IMG/VR virus record: IMGVR_UViG_3300046698_000138
Span: 1 to 44,505 of that record
DNA length: 44,505 nt
Direction: 5' to 3' (one strand)
Source of the DNA: a virus
A model generated the notes under the pieces. The model searched no databases. It was given only the letters and a program-made list of their open reading frames with translations, and was not told the DNA's origin. Below are positions 1 to 44,505 of this stretch, one piece after another. The position numbers and the translations under genes are program-made. The first letter of the stretch is position 1, and each line of letters begins with the position of its first letter.

Positions 1-204
1 GAGGAAATGAAGTCTGGATTAATGAAGGCGTATGCCGACAAGGGCTATCGAATGTATTTAGAAAATTCGGTAAAGATTGCGCTTAAGAATATGGCTGTCG
101 CCCCAGACCAACAACAGATAATTTACTATAAGAGCAGGGTCGATGTTCTTGAACAGCTTTTAGCAAAGGGTAAGCAAATGTTCGAAACAATTAAGAAAAA
201 ATAA
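1..204 (+). CDS. small portal-adjacent protein, C-terminal part only
   Basis: The reading frame is open from base 1 and is the C-terminal two thirds of the 99-aa protein that is complete at 43895-44194. The translated part is nearly the same as the right-hand copy. It is cut by the contig edge and is not a separate gene starting at base 7. It is rich in Lys, Ala and Glu and looks helical. Function is not recognised; position just downstream of portal suggests a minor head or assembly protein. Confidence 0.8.
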
Positions 205-205
205 T

Positions 206-403
206 ATGCCGCTTAAAAAAGGCAAATCTAAAAAAGTAATCTCCGGAAATATCCGGAGGGAAATGCACGCCGGTAAGCCCCAAAAGCAAGCCGTCGCAAT
301 CGCTATGTCTAAAGCTGGAAAGTCTAAAAAGAAGAAAAAATTTAACCTAGCCGACAATAAAAAGAAGTTCAACAAGGTTAGGATGGCGTTAGGAAAATCC
401 TAA
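206..403 (+). CDS. small lysine-rich phage protein
   Basis: This 65-aa, very basic protein carries the segment [19 protein letters not shown], a pattern I recognise from small phage proteins encoded near portal and head genes (compare the DUF6496-like group). The tail [20 protein letters not shown] resembles that of the 52-aa protein at 44198-44356, which occupies the same slot in the other copy of the terminal repeat. It starts two bases after the previous stop and ends in a TAATG overlap with the next gene. No known function; nucleic-acid or head binding is only an inference from charge. Confidence 0.75.
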
Positions 404-516
404 TGACTTATTACACCAGACACGCCAAAGATAAAAGTTTAAAAGGGGTTCGCAGCAGCGTGCCGCTATCAAAGGCGAAGCCCGCAAGTAAAATTAAAGC
501 TAAGAAGAAAGGTTAA
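403..516 (+). CDS. 37-aa basic peptide
   Basis: A short ORF begins in the TAATG overlap with the gene before and ends two bases before the membrane-protein gene after it. The product is Lys/Ser rich and begins MTYYTRHA. The same ORF is kept at 44356-44469 with two changed residues (K10S and a silent-rich neighbourhood), so the protein has been conserved between the two variants. Function unknown. Confidence 0.65.
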   Translation: MTYYTRHAKDKSLKGVRSSVPLSKAKPASKIKAKKKG

Positions 517-518
517 TT

Positions 519-713
519 ATGTTTAATAAAGCGTTTTGGGTTAGAGTTCTTATCGCCGTTGTTGTTTTGGTTGCGATATTTGCAATAATCCCTCCGGTCT
601 TTGCAGTTACCGGTTATCCGCTTTCAGCGGATTGGTATGAAATCATTAAAGTTGTGGTAGGTGTCCTAGCCTTGTTTTATGTGTTCTTGGGCACATACCC
701 AGTCATTCCGTAA
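519..713 (+). CDS. small membrane protein, two helices
   Basis: This 64-aa protein has two hydrophobic stretches, about residues 8-29 and 43-61, separated by a short polar loop. No motif identifies it. Its place among small head-region genes, far from the lysis cassette, argues against calling it a holin, although the size would fit. The first 34 bases reappear unchanged at 44472-44505. Confidence 0.65.
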   Translation: MFNKAFWVRVLIAVVVLVAIFAIIPPVFAVTGYPLSADWYEIIKVVVGVLALFYVFLGTYPVIP

Positions 714-717
714 ATTT

Positions 718-921
718 ATGCACAAAATTAAAGTTCTAGCCCGTGGTCCGATGAAAGTTGCCAATCGAGGCAGTAAATCTATGGGGACTACCATCGGTAA
801 AGGCAAAAAAACTAAACCACGTGGAAGCGACCAGTCGAAAGTCGCCGGCAATACTAAAGGTAAATTCGGCGCACGCAAATTTAATGCTATGCGAAAAGCC
901 GTCTTTGGATTGGGAAAATAA
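718..921 (+). CDS. small basic protein with MRKxVFGL tail
   Basis: I place the start at 718 rather than 679 because 718 lies four bases after the preceding stop and gives a compact 67-aa Lys/Gly-rich protein. The C-terminus FNAMRKAVFGLGK closely resembles the end of the 83-aa protein at 43647-43898 (ERMRKKVFGLK). The two genes would lie a few genes apart on the circular map, so they may be paralogues or share a binding signal. It overlaps the next gene by TAATG. Function unknown. Confidence 0.7.
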   Translation: MHKIKVLARGPMKVANRGSKSMGTTIGKGKKTKPRGSDQSKVAGNTKGKFGARKFNAMRKAVFGLGK

Positions 922-1085
922 TGAACACTAAATCCACAGCATCAAAAACTATAAGTTTTAAGATGAAAGACCAACCACATCGGAGTAAGGATAAATCTGC
1001 TGATTATGCCAACCATACGATGGCAAAGCAGATTCACGGGAGCAAAAAGTCACAGGAACATCAAGAAGATAATGGTTGCGCTTAA
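921..1085 (+). CDS. 54-aa polar protein
   Basis: A short ORF starts in a TAATG overlap with the previous gene and encodes a Lys/Ser/His-rich 54-aa peptide with no hydrophobic segment. It is the last member of the run of small basic genes before the structured leader. The tight coupling supports a real gene; no family recognised. Confidence 0.6.
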   Translation: MNTKSTASKTISFKMKDQPHRSKDKSADYANHTMAKQIHGSKKSQEHQEDNGCA

Positions 1086-1113
1086 TAATCCGGTCTAGGG
1101 TATATATCTATTG

Positions 1114-1225
1114 TGGGGCTGAAAAGACAGTCGGCCCTACTGACAGGTGTGTAACCTGATGTCACCAAACTCGGAGCGGTAGGCGAGTCTAATCCTATCG
1201 GTAACGTGCGGAGCGGTAAGCGCAC
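1114..1225 (+). promoter_or_regulatory. structured leader with four hairpins
   Basis: Four successive stems are visible: 1114-1121 with 1132-1139 (8 bp with one G-U), 1144-1148 with 1154-1158, 1169-1173 with 1184-1188, and 1206-1210 with 1221-1225. The last two have different 5-bp stems (ACTCG/CGAGT and GTGCG/CGCAC) around almost the same 10-base loop, GAGCGGTAGG and GAGCGGTAAG. TATCGGTAA also appears twice (1196 and 1236 areas). The element lies just upstream of the scaffold/capsid genes. A weak promoter (TTGCGC at 1076, TATATA at 1101) may precede it. Control of late genes or protein binding is an inference. Confidence 0.5.
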
Positions 1226-1246
1226 ATAAATATCTTATCGGTAAAA

Positions 1247-1996
1247 ATGGACGACATTGAAAAAGCAATCAATGGGCAGACTGGTGCAACTGGCCCTGCC
1301 GGAGCCTCTGGCGCAAGCGGAGCTACGGGAGCAGCACCAACGGAAGAAGAAGTCCGTCGACAGCAAGCTTTAGCAGACCTAAGCGTCATCGAGGCTAATA
1401 AAAAAGCCGCCCTTGCCGACCTGCAAAAAGCACGCTTGGAAAAACGACAGCTTAAAAAAGAATCCCAGTCGGGACCGTCCGGCCCCGTAGAGAAAGTTAT
1501 AGATGAAGCTGACCCAGACGCACAAGCCTGGCTCAAGAAGATTCATCAGACCGTCTCTCCGGTGCAGGATGAGCTCGATAAGGAAAAAGCTGAAATCCGT
1601 CAGTTTTCTTTGGATGAGTTCTTGGCTGATAAGCCATCACTCGCCAAAAACCCTGACAAACTCAAGGAAGTTTTATCTGTCTACGACAAGATTAAAACTG
1701 CCAGCGAGCGCACCACACAAGGTGTTCTTCTGGACTTGAGAAAGGCTTACGCCGCCGTTTTTCAAGATGAACTTCTTGAGGCAGACCGCCAGAATCGAGT
1801 CGAAGGTGTCCGACGGGACGCTGCGTTCTCCGAAGCTGGCATAAGCCGAGGTTCAACCGCTTATTCCTCTCCAAAAGAAACTCGCCCTAAATTAACGGCG
1901 GAAGAAGAAAAACTTGCCGTAAGGTGGTATGGTTCTATCGAAACCTACGCCAAAGTTAAAGCAGAGCAAGACAAAAAATTGGAAGAAGCCGTTTAG
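1247..1996 (+). CDS. scaffold protein candidate with collagen-like N-terminus
   Basis: This 249-aa protein begins with a short collagen-like run (GATGPAGASGASGATGA, about residues 12-29). It continues as a charged, mostly helical protein with heavy Lys/Glu/Ala content (about 35-75 and 100-130). Highly charged coiled-coil proteins just ahead of the capsid protein are typical phage scaffolds, so this is the best guess by position and composition. The Gly-X-Y start is unusual for a scaffold and is shared with the fibre at 6446-7789. No Shine-Dalgarno is seen; the start follows GGTAAAA. Confidence 0.5.
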   Translation: MDDIEKAINGQTGATGPAGASGASGATGAAPTEEEVRRQQALADLSVIEANKKAALADLQKARLEKRQLKKESQSGPSGPVEKVIDEADPDAQAWLKKIHQTVSPVQDELDKEKAEIRQFSLDEFLADKPSLAKNPDKLKEVLSVYDKIKTASERTTQGVLLDLRKAYAAVFQDELLEADRQNRVEGVRRDAAFSEAGISRGSTAYSSPKETRPKLTAEEEKLAVRWYGSIETYAKVKAEQDKKLEEAV

Positions 1997-2047
1997 GAAT
2001 AAGCTGCAAAAAGTCTAGGTTGGACATTTATCAACCAACAGATACTT

Positions 2048-2557
2048 ATGTCACTTACATCACAAACTCTTTACGGTGCACAGCAAACCACCTCTCCCAA
2101 CAACCCGACTAATACTGACGGTGGACGTGTTATCGGCCAAAATTCGGCCGTTTTCACTGCCAACGACATTGTTTCGGTTACGACTACCGGTTTGGAAGTA
2201 GCAACTTCCTCGACTGACATCTATGGTGTGGTCTTAAAAAGCCAGACTATGGGTGCGTCAAACCAGACAGTCACCCTCGTTAAGCCTATCTGCTTTGTTG
2301 CAGACCAGTCTTACGAATGGTTAATGGGCACGAACGTTGATTTAGACCCGCTTGCTTCCGTCGGCCAGTATTACAAAATTACCGGCACGACTGGAATTCA
2401 GCAGGTTGACGTCAGCGGTGGAGCTATGACCGGCACGGCACGCCAAGTTGTCTGCACAGCAGTCGACCCACAACAGTTGGGCGGTTCTGGTTCAGGCAGC
2501 GGGCTTCGCCAGGGCTTGTTTAAGTTCGTATTGGTATCTGATTTTACTCAAGGCTAG
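2048..2557 (+). CDS. head decoration or minor capsid protein candidate
   Basis: The 169-aa product is rich in Thr, Ser, Val and Gly, has no charged coiled coil and reads as beta-rich. It has a flexible GSGSGSG linker near residues 147-154. It lies between the scaffold candidate and the major capsid protein, separated by only 10 bases from the latter, a usual place for a capsid-stabilising decoration protein. No motif proves this. Confidence 0.45.
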   Translation: MSLTSQTLYGAQQTTSPNNPTNTDGGRVIGQNSAVFTANDIVSVTTTGLEVATSSTDIYGVVLKSQTMGASNQTVTLVKPICFVADQSYEWLMGTNVDLDPLASVGQYYKITGTTGIQQVDVSGGAMTGTARQVVCTAVDPQQLGGSGSGSGLRQGLFKFVLVSDFTQG

Positions 2558-2567
2558 TTAAAATTTT

Positions 2568-3494
2568 ATGGCTACTATACAACAGCTATTTGATTTAGCA
2601 GACCCCCGCATCCGTCACATTTGGGATGAAAAGCAAACACAGCTTTCCACCCGCTTGGAATACGGTATGCTCGGTTTGACCGACTGGACCGCTGATATTT
2701 TGAACTCCGAGTTCGAAAACTTCAGTGGCTTGGGTATGGCTCAGATGACCGGCGAACAAGAGCCCTACAAGCGTGAGGACATTGCCCAGGGAAAACAGGT
2801 AACTATTACTCCGGTAAAATTTACCAAAGCTATTTCCATTTCGGAAGAAATGCTACGTTTCAACCTCTGGCCAGAAATTAACAACCTGGTCGGCGGGGTC
2901 GCTAACTCCTTAAATGCGAGAGTCGACTTTAACAGCATCAAGATTTTCTATCTTGGATTCGGCTCAACATTTTTCCAGGGTGGCGATGGCCAACCTCTGT
3001 ATTCCGCTTCCCATCCTATGTTGGATGGCTCGGTTCAGAGCAACACGCTCGGCACGGTTTCATTGTCTTACGACAACTTGAAATCGGCTTTGCAAGCGAT
3101 GGACTTGTTTTATGACGACAAAGGCGTCCGCTTACTTCCTTGCACGAAGCTCCGCTTAATTGTCGGACGCAAAAACAAGGAAAGGGCGGAGGAAGTTCTG
3201 CGCTCTATCGGCAACCCTGATTCTGCTAATCGAATCTCAAACGTTTTCGCAAACGGCTTGGGTTATATTGATTACAAAGTCAGCAACTGGCTGCCCGACG
3301 CTTACCAGTATTACTGGTTTATCGTCGATTTGGAACGTGCTTCCTATATGGCCTTCCAAGTCTGGGGCTGGAGACCTCGTTTCGATGACGACAAAATCGT
3401 CAACAACGGAACGAAAGTTTATACCGGTTCCGTAATGTTCCAGCCAGGCTTCCAAAGCTGGCAATGGACCATTGCTTCAGCGGCTACTGCTTAA
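2568..3494 (+). CDS. major capsid protein
   Basis: This 308-aa protein has the size and composition of an HK97-fold capsid subunit. The segment DGQPLYSASHP (140-150) resembles the signature of the Mu gpT-like capsid family (a D-G-x-x-L-(F/Y)-S-x-x-H-P pattern). Aromatic, Trp-rich strands in the C-terminal third (around YQYYWFIVD and VWGWRPRF) fit the axial and peripheral domains. Context is right: a scaffold candidate lies upstream, and two hairpins at 3506-3560 follow the stop. The leader is A/T-rich with no Shine-Dalgarno. Confidence 0.85.
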   Translation: MATIQQLFDLADPRIRHIWDEKQTQLSTRLEYGMLGLTDWTADILNSEFENFSGLGMAQMTGEQEPYKREDIAQGKQVTITPVKFTKAISISEEMLRFNLWPEINNLVGGVANSLNARVDFNSIKIFYLGFGSTFFQGGDGQPLYSASHPMLDGSVQSNTLGTVSLSYDNLKSALQAMDLFYDDKGVRLLPCTKLRLIVGRKNKERAEEVLRSIGNPDSANRISNVFANGLGYIDYKVSNWLPDAYQYYWFIVDLERASYMAFQVWGWRPRFDDDKIVNNGTKVYTGSVMFQPGFQSWQWTIASAATA

Positions 3495-3505
3495 ATTTGA
3501 ACCTT

Positions 3506-3560
3506 TGCTTAGGGTTTATAACTCAACTAAGCATCCGAGGGGCGGCGGAGTTTCCGCCCC
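3506..3560 (+). terminator. double hairpin after capsid gene
   Basis: The first stem is TGCTTAG (3506-3512) with CTAAGCA (3527-3533). The second is GGGGCGG (3539-3545) with CCGCCCC (3554-3560), followed only by an A/T-rich stretch, not a true U-run. It may be a partial terminator or an mRNA-stabilising element that raises capsid output relative to downstream genes. A weaker GGCGG/CCGCC stem (4114-4136) stands after the next gene. Confidence 0.5.
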
Positions 3561-3583
3561 GATAAATAATTAAACTTAAACTT

Positions 3584-4099
3584 ATGACAGGAACAGGTTT
3601 ATTCTCACCCACGACTTCTGCTCCGGTGAAAATTGCTTTGACAGATGACGCCGGAAATGCTCTTTTGGTGAAATCAACGGCTGCCAACATTCCGTCAGCA
3701 GTAGCAGGATATGCGGTTGGTTGTTTGTTGATTGCTACTGATACCGGTGCTCTTTATAGTAATACTGGGACGGCGACTTCCGCTTCCTTTGTGGTTGGCG
3801 GGACCATCACCAATGGTTCTGTATTGTTAGCGTCTTTAGCGACAGGCATTAGCCCATCTCACGTTGTAAAATATGCCGGAACAATTACTTGGAGTGGTAG
3901 TGGTGCTTCTTTAGCAACTACCGTAACCGGAGTTGCTACCACTGATATTGTTATGGCTACCATAACAGTAAAAGGAACTCAAGCAGCTTATTTAGTAAGT
4001 GCTGCTCCGACTTTAAATACCATCACTTTGGTATTATCGGCTGCTAATACTAGTAATGATTATCAAATCTCTTACACAGTATTTAGAGCAGCTTCTTAA
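3584..4099 (+). CDS. beta-rich virion protein
   Basis: This 171-aa protein is dominated by Ala, Thr, Val, Ser and Gly with very few charges, a composition typical of phage structural beta-sandwich proteins. There is no recognisable motif. Its position between capsid and connector genes suggests a head-surface or head-fibre protein. The leader AAACTTAAACTT has no Shine-Dalgarno. Confidence 0.5.
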   Translation: MTGTGLFSPTTSAPVKIALTDDAGNALLVKSTAANIPSAVAGYAVGCLLIATDTGALYSNTGTATSASFVVGGTITNGSVLLASLATGISPSHVVKYAGTITWSGSGASLATTVTGVATTDIVMATITVKGTQAAYLVSAAPTLNTITLVLSAANTSNDYQISYTVFRAAS

Positions 4100-4158
4100 A
4101 GGTCAAATGGTTTGGCGGCTCCATTCAAAAACCGCCGAGAGTAATTAAAATTATAAAA

Positions 4159-4542
4159 ATGTCTATAAATTTTACAGATAATGTTATTTTGCTAAACGCC
4201 GTGACAGCTTCCGTGGCAAATACTGCGGCAACTATATTCGACGTAAGCAAACGTGGACTAAAATCCATCCAGTTTACTTGTTCCGGTCATTCTTCCGGCA
4301 ACGGAGCATTTGGCGTAGAAGTCTCCAATGATGGAGTGAATTGGGTGGTATACAACCGTTTAACTACTAACGTTGCTAATACCAACGCCCAAACTGACTT
4401 AAGGACAGCCGCACCGACGCTTAGCACAAATACTTCGGCAATATATTTTTTCCCTTTAGGGGATTATTTCCGGATGATTAGAGTATTTTGCGCCGTAACT
4501 ACTGACGGTGCTTACAGTGCTGTTTTACAGTGCGCAGGTTAA
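4159..4542 (+). CDS. small beta-rich virion protein
   Basis: The 127-aa product has alternating polar and hydrophobic residues and a phrase (VEVSNDGVNWVVYNR, about residues 53-67) seen in phage surface beta-sandwich domains that pack Asp/Gly turns and Trp. It probably belongs to the virion exterior. It has no catalytic motif and no family assignment. A/T-rich leader. Confidence 0.5.
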   Translation: MSINFTDNVILLNAVTASVANTAATIFDVSKRGLKSIQFTCSGHSSGNGAFGVEVSNDGVNWVVYNRLTTNVANTNAQTDLRTAAPTLSTNTSAIYFFPLGDYFRMIRVFCAVTTDGAYSAVLQCAG

Positions 4543-4559
4543 TAATTAAATAAATTCCA

Positions 4560-5009
4560 ATGAAAAATACTGAATTTTATTCTAGGGAAAAGTTGATGGA
4601 AATGCCGCTTGTCGCTTTACGTGGTGTTGATGTTGATACCCCAGAACAACAGAGTTTGCTTCAGGAAGTGGTTAATATTAAATTGACCACCCTGCCTCCT
4701 CAGCGTCCGATTTATCGCAAGGACGTGCCTGATATTCAGTCTCCTCAAGAGGAAGCTAAATGGCAGGAGATTATGAAGCAGAGAGAAGCAAAAATTCGGG
4801 GACAGGCAGACCTCCCTCCGATTGAGACTCCTTTGACAGAATCTCCTCCTGAAATTCCGCCGGCGAATGAACCGACTGTTACTTTGCCAGTTTCCGAATT
4901 GGGAATGGCACAAGCCTCTGGTGAGGGAGAAGCGGTTACTTTATCGACAGGTGTAAGCCCTAAACTTACCAAAAGTGGTAAGCCAGATAGACGAATTAAA
5001 GTAAAATAA
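4560..5009 (+). CDS. proline- and glutamate-rich protein of the head module
   Basis: This 149-aa protein has a helical N-terminal half and a Pro/Glu/Thr-rich, probably disordered part (about 88-125), ending in a basic tail (KSGKPDRRIKVK). It is directly followed by the connector gene, with no spacer (stop 5007-5009, next start 5010). Function not recognised; a head-completion or assembly role is inferred from place only. Confidence 0.45.
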   Translation: MKNTEFYSREKLMEMPLVALRGVDVDTPEQQSLLQEVVNIKLTTLPPQRPIYRKDVPDIQSPQEEAKWQEIMKQREAKIRGQADLPPIETPLTESPPEIPPANEPTVTLPVSELGMAQASGEGEAVTLSTGVSPKLTKSGKPDRRIKVK

Positions 5010-6434
5010 ATGTCACAAATTCGACCTCAAATTTTAATGCGTTATGGCCGGCAGAATCAGCCGATACGAGTTCCAATAGAGAACCAGTTGATTGACCCAA
5101 CCGCCCAAACCTACCTTTCCGCTGATGTTACAGCAGGTGCCGGTTCTTTAACCGTCCAAAATATTTCCAATTTTGCAATTAACCAGATTCTTCTTATTGG
5201 AGACCCTGGTAATCAAAATTCGGAAATTATTAAAACACACGCCTCTACTGCGCCAAGTGGTAATACTATTACTTTAGCTGCTAATACTGTTTTTGCGCAT
5301 AGCGCATCTACACCGGTTACTACGCTTTACTTTGATAGGGTTGAAATTTCTACCGCCACTACAACTGGCGGCTCCAAGACTGTTTTACTTGCGGCCACAG
5401 CTACTCCCGCTTCTTTAATTCCGGCTAATCAGCCGTATTTTGAGTATAATGACGTGGCCGCAAGTGTGGGATTCTATTTTGCTCGTTGGAATAATTCTAT
5501 TGCCTCGACTTTTTCCCCTTATTCCGAGCCGTCTCCAGTTACGGCTTACACAATGCAGTCAGCCCGAAGTCTTATTGATTCCGCTTTAGGAATGATTAAC
5601 AAACAGACTTCAAGTGTTTTAACTGACGAATACGCTTTCCAAAATATTGATTCCTGCCAAATGGAAGTTTTGCGTGAATTTAAACGCTGGAGTTTTATGC
5701 AAGCGTTTAATACGATTGTTGGCACGGCTTATACAGGAAACTGGAAGATTCCAGTACCAGCTGACTGCGATGACCAAAATACTTATAAGTCTCTTTACAA
5801 TTTCCGTATTGGCAAGGAACTTGATATGGTTTGGGTTGATAAGGAAGAATGGGATGATTTAATTGCGGGTATTGCTTACTCGACGCTTACGGTAGCGGCG
5901 ACTATCGGGCAGACTAGTCTAACCTTAGCTAACAGCACGGATTTTGACGATACAGGAACAATCCAAGTTGGCGCAGACCAATATACTTGGACTGTCAATA
6001 CTCGTTCGACAGGAGTTCTGACTTTAGGGAGTGCTTTAATTAACAATTACGCTTTAGGCCAAGATGTTTTCCAGTTCGCTTCACTAGGTCTTCCAACCTA
6101 CTGGACTATTTGGGGCGGCTATATTTATCACTGGCCGGCGATAAGTTCAAGTTATAACAACCGGAATTATTATTTGGATTATTACAAAGCCTTAACCCAG
6201 ATTACGTCAGATTCAGACCAAATTGTATTACCTGACCCGACTGTGGTCCAGTATTATTTGGCTTGGAAATTTTTACTTAAATTAAACAATGGTGAGGAAA
6301 CGGACGCTTCAAAAGCAATTTATAGCAACTATATTTTGCGGAGAGAAAAGATGAAGCAAAAAGAATCCATCAATCGTAATTTCATACTTAATCCTGATAT
6401 TGGCGACAATTTTTATGGAAATATTTATAGTTAA
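5010..6434 (+). CDS. head-tail adaptor / connector-like protein
   Basis: This 474-aa protein appears mosaic. Residues about 28-110 and 285-350 are two similar beta-rich segments (for example [20 protein letters not shown] and [20 protein letters not shown]). Around these sits a helical adaptor-like part. The C-terminal segment with [16 protein letters not shown] and a following [19 protein letters not shown] resembles the end of podoviral tail-tube A / P22 gp4-type adaptors, as I know them. It would join portal to tail. Length exceeds the usual 200 aa because of the inserted beta domains. Confidence 0.55.
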
Positions 6435-6445
6435 TTTTTACTACA

Positions 6446-7789
6446 ATGCCTTTTAGTAAATCAAAACGAATACTAGAACGTAGGTTTGTTCCTTTTGAAG
6501 TTGCAGGTCCTGCTGGAAACACGGGACCAAGCGGCCCTCAAGGAAATACCGGAGCAACCGGCTCTCTTGGTAATACAGGAGCTGGGGTGACCGGAGCAAC
6601 CGGTCCTAGCGGACCGACTGGGGCTAATGGTGCTACGGGAGCAACCGGAGTCGGCACGACTGGTGCGACAGGGGCTAATGGTGCGACCGGAGCTACTGGT
6701 TCACAAGGAAATACCGGTGCGACCGGCGCAGGAAATACTGGTGCAACTGGGTCGCAAGGAAATACTGGTTCCTCTGGTCCACAAGGAAATACTGGGGCAA
6801 CTGGAGCTAGTTTTACGGGAGCAACAGGAGCTACTGGGGCAACTGGTATTACTGGGTTTACTGGTGCAGGTAATACAGGAGCAACTGGTCCGACAGGAGC
6901 AAACGGAGCGACTGGGGCTACGGGAGCTGGAAATACAGGGTCATCTGGTCCAAATGGAGCTACGGGAGCTACGGGAGCGACAGGAGCTGGCGTAACTGGA
7001 GCCACAGGTCCAAGTGGCCCGATTGGGCCAACTGGAGCCGGAATGGGAAATACAGGAGCCACTGGTCCTACCGGAGCAGGAGGTTCTGCTGGCGGAGCTG
7101 GAAATACAGGTTCAACTGGTCCAACAGGTGCAACTGGAATACAAGGACTCTCTGGTTCGACTGGCCCTACTGGGGCAACTGGAATTCAAGGGCTTTCTGG
7201 TTCAACAGGTCCAACTGGTCCCGCTGGCTCTGCTGGCGGGCAAGGTAATACCGGTTCAACTGGTCCTACTGGTTCAACAGGTATACAGGGGACTACCGGA
7301 CCAACTGGAGCCCAAGGAACTACTGGCCCAACAGGGGCACTTGGCACGACTGGACCAACCGGTGCTACCGGTCCGTCTTCTCTTAATTTTGCTCCATCTA
7401 ACTTAGCTTATACTGGTTTAACAGCTTCTTTAACCGCTAATGCGGCCGTAGGGATAGGTGACGTGTGTTATATCAATTCAAGCGGTAATGCGGTAATAGC
7501 AAAAGCAGATGCCATTGCTGATGCTTCGGGTTTAGTGATGGCCGCTGGCGCAACTGGAGCTGGAGGAACGACAACCTTCTTGGTCCACGGAACTATCCAA
7601 GATACTTCCACAATTACCTTAACCGCCGGAGCATTTTATTATCTTTCGACTACTGGAACTACTGGGAATACCCTAACCGCAACCGCACCGTCGGGAACTA
7701 ATAATGTAATTCAAATTCTCGGCTGGTGCTTGGGAAATACTCATACTGTATATTTTAATCCCTGCTTAGTGCAGGTGGAACATACGTAA
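6446..7789 (+). CDS. collagen-like tail fibre or spike
   Basis: After a short basic N-terminus, residues about 22-310 consist of uninterrupted Gly-X-Y triplets (mostly GAT, GNT, GPT, GPS), the pattern of a collagen-like triple helix. A globular C-terminal domain of about 130 residues follows, Thr/Ala/Gly-rich with Cys at several positions. Trimeric phage fibres often use such stalks, with the C-terminus as tip. It lies between connector and LamG-domain genes. Repeats at DNA level are imperfect, so copy number may vary between variants. Confidence 0.75.
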
Positions 7790-7793
7790 TTTT

Positions 7794-8570
7794 ATGGCCG
7801 CTATAGAACTTTACTCAACCCCTCTCTACTCCGACGCTAACCTCGTTGCGTATTATCGTTTGGAAAATACCGCTGATAGTAAAGGGAGTTACACTCTTAC
7901 TAACAATAACTCTGTAACTTTTGTAGCTGGTGAGTTTAATAATGCGGCGGCTTTTACCGGCAACACTCAAAGTCTTGCTAATACTAGCGTTCCGCTAACG
8001 ACAAGCAACGCGGGAGTTTATTCTTTTACTTTGTGGATAAAGGTAACTACTGCACCAAGCAATAGTCAGCAAGATATTGTTAGCATTCAATCTAGCGGTG
8101 CAAAACTTCAAGAATGGCGATACATTGATTCTTCGGGTACAAAAACATTTGGAGTTTCGGATTATAACGGGTCAATCGGAACCACTAATACGTTTTCCCA
8201 AACCTTTACTGTTGGAACTTGGTATCTGGTAACGGTAAATAAAAATGGAACTGCTATTCAAGTGTTTGTTAATGGGATATCCATAGGCACTAGCACTTTA
8301 ACGCTTAGTGACGGAAATGGGGTTTCAAATCTTGGTGTTACATTAGGCCACTCCCCTAATACGGGGACTACTGTGTCCTTTCCAGGCGTTATAGATGATT
8401 GTGCTTTCTTTAATCGCATTCTTACCGCTACCGAAATTTCCAATCTTTATAACGGGACTTGGTCTACTACTTCAGTTCTTAAGGTTTCAGGTATCCCAAT
8501 AGCTTCAATTAGTAAAATCTCTGGTGTAACTAATGCTAATATCGCCAAGATTTCAGGAGTAGTAAACTAA
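7794..8570 (+). CDS. LamG / concanavalin-A-like domain virion protein
   Basis: Residues about 10-220 match the layout of a laminin-G type 3 (concanavalin-like) domain: LVAYYRLENTADSKG at the start, FTLWIKV, then WYLVTVNKNGTAIQVFVNG and a closing IDDCAFFNRILTATEISNLYNG. Such domains bind glycans. The last 35 residues repeat a short IxKISGVxN-like phrase. It follows the collagen-like fibre by four bases and overlaps the glycosyltransferase start, so it is probably a receptor-binding or capsid-surface protein. Confidence 0.75.
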   Translation: MAAIELYSTPLYSDANLVAYYRLENTADSKGSYTLTNNNSVTFVAGEFNNAAAFTGNTQSLANTSVPLTTSNAGVYSFTLWIKVTTAPSNSQQDIVSIQSSGAKLQEWRYIDSSGTKTFGVSDYNGSIGTTNTFSQTFTVGTWYLVTVNKNGTAIQVFVNGISIGTSTLTLSDGNGVSNLGVTLGHSPNTGTTVSFPGVIDDCAFFNRILTATEISNLYNGTWSTTSVLKVSGIPIASISKISGVTNANIAKISGVVN

Positions 8571-9730
8571 TGCAACAATTTAGATTTCACATCGTAAATC
8601 TTCCTCATACGGAAGTAACTAAGGAGTTTCTTCCGTGTGCTTACACCCAAAAGACTTTGAACTTTTGTAAAATGATGAAATCCCTCGGACATACAGTTTA
8701 CCTTTACGCTGGCGGCGAAAAGACTGATGCTCCGTGTGACGAGTTTATAAGTTGCATTAGTAAAGCAGACCAAGAGAAATATTTTGGAGCCACGGATTGG
8801 CATAAAGATATGTTTCCGATTGAATGGGACGAGAATCTTCCCTACTGGAAAACGATGAACAATAATGCAATAGCAGAGATTAAAAAGCGTGGACAGCCAA
8901 AAGATTTTGTTTGCTTAATTGGTGGAAGCTGTCAGGCCCCGATAGTCCAGGGTCTTCCCGAATACCTTTGTATGGAATTTGGAGTGGGGTATAAAGGAAT
9001 TTACGCTCCATTTAGAGTATTTGAGAGTTACGCCTGGATGAACCACGTTTACGGACTTCAGAAAATCGAAAACGGTCAATCTTACGATTGCGTGATTCCA
9101 AATTACTTTGACCCATTAGATTTTCCAGACCCTAAAGATGTCGTGCCGGAAGATTACTTTTTGTATATTGGTCGGATGATAACTCGTAAAGGGGCACATA
9201 TAGCAGTTGAAGCGACAGGGGTAGCTGGTAAAAAACTTAAAATGGCCGGTCAGGGATTTACTGAAGTTAAAGATGGGGTCTACAAGTCAAAAGAGTTTGA
9301 AGTTTCAGGCAAACATATTGAATATATGGGAGTGGTGGATGCAAAGCAAAGATTTGACTTGATGAGTAAAGCTAAAGCAGTATTCGTGCTGACACAATAC
9401 ATAGGTCCGTTTGAGGGAGTGCAAGCAGAAGCCAATCTTTGTGGAACTCCTGTAATAACGACAGACTGGGGATGTTTTACCGAGAACGTAATTGATGGAA
9501 TGAATGGATATAGAACCCGCACAATGGCAGAGATTCTTTGGGCGATGGAAAATGTCGATAAGCTAGACCGTACAAAGATTCGAGAATTTGCCATTAAGAA
9601 TTGGTCAATGGACAGAGTTAAGTATCAGTATCAAGCTTACTTCGAGCAGTTAGCGACTCTTTGGGATAAGGGTTGGTATAACAAACATTACGAACCAAGT
9701 TATCAGCGTTATCATAAATTTTTACCATAA
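8570..9730 (+). CDS. glycosyltransferase, GT-B fold (GT4-like)
   Basis: This 386-aa enzyme has the two-domain GT-B layout. The donor-binding half shows DYFLYIGRMITRKGAH (about 195-210), KLKMAGQGF, and FEGVQAEANLCGTPVITT (281-298). E287 fits the second Glu of the family's EX7E motif; the first position is Gly279. It presumably transfers a sugar from a nucleotide donor to an acceptor that cannot be told from sequence. It overlaps both neighbours by single bases inside the virion operon, so a virion protein or host surface glycan are both possible targets. Confidence 0.8.
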   Translation: MQQFRFHIVNLPHTEVTKEFLPCAYTQKTLNFCKMMKSLGHTVYLYAGGEKTDAPCDEFISCISKADQEKYFGATDWHKDMFPIEWDENLPYWKTMNNNAIAEIKKRGQPKDFVCLIGGSCQAPIVQGLPEYLCMEFGVGYKGIYAPFRVFESYAWMNHVYGLQKIENGQSYDCVIPNYFDPLDFPDPKDVVPEDYFLYIGRMITRKGAHIAVEATGVAGKKLKMAGQGFTEVKDGVYKSKEFEVSGKHIEYMGVVDAKQRFDLMSKAKAVFVLTQYIGPFEGVQAEANLCGTPVITTDWGCFTENVIDGMNGYRTRTMAEILWAMENVDKLDRTKIREFAIKNWSMDRVKYQYQAYFEQLATLWDKGWYNKHYEPSYQRYHKFLP

Positions 9731-11790
9731 TGGCACAGCTTCTTGACCCAATTACCCAACGTGACTTTTCCGCCGGCCGCATTGCAAAATCCGCCGTTGC
9801 GACTGCTCTGATGCCCAATTATTCTTCCCACTCTTTAACAAGTGCTATAAATTCGGTTGCTAATTCAATTAATGTAGATTTTTCCGAAGTTATTGGGTCG
9901 GGAATAGTTCGTAAAAGTAAAAAACAGTTTGTCCAAATAGCCGCTAATACCGTTATTCCTGTCGGCTATCAACCTGCGACAACCAACTTTGTTCCTATCT
10001 ATGGGACTAACCAAATAGCGCAAATCTTTTCTTTATCCAATCCTTTTACTCTTACATCTTTTTGGTTAAAACTTTCTAGGGTTGGAATACCAGTAGGATT
10101 TGCTACGCTTAAAATTCAGGGAGTTAGCGGCGGAGTGCCGAATGGAGTTGATTTACTTCCTCCTATAACTTTTGATGTAGCACAATTATCCGCCGCACCT
10201 ACATTTAATGTAGTTCCTTTTTATACACAAGGAAATGCGTTTATTAATGCAAGTCAAGTAGCTTTAGTCTTGTCTTATCCGTTAGGTGACGTAGTAAACA
10301 ATTATATTTTGGTTACTTTTGACAATACCACTACTGTTGCGGGGACTTCTGTACAGGAATCTACCAATTCCGGTTCTACTTGGTCAGGAGCAGCGGGCAC
10401 TTTATATTTTACGATGAACGCAGTTAATAACAGTTCTCCTTATAGTTCAAAACCTCTTGGTAATTTCTCTTTTTTAGGAGCAAATGTTGGAAGGAATGTT
10501 GTAGCTTTTGCCCAACCTAATGTAAATGTTGGAGTAATTTATTGGTGGCAGTATACCACAGGTTGGGCTGGCTCTTGGCAAGTTTCCACATTAAACAATC
10601 TTTCCAACAATGCCTTTGTCCGGTTTGCCTATGTAAATGGTTCGGTTTTTGAAGCAAATGGAGCTCAAGTGATGCACGATTCGTCCGATTATGGCAATAC
10701 TTGGGGAGTGCTTAATTCTATTACCGCCAACAGTGTTATTCCTTCCTTATTACTTTTTTCCCAAGGCAGATTATTGGCTTCGGGATATTCGGTTTATCCT
10801 AATCGAATTTATTTTTCCAGTTTAGTTGACCCAACTGCTCCAGGAGGAGTATTTATAACTTGGAATACTGACCCAACAGCCGGAGATTTTTTGGATATTG
10901 ATTCCAGTTCCGGTCCGATTACGGGGTGGGCTAATTCGTCTACTTTGACCTTGGTATTTACGACTAATGGGATGTATCGGTTGAATTCCATCTCCAAAAC
11001 TGTCGATGCCGAAAATGTATATAATGTTGGAGCAGTCGGCCAGGAGACGATAACTTCTTGCCAGGGATTAGTTTATTTTTACTCTGGTAAAGGTATCTAT
11101 TCTACCGACAGCACTTTCCCCCAGCAAATTTCAAGAATTGGAGTCCAAGATTTTGTAGATGCAATCCAAGTCCCAACTGAAGTTTATGCTTGGGCGGATG
11201 AGTTTAATGTTTACTTTTCCATAGGAAGCGTAACCTTAAAGTATGGACCGGAAGATAAGAGAACTTATAATAATGTAGTATTAAAATTTTCCCCTCGTGA
11301 CCAAAATTGGCAGGTTTTTACTTATAACCAGCAGCTTGCTCAAACCAGTATCTTTGGTCCAGAACCGAATTTTGGTAATACAATAAATAATGAAATTTTG
11401 CCAGGACTTTTGACAATTCAGTATAATGGATATTTAGCTTGGGTAAATAATGAAACTATCTCCGATGACAGTGGAGCTATCCCCTATAGTCTAGAAACTC
11501 AAGAGCAGGAATTTGGCAATCGAGCTCATACTAAAGATATTAGCGATGAAATTGTGGTGTTTACAAAAAATGGCACTGATGGGATGTTCTCGGTTAAAGA
11601 AAATGATGGTGATTTTAATAGTTCAAATATGACGCTTAATAATCGGGTAAATGTTGGAACAGACATAGATTTTGAAGCTGAATTTTTTACTTTTCGGTGG
11701 CAGGGAGAAGCTTTGAACTCACGGCCGATTTTAGAAGGTTATCATTTGCCAAAAGTTACAGATTTAGGGATTATTAACAAGAATCAATAG
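9730..11790 (+). CDS. tail-tube B / P22 gp10-like tail protein
   Basis: This 686-aa, Ser/Asn/aromatic-rich beta protein begins MAQLLDPITQRDFSAG, an N-terminal pattern seen in podoviral tail proteins. Its C-terminal half has propeller-like phrases (RLLASGYSVYPNRIYFS, NGMYRLNSIS, GPEDKRTYNNVVLKFSP followed by WQVFTYN) that I associate with tail tubular protein B and P22 gp10-type proteins. A further beta module (about 110-240) is inserted. It would form the tail tube or needle base below the adaptor. Confidence 0.6.
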   Translation: MAQLLDPITQRDFSAGRIAKSAVATALMPNYSSHSLTSAINSVANSINVDFSEVIGSGIVRKSKKQFVQIAANTVIPVGYQPATTNFVPIYGTNQIAQIFSLSNPFTLTSFWLKLSRVGIPVGFATLKIQGVSGGVPNGVDLLPPITFDVAQLSAAPTFNVVPFYTQGNAFINASQVALVLSYPLGDVVNNYILVTFDNTTTVAGTSVQESTNSGSTWSGAAGTLYFTMNAVNNSSPYSSKPLGNFSFLGANVGRNVVAFAQPNVNVGVIYWWQYTTGWAGSWQVSTLNNLSNNAFVRFAYVNGSVFEANGAQVMHDSSDYGNTWGVLNSITANSVIPSLLLFSQGRLLASGYSVYPNRIYFSSLVDPTAPGGVFITWNTDPTAGDFLDIDSSSGPITGWANSSTLTLVFTTNGMYRLNSISKTVDAENVYNVGAVGQETITSCQGLVYFYSGKGIYSTDSTFPQQISRIGVQDFVDAIQVPTEVYAWADEFNVYFSIGSVTLKYGPEDKRTYNNVVLKFSPRDQNWQVFTYNQQLAQTSIFGPEPNFGNTINNEILPGLLTIQYNGYLAWVNNETISDDSGAIPYSLETQEQEFGNRAHTKDISDEIVVFTKNGTDGMFSVKENDGDFNSSNMTLNNRVNVGTDIDFEAEFFTFRWQGEALNSRPILEGYHLPKVTDLGIINKNQ

Positions 11791-11791
11791 T

Positions 11792-12535
11792 ATGGACACA
11801 GGTAATTACAATTCAGTTGGAATTTCCCAAACGGGGCCGGCGATGAACCAGTCGCCTTCTTCTAATCCTGGAATTGTTTACCAGCCAGCTAACACTCCAA
11901 CTAATCCTGGTGCGTTAAAAGTTGCCCGTCAGACTTCGGAAAACATTAAATTTTTAGCTAAAGATGGTGGCTATGTTAATATAGGAACGATTGATACTTC
12001 TCCGGCGACTACTGCGGGAAGTGCGGGAATAGAAATTTTTGGTCCTAATGGAGATTTGATTTGGTTCATTGGAGATGCCGAACCTGTTGCTTTACAAATT
12101 AGCGGAGCGGCTGACCGCAACACTCCGATTCCTTTAGTTTCAATTACTGATAGTTCTTTACAGGAAGATGCCGCTTTAAGTATCGATGTTAAAAATTCTT
12201 CTGATGGTTTGGACATAGCAGCTGAGGGTTCCGGTGTAGGACTTAGTGTTACAAATAACGGAACAGGAACAAATAATTTAGTTGAAATTATAAATAGTAA
12301 TGCGTCTAATTTTGATTCTCCGTTAGAGATAGGAAGCAATGCTGTTATTTCATCGCATTTTTTAAAATTATTGAATCTTCAATCTGCGGGAGCTCATAGC
12401 ATATATCTTTATACATCGGATGGAACTACTCCTAATTTAGTTTTAAGCGGAAATGTTGGAGATGTTTGTTTATGGGCATCAGCAACTGGTCAAATGGCTC
12501 GTTGCACGGGAACAACTAATTGGACTTTAATTTAA
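11792..12535 (+). CDS. beta-rich tail-associated protein
   Basis: The 247-aa product starts one base after the preceding stop. It has a disordered Pro/Asn/Ser N-terminus and then Gly/Asn/Asp-rich beta strands, including GYVNIGTIDTSP and IEIFGPNGDLIWFIGDAEP. The C-terminus (YTSDGTTPNLVLSGNVGDVCLWASATGQMARC) looks like a small tip domain of fibre proteins. Likely an accessory fibre; no family assigned. Confidence 0.5.
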   Translation: MDTGNYNSVGISQTGPAMNQSPSSNPGIVYQPANTPTNPGALKVARQTSENIKFLAKDGGYVNIGTIDTSPATTAGSAGIEIFGPNGDLIWFIGDAEPVALQISGAADRNTPIPLVSITDSSLQEDAALSIDVKNSSDGLDIAAEGSGVGLSVTNNGTGTNNLVEIINSNASNFDSPLEIGSNAVISSHFLKLLNLQSAGAHSIYLYTSDGTTPNLVLSGNVGDVCLWASATGQMARCTGTTNWTLI

Positions 12536-12541
12536 AATTTT

Positions 12542-13399
12542 ATGGCTGACACAACGCAAGGTTTACAAATGCCAGTATTTTACAAACCGGACATAAACAG
12601 TCCGCAAGTTTATGATGCCCAAGGCAATGCTTTAAGTTACGACCAATACATTGCCGCCGGCGGGCAACCTGATTTTAGTAATGTGCAAAGTGCTGCGGTT
12701 CCCACTCCAAAAGGCACTACTGGGTCAATTTGGGATGTGCCTGGGATGTCTGCGCTAATGGGGACGCTTACTCCAGGAGACAAAGCCTTTGTTGAATCAA
12801 TGTGGAATTTCCAACAAGGACAGTATACTTCTGGCGGAAGCGGAACGATTGACCAAGGGAGTATAGACAAAGCGATGCAAATAATGTCCACTGACCCGAA
12901 TATTAAAGCCACTTATGGCGATGCGGCAGCACTAGCCGCTAAAGATTTAGCTTTTAGTTTACAACAGATTACTAATAATCAACAGACCGGACAGGCTGCA
13001 CTTGCCGCTACTCAAACCCAACAACAGCAAGCCCTACAACAGCAAATACAGGGAGCTGGCGGAATTATTAGCGGATTTAATAAACAAGCTCAAAACCAAC
13101 TTCAAGCTCAACAAGCTGATGTCATTCAAAGCACTCGTTCACAACTTCAGCAGCAAATTCAAACCTTAGGTTCAAATTATGAATCTCAGTATGGTTCAGC
13201 GTTCCCTGGCACTGGCGGGTCGTCTACCATTACCGCAGGGGGACCTTTGACCGGACAAGTGACTTATAACCCAACCGGTGGAATTATAGGGACGCAAAAT
13301 CAGGCACAATATAATGCAGAGCAAACTCAAGGACAAGCACTTGGGATATTACCTTCCGTTTCGTCTACGGGAGTATTAAATACGGGAGGAACAAAATAA
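12542..13399 (+). CDS. glutamine-rich ejection protein candidate
   Basis: This 285-aa protein has a central Gln/Ala-rich helical part (about 140-215) and a Gly/Thr-rich tail. It is the first of three consecutive genes of growing size (285, 640 and 1267 aa) that end the tail module, recalling the T7 gp14-gp15-gp16 set of internal virion proteins. That comparison rests on order and size, not on a shared motif. Its stop overlaps the next start. Confidence 0.5.
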   Translation: MADTTQGLQMPVFYKPDINSPQVYDAQGNALSYDQYIAAGGQPDFSNVQSAAVPTPKGTTGSIWDVPGMSALMGTLTPGDKAFVESMWNFQQGQYTSGGSGTIDQGSIDKAMQIMSTDPNIKATYGDAAALAAKDLAFSLQQITNNQQTGQAALAATQTQQQQALQQQIQGAGGIISGFNKQAQNQLQAQQADVIQSTRSQLQQQIQTLGSNYESQYGSAFPGTGGSSTITAGGPLTGQVTYNPTGGIIGTQNQAQYNAEQTQGQALGILPSVSSTGVLNTGGTK

Positions 13400-15321
13400 T
13401 GGCACTTCCACAGCAATTTTTAAATCAATACGGACAGACAATAACCGATGATGGCTCTAGCGGAGCGACAGGCCCCGTTGCGCCTTTTGGTCCAGACGCT
13501 CCTCAAGCGACAGACCCAAACGCAACAGACCCTAATGCAAATCCGCCGGCAGGGCAAACTACTCAACCTCAAGGCGCAGGTCAAGGCAGTGCTCTTGGAG
13601 CAACTCCTGGGGCTACCTCTGGGGCGGGAGCGGGAGCTTCTTCTGGAATGGGTGGAATGGGTGTAAGCCAGTCTAATCCTTTCGCTTTATCCCAGGCAAT
13701 GGGAATTATGCAGGGACAGATTACCAATAATAACGGACTGGTTGACCAAAAAAACTTAATACTCCAACAGCTTTACGGAGTGCCTTTAACTGATGCCCAA
13801 AAAGCTACAATGGACCCTTCTCTGGCTTCTGTTTTAAATAGTGGAGACCGCAATGCCATTGATTTTAACTTGCGACTTTTAAACGACCAGATTGCCGGAC
13901 GCACTAATACTCTTGACCAAAGTATTTCAACTCTTACGACCGGATATAACACGGCAGTTCAGCAAGCGGAGACAGATAAAAATGATGCGGTTACTAATGT
14001 TTTAAATTATGCTAAAGCCAACGGACAAAAGCCCTCAACTATTATGCAAGCCCTTTATCCGCAATATGCTCAACAGTTAGGACCGATGCTTGACCAGATT
14101 GCCGCACCTTACGGAGCTTACATCCCCCCAGCGGCAGGGAGCACGGGTATTACTTCACTCGGTTCGTTGCTTGGTTACTATACACAAGGCAATGCTTCTA
14201 CAACGCCTGGGGATGGCTATACAGGGGCTATTTTACAACAACTCCAAGGAACGGGAGTTACTTTAGATTCTCCGCCCGACCAACTTATGGGATATATCCC
14301 CCAGATTGCCCAGGGGATTGCCAATGGAGAAAATATTTCTCCTGCACTTTTAGCGGCAACCAATAATCCAGGAGCGATTGAACAAGCTACGGCAGAAATG
14401 TATGGTTTACCGACTACTGCTAATGGCTATACTGATTCTAATGGAATTACTTATGCCAAATTCGCAGACCAAGATACGGGGATGCAAGCTCTCCAAACCT
14501 TGGTAGGAAATTATCTCCAGACAGGAGCTACTCCGATAGATGCCGCTCCGCCGGACCCTAAAGACCCCAAGAGTAATGTTATTGACCCAACTACCGGACT
14601 TTCCGCTAATTCTATTTATGAAAATGCTATTGAGTATGCCTTTACCGGCAAGACTCCAGCGTTAGGTTTGGGTAATGCTACTCAGACTAGGGCAGCTAGA
14701 GATGCTATTCAGAATAAGGCTGGAGCGATTGCGGCGGCTGCTGGACAGACTTTCCCACAACTTCAGGCTCTTTATAAGTCTAATGAGACAGCAGCTACCC
14801 AGACTGTTGAACGGCTTGCTAGGGTGGAATCGGTGTCTCAAGCTATGACTTTAAATATTCCCCGTTTAATGACCTTGGCTGACCAAGTAAAAGCTGAAGG
14901 GATAGATATTACTGAAGCTGACTTACAGTCTTCAGCAGCGACGATTGAAAGTAAATTTGGTTCCGGTCCAGCTGCCTCCTATATCGAACTTATAAATACT
15001 ATGCGGTCTGACTACTCGGCTATGCAATCTGGTTTGGCCGGTTCTCGTGGTGGACAGTTCTTTGCCGCTCAAGCTGCGGATGCTATTCCGATTGGACTTT
15101 CCAGTGAGCAGTATAAAGCGATTGGTGATACTATTCAGCTTTCTTCCCAAAATGCCACACAAGCTATTAATGGTGAAACGCAAACATTATTGGGTATTAG
15201 TGGTGGACTTGGTGCACAAGTCCCTGGGGGAACGAGTGGACCTTCAGGTGCAGCTACTCCTACTACAACTCCTGCTACTACTCCAACTAATCCTAATGAC
15301 CCATTAAATCTAGGACTTTAA
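13399..15321 (+). CDS. internal virion protein with hydrolase-like segment
   Basis: The 640-aa product has a disordered Pro/Gly/Ala-rich N-terminus (to about 90), a helical middle and an Ala/Gln-rich helical C-terminal half. Residues about 315-375 contain TNNPGAI, followed by GYTDSNGITYAKFADQ and TGMQALQTLVGNY. This spacing resembles the N-N-P-G ... D-x-x-G-(F/I)-A-x-F ... (G)-x-x-A-L pattern of phage structural muramidase-like domains. I infer a peptidoglycan-opening or ejection role; the catalytic residues cannot be confirmed by eye. Confidence 0.5.
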   Translation: MALPQQFLNQYGQTITDDGSSGATGPVAPFGPDAPQATDPNATDPNANPPAGQTTQPQGAGQGSALGATPGATSGAGAGASSGMGGMGVSQSNPFALSQAMGIMQGQITNNNGLVDQKNLILQQLYGVPLTDAQKATMDPSLASVLNSGDRNAIDFNLRLLNDQIAGRTNTLDQSISTLTTGYNTAVQQAETDKNDAVTNVLNYAKANGQKPSTIMQALYPQYAQQLGPMLDQIAAPYGAYIPPAAGSTGITSLGSLLGYYTQGNASTTPGDGYTGAILQQLQGTGVTLDSPPDQLMGYIPQIAQGIANGENISPALLAATNNPGAIEQATAEMYGLPTTANGYTDSNGITYAKFADQDTGMQALQTLVGNYLQTGATPIDAAPPDPKDPKSNVIDPTTGLSANSIYENAIEYAFTGKTPALGLGNATQTRAARDAIQNKAGAIAAAAGQTFPQLQALYKSNETAATQTVERLARVESVSQAMTLNIPRLMTLADQVKAEGIDITEADLQSSAATIESKFGSGPAASYIELINTMRSDYSAMQSGLAGSRGGQFFAAQAADAIPIGLSSEQYKAIGDTIQLSSQNATQAINGETQTLLGISGGLGAQVPGGTSGPSGAATPTTTPATTPTNPNDPLNLGL

Positions 15322-15322
15322 T

Positions 15323-18300
15323 ATGCCCCAACCTATTTTTGGAAATTCTTTTGCTCCTTCTGTTTTAGGAAGACAAGCGGCTGCAACGCCGCCGACTCCT
15401 ACCGTGACCCCAGCGTCTCCTCCTCCCGCTACTCCTGCCGGAGTTCCTGCACAACAGACACAGCCTAAGATGACCTATCAACAATTCGGAGATACAATTA
15501 AGCAGAAATATCCTGCTTATCAAGACCAAAATAGTGCGGTTTTGGCTCAGCATATTTTGGCTAAATATCCGCAATATCAGAGTCAGGTAATAGGAAACCA
15601 CGATATATCTCAGGGAGTAGTGAGTGCTGTTTTGGGGCAAACTGGTTTGGCTAAACTAGACCAACCTGCATATAGTATGGGAGCAGATAATAAATCAGGA
15701 CTTATCGGAACGGTTGCTAAAGAGGGAGCTAATATCGGGAAATCTTTAGGTAAATTTGCGGTTGGTGTGGGTCAGTTTTTAGACCCGATTACCACAGCAC
15801 AAAAGATTGGACAGATTCCAGGAGCTATTGCAGGTTATGCAAAAGATTTAAGCGGGGCACAACAATCAGCGCAACAGGCATCACAGACCCTAGCTAAAGC
15901 TCAGGCTAGTGATATAGCTCACGGCAAAGCTCCAATAAAACCGTTGGCTCAGTCTCCGAGCACTTCTAGTTTGACCCCTGATTTTGCTAAAGCAGCTTGG
16001 CAGACAATTGCCCCCCCTGATGTTCAAAAATTGGCTCAGGGAAAAGTTACCGATGCCTTACAATCCACGGCTGAAGACCCTTATCAGCTTGCGCCGGCGT
16101 TTTTGATGCTTAAAGGAGTCCTCGATACTCCTACGGGAACAGACGTTGTTGATGAAAAATCAGGTGATGTTAAACCAGGAACGATTGGTGATACTAAAAT
16201 TGGTAGTGCGATTGATAAAACTATTTCCAAAACGGCAGCTCCAATTATTAAAGCGGGCGAATATGTTAGTGGTAAAATTGGTGATTTTGCTAAGACGGTT
16301 GCTAAATTTGGAACATCTCAAGCGACCGGACTTTCTCCCAAAACTATTACTACAATTTTAGATAATCCCGAAAAGTTCTTTGGTAAAGATTATTCGAGCG
16401 ATTTTACCAGAGAGGCTTTGGCCGATAAAGTTAAAACGGCCATCGATTCCCGAATTTCCGACCTTTCCGAGACCGGTAAAGAATATCAAGCCATACGTAA
16501 ATCTGATGAGACTGTTTCTGTGCCAATGGCTAAATCAGGCATACCCGCTCCGGTTCAAGCAATGTTGGATAAGTTTGGCATTACCCTTGGTGAAGATAAA
16601 GAAGGGAATCCGGCAATTGAGACCACGGCTGAATCCGTTCCGATGAGTAAATCTGACATCTCTGCTTTACAAGATTTCTTAGATAAATTTGGCGACAAAG
16701 ATGAACTCTCCGCTAATGCTTTTCTTAATGCCCGTAAAGCTTTATCTAATATGTCGAGTTATGACGCAGCCAAAACTGATGCGGCGGATGCTATGGCTCG
16801 TCAACTTCGAACGGAATATGATAAATTAGGTAAAACTCAATTAACAGGACTTCAGGCTTTAGATGAAGCATACGCTCCTGAAACTAAACTACTTCAACAG
16901 ATTAAAAAAGATTACCTTAATCCCGATGGTTCATTTAAAGATACCGCTATTTCCAAGCTTGCCAATCTTACCAATGCGGGCAGAGAATCGGTGCTGGCCC
17001 GACTTGAGCAAATTGTTCCTGGTATTAGTAAGGAAATTACGGTCTTAAAAGCTGTTGAAGATATAGCTGCCGCCGGCGGACAGAAAGTTGGAACTTATAG
17101 CCGTGCTGCACTTTCAGGCGGTGGGGCAGTAGCGGCTGTTGCTACCGGCAATATTCCTTTACTGGCTGGCGCAATAACCGAGGCCATTCTCTCAAATCCG
17201 ACCGTAGCGACACAGATATTGGCTGGATGGGGTAAGATGATGGGTGTGGACGTTTCCGGCACTTTAAACAAAGTTTTTAACACCGACATCCCAGGCACAC
17301 CAAAAGTTCCAACAGCAGAAGATTCTATTGGTGGACCGCCACCCCCAAAAGGTGAGGGCGAAACCCCTTCAACTACTACCTTAAAAGGGTTGGCTAAAGA
17401 TGCTAAAGACAATGGAGGAATAACGGTTGATTATAATGGAAATAAAGTTACTACGGGGTATGCTTTTAGCACTTTGGATAAGGCTAATGAAACAGCCTTG
17501 ACAATGGACGAGAATTTTGATAGTATATTCGTAGACAAGTTTAATGAGTTTAAAGCTAAATATGGAGCTGATTCTACTAATAATTTCGGCGGATGGGTGC
17601 AAGATGGTAAATTTATTGTAGATAACAGCTATGTTTCTCAAGATTTAACACAATCATTATATGATGCAATCCTCAAAAAGCAAGACGCCGTTGGCGACCT
17701 CGCCAAATACGCCTCCGGACAAGACGGGACAATCTACATTACCAAGGAGAATATTGCTTCCTTACAGCCTCTCGGCCGAGGAAGCTTTGAAAGCAGTCAA
17801 AGCCCATTTAGGGATTGGCAAGAAGCCGTAGATTATTATACGGGAAAGGATTTTAAAAATGCCCAAGACATCCAAACCCCCAGTCAAGGGGGACAAACTA
17901 GCGTCTCGCCAGTTCAATCAACCCAACCTCAAGGAGCACCAGCAGAACCTGGAGTGGCTGGCAGCCAAGCTCAAAATCCCCCTGTCGGAGATGTATCTGG
18001 TGGACGACTTTTACCGTCAGTGGAAAATCAAGCCGGACCAGAAAATATCATTAGAGGAGGTCCTCAAAGTGATTCAATACGATTGGTCCAAAAACAACAA
18101 TACACTACAAGCAATTCAGGATTGGGAAGCGAAGAATTCCCAGTCCCCGAAAGAGGCTTCCCAGATTACCACGCCGACGACCTAAATTCTCAATTAGAAA
18201 AGGTTTATAACCAATCACATTTAGACGCTAAAATTTCCAAAAGTTCAGTTGGCAGTTATTTGGATAATATTACTCCCATTTTAAAAAACAGCGGTATACC

Positions 18301-19126
18301 GGATGCAACTTTAAAAAACATCCAGGATGTTTTCAATGCGCTTCCGGATAATGTGCTTGGCCGTTTTGAAGGAATAAAATTTGATTCTTCTCCTGGAACA
18401 GTAGGGGCTTTAGGGTTAAGAGTTGGCGGAGGTTGGGGGTTAGAATTAAACAGAGCTTATTACGACCATCCCTTATACCAAGAAGGAAAGATTATCAACC
18501 ACGAGCTAGGCGGTCATTTAACTTATGCAATGGCTCCCCAAGCGGTTAAATCGGCTATTAACGATAGTGCCTTACAATTAGCTGATGCTGACCCGAAGTC
18601 GATTGAAGAAATTTGGGGACAAAATCTGCCTGATGGGGTTCCTGGAGCGATTAAGAATATGAAAAACTATTACACTTCGGAAACTCAACGGGTCTATGAT
18701 ATGATGAGAAGGAGCGGAGTAGATGGAACGAACGTTTTAGAGGAGACAAAATTAACTGATTCTGTTGGGACAGCACTTCCTCCGGAAGCTGTCAGTGATT
18801 TAATGAACGGCGCAAAACAGGTTGTTTACGATTGGATGAAGAAAAATCAACCAGATATATTAAAGGAGAATTCCCAATTACAAACTTACTTTAAGAATGG
18901 CAACCATATGATGGCTGACGAGTTTAGGGCGAGATTGATGGAATCGGCTAATACTAATCTTTTAGATAGTTTGCCCGCAGATACTCAAGCAATCATTAAA
19001 GCTTCCCCGATGGCACAGGATTTGGAAAATATTAAAAGTAATTTTCAGGGAATATTAAAAAGAGTAGGCACAAGTAAGAATTTATCGGCAGCAAAACTTT
19101 TTGCCAAAGCTCCGCCAACCCAATAA
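15323..19126 (+). CDS. large ejection protein (1267 aa)
   Basis: This is the largest gene in the window. The N-terminus is Pro/Ala-rich and disordered, followed by YQQFGDTIKQKYPAYQD, a small helical motif common in large virion proteins. The middle is helical and amphipathic, with a hydrophobic patch near 590-640 that could insert in membrane. Around residue 1060 the segment INHELGGHLTYAM resembles a zinc-peptidase HExxH site but has one residue too many (HELGGH). It is probably carried in the virion and ejected with DNA, like T7 gp16. Protease activity is uncertain. Confidence 0.55.
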   Translation: MPQPIFGNSFAPSVLGRQAAATPPTPTVTPASPPPATPAGVPAQQTQPKMTYQQFGDTIKQKYPAYQDQNSAVLAQHILAKYPQYQSQVIGNHDISQGVVSAVLGQTGLAKLDQPAYSMGADNKSGLIGTVAKEGANIGKSLGKFAVGVGQFLDPITTAQKIGQIPGAIAGYAKDLSGAQQSAQQASQTLAKAQASDIAHGKAPIKPLAQSPSTSSLTPDFAKAAWQTIAPPDVQKLAQGKVTDALQSTAEDPYQLAPAFLMLKGVLDTPTGTDVVDEKSGDVKPGTIGDTKIGSAIDKTISKTAAPIIKAGEYVSGKIGDFAKTVAKFGTSQATGLSPKTITTILDNPEKFFGKDYSSDFTREALADKVKTAIDSRISDLSETGKEYQAIRKSDETVSVPMAKSGIPAPVQAMLDKFGITLGEDKEGNPAIETTAESVPMSKSDISALQDFLDKFGDKDELSANAFLNARKALSNMSSYDAAKTDAADAMARQLRTEYDKLGKTQLTGLQALDEAYAPETKLLQQIKKDYLNPDGSFKDTAISKLANLTNAGRESVLARLEQIVPGISKEITVLKAVEDIAAAGGQKVGTYSRAALSGGGAVAAVATGNIPLLAGAITEAILSNPTVATQILAGWGKMMGVDVSGTLNKVFNTDIPGTPKVPTAEDSIGGPPPPKGEGETPSTTTLKGLAKDAKDNGGITVDYNGNKVTTGYAFSTLDKANETALTMDENFDSIFVDKFNEFKAKYGADSTNNFGGWVQDGKFIVDNSYVSQDLTQSLYDAILKKQDAVGDLAKYASGQDGTIYITKENIASLQPLGRGSFESSQSPFRDWQEAVDYYTGKDFKNAQDIQTPSQGGQTSVSPVQSTQPQGAPAEPGVAGSQAQNPPVGDVSGGRLLPSVENQAGPENIIRGGPQSDSIRLVQKQQYTTSNSGLGSEEFPVPERGFPDYHADDLNSQLEKVYNQSHLDAKISKSSVGSYLDNITPILKNSGIPDATLKNIQDVFNALPDNVLGRFEGIKFDSSPGTVGALGLRVGGGWGLELNRAYYDHPLYQEGKIINHELGGHLTYAMAPQAVKSAINDSALQLADADPKSIEEIWGQNLPDGVPGAIKNMKNYYTSETQRVYDMMRRSGVDGTNVLEETKLTDSVGTALPPEAVSDLMNGAKQVVYDWMKKNQPDILKENSQLQTYFKNGNHMMADEFRARLMESANTNLLDSLPADTQAIIKASPMAQDLENIKSNFQGILKRVGTSKNLSAAKLFAKAPPTQ

Positions 19127-19127
19127 T

Positions 19128-20474
19128 ATGGACAAACCTACATTTATAATTTGGTCAAAGTTCGGTGAACTCCTTGATGTCGCCATCCAGCTTAAGCAAG
19201 AGAAATGTGAGGTCTTTTTCTATGTCTCTGAAAAAGATTACGCCGAAATAGGTGAAGGCATTGTCCCTAAACTTAAAGACTGGGAATGGTTGGACTGCCT
19301 TGGCAAAGGGTATATCTGGTGTATTGATGGCTGCGACGATGGGCACTTCCAAGACTGGTTACGTGCTAAGGGTGAGTTTGTGTTCGGCGGTAGCAAACAG
19401 GGAGACCGCTTGGAGAACGAGAGACAATTAGGTCAGGACTGGTTTAAAAAAGCCGGCTTCTACCAGCCGTTTAGCAAGAATTTTAAAGATATAGATTCCG
19501 CTCTTAAACAAGTTACTGACCATCCGGAGATTAAATATATCCTTAAGCAAAATGGCGGAGCTCCAAAATCCATTAATCATATGGGTAAGTTTGAGGGTAG
19601 CGAGGATATGATTTACCATCTTACGGAACTTAAAAAGAAATGGAACGAAGCTGAATTTGGACCGGTGGATTTTGACTTGATGGAAGTCGTTACTGGCTTG
19701 GAAGTCGCCGCTTCCGTGTTTTTTAATGGCAAAGATTATATGAAAAACGAAAAGGGGAAAGTAGTTGGCTACTTGAATTTTGAAGAAAAGAAAGAATCGG
19801 AAAAAGGGATGGGGGTTACGTGCGGGGAAATGGGGACTACTTTTATCGGAACTGATGAGGATAACAAATTATTTAAAGATATTTTAATTCACGACAAACT
19901 TTTAACCGTGCTGCGGGCTTCCAAATTCCGTGGAGTTTTTGATATTAACGCTATTCAACTCAAAGATGGCAGGATTGTGGCTTTAGAGCCTACGATGAGG
20001 TTTGGCATCCCTGGGACTTCTTACGAGTTCATTGAGGGCTTAGATATGCCAACTTCCGACCTACTTGCTATGGTGGCAAAGGGAGAAGATAAGCCTATCA
20101 AAATTCACGCCGGCGCAGGGATGGTCTTGGTCGTAGTAGCCAAACCATTTCCGACCGATGCCCACTTAGATAGTGCCGCTACCTCTATTGGAGAAAAATT
20201 GTGGATTCTTAAAGATGGCAAACCGATTAAAGATTTTGATGATGAGATGTTAAAGCACATCCATTTGGAGAATTTTAAAAAAGAAGATGGCGAATTTAAA
20301 GTTGCTACCGCTAACGGCTATATGCTGACTACAACTGGCCGTGACGGGAAAACAATTAAAGAAGTCAGGGAAAAACTTATTGAGTATACCAAAGCCAGCA
20401 TCTATTTGCCTGATATGAAAATAAGACACGATATTGGCCAGCGTGTGGAAGACTATTACTCTAAGAAAAACTAA
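19128..20474 (+). CDS. ATP-grasp ligase, PurD-like
   Basis: This 448-aa protein follows the layout of phosphoribosylamine-glycine ligase. It has an N-terminal Rossmann-like part, then ATP-grasp with YILKQNGG (137-144), FDINAIQLKDGRIVALEPTM (271-290, with E287 as a likely metal ligand) and RFGIPG. The C-terminal domain resembles PurD and ends near RHDIGQR (433-439). The start at 19128 lies two bases after the previous stop; an in-frame codon at 19101 would overlap the previous gene. Such an enzyme joins a carboxylate to an amine using ATP. Whether it makes GAR or a different amide is open, as no other purine gene is present. Confidence 0.75.
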   Translation: MDKPTFIIWSKFGELLDVAIQLKQEKCEVFFYVSEKDYAEIGEGIVPKLKDWEWLDCLGKGYIWCIDGCDDGHFQDWLRAKGEFVFGGSKQGDRLENERQLGQDWFKKAGFYQPFSKNFKDIDSALKQVTDHPEIKYILKQNGGAPKSINHMGKFEGSEDMIYHLTELKKKWNEAEFGPVDFDLMEVVTGLEVAASVFFNGKDYMKNEKGKVVGYLNFEEKKESEKGMGVTCGEMGTTFIGTDEDNKLFKDILIHDKLLTVLRASKFRGVFDINAIQLKDGRIVALEPTMRFGIPGTSYEFIEGLDMPTSDLLAMVAKGEDKPIKIHAGAGMVLVVVAKPFPTDAHLDSAATSIGEKLWILKDGKPIKDFDDEMLKHIHLENFKKEDGEFKVATANGYMLTTTGRDGKTIKEVREKLIEYTKASIYLPDMKIRHDIGQRVEDYYSKKN

Positions 20475-20477
20475 CTT

Positions 20478-20858
20478 ATGCCAAACATAAAGGAACAACT
20501 TTTAACACTAACTCAAGTTATAGAAAAACTTGTTAATAAACAAGTTGCTCCCGTAGCTCCCGTAGCACCGGTTGCTCCTGTTTTGCCCATCGTTCAACCC
20601 TATAATGGCGACCACGACCTCATTACCAAGATTGATACTAAGGTTGACCAGATGCAAAGCGATATAAATGTTTTAAAAAATCAGGGTTCACAATTTATTA
20701 CCTTACCCCAACATCAGGAATTGGCAACCGAAATTAACGACCACGAGGGTAGACTTCGTGTGATAGAAAAATCCATTACTCAAATTTTAACTTGGGGAAC
20801 AATAGGAATGATTGCCATCGGCATAGTAGAAGGTTTAATTTTAAAATTTGTAAAATAA
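20478..20858 (+). CDS. XhlA-like holin candidate
   Basis: The 126-aa protein has a Pro/Val/Ala linker ([11 protein letters not shown], about 24-36), a heptad-patterned helix (about 50-100) and one C-terminal membrane segment (about 104-124) ending in KFVK. A coiled coil followed by a single terminal membrane helix is the plan of XhlA-type phage lysis proteins. The peptidase and CHAP genes follow at once, which supports a lysis role. Confidence 0.55.
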   Translation: MPNIKEQLLTLTQVIEKLVNKQVAPVAPVAPVAPVLPIVQPYNGDHDLITKIDTKVDQMQSDINVLKNQGSQFITLPQHQELATEINDHEGRLRVIEKSITQILTWGTIGMIAIGIVEGLILKFVK

Positions 20859-20862
20859 TTTT

Positions 20863-21738
20863 ATGACTGACATATCACTTTTAGGAAAAGGAGCAATCCC
20901 CGACATCCCCGATGATAGAGATTTTGTCATTGGTGCAGTTACTCCAGTAGACTGGACAATACCTTTTATACTTTCCGAACCGCCCAATGAAGACCAAAAT
21001 GGGTCGTCTTCGTGTGTTGGGCAAGCTTGGTCTTATTATCATTGGCAGCTTAAACAAAAAGATTTTTGCCGCAGGGATATTTATGCTTGGATTTTTTCTC
21101 CTGGTGGCGGAGCGCAGATAAGAGATGGTGGCCTTCGTATAGTAAATTACGGACAGGAAACTAGAGACAACGCCCAAGACCCAAATCCTGAAACAGAGTT
21201 AGGAATGGAGAGTCGTATAGGTCTTGACCCTAATAAAGAGAAAATCAACCAAGAATTAAATTCTTTTGTTCTCTTAAAGGATATTGATACTATTGCCAAT
21301 GCTATTAAACAATATAGCGGCGTAGTATTTGGAGTTATAGGAAGCAATGAAGGCTGGCAAAATATTGCTATGCCCAGACCGCCATTAAGCGGTGAAGTTC
21401 AATGGGGGCATTGTCTATACTTGTTTGGTTATCATACGCATAGTAACGGTAAAAAATGTGTAATTGCCAAATCAAGCTGGGGAACCGCCGGAAACACAAC
21501 CACCCATCATATTACTGAAGATTATTTTATAAATAATGGAACTTACGTCTTCAATCCGTGGACGTTAATTCCTAAAGGAACAATTATGGCTAATCAAGCT
21601 AAGGTAGTAGTTTCAAAAAATAGCCCTACTGTTTACGTTTGTTACCCTGTTGGGGATATGACGTATTTAACAGAGAAGGCAAATTTGGAAGGGTTTGTAA
21701 TACCCAATCCAATTCCTAACACAGATAGTTTAAGTTAA
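20863..21738 (+). CDS. papain-like (C1) cysteine peptidase
   Basis: This 291-aa protein shows the C1A plan: oxyanion Gln in EDQNGSSSCVGQAW (Q45, catalytic C51), a hydrophobic DIYAWIFSPGGG helix, His in VQWGHCLYLFGY (H183) and the strand IAKSSWGTAG (201-210). In papain-type enzymes the last motif is NSWG; here Asn is replaced by Ser205. The N-terminus (IPDIPDDRDF) resembles the start of C1 enzymes found in phages and bacteria. No signal peptide is seen. It sits in the lysis cassette and may cut cell-wall peptides or act during maturation. Confidence 0.75.
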   Translation: MTDISLLGKGAIPDIPDDRDFVIGAVTPVDWTIPFILSEPPNEDQNGSSSCVGQAWSYYHWQLKQKDFCRRDIYAWIFSPGGGAQIRDGGLRIVNYGQETRDNAQDPNPETELGMESRIGLDPNKEKINQELNSFVLLKDIDTIANAIKQYSGVVFGVIGSNEGWQNIAMPRPPLSGEVQWGHCLYLFGYHTHSNGKKCVIAKSSWGTAGNTTTHHITEDYFINNGTYVFNPWTLIPKGTIMANQAKVVVSKNSPTVYVCYPVGDMTYLTEKANLEGFVIPNPIPNTDSLS

Positions 21739-21784
21739 ATTTAACCAGTAACCGAAAATGCGAAATAGGAGTCGCAAATCGGTC

Positions 21785-21852
21785 AGAGGCTAGATGCAAC
21801 TAAAATCATAAAAGGCTTTTTACTTCTGGGCTTTGGTGCGCTCTGCGCAGTA
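21785..21852 (+). other. out-of-frame signal peptide of the CHAP gene
   Basis: A site AGAGG (21785-21789) precedes ATG at 21794. Read from that ATG the peptide stops after five codons. Reading with one extra A in the run at 21802-21805 instead gives MQLKIIKGFLLLGFGALCAV, a clear signal peptide that runs in frame into the CHAP domain. Either one base is missing in this sequence or translation slips at the A-run. Confidence 0.6.
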
Positions 21853-22284
21853 TTGCCAAAGGGAGTAGAAAGTCAAACAATATATGACCCAAGTATTCAA
21901 CCGCCACCAATATCCTTTTTACAAAGCCCCAACCCAAGCGATGTCAGCAAACTTTACTTGGAGTGGCAGCTTGCCCAAAAAGCTAACAAGCTCGTTGGAA
22001 GATACGGCGGTCCTTGTGTCACGTTTGCGAGGAACTTCACTCAAGCAACTCCCCAGCTTGTATCAGGAGTGGCTAGAGATATTCCAACAAACGCCAATAC
22101 GCCAATAGTAGGGGCAATCGTCAAGACCAACGAAAGTCGATTTGGACACTTGGCGGTTGTGATAGCAAAGGATGATGATAATCTAACAATAGTAGAATCC
22201 AACTATCGTTGGAATGGGATTATCGACATAAGGGAAATATCGGCCACAGACCCTAGAATTGAAGGCTATATTACAATTAACTAA
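21853..22284 (+). CDS. CHAP-domain peptidoglycan hydrolase (endolysin)
   Basis: The domain has the CHAP Cys-His pair: C55 in YGGPCVTFAR, H99 in FGHLAVVIA, and E115/N117 in VESNY. CHAP enzymes split peptide bridges in peptidoglycan. The only in-frame start without correction is the rare TTG at 21853. The likely true start is ATG 21794, which would add a signal peptide if one base were restored (see 21785-21852). The enzyme would then be exported by the host secretion system. It follows the papain-like peptidase. Confidence 0.75.
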   Translation: MPKGVESQTIYDPSIQPPPISFLQSPNPSDVSKLYLEWQLAQKANKLVGRYGGPCVTFARNFTQATPQLVSGVARDIPTNANTPIVGAIVKTNESRFGHLAVVIAKDDDNLTIVESNYRWNGIIDIREISATDPRIEGYITIN

Positions 22285-22290
22285 ATCACA

Positions 22291-22485
22291 ATGAACCAAG
22301 TAAGTTCAGCAGATGTCACTTTATTTTCGTTAGCTTTAGCCGCTTTTGGGGGAGCGTCTACTGCTTTAACCGACCACGACTGGTATGTATCAGGTGGTCT
22401 CACCGTTTTGGGAGTTATATTAGTTTATATCTATCACAAATTTGGTAGTGCAGTTGGAGCGACAAATAAGCCTCCAGTAGTTTAA
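22291..22485 (+). CDS. small membrane protein, holin-like
   Basis: This 64-aa protein has two hydrophobic helices (about 9-25 and 33-48) with a DHDW turn between them and a short tail. It lies six bases after the CHAP hydrolase, so a second holin or anti-holin is plausible. The family cannot be named from sequence. Confidence 0.55.
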   Translation: MNQVSSADVTLFSLALAAFGGASTALTDHDWYVSGGLTVLGVILVYIYHKFGSAVGATNKPPVV

Positions 22486-22512
22486 AATCTTCTACCCCTG
22501 GGCAGATGAGGG

Positions 22513-22576
22513 AAGCGATACCGGCGCAAAACAAATACGGTTAATCGCTTTCCTGATTTGTTCCAAGGAGGACAGA
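22513..22576 (+). promoter_or_regulatory. interleaved stems before zinc-ribbon gene
   Basis: AAGCGAT (22513-22519) can pair with ATCGCTT (22544-22550), and AACAAAT (22530-22536) with ATTTGTT (22556-22562). The two stems interleave, so they either exclude each other or form a pseudoknot. A strong AAGGAGG site (22565-22571) follows before ATG 22577. A translation switch is possible but unproven. Confidence 0.35.
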
Positions 22577-22789
22577 ATGGACTTTAGTAAGGTTTGTGGT
22601 TACACTTTCCGCTTCTGCAAAGTTTGCGGAAAAGAAACGCACCACTTTCGTCTGTCAGGTGAAGGTTGTGTTGCTTGGTTGTGTCGGAATTACGAAACGC
22701 ATTTAAAGGAGGTTATCCGTGTTAGCGATGACTTGGTGGGGCAACCCGATTTATTGCCCAAAGTGCAACGTCCTAACGGCTCTGTGTGA
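22577..22789 (+). CDS. small zinc-ribbon protein
   Basis: The 70-aa product carries FCKVCGKETHHF near residues 13-24 and a further Cys pair area (GCVAWLC), suggesting one zinc site. It has the strongest Shine-Dalgarno of the region. Its end overlaps the next zinc-ribbon gene in another frame by 71 bases, which points to coupled translation. Function unknown. Confidence 0.6.
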   Translation: MDFSKVCGYTFRFCKVCGKETHHFRLSGEGCVAWLCRNYETHLKEVIRVSDDLVGQPDLLPKVQRPNGSV

Positions 22790-23021
22790 GTTTAATTTCA
22801 GCGCAGATGGCGAATTGCGCCTCGTCTATCTCTGCCCGTCTTGTAAGGAACCTATCTTCTGGCGAGTCTTTGCTTCGCAACTAATAAACATTGCCCGAAG
22901 CAACGACTTGGAGAAGCACTGCCGAAACTGCGGAAAAGGGATTATTACTCCGCCCCTCGCTCTACCACCCCCGAAGCCGAAAGACGACTTTGAGGACTTT
23001 ATGAAAGGACTGGGAGCTTAA
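22719..23021 (+). CDS. zinc-ribbon protein, GTG start
   Basis: I accept the GTG at 22719 because AAAGGAGG ends six bases upstream, inside the preceding gene. The 100-aa protein has CPKC (about 13-16) paired with CPSC (about 39-42), a classic zinc ribbon, and a third CRNC near residue 68. The tail is Pro-rich then acidic. It overlaps the next ORF by TAATG. Role unknown. Confidence 0.65.
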   Translation: MLAMTWWGNPIYCPKCNVLTALCEFNFSADGELRLVYLCPSCKEPIFWRVFASQLINIARSNDLEKHCRNCGKGIITPPLALPPPKPKDDFEDFMKGLGA

Positions 23022-23170
23022 TGCCACATCAGATTTACTTGTGGTATGGCTACCCTGTAAGGCTTGAGAAGTTCATCGGCCACATCGCTGGGCGGGACTA
23101 TTGGTGGGTTACAACCCTCTACACTCCTACGCCCGAAACGATGATAATTGTGGTTAAACCGGAGCGGTAG
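23021..23170 (+). CDS. 49-aa protein ending the plus-strand operon
   Basis: Starts in a TAATG overlap with the zinc-ribbon gene and ends just ahead of the terminator at 23201-23228. The peptide is aromatic and hydrophobic with a Trp-Trp pair (YWWVTTLYTP) and reads as a small beta protein. No family recognised. The tight coupling is the main support. Confidence 0.55.
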   Translation: MPHQIYLWYGYPVRLEKFIGHIAGRDYWWVTTLYTPTPETMIIVVKPER

Positions 23171-23200
23171 CCGTCTACTACCGCATTTTCTAACGGAAAT

Positions 23201-23228
23201 AAAAAGACCCCAATGAAGGGGTCTCTTT
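23201..23228. terminator. bidirectional intrinsic terminator
   Basis: AGACCCC (23205-23211) pairs with GGGGTCT (23218-23224) around a 6-base loop, with A5 before and CTTT after. It lies between the ends of the plus-strand late operon and the minus-strand early operon and can serve both. Confidence 0.8.
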
Positions 23229-23257
23229 AGTCTACGAAGTTAAATAATTATAGACTT

Positions 23258-23554
23258 TTAGTATTTTATCTTTAAATTATTCAGCGAGCAGCAAAGTCTT
23301 TCACACTCTTTTGGCTTATAGCCACTTTGCTTGTAATAATTTAGAAGTTGCTGATAGTAATTTACCAGATGTTCGGGGACTGCTTTGCAGTAATGCGGCG
23401 GCTTATAGGGTGGAGTACATCGATAATACTCTTGTGCAAATCCTTGGGACATTGGCGGATAAAAAGACATTGCTTGCCGGTCTATCATTTCGTTAAGTAG
23501 CCTTTGTTGATGGAGATAAGATGTCCCATAAAACCTATCGTAAATACCTGCCAT
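23258..23554 (-). CDS. Tyr/Pro-rich small protein
   Basis: This 98-aa protein is rich in Tyr, Pro, Gln and Cys (five Cys, including ERLCCS). It has a helical N-terminus and a middle of repeated Tyr/Pro. It is the last gene of the minus-strand operon, two bases after the coiled-coil gene. No family recognised. Confidence 0.55.
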   Translation of the reverse strand: MAGIYDRFYGTSYLHQQRLLNEMIDRQAMSFYPPMSQGFAQEYYRCTPPYKPPHYCKAVPEHLVNYYQQLLNYYKQSGYKPKECERLCCSLNNLKIKY

Positions 23555-23556
23555 AA

Positions 23557-24132
23557 TTACTCCTTTTCTTTGCCGCTATATTTATGCTCGTTCTCCACGT
23601 GAATTGTAAGCCCCTTTACGTCTATTTGGGTTAATTTACCCATAGTGACCTTCAAAAGCTGGTCTAGGCGGGCGATTTCTTCGTCCTTTGAAGCTATAAC
23701 CGTGTCCTTAGCGTCCACTTTAGCCTCTGCTCTGGCAACCCTGTCATAAAGTTCTATGTTACCTTGGGCATTTTTAACGTGCTCATCCATTAACTGAACT
23801 GCAAGTTGGGCTTCAAAGTCACTCTTAGCTTGGTCTAGTGTTTTTTGTAATTGGAGCTTGTCGCTGGCAACCTGCTCTTTGGTGATTTCAAAGCGAGCTT
23901 GCTCCAATTTAAAACTTGTCTTTTCCAATTCAGCACCTTGCGCTATTAAATTATTATTAAGAGCGACTTCTTGCTCACGCTTATAACCCTGAATGTTTAA
24001 ATCAATCTGTTGTTTCTTTTGATTTATTTCACACTCGGTAACATTTTCTTCTCTGTCGGCTAATTCGGCACGCACTTGTGCTTTTGCGTCATTCCGAATT
24101 TCCGTTCTCTCCCCCCAGCTAAAAAATGACAT
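23557..24132 (-). CDS. coiled-coil protein
   Basis: Nearly all of the 191-aa product (about 15-165) is a charged helix with heptad-like Leu/Ala spacing and high Glu/Lys/Gln. Short ends lie outside it (MSFFSWGERTE and a Lys/Glu tail). It resembles neither a portal nor a tail tape measure by length. A structural or scaffold-like early role is only a guess. A good AGGAG-type site lies upstream. Confidence 0.6.
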   Translation of the reverse strand: MSFFSWGERTEIRNDAKAQVRAELADREENVTECEINQKKQQIDLNIQGYKREQEVALNNNLIAQGAELEKTSFKLEQARFEITKEQVASDKLQLQKTLDQAKSDFEAQLAVQLMDEHVKNAQGNIELYDRVARAEAKVDAKDTVIASKDEEIARLDQLLKVTMGKLTQIDVKGLTIHVENEHKYSGKEKE

Positions 24133-24153
24133 AATTTTTCTCCTTTATTTTAA

Positions 24154-24387
24154 TTATCTTATTGCTTTAATAAACGCTGCTGTGCCAATTTGCCCCATAT
24201 GCCTTTGCTGTATAGTAAGGTTTCGTATTGCCCAAGAGGCATTGCCAATAGAATTATACATAGCCGTCTTGTCCGCATAGTAACCTACGCCGGCGTTGTA
24301 AACTAACCACGCACAAAAAACTGAAACTAACACTATCAGTCCCCAGGCATAACCTGGTCTGACTTCTGCTGTCCAAATATTGTTCAT
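24154..24387 (-). CDS. single-span membrane protein
   Basis: The 77-aa protein has one strong membrane helix (about 13-32, WGLIVLVSVFCAWLVYNAGV) and a polar C-terminal half. It sits between the coiled-coil and a small basic gene. A role in superinfection exclusion or membrane docking of the coiled-coil neighbour can be imagined but not shown. Confidence 0.55.
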   Translation of the reverse strand: MNNIWTAEVRPGYAWGLIVLVSVFCAWLVYNAGVGYYADKTAMYNSIGNASWAIRNLTIQQRHMGQIGTAAFIKAIR

Positions 24388-24401
24388 TTTTATCCTTTCG
24401 T

Positions 24402-24665
24402 TTAATCATTAAATTTGTAAACCGCATCGACCTTTTGCGGTTTAATTGCTTTTTGTAAATCCTTTTTAGTAAGGGCACCATATAAACGTTGTCCCCCAGG
24501 AAGTTCTATGACATATTTTCCTTTAATTTTGCGCCGGCGGAATTCGTTTAATGTATCAAGCTCTTTTAATTGTAATTTTATTATTTCCATATTGTAATAT
24601 TTTTGCTTTAATTTGTTTCTTTTTCCATTTAAGTTCGTCAACCCGCCGTCGGTCGCCTTTATCAT
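24402..24665 (-). CDS. small basic protein coupled to phosphoesterase
   Basis: The 87-aa ORF starts in a TAATG overlap with the end of the phosphoesterase gene. An internal ATG at residue 26 (24590) is an alternative start that would give a 62-aa protein. The C-terminal half (GKYVIELPGGQRLYGALTKKDLQKAI) resembles a small SH3-like or AbrB-like beta fold but is not assigned. Confidence 0.55.
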   Translation of the reverse strand: MIKATDGGLTNLNGKRNKLKQKYYNMEIIKLQLKELDTLNEFRRRKIKGKYVIELPGGQRLYGALTKKDLQKAIKPQKVDAVYKFND

Positions 24666-25168
24666 TAAAGTCCTAAAAATGTTCTTAATAAAACTGGTTG
24701 ATAATTAGTTTTTTCTAGTGCAAGTAATTTATGGTAGCCATTAAGTATTTTAGTAAACTGCGGTTCAAATCTGCGGTGGTCTGTATCGTGAAAATGTCCG
24801 TGAACATTTACATCGTAGTAACCGTCCCAAGCTGTAGGGTAATGGGAAAACATAATATTCTTGCCAAACATTTCAAAGCTAAACGAAGTACAAACCATTG
24901 GCCAGCCGTGGTCTAAATACCAACTGTTACTTTTCTTGTCGTGGTTTCCCCTAACTAGAATATGTTTAACTTCTTTTAATTGCTCAAAATAGCGTTTTGT
25001 CCATTCCTCGTCTTTGCCTATACAGAAATCCCCTAAATGAATTAACATATCACCTGGCTGGACAACTTCTAGCTTTTTAAATATCTGCTCTGTAAAATCA
25101 ACAGGTCGCCCATACTGAATAAGCTGTAAATGGCCGAAGTGGGTATCACTTGTAATCCAAATCTTCAT
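24665..25168 (-). CDS. calcineurin-like metallophosphoesterase
   Basis: This 167-aa enzyme carries all the family blocks: DTHFGH (D8, H10, H13), GDF (D47), GNHD (74-77), SHY (H109) and HGHFHD (123-128). These bind two metal ions. Length is that of compact phage and bacterial phosphoesterases of the YfcE type. The substrate is not evident; a nucleotide or a phosphate end on nucleic acid is possible. It begins right after one copy of the hairpin repeat (25171-25208). Confidence 0.85.
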   Translation of the reverse strand: MKIWITSDTHFGHLQLIQYGRPVDFTEQIFKKLEVVQPGDMLIHLGDFCIGKDEEWTKRYFEQLKEVKHILVRGNHDKKSNSWYLDHGWPMVCTSFSFEMFGKNIMFSHYPTAWDGYYDVNVHGHFHDTDHRRFEPQFTKILNGYHKLLALEKTNYQPVLLRTFLGL

Positions 25169-25170
25169 AT

Positions 25171-25208
25171 CTCATTCCAGCCGTTAAGTGGCTGGTGGCT
25201 GGTTAATT
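25171..25208 (-). repeat. 38-bp repeat with hairpin, copy 1
   Basis: Matches 25546-25583 with one visible mismatch. It contains CCAGCC and GGCTGG around a 7-base loop and overlaps the stop region of the small gene upstream, ending close to the phosphoesterase start. It may be an RNA processing or translation-coupling element. Confidence 0.7.
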
Positions 25209-25394
25209 TAAATGTTCTGTCATTATTTCTGAAATATCATTTGGCCTATTTTTTAATACCCAATCTCGTAAATAATTAAGGCGTTCCAATGCTTTGTTTA
25301 TTTCCTGTAAAACAAACTCTCGCTCTTGTGCAGTAGCTTTCCTAGTTAATTCTAATTGCTGTTGCGTAAATGCCAATTCTGTTATTTTATCCAT
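25203..25394 (-). CDS. small helical protein
   Basis: I start at 25394 because GAAGGAATAT lies directly upstream, the same leader found before the neighbour at 25856; the longer frame up to 25463 lacks a site. The 63-aa protein is a charged helix (KITELAFTQQQLELTRKA and following). Repeated leader and repeated tail hairpin suggest that this gene and the next arose as a duplicated cassette. No function recognised. Confidence 0.55.
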   Translation of the reverse strand: MDKITELAFTQQQLELTRKATAQEREFVLQEINKALERLNYLRDWVLKNRPNDISEIMTEHLN

Positions 25395-25466
25395 ATATTC
25401 CTTCACCCCGTTTAAAGAGAGGGGGGCTCTGGGGTTAATAAATGAAGTGGTGGGGGCTGGCAAACA

Positions 25467-25485
25467 ATAGGTGTCTACGACCTAT
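25467..25485 (-). other. small hairpin in the intergenic spacer
   Basis: ATAGGT (25467-25472) pairs with ACCTAT (25480-25485) around a 7-base loop, inside the 183-base gap between the two repeated small genes. No other feature is clear in this gap apart from a 12-codon ORF following the second repeat copy. Confidence 0.4.
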
Positions 25486-25545
25486 CAAGATAGAGGGTAA
25501 GTTTATCTCCCTAAACCCCACAGATTACCAACCTTCACCATCTCA

Positions 25546-25583
25546 CTCATTCCAGCCGTTAAGTGGCTGGGGGCTGGTTAATT
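25546..25583 (-). repeat. 38-bp repeat with hairpin, copy 2
   Basis: Second copy of the element at 25171-25208, again just past the end of a small minus-strand gene. The 6-bp stem and 7-base loop are the same. Confidence 0.7.
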
Positions 25584-25856
25584 AATGGTTTCTTTTACAT
25601 CAGGGGTTTCATAACTTATTTCAATAGTTCCCACCGAATAATTTTGTCCTTTTAATTCAGGATAAGCTAATTCTGCTTCTCTCCAAAGTCTATTTTTAGC
25701 AGAAGCTAGTTCCTTTAAAAAATCTAGTTTTTCCGCCATTGAAACTTTGTGTTGCCAAATCCGTTGGCTTAAAACTTTAGGAAATGCATCCCTTAAAGCT
25801 ATTATAGTTTCGTTAATTTCTCTTATTACCAAAGTTGTTTCTAATATTTTTTTCAT
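25578..25856 (-). CDS. small helical protein
   Basis: The start at 25856 follows GAAGGAATAT; an ATG four codons upstream is less likely. The 92-aa product is a helical, charged protein with a beta-like C-terminus (GQNYSVGTIEISYETPDV). The leader and tail resemble those of the gene at 25203-25394, though the proteins differ. Unknown function. Confidence 0.6.
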   Translation of the reverse strand: MKKILETTLVIREINETIIALRDAFPKVLSQRIWQHKVSMAEKLDFLKELASAKNRLWREAELAYPELKGQNYSVGTIEISYETPDVKETIN

Positions 25857-25883
25857 ATATTCCTTCACCCCGTTTAGGGGAGG

Positions 25884-26101
25884 TTAAACAAAATTTAAAA
25901 ACCAATTAGTTTTAGCAATACTGTCATCAAGTTCCTGCATTTTGTCCCGTTTCTTTTTAAACTGCCACCATTTAAGTTGAGCCAGTTCAACCAATAAGCG
26001 TTTAGAATGTTTCAGTTGCCATTTGCAATACCCAACTGTTCTGGGCCACTATCAGGGAATTGTTTGGCTTCAACTTCTATTGGTAATTTTCTATATTTCA
26101 T
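25884..26101 (-). pseudogene. small phage protein gene with one-base frameshift
   Basis: It begins MKYRKLPIEVEAKQF, a start pattern I know from small phage proteins. The frame ends at TGA (26012-26014) after 29 codons. One extra base in the CCC run at 26031-26033 (GGG on the coding strand) would restore a 72-aa protein that continues QLGYCKWQLKHSKRLL and ends FLNFV at 25884. Composition of the downstream frame (Lys, Trp, Glu) looks like protein. A sequencing or assembly base loss, or a real mutation, explains it equally well. Confidence 0.5.
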
Positions 26102-26122
26102 ATCCTCAGCGTGTTTAGTTGA

Positions 26123-26395
26123 TTATTCTAATACCTTTGTTGCGGAAACAGCCACTCTAGTTTTAAATTCGCCGCTATATTCTTTTAAGAGAGTTATCAC
26201 ATTGGAAGACAAAACTGAAAAATCTATCTGTGTTGGGATTTCGTAAATATGATAAGTCAATTTATCGGTATTTGTATTGGCGTTGCAATTTGCTTCTTTA
26301 CAATACCCCAGCTCTTTTAATTTACTTTCAAGTTCTTCCATTTTTTCTTTATTACCCAAATCTGTAAAACTTTGATTACCTAACATTATACCCAT
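26123..26395 (-). CDS. small early protein
   Basis: The 90-aa protein follows AAAGGAG with a 5-base spacer. It has a helical N-terminal part (MEELESKLKELGYCKEA) and a beta/helix C-terminal half. Cys residues occur as CKEANC but no full zinc site is seen. Family unknown. Confidence 0.6.
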   Translation of the reverse strand: MGIMLGNQSFTDLGNKEKMEELESKLKELGYCKEANCNANTNTDKLTYHIYEIPTQIDFSVLSSNVITLLKEYSGEFKTRVAVSATKVLE

Positions 26396-26448
26396 AAAAC
26401 TCCTTTCACTTAATTATTTTTCCGTTTATAGGGACGTTGCCCGTTTAA

Positions 26449-26643
26449 TTATTTAAGGATTTTGTTAATTTCTTCTAAAAATCCTTGCTTTATATCCTCA
26501 TCTTCTGGTTGCCAATAAATCTCTTGAGCAATTTTAATTACACACTCTCGCAGTTTTTGGTTTTCGTCAATAAGTTCGTTGATTTTATTAGCATAAGTTC
26601 CACAATTAAAATCATATACTTCTTGTGCGGTAAGCTTTTCCAT
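26449..26643 (-). CDS. small helical early protein
   Basis: The 64-aa protein follows a good TAGGAGA site. It is acidic and helical (ANKINELIDENQKLRECVIKI). No family recognised; it is part of the run of small minus-strand genes. Confidence 0.6.
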   Translation of the reverse strand: MEKLTAQEVYDFNCGTYANKINELIDENQKLRECVIKIAQEIYWQPEDEDIKQGFLEEINKILK

Positions 26644-26660
26644 ATTTTTCTCCTAAGATT

Positions 26661-26942
26661 CTAATTTATTAAAGTTTTTGAACATTCATCACTACACCAA
26701 GTTGCTATTTCGCCTTTTTTATTAACTCCTGTTTGAAAGGTTCCTTCTTTGCCACAATTATCGCAAATCCATAATTTTCTGCGAGAAATGTTATCCTTTT
26801 TATTTTTTGAGGGATTCGGACGAAATAATCTATAACACTCCTCAATAATTTCTCCAAGATTGCTATTGTCTTCTTTTATTTTAATAGCTCGCTTAAGAGT
26901 CTGATAGATTTTAAATTTGAAATCTTTTTCTGAAAATGCCAT
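26661..26942 (-). CDS. small zinc-finger protein
   Basis: The 93-aa product has a helical N-terminal half and a C-terminal zinc ribbon: CDNC (about 60-63) with WCSDEC (about 82-87). Such proteins bind nucleic acid or protein partners. It sits among other small early genes. Confidence 0.65.
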   Translation of the reverse strand: MAFSEKDFKFKIYQTLKRAIKIKEDNSNLGEIIEECYRLFRPNPSKNKKDNISRRKLWICDNCGKEGTFQTGVNKKGEIATWCSDECSKTLIN

Positions 26943-26955
26943 ATAAATGATGGTT

Positions 26956-27120
26956 CTAATTTATTAAAGGGATTAAAGCTAGTCTTGCTTCTTTGCCTTT
27001 ACCTTTTTGATGACCTCTGCACCAAGTTCCCCTGCCTCGTCCTTTACCTCTTGTGGAAGTTTTATTTTTGCAATTAGGGAATTTGCAGGTTTTGCCTTTA
27101 TTTCTTGGGTTACCTTTCAT
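26956..27120 (-). CDS. 54-aa basic zinc-binding protein
   Basis: A short gene that begins MKGNPRNKGKTCKFPNC and continues with a Gly/Arg/Lys-rich stretch and WCRGH. Two Cys in front and Cys/His behind (C12, C17, C34, H37) fit one zinc site. High positive charge suggests nucleic-acid binding. It fills a gap of about 200 bases between two longer genes. Confidence 0.6.
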   Translation of the reverse strand: MKGNPRNKGKTCKFPNCKNKTSTRGKGRGRGTWCRGHQKGKGKEARLALIPLIN

Positions 27121-27149
27121 ATTACTTTATTTCTTTTAAAGATGAGGGG

Positions 27150-27410
27150 TTAAAAAATTATCCTTCTCATTTTTTTAAGCTCTTTTAAGTATTTTTGGTA
27201 GACTTTCCTAAACGGCTTTTTGTCCATTCCAAAAGTCATATCCAATTCGGCAAAGAATGTTTTATCGTTGAATTTCGCCCCGCCGCTCAGCCAATCCTCG
27301 CAACAGCTTTGCAATTCATACATAGCGTAATCGGAAGCCATACCGTATTTATGGAACTCTATCAGAATTAAATCCGCTAATAAGTTAATTTCCCAAGCTT
27401 TGTATTTCAT
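27150..27410 (-). CDS. small early protein
   Basis: The 86-aa product is helical and amphipathic, with aromatic residues and a Cys pair (QSCCEDWL). A basic C-terminus (KYLKELKKMRRIIF) is visible. No motif known. The start lacks a clear Shine-Dalgarno. Confidence 0.6.
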   Translation of the reverse strand: MKYKAWEINLLADLILIEFHKYGMASDYAMYELQSCCEDWLSGGAKFNDKTFFAELDMTFGMDKKPFRKVYQKYLKELKKMRRIIF

Positions 27411-27426
27411 ATTTTTTTATGGGTAT

Positions 27427-27771
27427 TTAATTCAATTTTTCCTTTATAGAATTTATTAATCGCTCCATCCGACTTCGATAGAACGTCTCGTAATCTTTAA
27501 ATCCGGCGTGGTCTTGCTCCCAAAGCTTATAAAGCACGCCACGCAAGCGTTGCCCTGGAGTTTTCTCGTTCTTATACTCAATTTGCTCGGTTGGCACGTC
27601 TGTCTCGGAGATATTCTCCTGTGCGCTAAAGACAAAGTAACCTAATTTACCACGCTGTAAGAATATTTCTGCTTCGCTTTCCGGCGAAAGTTCTTGACAG
27701 TCAACTTGAAGCCGAACCGTGTTATCGGCTAAGGTGACTACTTTGCTAATTGTGGAGGGTGTTTTTAACAT
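27427..27771 (-). CDS. conserved phage early protein
   Basis: This 114-aa protein has a beta-rich N-terminal half (TVRLQVDCQELSPESEAEIF) and a C-terminal helix with GQRLRGVLYKLWEQ and FYRSRMERLINSIKEKL. I recognise the second block as common in small phage proteins next to recombination and single-strand-binding genes. Exact activity is unknown. Confidence 0.65.
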   Translation of the reverse strand: MLKTPSTISKVVTLADNTVRLQVDCQELSPESEAEIFLQRGKLGYFVFSAQENISETDVPTEQIEYKNEKTPGQRLRGVLYKLWEQDHAGFKDYETFYRSRMERLINSIKEKLN

Positions 27772-27773
27772 AA

Positions 27774-28157
27774 TTATCTCTTTAATCTTTTGGCATAATA
27801 AGTTTCCCTTGGAGTAATTACCACATACTGGATGTCGGGATAATTATCAACAAACAAATCTCGCTTTATTTTCCAGATTGCTGTGGCAAATCCTTTGTAT
27901 TCCCAAGCTTCTTGATGGCCGTCTTTGAAGGTGAGTAAAAAATCCGGCCTATGAGTGCAGATTTTCCCCCCATTTTTTCCATAGAGCTTAAAAGTAACTT
28001 GAGGTTCGACTTTTACAACCAAACCAGATTTGAGGAGGATGTCAATTTCCACCGCAAGTCCGGCTTCTCCCTTAGAATCATATAAACGACCCTGAAAGAC
28101 TGTTTTGTTTGCTCCATATTTATTTGCCTTTCTTTGTAAGTAGAATGGGTTTGACAT
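27774..28157 (-). CDS. DUF1064-like PD-(D/E)XK nuclease
   Basis: The 127-aa product follows the DUF1064 pattern: KYGANKTVFQGRLYDSKGEA at the start (E31), a strand with RPDFLL (D72) and WEYKG (E86, K88), the D-(E)xK arrangement of restriction-like nucleases. It lies between an SSB-like protein and the small gene at 27427, in the recombination part of the operon, and may resolve branched DNA. Substrate is inferred only. Confidence 0.75.
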   Translation of the reverse strand: MSNPFYLQRKANKYGANKTVFQGRLYDSKGEAGLAVEIDILLKSGLVVKVEPQVTFKLYGKNGGKICTHRPDFLLTFKDGHQEAWEYKGFATAIWKIKRDLFVDNYPDIQYVVITPRETYYAKRLKR

Positions 28158-28158
28158 A

Positions 28159-28626
28159 CTAAAACGGAATATCTTCTACGTTAATTTCTCCCTCCCCAGG
28201 CGGAGTCATTTCCACTTGAGCAGGGTCTTGTTGGATTGCTTTTTTTTGTATCACGGCGTAGCCATTTGCGTCATCAACTTTCTCGTAGCCTTCAGGTAAC
28301 AGGTAGAGAGCTAAACGCATTACGCCAGCGACACGGACTTTTTCTATTTCACAGGTTAAATAATGTCCTTGCCAGGCGACGGAATCTTCGCCGAAACAGT
28401 CAACTAAAGCGTTAATAGTTGCACGGTTTAAAGACACGTTTACGGAGTCATTTTGACCCTCAAAACGGACTTTAGCCACATCTTGAGTCTTAGGATTACC
28501 CTTTTTATCGGTAAACGAGCTTGGTTGGGCAATCGTCTCGCTTACTATTTTGGCTCGCTGACCGTTTTTGAGCTCGGCGGTTTTAACCCATCCGCCGGAT
28601 ATGCTAACACTTTTCGTGTATTTCAT
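28159..28626 (-). CDS. single-stranded DNA-binding protein candidate
   Basis: The 155-aa protein has a beta-rich body (about 1-110) and an acidic, Pro/Gly-rich tail ending EDIPF. An acidic tail closing in DIPF is the hallmark of bacterial SSB proteins, where it docks partners. The body lacks an OB-fold signature that I could read. Nuclease genes on both sides support a single-strand DNA role. Confidence 0.6.
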   Translation of the reverse strand: MKYTKSVSISGGWVKTAELKNGQRAKIVSETIAQPSSFTDKKGNPKTQDVAKVRFEGQNDSVNVSLNRATINALVDCFGEDSVAWQGHYLTCEIEKVRVAGVMRLALYLLPEGYEKVDDANGYAVIQKKAIQQDPAQVEMTPPGEGEINVEDIPF

Positions 28627-28636
28627 TTGTTATTTT

Positions 28637-28792
28637 TTAATTATAAATACCAAATTTTATCCAATTATATAATTTTTCCTGCAAGTCGTCATAAGCTCCA
28701 TCATCCATATCAGTAAAACGTGAGGCTATCATTCCGGCCATATTCCAAAGTTTAGCGTCGGGCAAAAGTATCTTAAGCAGGTATTTTTTCAT
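28637..28792 (-). CDS. 51-aa helical protein
   Basis: It starts in a TAATG overlap with the end of the RecB-type nuclease gene. The peptide (MKKYLLKILLPDAKLWNM at the start) is amphipathic helical, with a DMDDGAYDD acidic middle. Strong coupling supports it as real. Function unknown. Confidence 0.55.
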   Translation of the reverse strand: MKKYLLKILLPDAKLWNMAGMIASRFTDMDDGAYDDLQEKLYNWIKFGIYN

Positions 28793-29679
28793 TACTCTTT
28801 ATTTAATTCTCTATACAAGCTTAAAGCTGCTAAAAATCCTGCTTTGTCAGACTCCAAGTCAAAGCTGTCTTTAACTTCAAAGCTTCCGTCCTTACCGCAC
28901 CGGATTATGGTATTGGCGACAAAATCCTTCTCTCCCATTTCTTCCAAACAAATTTGATAACCGGCCATCTGGAAGAAATATTCCCGTCCGTATATTCCCG
29001 ATGAAGTTTTAATATCTCCAACGTGCTTCTTGCCGTCTTTAAGGAAAACTAAATCGAGAGTTCCGGCATACCAGTTTGCTCGGCTATAAATCCGCTTCTC
29101 GCTTTCCAAGAAAATAATATTGTTTGATGTAGCCCAAGAAACGAATTTATCGGTTAAAGGTTTAATATCTTTTTCTGCTTTAGGATATTCGAAAATTGCG
29201 GTTGGCAATAATTCTAATCCGTGAGCCGCTCTAAAATCATTTGCTTCTGCAACCCGAATAGCATAATGATTATTGAAAATGGAAGCTTTAACATACTCCT
29301 CAATCCACTTGTGAGCCTTAGTTCCAATGTCTGCGGCGGCGGTTTTCCTCTTTGTATGCGTAGTGCGAGCCGCTTTCCACGCTGGGAACGCCTTATCCAG
29401 CTCTCTGGCGGCTTCTGTATCAATCTTGTCATAAGCCTCAATAGCGGCTTTTAAACCCTCTACTGTGCCGGTTTTAAAAGCTTCTGCGGCCGCTAGGTTG
29501 GCTGACCATTGGATAAGCGCAGGTTTTGCGATAACCGATAAAATTGTAGTTACCCCTGTGAGAGGCCGCCCATCCAAAAGATATGAATGGGTAGCCTCAT
29601 CAAAACTAAAACCTTGAGGGATTTGAGCCATAGATTGCTCTGCCGGATTTTCTATTTCCGACTCTGGTGTGGTAGGCAT
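28792..29679 (-). CDS. RecB-family PD-(D/E)XK exonuclease
   Basis: In the 295-aa protein the blocks are GTKAHKWIEEY (His123), a core with GTLDLVF (D209), GDIKTS (D222, K224) and FFQMAGYQ (236-242). This order is that of RecB/AddB-type and Cas4-like nucleases used by phages for recombination. A second in-frame Met at residue 17 could be the real start. Together with the SSB-like protein and DUF1064-like nuclease it forms a recombination set. Confidence 0.8.
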   Translation of the reverse strand: MPTTPESEIENPAEQSMAQIPQGFSFDEATHSYLLDGRPLTGVTTILSVIAKPALIQWSANLAAAEAFKTGTVEGLKAAIEAYDKIDTEAARELDKAFPAWKAARTTHTKRKTAAADIGTKAHKWIEEYVKASIFNNHYAIRVAEANDFRAAHGLELLPTAIFEYPKAEKDIKPLTDKFVSWATSNNIIFLESEKRIYSRANWYAGTLDLVFLKDGKKHVGDIKTSSGIYGREYFFQMAGYQICLEEMGEKDFVANTIIRCGKDGSFEVKDSFDLESDKAGFLAALSLYRELNKE

Positions 29680-29712
29680 AAAATTACTATGATGAAGTAT
29701 AAAAGATACATA

Positions 29713-30072
29713 TTAACTAACTTGAGCAAATTGTAATAGACCTTCTTTTTCCGCTTTCTTTAACATTACATAGAGGCTTCCTATTGCTCGGTGAACTATT
29801 AGATGAAGCTCTTTGGCTGCTCTTGAAGCTGTCATCTGTTGAAAGTTTCTCGCTTCACGGATTATATTTTCTCTTTCTTCAACAGTAATTTTCGGACGAA
29901 GTTCACGTTTTGGTCCCTTGGTTTTTACTTGCTTTACTTTCTCCTTTTTACCGACTGTTTGGCTTAATGTTTGCTTAATGTAGCTACTTACTAAATTTAC
30001 TAAGGTTTCCGACAGATTATCGGAGACATTGATATTTTTTCCGTCAAGACTGACGACTACGTTAATTTCCAT
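29713..30072 (-). CDS. DNA-binding protein with C-terminal HTH
   Basis: The 119-aa protein starts within the end of the ParB-like gene, after AAAGGAAA. It has an N-terminal beta part, a Lys-rich linker (KKEKVKQVKTKGPKREL) and a helix-turn-helix-like end (FQQMTASRAAKELHLIVHRAIGSLYVMLKKAE). It may act with the ParB-like protein. Family not named. Confidence 0.6.
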   Translation of the reverse strand: MEINVVVSLDGKNINVSDNLSETLVNLVSSYIKQTLSQTVGKKEKVKQVKTKGPKRELRPKITVEERENIIREARNFQQMTASRAAKELHLIVHRAIGSLYVMLKKAEKEGLLQFAQVS

Positions 30073-30970
30073 CGCTATTTCCTTTCAATATTACTTGGTT
30101 AATTCGACCACTCCACTCGTTAATTGATTGAACTGCACCAGACAAGTTAAGGATAATCCGTGGAGCGTGGACTGCTCCTATGCTTGCCGCCGGATTTTTA
30201 GTCAACCAGGCCACCAAAGAATCTACAATGTCGGAAAGCTCATTAACAGGATTATAGCTTTCTCTAATTTGGTCGGCGATTCTTGGGGCGATTACTGTAA
30301 CTTGAGACGGTCTGGCATTTAAAATCTCATCAGCTTTTTCGGGATTACGTTTTAAAGCTACGGCGACCTCTAATGCTTCATCTCTAGTCCTATATTTTCC
30401 TTCAATGATATTCTTCTCTATTTGAGCCTTAAATTGTTCAGGTGTTCGTTTTATTGCCCGAATAAAAGTATTAGACAATCCTTCTTGAACCGCTAGTTGG
30501 AATGAAGGAGAGGCGTGTAGCAAATCTAATTTCTCGATTATGTATTTCTCGCTCTTACCAATAATTCTACATAACTCGTGTATTCCCTTATCCGGTAATC
30601 CTCCCTTTTTTTTCTTTGAACTCCTGATACTGGCCAGGCCACTATCAAGCAATTTTTGGACTGCTTTGGCCGTGTCCCAATCCGTCATCGTGTTGTGATG
30701 GATATTCTCGATAACTTGGCGACGAAAACGTTTTTCCGGATTGATAGTTATCAATTTGCACGGAATTGTTTTAAGTTTTGCCAGTTTTGCCGCTCGCCAA
30801 CGCATTTCCCCCGTGATTATTATATTATCTTTATCCACTTCAATCGGATTGATTACTCCTTCGGTTAAAATACTCTGCGCCATCTCCTTAATACGTTCGG
30901 AGTCAAGCGTTTGCCTAGGCTGATTGGAGTCTCGCTTGAGCCGGTTGATGGGAACGTCTACGATTCGCAT
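30062..30970 (-). CDS. ParB-like protein
   Basis: The 302-aa product starts like ParB/Srx N-domains: IPINRL-type opening (VDVPINRLKRDSNQPRQ), a GEMRWRAAKLA block (54-64, matching GERRYRAA) and QVIENIHHN. A helix-turn-helix middle follows, LPDKGIHELCRIIGKSEKYIIEKL. Such proteins bind DNA and, in plasmids and phages, serve in segregation or transcription control. No ParA partner is seen. It overlaps the neighbours on both sides. Confidence 0.75.
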   Translation of the reverse strand: MRIVDVPINRLKRDSNQPRQTLDSERIKEMAQSILTEGVINPIEVDKDNIIITGEMRWRAAKLAKLKTIPCKLITINPEKRFRRQVIENIHHNTMTDWDTAKAVQKLLDSGLASIRSSKKKKGGLPDKGIHELCRIIGKSEKYIIEKLDLLHASPSFQLAVQEGLSNTFIRAIKRTPEQFKAQIEKNIIEGKYRTRDEALEVAVALKRNPEKADEILNARPSQVTVIAPRIADQIRESYNPVNELSDIVDSLVAWLTKNPAASIGAVHAPRIILNLSGAVQSINEWSGRINQVILKGNSDGN

Positions 30971-31400
30971 TTAATGAGTCCTTAATGGCCGCAATTCTGG
31001 CCGCTTTATCTAATAGTAAGGCTTGGAATTCGTCCGCCATATGCGGGTATCTTTCGACCGCTTGTTCTATTTGTCTGGAGATATGCTCCAAACGAGGCGC
31101 TAAGATATTTCTATCCTGCCGATTTACAACTTCCCGAAGATGATTCTGTTTTTTTAAGATATTTACAATTTTCCCTTCGTGATGGTCACGACCGGTAGTT
31201 TTACTACCGACGGAATAATACTTTGAGGTATTACGATTCATCAACTGCAAACATCCTTGTACTTTCTGTTTAGTAGTATGGAATTCTTCAGCCAATTCCG
31301 AAATACTTAAATTGGCGTCTGCGTCAATGGCCGCCTGGATTCTTCCAGTCAAACCTTTTGCTTTATACCCTCTGAATGAGGGGTCGCTATTATTTGGCAT
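30915..31400 (-). CDS. HTH DNA-binding protein
   Basis: The 161-aa protein has a helix-turn-helix in LSISELAEEFHTTKQKVQGCL (about 31-51), a middle Arg/His block (TTGRDHHEGK) and a long helical C-terminus rich in Arg and Ala. Its end overlaps the ParB-like start by 56 bases in a different frame. Likely a regulator or origin-binding protein. Confidence 0.6.
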   Translation of the reverse strand: MPNNSDPSFRGYKAKGLTGRIQAAIDADANLSISELAEEFHTTKQKVQGCLQLMNRNTSKYYSVGSKTTGRDHHEGKIVNILKKQNHLREVVNRQDRNILAPRLEHISRQIEQAVERYPHMADEFQALLLDKAARIAAIKDSLNANRRRSHQPAQARLQSA

Positions 31401-31402
31401 CG

Positions 31403-31573
31403 CTATTCTTTCTTTCCCTTTAATTGTAAATATATTTGAACCGTCCGATAGACGGAATCAGGCGAACAGCCAAGGTCTTTGGCTATTGAGCCGTAGCTCG
31501 GATGAACCACCTTGGTTTTCTTCCAAGCTTCAATAATGTTAGTTTGCAATGAGGTATACACTTTCTTTGTCAT
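31403..31573 (-). CDS. small HTH protein
   Basis: I start at 31573 rather than at 31669 because AAAGGAAAA lies just ahead of ATG 31573 and the longer frame runs over the promoter. The 56-aa product has a helix-turn-helix: YGSIAKDLGCSPDSVYRTVQIYL. It is the first gene after the main early promoter, so it may be a regulator that binds the TACGAATAT boxes. That link is only an inference from position. Confidence 0.6.
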   Translation of the reverse strand: MTKKVYTSLQTNIIEAWKKTKVVHPSYGSIAKDLGCSPDSVYRTVQIYLQLKGKKE

Positions 31574-31595
31574 TAGTTTTCCTTTGTTAATATTA

Positions 31596-31630
31596 TACGA
31601 ATATTCTAACCCCCTACGAATATCTGTCAA
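31596..31630 (-). promoter_or_regulatory. main early promoter with two operator boxes
   Basis: On the minus strand TTGACA (31625-31630) and TAGAAT (31603-31608) are 16 bases apart. The sequence TACGAATAT appears twice on the plus strand (31596-31604 and 31615-31623), one copy overlapping the -10 and the other within the spacer. This placement is typical of repressor operators. The operon it drives runs to 23258. Confidence 0.7.
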
Positions 31631-31694
31631 ATTGCAGACTGTTGATATCTTTCCAACCTTTCTATACATAGTATACTCCGATTATTCGCAACTG

Positions 31695-31937
31695 TCAATA
31701 CCCAGGCAATCCCAATCCTTTTGGCCGGATGCCACTAAAAACTTTAGTTAGCTCTCTTTGGGGTCTTGTCCATTTATTATTTGGCCGTTTCTTTTGCGGA
31801 TATTTCCTTTTCTTATGTTTGCGGTCTAAAAATTGAACTTCATATCCACACATTTTACAAGTAGCGATAATTGTATCTTCAATATGCTTATAATCCCAAA
31901 AGTTTTCAAAACATCTATCGCAATTTCGCATCGCCAT
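31695..31937 (-). CDS. small zinc-ribbon protein
   Basis: The 80-aa product has CDRC (6-9) and CKMC (27-30), a zinc ribbon, followed by a Lys/Arg/Pro-rich tail. It overlaps the end of the upstream 50-aa gene by 23 bases in another frame. It lies upstream of the main early promoter, so it is transcribed from elsewhere. Confidence 0.6.
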   Translation of the reverse strand: MAMRNCDRCFENFWDYKHIEDTIIATCKMCGYEVQFLDRKHKKRKYPQKKRPNNKWTRPQRELTKVFSGIRPKGLGLPGY

Positions 31938-32067
31938 ACTTTTTATAAAAGTTAATAATAAAATCCAGTCTACCGGCCAATGTTTTAAATTTGCGAAAAC
32001 GCCGCAAATATTCTAATTGCTTCAAATCTATCCGTATTCTTCCTTTGAATCTTGTTCTATTGCTCAT
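31915..32067 (-). CDS. 50-aa basic helical protein
   Basis: A short ORF beginning MSNRTRFKGRIRIDLKQ; it is Arg/Lys-rich with several Phe and Tyr, helical and likely nucleic-acid binding. No clear Shine-Dalgarno. The overlap with the zinc-ribbon gene is the main support. Confidence 0.5.
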   Translation of the reverse strand: MSNRTRFKGRIRIDLKQLEYLRRFRKFKTLAGRLDFIINFYKKYGDAKLR

Positions 32068-32290
32068 AAGGGCACTAAAACCCCCTAGCCCAGCCGTTTC
32101 CTTTCGGAATCAATACAGAGGTTAGGGGAAGTTAAGGAGCTAGGCATAGATTACCGCTATGCTCGGCTAGTCTATCAGACGATAGAATCACTTTAAAATC
32201 GGCGTTTTGACTCGTCAGAGGTATCCGTATGGTCTTGCTTCCCCGCCTATTTAACGTCCGGCGGTCTTTGCAAGCAAAGGGGGTAGGACA
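32068..32290. other. non-coding stretch with hairpins
   Basis: No credible ORF is present. Visible stems are CCCCTA (32092-32097) with TAGGGG (32123-32128), GCATAG (32144-32149) with CTATGC (32157-32162), and TCTATC (32171-32176) with GATAGA (32181-32186). GGTCTTT near 32270 can also pair with AAAGACC near 32304, competing with the terminator stem at 32297-32351. It may be an untranslated leader or small RNA; nothing assigns it. Confidence 0.35.
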
Positions 32291-32296
32291 ATTTAA

Positions 32297-32351
32297 AACA
32301 AATAAAGACCACCGACGGGTTTTTAGTCCACGTTAGTAGTCTTTATTTGTT
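32297..32351 (-). terminator. 13-bp stem terminator
   Basis: AACAAATAAAGAC (32297-32309) is perfectly complementary to GTCTTTATTTGTT (32339-32351). The 29-base loop holds the end of the 49-aa gene, so the stem closes over its stop codon. On the minus strand the stem ends in T-rich sequence and probably stops transcription. Confidence 0.6.
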
Positions 32352-32472
32352 CTCTATCTCTATTTACTTTATCAGCGCACAAGCGGTGATAGGCGCACAC
32401 CCAATCAACAATTATTAAATCGGTTGGGTCTTTTAACTCTTGTCCGCATTTTGCACAGGTTGGGTATGACAT
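32323..32472 (-). CDS. 49-aa zinc-ribbon protein under leader control
   Basis: The gene begins MSYPTCAKCGQELKDP and has a second site VCAYHRLC; C6, C9, C26 and C32 or the His fit one zinc. Its ATG directly follows the T-run of the terminator-like hairpin in the leader 32473-32557, with no good Shine-Dalgarno. Expression would thus depend on read-through, as in attenuation. Confidence 0.55.
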   Translation of the reverse strand: MSYPTCAKCGQELKDPTDLIIVDWVCAYHRLCADKVNRDREQIKTTNVD

Positions 32473-32557
32473 AAAAAAATCCGCTTATTACGACTCGTAA
32501 GTAGGGCTTACGAAGCCGTAAAAAACGGATTTGTATGGAACGCCCTACATTCCCTTA
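32473..32557 (-). ncRNA. kissing-loop leader or small RNA
   Basis: On the minus strand, a hairpin GGAAT-GTAGGGC-GTTCC (32537-32553) has a 7-base loop exactly complementary to GCCCTAC (32501-32507). That second run is itself the 7-base loop of CGTAA-GCCCTAC-TTACG. The same arms can instead form two separate hairpins (TTACG/CGTAA at 32508-32521 and 32488-32500). All is enclosed by AAATCCG/CGGATTT (32526-32532 with 32477-32483) followed by seven T, a terminator. The wobble in the first stem works only on the minus strand. This looks like a switchable leader or a compact small RNA. Confidence 0.6.
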
Positions 32558-32563
32558 ATTGGA

Positions 32564-32591
32564 ATTATATCATAGCACATATTAAAGTCAA
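32564..32591 (-). promoter_or_regulatory. promoter of the kissing-loop RNA
   Basis: TTGACT (32586-32591) and TATAAT (32564-32569) on the minus strand are 16 bases apart; a second TTGACT lies just upstream. Start of the RNA would be near 32557. Confidence 0.7.
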
Positions 32592-32598
32592 GTCAAAC

Positions 32599-32648
32599 TG
32601 TGGATAAGTGGATAACTCTGTTGATAACTTTACATAACTTAATATTGA
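32599..32648. other. replication origin candidate with DnaA boxes
   Basis: TGTGGATAA (32599-32607) is the exact complement of the DnaA box TTATCCACA. AGTGGATAA (32607-32615) and TGTTGATAA (32619-32627) each differ at one position. An A/T-rich stretch (32628-32648) follows. It sits between divergent promoters. A host-DnaA-dependent start of replication is a fair inference. Confidence 0.6.
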
Positions 32649-32673
32649 CAACTTCCCTAAAATTTGCTACAAT
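32645..32673 (+). promoter_or_regulatory. strong sigma70-type promoter
   Basis: TTGACA (32645-32650), a 17-base spacer and TACAAT (32668-32673). The expected start falls at or next to ATG 32680, so the transcript would be leaderless. It faces away from the minus-strand promoter at 32564-32591. Confidence 0.8.
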
Positions 32674-32679
32674 TCCCCT

Positions 32680-32736
32680 ATGAGATTAAATATCCTACAA
32701 CTTGGGACAGTTGAGGAAACCATAACTATCATCTAG
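32680..32736 (+). CDS. 18-aa leaderless peptide
   Basis: The ORF encodes MRLNILQLGTVEETITII and its TAG stop touches the first base of a terminator stem. No Shine-Dalgarno is possible, since the predicted RNA begins at about its ATG. It could be a leader peptide of an attenuator, or an accidental ORF in a small RNA. Confidence 0.4.
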   Translation: MRLNILQLGTVEETITII

Positions 32737-32758
32737 CCGCTTTTTGAGCGGCCTTTTT
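32736..32758 (+). terminator. intrinsic terminator
   Basis: GCCGCT (32736-32741) pairs with AGCGGC (32747-32752) around TTTTG, followed by C and five T. It would stop transcription from the promoter at 32645-32673 after about 80 bases unless anti-terminated. Confidence 0.85.
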
Positions 32759-32769
32759 ATTATCTGCCG

Positions 32770-32930
32770 TCGCTTACAGCGATTTAGAGCATACATTATG
32801 TTGCTCACGCCCACGAAATGCAAGCTATTGGCCTATGCCCAGAAAAGTGCCTAAAGCATAGACGGTGTAAACTCTATCCAAGTCCCCCGACTGAGCTAGA
32901 GCTAAGTCCGTGATTATTGTAAGCGTGGGC
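32770..32930 (+). ncRNA. structured RNA candidate upstream of HNH gene
   Basis: Stems found by eye: TCGCT/AGCGA (32770-32782), GAGCA/TGCTC (32787-32807), a closing GCCCACG (32809-32815) with CGTGGGC (32924-32930), and within it CTATGC (32833-32838) with GCATAG (32856-32861). ACGG (32862-32865) pairs with CCGT (32908-32911), enclosing CTCTA (32872-32876) with TAGAG (32897-32901). This makes a three-way junction of about 122 bases. It is not a tRNA: no T-arm and too long. A group I intron remnant or unknown small RNA is possible. Confidence 0.45.
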
Positions 32931-32943
32931 AGAGGATAAAAAG

Positions 32944-33153
32944 ATGCTTAATCATCAGACCATAATTAAAGTAAACCGTCAATCTGCTAATCCTCTCGTT
33001 ATTCAAGCGGTATTTTACGATTTAGACGAGCAAACTGGCTTTATTTTAAACAAGAAACTGCATAAATTCGAGTGTATCTGTAAATTTTGTCTAGGATATG
33101 CGGATAGAATTGAAGCAGACCATTTTGTAAAAACAAATGCAGTATGGAGATAA
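32944..33153 (+). CDS. small protein ahead of HNH endonuclease
   Basis: The 69-aa product follows AGAGGA and has a Cys group CICKFC near residue 49. Its end overlaps the HNH gene by 17 bases in another frame. It may be an accessory zinc-binding protein or part of a once longer endonuclease. Not recognised. Confidence 0.55.
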   Translation: MLNHQTIIKVNRQSANPLVIQAVFYDLDEQTGFILNKKLHKFECICKFCLGYADRIEADHFVKTNAVWR

Positions 33154-33496
33154 AAACGGAAGGTGGAAAGGCGATGCGGTTGGATATATGGGTATCCACG
33201 CTTACGTTCGTAAGCGGTATATTAAACCACAGTTTTGTGAACGTTGTAAGATAAAACCTCCGTTAGATTTAGCAAATAAAACTGGAAAATATTTAAGAGA
33301 TTTATCAGATTGGGAATACCTTTGTAGAAAATGCCATATGAGAGGGGATGGGAGAATTACAAAGGCAAGACATATGGGTTATCTCCGTCGTTTACCTGAT
33401 AAAAAATGTAATTTTTGTGGAATAATTTTTCATCCTAAGGGTGGAGATACAACAGCTAAATATTGTTCTCGTCAATGCTTTTATGGACACACCTAA
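33137..33496 (+). CDS. HNH homing-type endonuclease
   Basis: The 119-aa protein has the HNH plan: GYMGIHAYVRKRY near the start, FCERCKIKPPLDLAN and YLRDLSDWEYLCRKCHMR, with the closing His in CH. The C-terminal CNFCGIIF and KYCSRQC form a zinc finger like those seen after phage HNH domains. Such enzymes are typically free-standing or intron-linked homing nucleases. The structured stretch at 32770-32930 lies just upstream. Confidence 0.8.
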   Translation: MQYGDKNGRWKGDAVGYMGIHAYVRKRYIKPQFCERCKIKPPLDLANKTGKYLRDLSDWEYLCRKCHMRGDGRITKARHMGYLRRLPDKKCNFCGIIFHPKGGDTTAKYCSRQCFYGHT

Positions 33497-33806
33497 AGAC
33501 CACAAGTTAAAGCCACTTAATAAAAAACAACTGGAGATTGCAAACGTTTTACGGTATATGGATGAACGGATGCTAAACGTGGTTGAACAGGTAAGAGCCG
33601 TGGCTATTGCCGCCGGCGTAACTCCGGAAGCTTTCCAGAAGGCGTTTTCAGACGAAAAAGCCCAGGAGCAGTTCTACATTAAACTCCACGTGGCCGAGAC
33701 AAACGCTGAAATGGAAGCTAACGCTACAAAACTCGTGTCGGAAAAGGCCAAACTTGAGCAGTTTGCACCTCCGGCACCTGAAACAGCTTCGGATTTGTTA
33801 TCTTAA
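33483..33806 (+). CDS. small acidic helical protein
   Basis: I start at 33483 (MDTPKDHKLKPL), which overlaps the HNH stop by 14 bases, rather than at 33441 inside the HNH gene. The 107-aa product is helical, Ala/Glu/Lys-rich. A C-terminal Pro-rich tail (FAPPAPETASDLL) is visible. Function unknown. Confidence 0.55.
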   Translation: MDTPKDHKLKPLNKKQLEIANVLRYMDERMLNVVEQVRAVAIAAGVTPEAFQKAFSDEKAQEQFYIKLHVAETNAEMEANATKLVSEKAKLEQFAPPAPETASDLLS

Positions 33807-33823
33807 CGAAAGGAGCTAGCTTT

Positions 33824-34042
33824 ATGCAAAATGACCCAAAGCCTAAGTCAGTATTTATAAACCAACTAGACGGCGGATATACCATCAACTTACAGGGAAA
33901 CAATTTTTACCCAGTAAAAGTTTGCGTTACCATAGAGGAAGTCAAAACTATAATTAACGACTTTTTCAATGCCAAAGAAGTCCAAAACCCTACACCCAAC
34001 CCAGAGACAGCGGCCGATTCAAGTGAGAATTTACTGCACTAA
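33824..34042 (+). CDS. small protein with SD start
   Basis: The 72-aa product follows AAAGGAG with a 9-base spacer. It has a beta-rich first half (SVFINQLDGGYTINLQGNNF) and a helix, then a disordered Asn/Pro tail. No family known. The end overlaps the next short ORF. Confidence 0.6.
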   Translation: MQNDPKPKSVFINQLDGGYTINLQGNNFYPVKVCVTIEEVKTIINDFFNAKEVQNPTPNPETAADSSENLLH

Positions 34043-34142
34043 CGACGACCGACCGTCTAACACCGTTACTGCCCCTTATTTTGTTAGTAACTTTAGCGGG
34101 CGAGTTACCTTAATGGAAAACGACCCCAAATATGAAGATTGA
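34023..34142 (+). CDS. 39-aa ORF, GTG start
   Basis: An open frame with a GTG start overlaps the genes on both sides in other frames. The product (MRIYCTNDDRPSNTV then VTLMENDPKYED) has a protein-like composition. It is supported mainly by its tiling fit, with no Shine-Dalgarno. Confidence 0.35.
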   Translation: MRIYCTNDDRPSNTVTAPYFVSNFSGRVTLMENDPKYED

Positions 34143-34521
34143 GATACAAACAATCCCGCATAAACAACAGAGATATGAGACACCAGGTGATTGGTTTTGG
34201 AAGGGTGATACATTATTTATAAGGACTTCGGAACTTGGAGATTGGCGAATGTCTATATCTACCGCATTACACGAAATGGTGGAGGCTTTGCTTTGTAAGC
34301 AAAGGAATATTCCCGTTTCACTCTTAGATAAGTTTGATAAACAGTATGAGATAGACCGTGAGCGTGGAAAGTATACTTTAGAGCAACAGCCAGGAGAAGA
34401 CCCTGATGCACCTTATAAGCGTGAGCATTTTTTTGCGGATATTGTTGAACGATTATTTTGCAATGAGTTGGGTGTGGATTGGAATGAATATAACAATAAA
34501 TCTTCATCATTAAGCCAATAG
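34132..34521 (+). CDS. phage protein with HExxE motif
   Basis: The 129-aa product contains ALHEMVEALLCK (about 45-56) after DWRMSIST. Known phage proteins of this type carry a HE(L/M)(V/I)E helix and possibly bind zinc. A second His and Glu further on (HFFADIVERLFC) could complete the site. I know it only as a conserved hypothetical; catalytic activity is not certain. Confidence 0.6.
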   Translation: MKIEIQTIPHKQQRYETPGDWFWKGDTLFIRTSELGDWRMSISTALHEMVEALLCKQRNIPVSLLDKFDKQYEIDRERGKYTLEQQPGEDPDAPYKREHFFADIVERLFCNELGVDWNEYNNKSSSLSQ

Positions 34522-34601
34522 TAACTCTACTCTAACTCTACATACCAACTCCACTCTCCTAACTCCACCCTAACTCCGTCCTACTAACTCCACCTGAATT
34601 T

Positions 34602-34763
34602 ATGTGCAGTAAAACTTCATTCCCCACTCGCCAAAAAGCCCACTACGCCCTGCGGGGAATTCTATCAAGGGGCAAGCGTATGAGAGTATACAAATGCCCC
34701 GACTGTTACAAATATCACCTAACCTCACAAGTAAACCAGTTTAAAAGCCTAAAACCAAGCTAA
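34602..34763 (+). CDS. 53-aa zinc-finger protein
   Basis: The peptide has CPDCYKYHLTS near its end, a CxxC ... H pattern that I know from small phage proteins. Before it is a basic Arg/Lys part. Convergent with the minus-strand gene that ends at 34766. Likely real because of the motif. Confidence 0.65.
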   Translation: MCSKTSFPTRQKAHYALRGILSRGKRMRVYKCPDCYKYHLTSQVNQFKSLKPS

Positions 34764-34765
34764 CT

Positions 34766-34927
34766 CTATCTATCTAACTCCATAGCTATTGGCGAAGATG
34801 ATATTTCCGAATTTTTATCCTCTGGATTAAACGCTCCCTCCATAACTAACTCCACCGCTTGTATTTCGTTTTTTGCTTTAACATTGACACTAAAACTTTC
34901 TTCCCAAATAACACGATAAGCTTTCAT
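34766..34927 (-). CDS. 53-aa protein
   Basis: The gene (MKAYRVIWEESFSVNVKAKN at the start) follows GAAAGGAAATTT. It is a beta-strand then acidic protein. Two of the repeat units are translated inside it as VEL and MEL. Unknown function. Confidence 0.55.
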   Translation of the reverse strand: MKAYRVIWEESFSVNVKAKNEIQAVELVMEGAFNPEDKNSEISSSPIAMELDR

Positions 34928-34969
34928 AAATTTCCTTTCGTTTAATTAACTCCACCCCACTAACTCCAC

Positions 34970-35152
34970 CTATTTTTTATAACAAGCCTCTTTAAACTTT
35001 TCAGCGTCAAAACGGGGGTTATCGTGGACAAATTCATTACTTAAAATTTCTACGGTTTTTGCAAGGATTTCCTGTGCTACGCCCTCTCCTTGATAATTCC
35101 AAACCATAGCATTTAAGCCACGAGCGATAATAACATAATCTTTTTTAGTCAT
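34970..35152 (-). CDS. 60-aa helical protein
   Basis: I start at 35152 (MTKKDYVIIARGL) because the repeat GTGGAGTTA lies six bases upstream and a longer frame would run through three repeat copies and the end of the next gene. The product is helical with a Lys-rich end. Shares the MTKK start with the neighbour. Confidence 0.55.
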   Translation of the reverse strand: MTKKDYVIIARGLNAMVWNYQGEGVAQEILAKTVEILSNEFVHDNPRFDAEKFKEACYKK

Positions 35153-35186
35153 ATAGTAACTCCACTTAATTATTAAGTAACTCCAC

Positions 35187-35351
35187 CTATTTTTTAACTC
35201 CACCTTGTTCTTGCCACCAAATTCGGTGGAATAGACCATAAGCGGATTGCTCAAAATCGCTCCCGCTATCCTCGGCCATTAAATTTTGCGGGCAGGATTT
35301 CTCAAAATCATTAAGCCAACTCTGTACTTCCTTTAATAATTTTTTAGTCAT
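35187..35351 (-). CDS. 54-aa helical protein
   Basis: The gene starts MTKKLLKEVQSWLNDFEKS after GGAGTTAAT, so a repeat unit again supplies the site. The end of the ORF contains a further repeat copy translated as GGVKK. Helical, Trp-containing, no family. Confidence 0.55.
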   Translation of the reverse strand: MTKKLLKEVQSWLNDFEKSCPQNLMAEDSGSDFEQSAYGLFHRIWWQEQGGVKK

Positions 35352-35490
35352 ATTAACTCCATTTTTTAATTATAAAACTAACTCCGACCTTTAACTCCAC
35401 CTAGTAACTCCAGTTTAATAACTCCACCTTAAAATAGTAACTCCACCCAATTTTAGTAACTCTACCCGACTAACTCCACCCTTATTTAGT

Positions 35491-35693
35491 AACTCCATTT
35501 TTAGAAGGCCGCTGGATTGTATATCCGCCGGCGGCGGCGTGGACGATTTCACCCTTGATTTTATTGGCGATTTCATACCCCCCCCGCCTTATATCCGGAA
35601 GGTGAATTCACCCGTTGACACTTGCCCCAATGTTTACAAGGGGATTCTACACCCCCCCTGCATACGAAAGCTCGTCGGAAGCTCTTTGACAAC
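35491..35693. other. intergenic stretch
   Basis: About 200 bases without an ORF. It holds C-runs (eight and seven C), a CCGCCGGCGGCGGCG cluster, TTGACA-like words at 35615 on the plus strand, and a CCCC/GGGG hairpin near 35625-35645. No firm promoter or RNA can be assigned. Confidence 0.4.
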
Positions 35694-36785
35694 TTAATAG
35701 CTGACTTTATTATCTAACAGCTTGCCCTCATAGGGTATACCGCAACGGATAAGGTTATCGGCTACACTCGGCTCTAACATTTCCCAAACCTCGGCACACG
35801 TTCCCGCCATACAGCAAGCCCCATTAACTAAGTGAACCCCTGTTTGCTCATCGGCCTCAATGGCATTACCGCCCAAATCATAACCCACCACTTCGCCGTC
35901 CTTAATAGGGCGGATAAGCCCCGCAACCTCGGCAACTTTACAGCTTTTATTTAATTCGTTGACCGCTTGTTCAAGTGGTAAAATCTTTTGAATAGGCTCT
36001 ACATACGGCTTAATGGGAGTTAAGGCGGGAGCATAGCTATACTCTTGATACCCTTGATACCCGCTATACTCGCTTTTTGGCTCTCGCAACTTGCCAATTT
36101 TACGAATAGCCCAAACTGGCTGACTAGCATTATCCATAATGTAAATGCCGTCAATTTTACTCTCGCCCAATGGCAAACCCTCGGCATACTCAAACAAAAA
36201 GCCATTATGCTTTTTTAAAAGCTTTTGCCCTAAGTCATAAAGATAGCCACTACTAAAAATTACCGCCCCGCCGTATTCGTATAAGTGCCAATCGCCAAAA
36301 ATTACGGCAATATCTAAAAGGCGGTTATACAAAATCGCCCGCCCATTGAATCGCTCATCATAGCAAATTTTGCGGATAGCCTTTTTTATCCGCTTACTAT
36401 CCAAATCGCTTGGCAACTTCCCGCATAGCTTTTTAAAAAACTTTAAGCTATCCGATTCAACCTCCAAAAGCCCCCCGCTATTATATCCGCCCACAGTTCC
36501 ATTATGGACGCAAGTCCACCCGCCAAATTCCCACCCTTGCACGTTGTCCACGTTTATCGCTCCAGTCGTTGCCATTCTAAAATGCACTAGCAAATTATCA
36601 ACCGCCATATTTTTAATAGTTTCCTCGGCTAGTTTGTTATCAAGCGTCCGCAAACTCTCGGCCACGCTCAAAGACCCGACAAACGCTCCGTCATCATTCA
36701 TATCAAGTTTATCGGCTATCTTATTTAAAATAGCCTTGCCCGCTTGACCACTCGGATTATTTTTAACCAATGCAATGTAGCACAT
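35694..36785 (-). CDS. class II glutamine amidotransferase
   Basis: The 363-aa protein begins MCYIALV, so removal of Met leaves Cys2 as the nucleophile, as in Ntn-type class II amidotransferases. HFRMATTG (68-75) and HNGTVG (94-99) match the Arg and Asn-Gly motifs that hold glutamine and the oxyanion. The C-terminal 150 residues have Tyr/Gly repeats and Cys (GACCMAGTC) and no synthetase domain. It would free ammonia from glutamine for a partner, most likely the amidoligase just upstream. A TACGAATAT box touches its start codon. Confidence 0.75.
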   Translation of the reverse strand: MCYIALVKNNPSGQAGKAILNKIADKLDMNDDGAFVGSLSVAESLRTLDNKLAEETIKNMAVDNLLVHFRMATTGAINVDNVQGWEFGGWTCVHNGTVGGYNSGGLLEVESDSLKFFKKLCGKLPSDLDSKRIKKAIRKICYDERFNGRAILYNRLLDIAVIFGDWHLYEYGGAVIFSSGYLYDLGQKLLKKHNGFLFEYAEGLPLGESKIDGIYIMDNASQPVWAIRKIGKLREPKSEYSGYQGYQEYSYAPALTPIKPYVEPIQKILPLEQAVNELNKSCKVAEVAGLIRPIKDGEVVGYDLGGNAIEADEQTGVHLVNGACCMAGTCAEVWEMLEPSVADNLIRCGIPYEGKLLDNKVSY

Positions 36786-36811
36786 ACGAATATATTTAAT
36801 GGTATATTATA
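36785..36811 (-). promoter_or_regulatory. promoter-like element and operator box
   Basis: TACGAATAT (36785-36793) abuts the start codon of the amidotransferase gene. TATAAT on the minus strand (36806-36811) could be a -10; no convincing -35 is seen. Same box as at 31596-31623 and 38633-38641. Confidence 0.5.
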
Positions 36812-36852
36812 TCAACTCGCTCAATTCTCTCGGCTTATAAGTCATTTAAACG

Positions 36853-37740
36853 CTAACAAGTTTGCTCCGTGGGATATAAAACCTCGCCACGGCGGAAACG
36901 GCTATAATTATTGGCTAAGTGATAACACTCTATATCACGCTTTAACCGCTCAAACTCTTTAAAATCCTCGGCCATAGCCAATGGCGATATAGTAAAATCC
37001 TCATTTTTGTTAAACCCATAGTCATATGACCTCGGCTCAACTGTTACTACCTCGGCCACCTCGGTTTTATGGTTTTTGTTAAAAATCCCGCAAATAGCTT
37101 GGCTCTCGTGGTTATAGTCCCGATTACCCACCCGATAGAATTCAGTTAAAACCGCCCGTAAATTATTCATCAAGTGCTTACAAGGAGCAAACAACCTCAA
37201 TTCAATGGTCTTGTAACCAGTGTGAAAGTGAACCGCCTTATACTTATCCGTTGTAGCAAAGCCCTTATAAAAATCCTCGTGCAAATTGCACCAGTGATGA
37301 CCCTCGCCCGATATACGCTCTTTGACACAATTACACATCAACGGCAAAAATTGCTTTTGTAGCTGATTTAAAATCGGCTCGTCCATAAACTTATTAAACA
37401 AAGCATTTTTAGTTTTATATCCGATATGGAAGTGAATCCCGCAAGTTTTGTTACTATAATAATTCGGAGCGGTAAAAAGCCCTAATTGCTCAATGGCTTT
37501 ATCAAGGTTTTTAAAAATAGGGCTGGCATACTCGTCCGCTAAATAACTGCTATTATTATCGCAAGTTTGCCTGCTATCATCATCAATGGGATTCTCGCCG
37601 TCATTGACACGAACAGAACCGTCCTGTTTAAAATGACCGCCCGACACTAGCAAATCCTCAAGGTTATGGTTAAAAACCCCCTCAACCTCAAAGCCAAAAG
37701 TAAACCCGCTAACGTCATATGGTATAAATTTAGATTTCAT
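36853..37740 (-). CDS. amidoligase family enzyme
   Basis: The 295-aa protein shows the pattern of amidoligases of the glutamine-synthetase-like fold: FGFEVEG (15-21), QDGS (39-42), a CGIHFHIGY block (100-108), and KYKAVHFHTGYKTIELRLF (166-184). The acidic and His residues hold Mg-ATP. Such enzymes link a carboxylate to an amine, and are known in phage and bacterial gene clusters with class II amidotransferases, as here. Substrate is unknown; a peptide, lipid or sugar are all possible. An A/T-rich leader precedes it. Confidence 0.75.
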   Translation of the reverse strand: MKSKFIPYDVSGFTFGFEVEGVFNHNLEDLLVSGGHFKQDGSVRVNDGENPIDDDSRQTCDNNSSYLADEYASPIFKNLDKAIEQLGLFTAPNYYSNKTCGIHFHIGYKTKNALFNKFMDEPILNQLQKQFLPLMCNCVKERISGEGHHWCNLHEDFYKGFATTDKYKAVHFHTGYKTIELRLFAPCKHLMNNLRAVLTEFYRVGNRDYNHESQAICGIFNKNHKTEVAEVVTVEPRSYDYGFNKNEDFTISPLAMAEDFKEFERLKRDIECYHLANNYSRFRRGEVLYPTEQTC

Positions 37741-37801
37741 ATGTTTAATATATAATTATCAACCAAAGGGCAGAATGGGGATTCCGCCCAATGGCCGACA
37801 A

Positions 37802-38287
37802 TTACGGCAAGTCAACAAACAAAGCACCCTCAACTTCATTATTCATCAATTCGCTCTCGTAAAATCCTTTTATCCAAGACCTCAAGTCCTTTAAAAACCG
37901 CCTCATACTATCGCCATTAAGCAAATCGGTGGTTTCCACCATAACGCCGTCACCCTCGGAAACTCCCACAATTCGCAAAAAGGCTACATTTAACCCATTA
38001 CCCATTAAGCTTGAACCAAAGTTATCAGATACATTGACACTTTGGCCACTATTACTAACTAAGCCCGACAAGTTTTTAACTTTACGATAAAAAGTTAAAC
38101 CTTGCCCATTCTCATCAAGCCACGACTGGCTAATTTCAGTCAACGGCTCAATGGTATTGGTAGTGGGATTCAGACCCTCGGACGCTTTACGGAAGTATTC
38201 CTCAATTTCGCTCGCTACTTTAATTTTAACAAAGGATTTAAACCCTTTATGAACCAAAGTAGTTTTAACTAATTCAATTCTCGGCAT
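37802..38287 (-). CDS. unrecognised protein of the amidoligase operon
   Basis: The 161-aa protein lies immediately upstream in transcription of the amidoligase. It has a beta-rich N-terminal and middle part and a helical, acidic C-terminus (RRFLKDLRSWIKGFYESEL, ends FVDLP). No motif known. It might be a substrate, a carrier or an effector of the amidoligase pair. This is inference from context only. Confidence 0.55.
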   Translation of the reverse strand: MPRIELVKTTLVHKGFKSFVKIKVASEIEEYFRKASEGLNPTTNTIEPLTEISQSWLDENGQGLTFYRKVKNLSGLVSNSGQSVNVSDNFGSSLMGNGLNVAFLRIVGVSEGDGVMVETTDLLNGDSMRRFLKDLRSWIKGFYESELMNNEVEGALFVDLP

Positions 38288-38366
38288 ATTTTTTAATTTA
38301 ATGATATAATACTTATAGCACTATTCGGCGTTGACCTTTAAACCGCCATTTAATTTACTAAAGTAA

Positions 38367-38383
38367 GTCCCGCAAGGCGGGAC
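38367..38383. terminator. GTCCCG/CGGGAC hairpin
   Basis: A 6-bp stem with a 5-base loop lies between the 42-aa gene and the 161-aa gene. The minus-strand side is followed by ACTTACTTTA, not a clean T-run, so it could be a weak terminator or processing site. Confidence 0.4.
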
Positions 38384-38396
38384 AAACCCCAACAAA

Positions 38397-38525
38397 CTAT
38401 TCGCTTAATTTCCCTAATTGCTCAACTGTCAACCAATTCGCCAAAGCAAGCCAGGCGGAAACCTCACCGCTAATAGGCAAATAAACCCCTCGCTTATTGG
38501 CTGAAAACACATTATCAATTTCCAT
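38397..38525 (-). CDS. 42-aa peptide leading the amidoligase operon
   Basis: This is the first ORF after the promoter at 38621-38649. It reads MEIDNVFSANKRGVYLP and ends in GKLSE. No Shine-Dalgarno is clear (AACTTAAAAAA). A short peptide ahead of amidoligase and amidotransferase genes could be their substrate, with a C-terminal Glu to be amidated, but this is a guess. It may also be a leader peptide. Confidence 0.45.
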   Translation of the reverse strand: MEIDNVFSANKRGVYLPISGEVSAWLALANWLTVEQLGKLSE

Positions 38526-38620
38526 TTTTTTAAGTTTAATGATTATTGGCAAGGAGTAAATTTAACCGCCTGTTATAATTCGGTTTTTACTCCTTATCAA
38601 TACTCATCAAATATAACCAA

Positions 38621-38649
38621 AGTATAGCACGTATATTCGTATAATGCAA
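38621..38649 (-). promoter_or_regulatory. promoter with operator box
   Basis: On the minus strand TTGCAT (38644-38649), a 17-base spacer and TATACT (38621-38626). The box ATATTCGTA (38633-38641) sits inside the spacer. The rest of 38526-38840 shows no further gene; plus-strand terS begins at 38841 after an A-rich leader. Confidence 0.65.
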
Positions 38650-38840
38650 TAGCAATAATGACGTTATTGGCTAAAGTAAACGGCAAAACATTTCATTTCG
38701 CAAGAATAAGCGGTAAACAGCGGATTTAAGCACCCGCAAAAACCCCGATAAACAAGCCAATGCAATTATAATTGTCATAGCTAATAACATTCTAATAGTT
38801 TTATCAGTAGCAATCTTTTAAAAAAAATTATCAGTATTTT

Positions 38841-39302
38841 ATGGCGGGAGCAAATCCAACTCGTAAACAGCAAAAAGTGTTTGCACTGTTATCGGCAGAT
38901 GTTAGCAAATCTACAGCTCAAGCTATGCGGGAAGCCGGATATTCTGCTAGCACTTCTCGGCAACCGCAACGGCTAACAAAATCGCCACTCTTTATAGACC
39001 TTGCCCGCAAGTATTTACCAGACCGCAAATTGTTGGAAGTGGCAACCAAAGGACTGGACGCTGACAAGGTAACCCGATTCAAAGACGGCTCACAGTTTAC
39101 AGACCCCGACTACTACGCAAGGCATCAATATCTTGAAACTGCTCTACGCATCAGAAACTTGATTCAGACAGACGATATACCGCTCGGCGATGTAACGGTT
39201 AACATAGTCAATTATGCAGACGCTCAACCCATTACAGACGCTAGCAAGCCTGTTATAGATATTAAGCAAGTGGACGGCGGGCAAGTAGCAGACTTGGCTT
39301 AA
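38841..39302 (+). CDS. terS: terminase small subunit
   Basis: The 153-aa product has a basic helix-turn-helix-like N-terminus: PTRKQQKVFALLSADVSKSTAQAMREAGYSAST, as in small terminases that recognise phage DNA. A helical middle and a beta-rich tail follow (DVTVNIVNYADAQ). It lies before the large subunit, its usual place. Leader A-rich with no strong Shine-Dalgarno. Confidence 0.75.
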   Translation: MAGANPTRKQQKVFALLSADVSKSTAQAMREAGYSASTSRQPQRLTKSPLFIDLARKYLPDRKLLEVATKGLDADKVTRFKDGSQFTDPDYYARHQYLETALRIRNLIQTDDIPLGDVTVNIVNYADAQPITDASKPVIDIKQVDGGQVADLA

Positions 39303-39393
39303 TTAAGCTACTTGGCTTATTTATGCGGATATCCCCCCATAGCATAGGGCACGCCTCTTGCTATAGCTTTAGACCGTTACGCTCACCCCGCTC

Positions 39394-39462
39394 CCCCCAC
39401 ACCCTACAAATCAGAATTCGCTATATCCGCCAGAAAATAATAGACCCCCACACCCTATAAAA
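39394..39462 (+). repeat. two direct repeats between terS and terL
   Basis: CCCCCACACCCTACAAA (39394-39410) and CCCCCACACCCTATAAAA (39445-39462) recur 51 bases apart in the 180-base gap between terminase genes. Packaging start sites often lie near terS, so this is a candidate binding or cutting region. Confidence 0.5.
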
Positions 39463-39482
39463 TCGCCCCCATATGAACGATT

Positions 39483-40847
39483 ATGCCAAAGACCAATATA
39501 ACTATCCCTTATCAGTTTACGCCCCGCCCGTATCAGATTCCTTTGCTAAGGGCTATGCAGATAGGCTTCAAACGTGCAGTCATTGTTTGGCATCGGCGGT
39601 CCGGAAAAGACCTGACCATCTTAGCGGGAGTAGTAGTCCCCAAGATGCTAGAGAGAGTTGGAACGTACTTCTACATCTTTCCAACTTACAGCCAGGGTAA
39701 AAAAGCCCTCTGGGACGGTATCGATAGGGATGGTGTGAAGATTATGAGCAGAATTCCGGAAGTTTTGATTAAGAGCAGGAACGAAACCGAGATGCGGATA
39801 GAGTTAAAGAATGGAAGTGCCCTCCAGGTCATTGGGTGCGAGAATATCGATAACATCGTCGGAACCAACCCAGTAGGCGTGATATTCAGTGAATATCCCA
39901 TATGTAAAGCCATCGCCTGGGATTATATACGCCCTATCTTGGCCGAGAACGGGGGATTTGCAATCTTTGACTTCACTCCCAGAGGAATGAACCACGGCTG
40001 GAAGATTCTCCAACAGGCTAAGGAGAATGAGAGCTGGTTCTACCAGCTCCTGACTGTTGACGATACCCACGCTATTCCGCCGGAAGCGATAGAGGAAGAA
40101 AAGATGCAGATGCCGGAAGACCTTTTCTTACAGGAATACTACTTAAAGTTTATCGACGGTGCCGGCACTTTCTTTAGACATCTTGAACCCTGCATTTATG
40201 AAGACAAATACGAACCCGACCACAGTAAAAGGTTTAACATTGAGCCAGGTAAAGTATTTAGATTGGGTGTCGACCTTGCCAAGTATCAGGACTTTACCGT
40301 TATTACCCCTATCGACCTTACTACTTTTAAGGTCGGACCCCAGGAAGTTTTTAATCGCATTGATTACACATTACAAAAAGCACGGATTGAATCCCAGCAC
40401 TACAAATACAACAAAGCGGAAATCACGCTCGACACCACCGGAGTAGGCGAACCGGTCTACGACGACCTCACAACCTCCAAATTACCGGTTAGGGGGTATC
40501 AGTTTACCGAAACAAGCCGAAGAAACCTTCTTGTAAACTTGCAAGTTTTACTGGAACAGGAGATAATAAAGATACCAAATGACCCTGCCTTACTTGATGA
40601 GTTAAGAAGTTTCCAATATGAGTTGGGAGAGAATGGAAAAGTTAAAATCGTCGCCCCAAGCGGAGTCCACGATGACCGAGTGATGAGCCTTGCCCTTGCT
40701 TGCTGGGACCTTCCCGTTAAACCGATTCCTTTTAAAAGTGCAGAAGACCGCCGACTGCTAAAGATGTTTGACAGTCAGAAGCAAAAAGAGAAAACAACTT
40801 ATTTTTCCGGAAGTCAATACTTAAGAAACCGCCATACAAACGAATGA
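39483..40847 (+). CDS. terL: terminase large subunit
   Basis: The 454-aa protein has both halves of a packaging motor. ATPase: Walker A HRRSGKD (37-43), Walker B VIFSEY (133-138, catalytic E137). RNase H-type nuclease: GVDLAKYQDFT (D264), LDTTGVGEP (D317), and HDDRVMSLALA (396-406, D397/D398). It drives DNA into the head and cuts it. It overlaps the methyltransferase start by four bases. Confidence 0.93.
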   Translation: MPKTNITIPYQFTPRPYQIPLLRAMQIGFKRAVIVWHRRSGKDLTILAGVVVPKMLERVGTYFYIFPTYSQGKKALWDGIDRDGVKIMSRIPEVLIKSRNETEMRIELKNGSALQVIGCENIDNIVGTNPVGVIFSEYPICKAIAWDYIRPILAENGGFAIFDFTPRGMNHGWKILQQAKENESWFYQLLTVDDTHAIPPEAIEEEKMQMPEDLFLQEYYLKFIDGAGTFFRHLEPCIYEDKYEPDHSKRFNIEPGKVFRLGVDLAKYQDFTVITPIDLTTFKVGPQEVFNRIDYTLQKARIESQHYKYNKAEITLDTTGVGEPVYDDLTTSKLPVRGYQFTETSRRNLLVNLQVLLEQEIIKIPNDPALLDELRSFQYELGENGKVKIVAPSGVHDDRVMSLALACWDLPVKPIPFKSAEDRRLLKMFDSQKQKEKTTYFSGSQYLRNRHTNE

Positions 40848-41431
40848 GTAATTGGGATGAAGCGCAAAAATTAGAGAAAGAATGGTGGGCGAGTTGCGCC
40901 AATACTTTTGGTGAGGAACAAAAGCAAACCGTCTACGCCAAAAAGATGGGACTGAAAGTTTACGACGACGGTAACTCACCTTTTTGCATCGATAAAACTG
41001 GCTTAAACATACTGGATATAGGCTGCGGGCCTGTGTCAATGCTCCTTAAGACTAAAGCAAATCTTCGAGTAGCCATTGACCCCTGCGATTATCCGGAATG
41101 GGTGAAGCAACGTTATGAAGAATGTGGAATTAAATACTCAAGAGAAAAAGGCGAAGACATCCCGCAAGATTTTGATAAGAAGTTTGATGAAGTCTGGATT
41201 TATAACGTCCTTCAACACGTTGACAATCCGCAAAAGATTATTGATAACGCAAAGCGAGTGGGAAAACTTATTCGGATGTTCGAATGGATAGGCCACGAGA
41301 CCAACGCAATGCACCCGCATAAGTTATTGTGGCCGCAACTCGACGAATGGCTTGGGGGAAAAGGAAAAGTTGAAAACATTAACGAGTTAGGATGCGTAGG
41401 AGAAGCTTATTACGGAGAATTTGTAATTTGA
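40844..41431 (+). CDS. SAM-dependent methyltransferase
   Basis: The 195-aa protein has a class I methyltransferase core: NILDIGCGPVSML (55-67), an acidic D79 after motif I, and WIYNVLQHV (about 117-125). No DNA-methylase motif (DPPY or NPPF) is visible, so the target may be a small molecule, protein or glycan. It starts within ATGA overlap of terL, between terL and portal. Confidence 0.75.
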   Translation: MSNWDEAQKLEKEWWASCANTFGEEQKQTVYAKKMGLKVYDDGNSPFCIDKTGLNILDIGCGPVSMLLKTKANLRVAIDPCDYPEWVKQRYEECGIKYSREKGEDIPQDFDKKFDEVWIYNVLQHVDNPQKIIDNAKRVGKLIRMFEWIGHETNAMHPHKLLWPQLDEWLGGKGKVENINELGCVGEAYYGEFVI

Positions 41432-41443
41432 AAACTTGAAAGT

Positions 41444-41543
41444 AAATAGCGAAATCGGGCTCCTTTAGTGGGCCGAAGACGATGATTTGTCGCTATTTCC
41501 ATCGTCTCCGACCACCTAAAGGGTCCCGATAACGGGACCTTTT
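41444..41543 (+). promoter_or_regulatory. heavily folded leader before portal gene
   Basis: Stems seen: AAATAGCG (41444-41451) with CGCTATTT (41491-41498); AGACGATG (41477-41484) with CATCGTCT (41500-41507); CCTTTAGTGG (41462-41471) with CCACCTAAAGG (41512-41522, one bulge); and GGTCCCG (41522-41528) with CGGGACC (41533-41539) followed by TTTT. The first two stems interleave, giving a pseudoknot or a choice. The last is a possible terminator upstream of portal. Together this could be an attenuator or a packaging RNA. Confidence 0.5.
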
Positions 41544-41548
41544 AATTT

Positions 41549-43642
41549 ATGCCTAAAAATCCAGCGCAAAAATCTACAAGCAAGATAAAGTCCGACCCTC
41601 TGGCCGAAGATACTCAAGGATATTATCCTCCCTATGTTCCAATCGAGAAGCATCGACTGGCGCAAATTAAAGTATTAAAAAAACTTACTGATGCAAGAAT
41701 CATCATCCAGCGGTCGTATAATCAATTTAATAATCGGACTCTTTTTGATGCTATTGATGATTGGACTATGCGTTGGAATGGTTACATACCACCAGTGGAT
41801 TTGGTTTCCGGTAATCCCACGAGTAACATTTTCCTTAATTTTACTCGCAACGCTATTATTTCTTATCTCGCTAAAGTCGCAATGACTTTGCCGGAGCCAA
41901 AGATAATCGCCGTTAATAAAAAAACGGGAATTATTAACAAACATTTGGCCGAAGTTTTCTCCGATTTAAATACTTACAGTCTCCAGCAGGAGAATGGACC
42001 GGCGAGACTTTTAGACATTGCTTTGGAGACCACCGTTAAAGGAACGGGAATAGTTTACGAAGGGTATATGAAAAATACCCAAAAATTTAAAAACGTTGTT
42101 GGCTTTAATGCGGTGGACGGGTCCGTAGAATACGAAGAAGAAGAAAGGACAATTTATGACGATTGTTTCCAGCAAGTGGTCCCGCTTGAAGACTTCTACA
42201 TTGGAAACCCCTACGAACCGGATGTCCAAAAGCAACCCTACATTATTTGGAAAAAAATCACGACCTACGATGAAGCGTTTGGTGAGTTCTCCCATTACAA
42301 AAACTGGCAATACATCAAGCCAGGAGCTTATGCGCTTACGCAAGAACCCACAACTTTCTACCGTAATAAGCTCTATACTGAACTCGCCGCAAATCAAGTG
42401 GAAATTTTGCGCTACTACTGTCGGAAAGACAACCATAACATCATTACGATTAACGGGGTGGTGATGTATGAGGGTCCTATCCCATTTAAAGATGGTAAAT
42501 ATCCTTTTGCTAAATATATTTTTGAGCCTTACGAGCTTCCATTCTTCTGGGGAGCCGGCGCACCGCAAAAGATAATGGGTGAACAGGATGTCCAAAATAC
42601 CCTAATCAATATGATGCTGGACAAGACCTATGGGTCTTTGCTCCCTTACGGGTTGTCCTCCGACCTTGATGATTTGATTGAGGATGACACCTTAGCTCCG
42701 AATAAAATTCGCAAAGTTGGAGATATTACTAAGTGGAAATTTGATACCCTACCTGGAGTATCCCCAGGCGAGGAACAAATGTTCCAAACCATAATGACCC
42801 AGGCCCAGCAGAATTCCGGTATGGTCGCCGGCGGAAATGCCTACTCTCCTAAGGGCGGCAAGCTTACTGCCAAGCAGCTTTTACTCCAACAGCAGGATTT
42901 GATGCAAAAGCTTACGTTTAATATGAACTTTTTGGAAGATGGGGAAAGGGACCGCACCGAACTTCGGCTTAATCACATTTTGCAGTTTTATTCCATTCCC
43001 CGAATTGAGCAAACTACCGGAAAAAAAGGCAAAGAAATAGATGCAATGATTTATCGGGATATTAAATTAAATGATACCGATTTAAGAGATGGCCGTTCGG
43101 GCACAAAGATTATAAAGTTGGTAGATGGTTCGATGATTAAAAATAATGACCGCCGGAAAAAGATTGCTGACGACCTTTCCGTCTTGGAAGAAATGGGCGA
43201 ACTGTCCGGCACTCCGACCGAAGCGATAGCGGTTCCCGTTTCGATGTTTAACGATTATAACAATCAAGTCCAAATTGTTAAAAATTCATCTTATGAACGC
43301 AACCAAACTCTCGACCAAGCAATGCGCCAAGATTACGCCCAATGGAGACTTTCTCTTGCCCAGCTCGTCCCTGTTAATGCTAAAGCTCTCATCGAATGGG
43401 TCAACGAAGCTTATGAAATACCTCCGGACACTTTTGAACTCGGAGCTACGCAGACTCAATCCCAACAGCAGCAGCAGATGGGAATGGCAAGCGGTGGCCA
43501 GCCGCAACCAGGACAGGGTAATGCAGGGCAAATTGCCCAAGGCAATCAGCCGCAAAAGCCGCAACAATCTAAAATGCAAGCAGGGCCGGTTAAACCACAA
43601 GTAAAGCAAGCCCCAGGCGGGCTCGCACTAATGGGAATGTAA
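41549..43642 (+). CDS. portal protein
   Basis: The 697-aa product has portal-like composition and order: an acidic, Pro-rich N-terminus, helices with FNNRTLFDAIDDWTMRWNG and NFTRNAIISYLAKVAM, a wing-type middle (VPLEDFYIGNPYEPD), and a Gln/Pro-rich tail from about 640. Length and place (just after terL, ahead of head genes across the joint) match podoviral portals of 600-750 aa. The ring joins packaging motor to head and later adaptor. Confidence 0.85.
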   Translation: MPKNPAQKSTSKIKSDPLAEDTQGYYPPYVPIEKHRLAQIKVLKKLTDARIIIQRSYNQFNNRTLFDAIDDWTMRWNGYIPPVDLVSGNPTSNIFLNFTRNAIISYLAKVAMTLPEPKIIAVNKKTGIINKHLAEVFSDLNTYSLQQENGPARLLDIALETTVKGTGIVYEGYMKNTQKFKNVVGFNAVDGSVEYEEEERTIYDDCFQQVVPLEDFYIGNPYEPDVQKQPYIIWKKITTYDEAFGEFSHYKNWQYIKPGAYALTQEPTTFYRNKLYTELAANQVEILRYYCRKDNHNIITINGVVMYEGPIPFKDGKYPFAKYIFEPYELPFFWGAGAPQKIMGEQDVQNTLINMMLDKTYGSLLPYGLSSDLDDLIEDDTLAPNKIRKVGDITKWKFDTLPGVSPGEEQMFQTIMTQAQQNSGMVAGGNAYSPKGGKLTAKQLLLQQQDLMQKLTFNMNFLEDGERDRTELRLNHILQFYSIPRIEQTTGKKGKEIDAMIYRDIKLNDTDLRDGRSGTKIIKLVDGSMIKNNDRRKKIADDLSVLEEMGELSGTPTEAIAVPVSMFNDYNNQVQIVKNSSYERNQTLDQAMRQDYAQWRLSLAQLVPVNAKALIEWVNEAYEIPPDTFELGATQTQSQQQQQMGMASGGQPQPGQGNAGQIAQGNQPQKPQQSKMQAGPVKPQVKQAPGGLALMGM

Positions 43643-43646
43643 ATTT

Positions 43647-43898
43647 ATGAAACTATCACAATCACAACTTCAAAAAGCATCAACTTACGCACAAAGCACT
43701 ACCCATCCCTTTAATCCAAATTATAAAGGAGGGAAATCTTTGTTTGTTCCCCCTCCAGGGAATAGAAAGGGATATAAGAGGGGTGGGAAGGTAAAGAAAA
43801 CCGGTCCGGCCAAGCTTCACAAAGGAGAGCGGGTATTAACTAAGAAGCAAAACGTTAAATTTGAACGTATGCGGAAGAAAGTCTTTGGACTCAAATGA
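43647..43898 (+). CDS. small basic protein with KLHKGE and MRKxVFGL motifs
   Basis: The 83-aa protein contains KKTGPAKLHKGERVLTKKQ, a motif I know from small phage proteins near portal. It ends ERMRKKVFGLK, like the 67-aa protein at 718-921. It overlaps the next gene by ATGA. Very basic; likely a head-associated DNA- or portal-binding protein, which is inference. Confidence 0.65.
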   Translation: MKLSQSQLQKASTYAQSTTHPFNPNYKGGKSLFVPPPGNRKGYKRGGKVKKTGPAKLHKGERVLTKKQNVKFERMRKKVFGLK

Positions 43899-44194
43899 CC
43901 GATGAAGAATTCTCAAAACTTATGAACGCCAGACTTGAAGCTTTGTTTGACCTTTACCCAATAGAAGATTTAAGGCCGATAGAAGTTAAAGAGGAAATGA
44001 AGTCTGGATTAATGAAGGCGTATGCCGACAAGGGCTATCGAATGTATTTAGAAAATTCGGTAAAGATTGCGCTTAAGAATATGGCTGTCGCCCCAGACCA
44101 ACAACAGATTATATATTATAAGAGCAGGGTCGATGTTCTTGAACAGCTTTTAGCAAAGGGTAAGCAAATGTTCGAAACAATTAAGAAGAAATAA
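43895..44194 (+). CDS. small portal-adjacent protein, complete copy
   Basis: The 99-aa protein begins MTDEEFSKLMNARLEALFDL and is helical with an acidic start and Lys-rich end. Residues 33-99 repeat at the left end of the window (1-204) with almost the same bases. Its function is unknown; place after portal suggests head assembly. Confidence 0.7.
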   Translation: MTDEEFSKLMNARLEALFDLYPIEDLRPIEVKEEMKSGLMKAYADKGYRMYLENSVKIALKNMAVAPDQQQIIYYKSRVDVLEQLLAKGKQMFETIKKK

Positions 44195-44197
44195 TTT

Positions 44198-44356
44198 ATG
44201 CCAACTACTCAACAGCTACCTGGAGCAGTCAAACCAGGGACAATAGTAAAGGGAAAAAAGAAAATGGTAAAGGGAAAAGGAAAGAAGAAATTTAATCTCG
44301 CCAAGAACAAGGCAGCCTTTAATAAGGCCCGAATGTCATTGGCAAAGGGAAAATAA
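44198..44356 (+). CDS. 52-aa lysine-rich protein
   Basis: It stands in the slot occupied by the 65-aa gene at 206-403 in the other copy. The N-terminus differs (MPTTQQLPGAVKPG against [10 protein letters not shown]) but the end (KKKFNLAKNKAAFNKARMSL) is related. This is an allelic pair with replaced front halves. Overlaps the next gene by TAATG. Confidence 0.65.
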   Translation: MPTTQQLPGAVKPGTIVKGKKKMVKGKGKKKFNLAKNKAAFNKARMSLAKGK

Positions 44357-44469
44357 TGACTTATTACACTCGTCACGCAAGCGACAAAAGTTTAAAAGGG
44401 GTTCGCAGTAGCGTGCCGCTATCAAAGGCGAAGCCCGCAAGTAAAATTAAAGCTAAGAAGAAAGGTTAA
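44356..44469 (+). CDS. 37-aa basic peptide, right copy
   Basis: The same peptide as at 403-516 except for a small change near residue 10 (HASDKS against HAKDKS). Conservation across the two copies supports it as coding. Confidence 0.65.
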   Translation: MTYYTRHASDKSLKGVRSSVPLSKAKPASKIKAKKKG

Positions 44470-44471
44470 TT

Positions 44472-44505
44472 ATGTTTAATAAAGCGTTTTGGGTTAGAGT
44501 TCTTA
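44472..44505 (+). CDS. small membrane protein, start only
   Basis: Cut off by the window end after 11 codons. Identical to the first bases of the gene at 519-713. Confidence 0.7.
   Translation, partial: MFNKAFWVRVL

Follow-up and report, generated by a model that had tools for sequence, protein, structure and literature searches.

What does a short leader RNA do when two of its loops can pair perfectly with each other, and its terminator stops immediately in front of a start codon? This question is raised by the minus strand of a 44,505-base virus record (IMGVR_UViG_3300046698_000138), the whole of which was analyzed here and is referred to as the window. A preliminary description had proposed seven-base kissing loops and two exclusive folds at this locus, as expected for a riboswitch, an attenuator, or a copy-control RNA next to an origin. 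Minus-strand genes run from ~32.5 kb down to 23 kb and encode HTH-like proteins, ParB, an exonuclease, and a DUF1064/resolvase-like protein, while plus-strand genes begin at 32.9 kb, with a divergent control region separating the two sets. Its minus strand contains a 49-aa zinc-ribbon ORF and, ahead of it, DnaA-box-like sites, a promoter, and the leader, and its plus strand contains another promoter with a terminator of its own behind it. Two relatives were found by ParB scans, namely the sibling L002 (ParB identity of 64%, terminase 89% identical to that of the window) and L003 (ParB identity of 50%). The elements of the control region are:

32599–32627, minus strand: three DnaA-box-like sites found by pattern search (TTATCAACA at 32619–32627, TTATCCACT at 32607–32615, and TTATCCACA at 32599–32607).
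32564–32596, minus strand: sigma-70 type promoter TTGACT-16-TATAAT with an extended −10 (hexamers 32591–32564, agreeing with the consensus at 11 of 12 positions; TG ahead of the −10).
32537–32553, minus strand: 5′ hairpin H1, with stem GGAAT/GTTCC and loop GTAGGGC (32548–32542), from sequence and fold; the stem is identical in L002.
32477–32532, minus strand: terminator-type hairpin H2, imperfect, 24 bp, from sequence and folds.
32473–32479, minus strand: U tract (seven T) of an intrinsic-terminator-like element, read from the sequence and kept in L002 and L003.
32323–32472, minus strand: 49-aa zinc-ribbon-like ORF, its ATG adjoining the U tract, read from the sequence, with a homolog at L002:4925–5062.
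32645–32673, plus strand: divergent promoter TTGACA-17-TACAAT of the opposite early operon, from a promoter consensus scan.
32736–32752, plus strand: intrinsic terminator closing a divergent short leader, from a sequence scan, with equivalents in L002 and L003 in sequence and folds.

The leader spans 32553–32473 from H1 to the U tract, with the ATG at 32472 directly after it. The tip of H2 holds GCCCTAC (32507–32501), which is the exact seven-base complement of the H1 loop. Thus, three parts of the preliminary description could be read directly from the minus strand: the complementarity of the loops, the terminal hairpin with its seven T and immediate ATG, and the strong promoter ahead of the leader, which also has an alternative register, TTGACT-16-TATGAT. 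This promoter aligns with that of L002, and the TGCTAT of its −10 region is present in L003, too. With a stable 24-bp hairpin and an adjacent U7, the letters of the element predict an intrinsic terminator.

The minimum free energy (MFE) of the leader is −36.8 kcal/mol (z = −7.0), and none of 200 shuffles folded as well. In the MFE structure, H2 is one imperfect 24-bp hairpin with a 5-nt loop, CCCUA, closed by a pair between the first G and the last C of GCCCUAC. The loop of H1 is 3 nt long in that structure, and in the MFE structure of L002, both loops are exactly 7 nt. The kissing loops proposed earlier are, therefore, exact as complements but not as loops of the window's MFE structure, and the 7-nt loops are predicted to be one of two near registers there. 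The mini-hairpins proposed to form from TTACG and CGTAA are present in the letters, but they reach only −14.2 kcal/mol, compared to −36.8 kcal/mol, and the sibling lacks them. This alternative fold was rejected as 22 kcal/mol weaker and not kept in the sibling; in the window, the mini-hairpins may be transient at most. Consequently, the claim of two exclusive folds holds insofar as a two-state attenuator is the best reading, but the competitor of the terminator would be the helix between loop 1 and loop 2 and not the pair of mini-hairpins.

The leader homolog in the sibling (L002:4554–4676, 72% in blastn) has an MFE structure of exactly two hairpins, with the loops GAUAUAG and CUAUAUC being perfect complements (−31.4, z −5.9), and keeps the promoter, the H1 stem, the 10-bp lower H2 stem, the U tract, and the position of the ATG. 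Between the window and L002, six of the seven positions of the H1 loop differ, yet all seven bases pair with the tip (GATATAG/CTATATC), and the paired 7-mers rank among the most altered parts of an otherwise well-conserved leader. Since the H2 tip of L002 differs with a 2-nt indel, this covariation is one of structural equivalence and does not run column by column. In L003, a leader of unrelated letters occupies the same place in the genome plan, where the early operon begins next to a divergent promoter. Its promoter region contains TGCTATACT, its 5′ element reads CCUGCUAC, and GUAGCAGG lies at the tip of a stable terminator-type hairpin (fold −38.6, z −7.9). An 8-nt match, CCTGCTAC/GTAGCAGG, connects the 5′ element and the tip; H1 is not a clear hairpin there, and no gene is evident directly after the U tract. 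Relatives that keep the gene and lose the complementarity, which the preliminary description had named as counting against it, were looked for, and the pairing was instead found to be kept through sequence turnover.

Further searches added little to these three leaders. No such leader was found in L004 and L005, which are more distant ParB relatives, and the zinc-ribbon protein used as search bait returned no relatives. Blastn of the leader among phages gave short weak matches only, scans with neighboring proteins returned the sibling alone, and DNA-pattern scans for stems with free loops had the sibling as their sole true match, with the rest being chance terminators or coding DNA.

To gauge chance, the 5′ segment alone was shuffled, and matches as long as the observed one were counted. 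Mononucleotide shuffles yielded 1.1% (0.011) for the window, 2.0% (0.020) for the sibling, and 0.04% (0.0004) for L003, and dinucleotide shuffles yielded 1.8% (0.018), 13% (0.13), and 0.1% (0.001), respectively. In addition, the tips of 26 strong U-tract hairpins in the collected loci were compared with the 45 nt upstream of each, and a match of at least 7 was found in 3 of 3 leaders versus 0 of the 23 other hairpins. An accidental pick of exactly these three from 26 has a chance of 1 in 2,600, although the window leader was known beforehand. The matches of single leaders are each modest, and it is their concurrence in three leaders that carries weight. The two relatives suggest that the arrangement is more than chance, and we regard the pairing between the tip and the 5′ element as genuine, with the caveat that the leaders number only three.

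The best reading of these data, which we hold with moderate confidence, is that the 5′ leader of this early phage operon acts as a transcription attenuator. Among the functions proposed earlier, this one fits best, as the alternative pairing recurs in the relatives and dominates nascent prefixes in silico. The leader would yield either an ~85-nt RNA or read-through into the 49-aa zinc-ribbon gene. On leaving RNA polymerase, the tip would pair with the 5′ element, and the resulting long-range helix would enclose the 5′ arm of the terminator and occupy its nucleation site, thereby acting as an antiterminator. With the emergence of the 3′ arm, the terminator hairpin would start to compete and, at equilibrium, win. 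The balance of the two states would set how often transcription ends with the ~85-nt RNA and how often it proceeds into the zinc-ribbon gene; read-through in the sibling would enter an 80-aa ORF and then the zinc-ribbon gene. Candidates for biasing the choice are the speed of transcription, a protein, or a further copy of this RNA.

Folding of nascent chains showed that, once the tip is out but the 3′ arm is not, a nested long-range helix between loop 1 and loop 2 is predicted to form, with a pairing probability of 0.87–0.98 in the window, 0.36–0.85 in L002, and ~1 in L003. In the window and L002, ~6 more bases suffice for the terminator side to prevail; in L003, it does so only close to the end. 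The antiterminator helix of L002 is weak (−5.2 kcal/mol for 7 bp). The findpath barriers out of the loop 1:loop 2 state (~12.5–24 kcal/mol) are upper bounds because pseudoknotted intermediates, pausing, and the exit channel are ignored.

Geometry bears on the same point. In all three leaders, the 5′ element lies 3–8 nt from the base of a 23–24 bp hairpin, with a single-stranded linker of 3–4 nt if the 3′ arm of H1 is counted as its own stem, and A-form geometry allows ~2.8 Å per pair and 6–7 Å per linker base. By this reasoning from the folds, one molecule probably cannot hold the loop pairing and the finished terminator at the same time. Since a 3–4 nt linker faces a rod of 23–24 bp, either the pairing would compete in cis with the lower stem of the terminator, or it would take place between molecules, and nascent-chain folding supports competition in cis. 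The same kind of competition is known from transcriptional riboswitches, in which displacement starts at the terminator loop (PMC10085676).

Among known systems, pT181-type attenuators, in which an antisense RNA acts and contact begins by kissing, would share with this leader the 5′ sensing hairpin, antiterminator pairing against an intrinsic terminator before the gene, and recognition by kissing hairpins (PMC4878617). However, such attenuators have an antisense RNA from the opposite strand, and a consensus scan of 31900–33200, which can miss promoters, found no promoter on the plus strand directed at the leader from just beyond its 3′ end. Moreover, the complement of the sensing loop is here the terminator tip of the same RNA, whereas the 5′ part of the terminator stem is what the antiterminator of pT181 sequesters, and the gene is a small zinc ribbon, unlike that of pT181. 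A put-type antiterminator RNA as in HK022, which would have two stem-loops in both early leaders that act directly on RNA polymerase, may also be considered; here, the divergent leader folds differently. In the open-licence literature, we did not find a description of an arrangement in which a 5′ element pairs with the tip of the terminator and not with its stem, and keeps doing so while the letters turn over, which is weak evidence. If the models are right, the leader would be a compact RNA switch, amenable to testing, from uncultivated phages.

The loops could also meet in trans, which we consider unlikely. The tip loop of a terminated RNA, presented on a long rod, would kiss H1 in the next leader to be transcribed, or leaders would form dimers; the antiterminator would be blocked and termination promoted, making the leader its own antisense RNA. 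It would, thereby, gauge how many phage genomes or transcripts are present, as a means of feedback or superinfection immunity. In the predicted folds, the 3–4 nt linker could hardly span the finished hairpin, leaving the loops free only for another molecule, and strong change in the paired 7-mers is expected of an address. The P4 CI RNA, which comes from the leader it acts on, works likewise (PMC4825925). On the other hand, cis pairing before termination explains the same data, and the divergence of the loops possibly reflects neutral drift with compensation. A specific form of this reading, a self-antisense attenuator in which the terminator tip kisses H1 of the next nascent leader, termination begets termination, and the loops are a sibling-specific address, is a shade less likely still; in it, the long hairpin would hold the tip away from its own 5′ partner. 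P4 CI RNA immunity and the IsrK/SeqA leaders would share with this locus a short RNA from an untranslated leader, complementarity to that same leader, and premature termination of a phage operon (PMC4825925). By analogy, the CI RNA, made from the leader it silences (PMC4825925), is the nearest parallel for a trans mode, but it arises by processing of the leader and its pairing sites flank it on both sides, whereas the partners here are a 5′ element and a terminator tip. If the trans mode is true, it would represent an immunity or dosage system that has no need of an antisense gene, and would offer RNA circuits a simple part.

It is doubtful that the leader is a free-standing sRNA that acts via its loops on other phage or host RNAs, with the internal match as a by-product or stabilizer and the downstream gene expressed by leakage. 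The strong terminator-type hairpin, the stable fold, and the L003 leader, which has no evident gene right after its U tract, are in line with such an RNA, but no shared second site is apparent among the occurrences of the loop 7-mers in the three genomes, and the loops turn over between siblings while remaining mutually complementary.

The cluster of DnaA-box-like sites lies directly upstream of the leader promoter, and the sibling has two perfect DnaA boxes in the same place (G001, 8842 and 8853), on the opposite strand relative to the leader. It is possible that this cluster represents a host-DnaA-dependent origin or a DnaA-controlled promoter. Nonetheless, a primer or copy-control RNA linked to such an origin is improbable. 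While the clusters just upstream in both phages and the lack of a polymerase, helicase, or initiator among the scanned genes would suit it, the G002 genome has no TTATCCACA box, the consensus scan found no antisense promoter in the leader, GC skew has no clear turn there, and the terminator would stop a primer. ColE1 RNA I and RNA II also have 7-nt complementary hairpin loops, but these RNAs come from opposite strands, whereas both loops here are in one terminator-ended RNA; with one RNA and no opposite-strand promoter found, the locus differs from ColE1-type copy control.

That the element is an ordinary strong terminator with complementarity by chance is very improbable: the per-leader chance is only ~1% (13% for L002 in the dinucleotide shuffle), but three concordant cases with different letters stand against none among 23 other strong hairpins. 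A metabolite riboswitch, also among the functions proposed earlier, is scarcely credible, for although the leader precedes a gene, has a predicted two-state fold, and would share with ZTP and similar transcriptional riboswitches a pseudoknot displaced by the terminator 3′ strand from the terminator loop (PMC10085676), no Rfam family scored above its gathering score for the leader in the window, L002, or L003, no aptamer was recognized, unlike in ZTP, and there is no conserved pocket-like core because the loop parts are the variable ones.

Returning to the attenuator and the gene it would control, the ATG lies beyond the U tract, so the terminated RNA cannot encode the protein, and the start codon is present in the read-through RNA only. 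In window and sibling alike, the ATG comes right after the U tract, though the following gene differs. Over 36 codons aligned with the L002 homolog, 10 are identical, 14 synonymous, and 12 non-synonymous, and the differences by codon position (13/8/20) are as expected of coding DNA. A Prok-RING_1 match to the ORF scored below its cut-off. The ORF start has no Shine-Dalgarno sequence, as is the case for 34 of the 51 window starts checked; most genes of this phage lack one and have an A/T-rich run before the ATG. In the sibling, an extra 80-aa ORF (L002:4677–4919) lies between the leader and the zinc-ribbon gene, and TTTTATGCC, which opens both L002 ORFs, may mark the joint of an insertion.

Pairing between the leader and the divergent leader was set aside, as its 8–9 nt match in L003 is not kept in the window or the sibling. 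Specifically, ACCUGCUAU in the L003 divergent leader, on the opposite strand upstream of 3690, can pair over 9 nt (one G-U) with the tip GUAGCAGGU. Regarding the host, a ParB fragment in a Ca. Buchananbacteria MAG (L060:6001–6084; 79% identity over 28 aa) gives a weak hint, and the only one, of a Patescibacteria host; a terminase and ParB search of 380 sampled genomes of that assembly's phylum gave no match. The non-coding region at 32838–32925 (minus strand) contains tRNA-like letters (GCTCTAGCTCAGTCGG...) that are not in the sibling; ARAGORN found zero tRNAs in the window, while the sibling has two tRNA genes (10156–10227 and 10608–10680). On the 3′ side of the zinc-ribbon ORF, ~250 nt (32040–32290, minus strand) have no evident gene and fold no better than shuffles (z −0.9). 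Finally, a second long hairpin followed by TTTT, seen by eye at 32297–32351 (minus strand), overlaps the end of the ORF and includes a sub-threshold Rfam match to the SpF43 sRNA.
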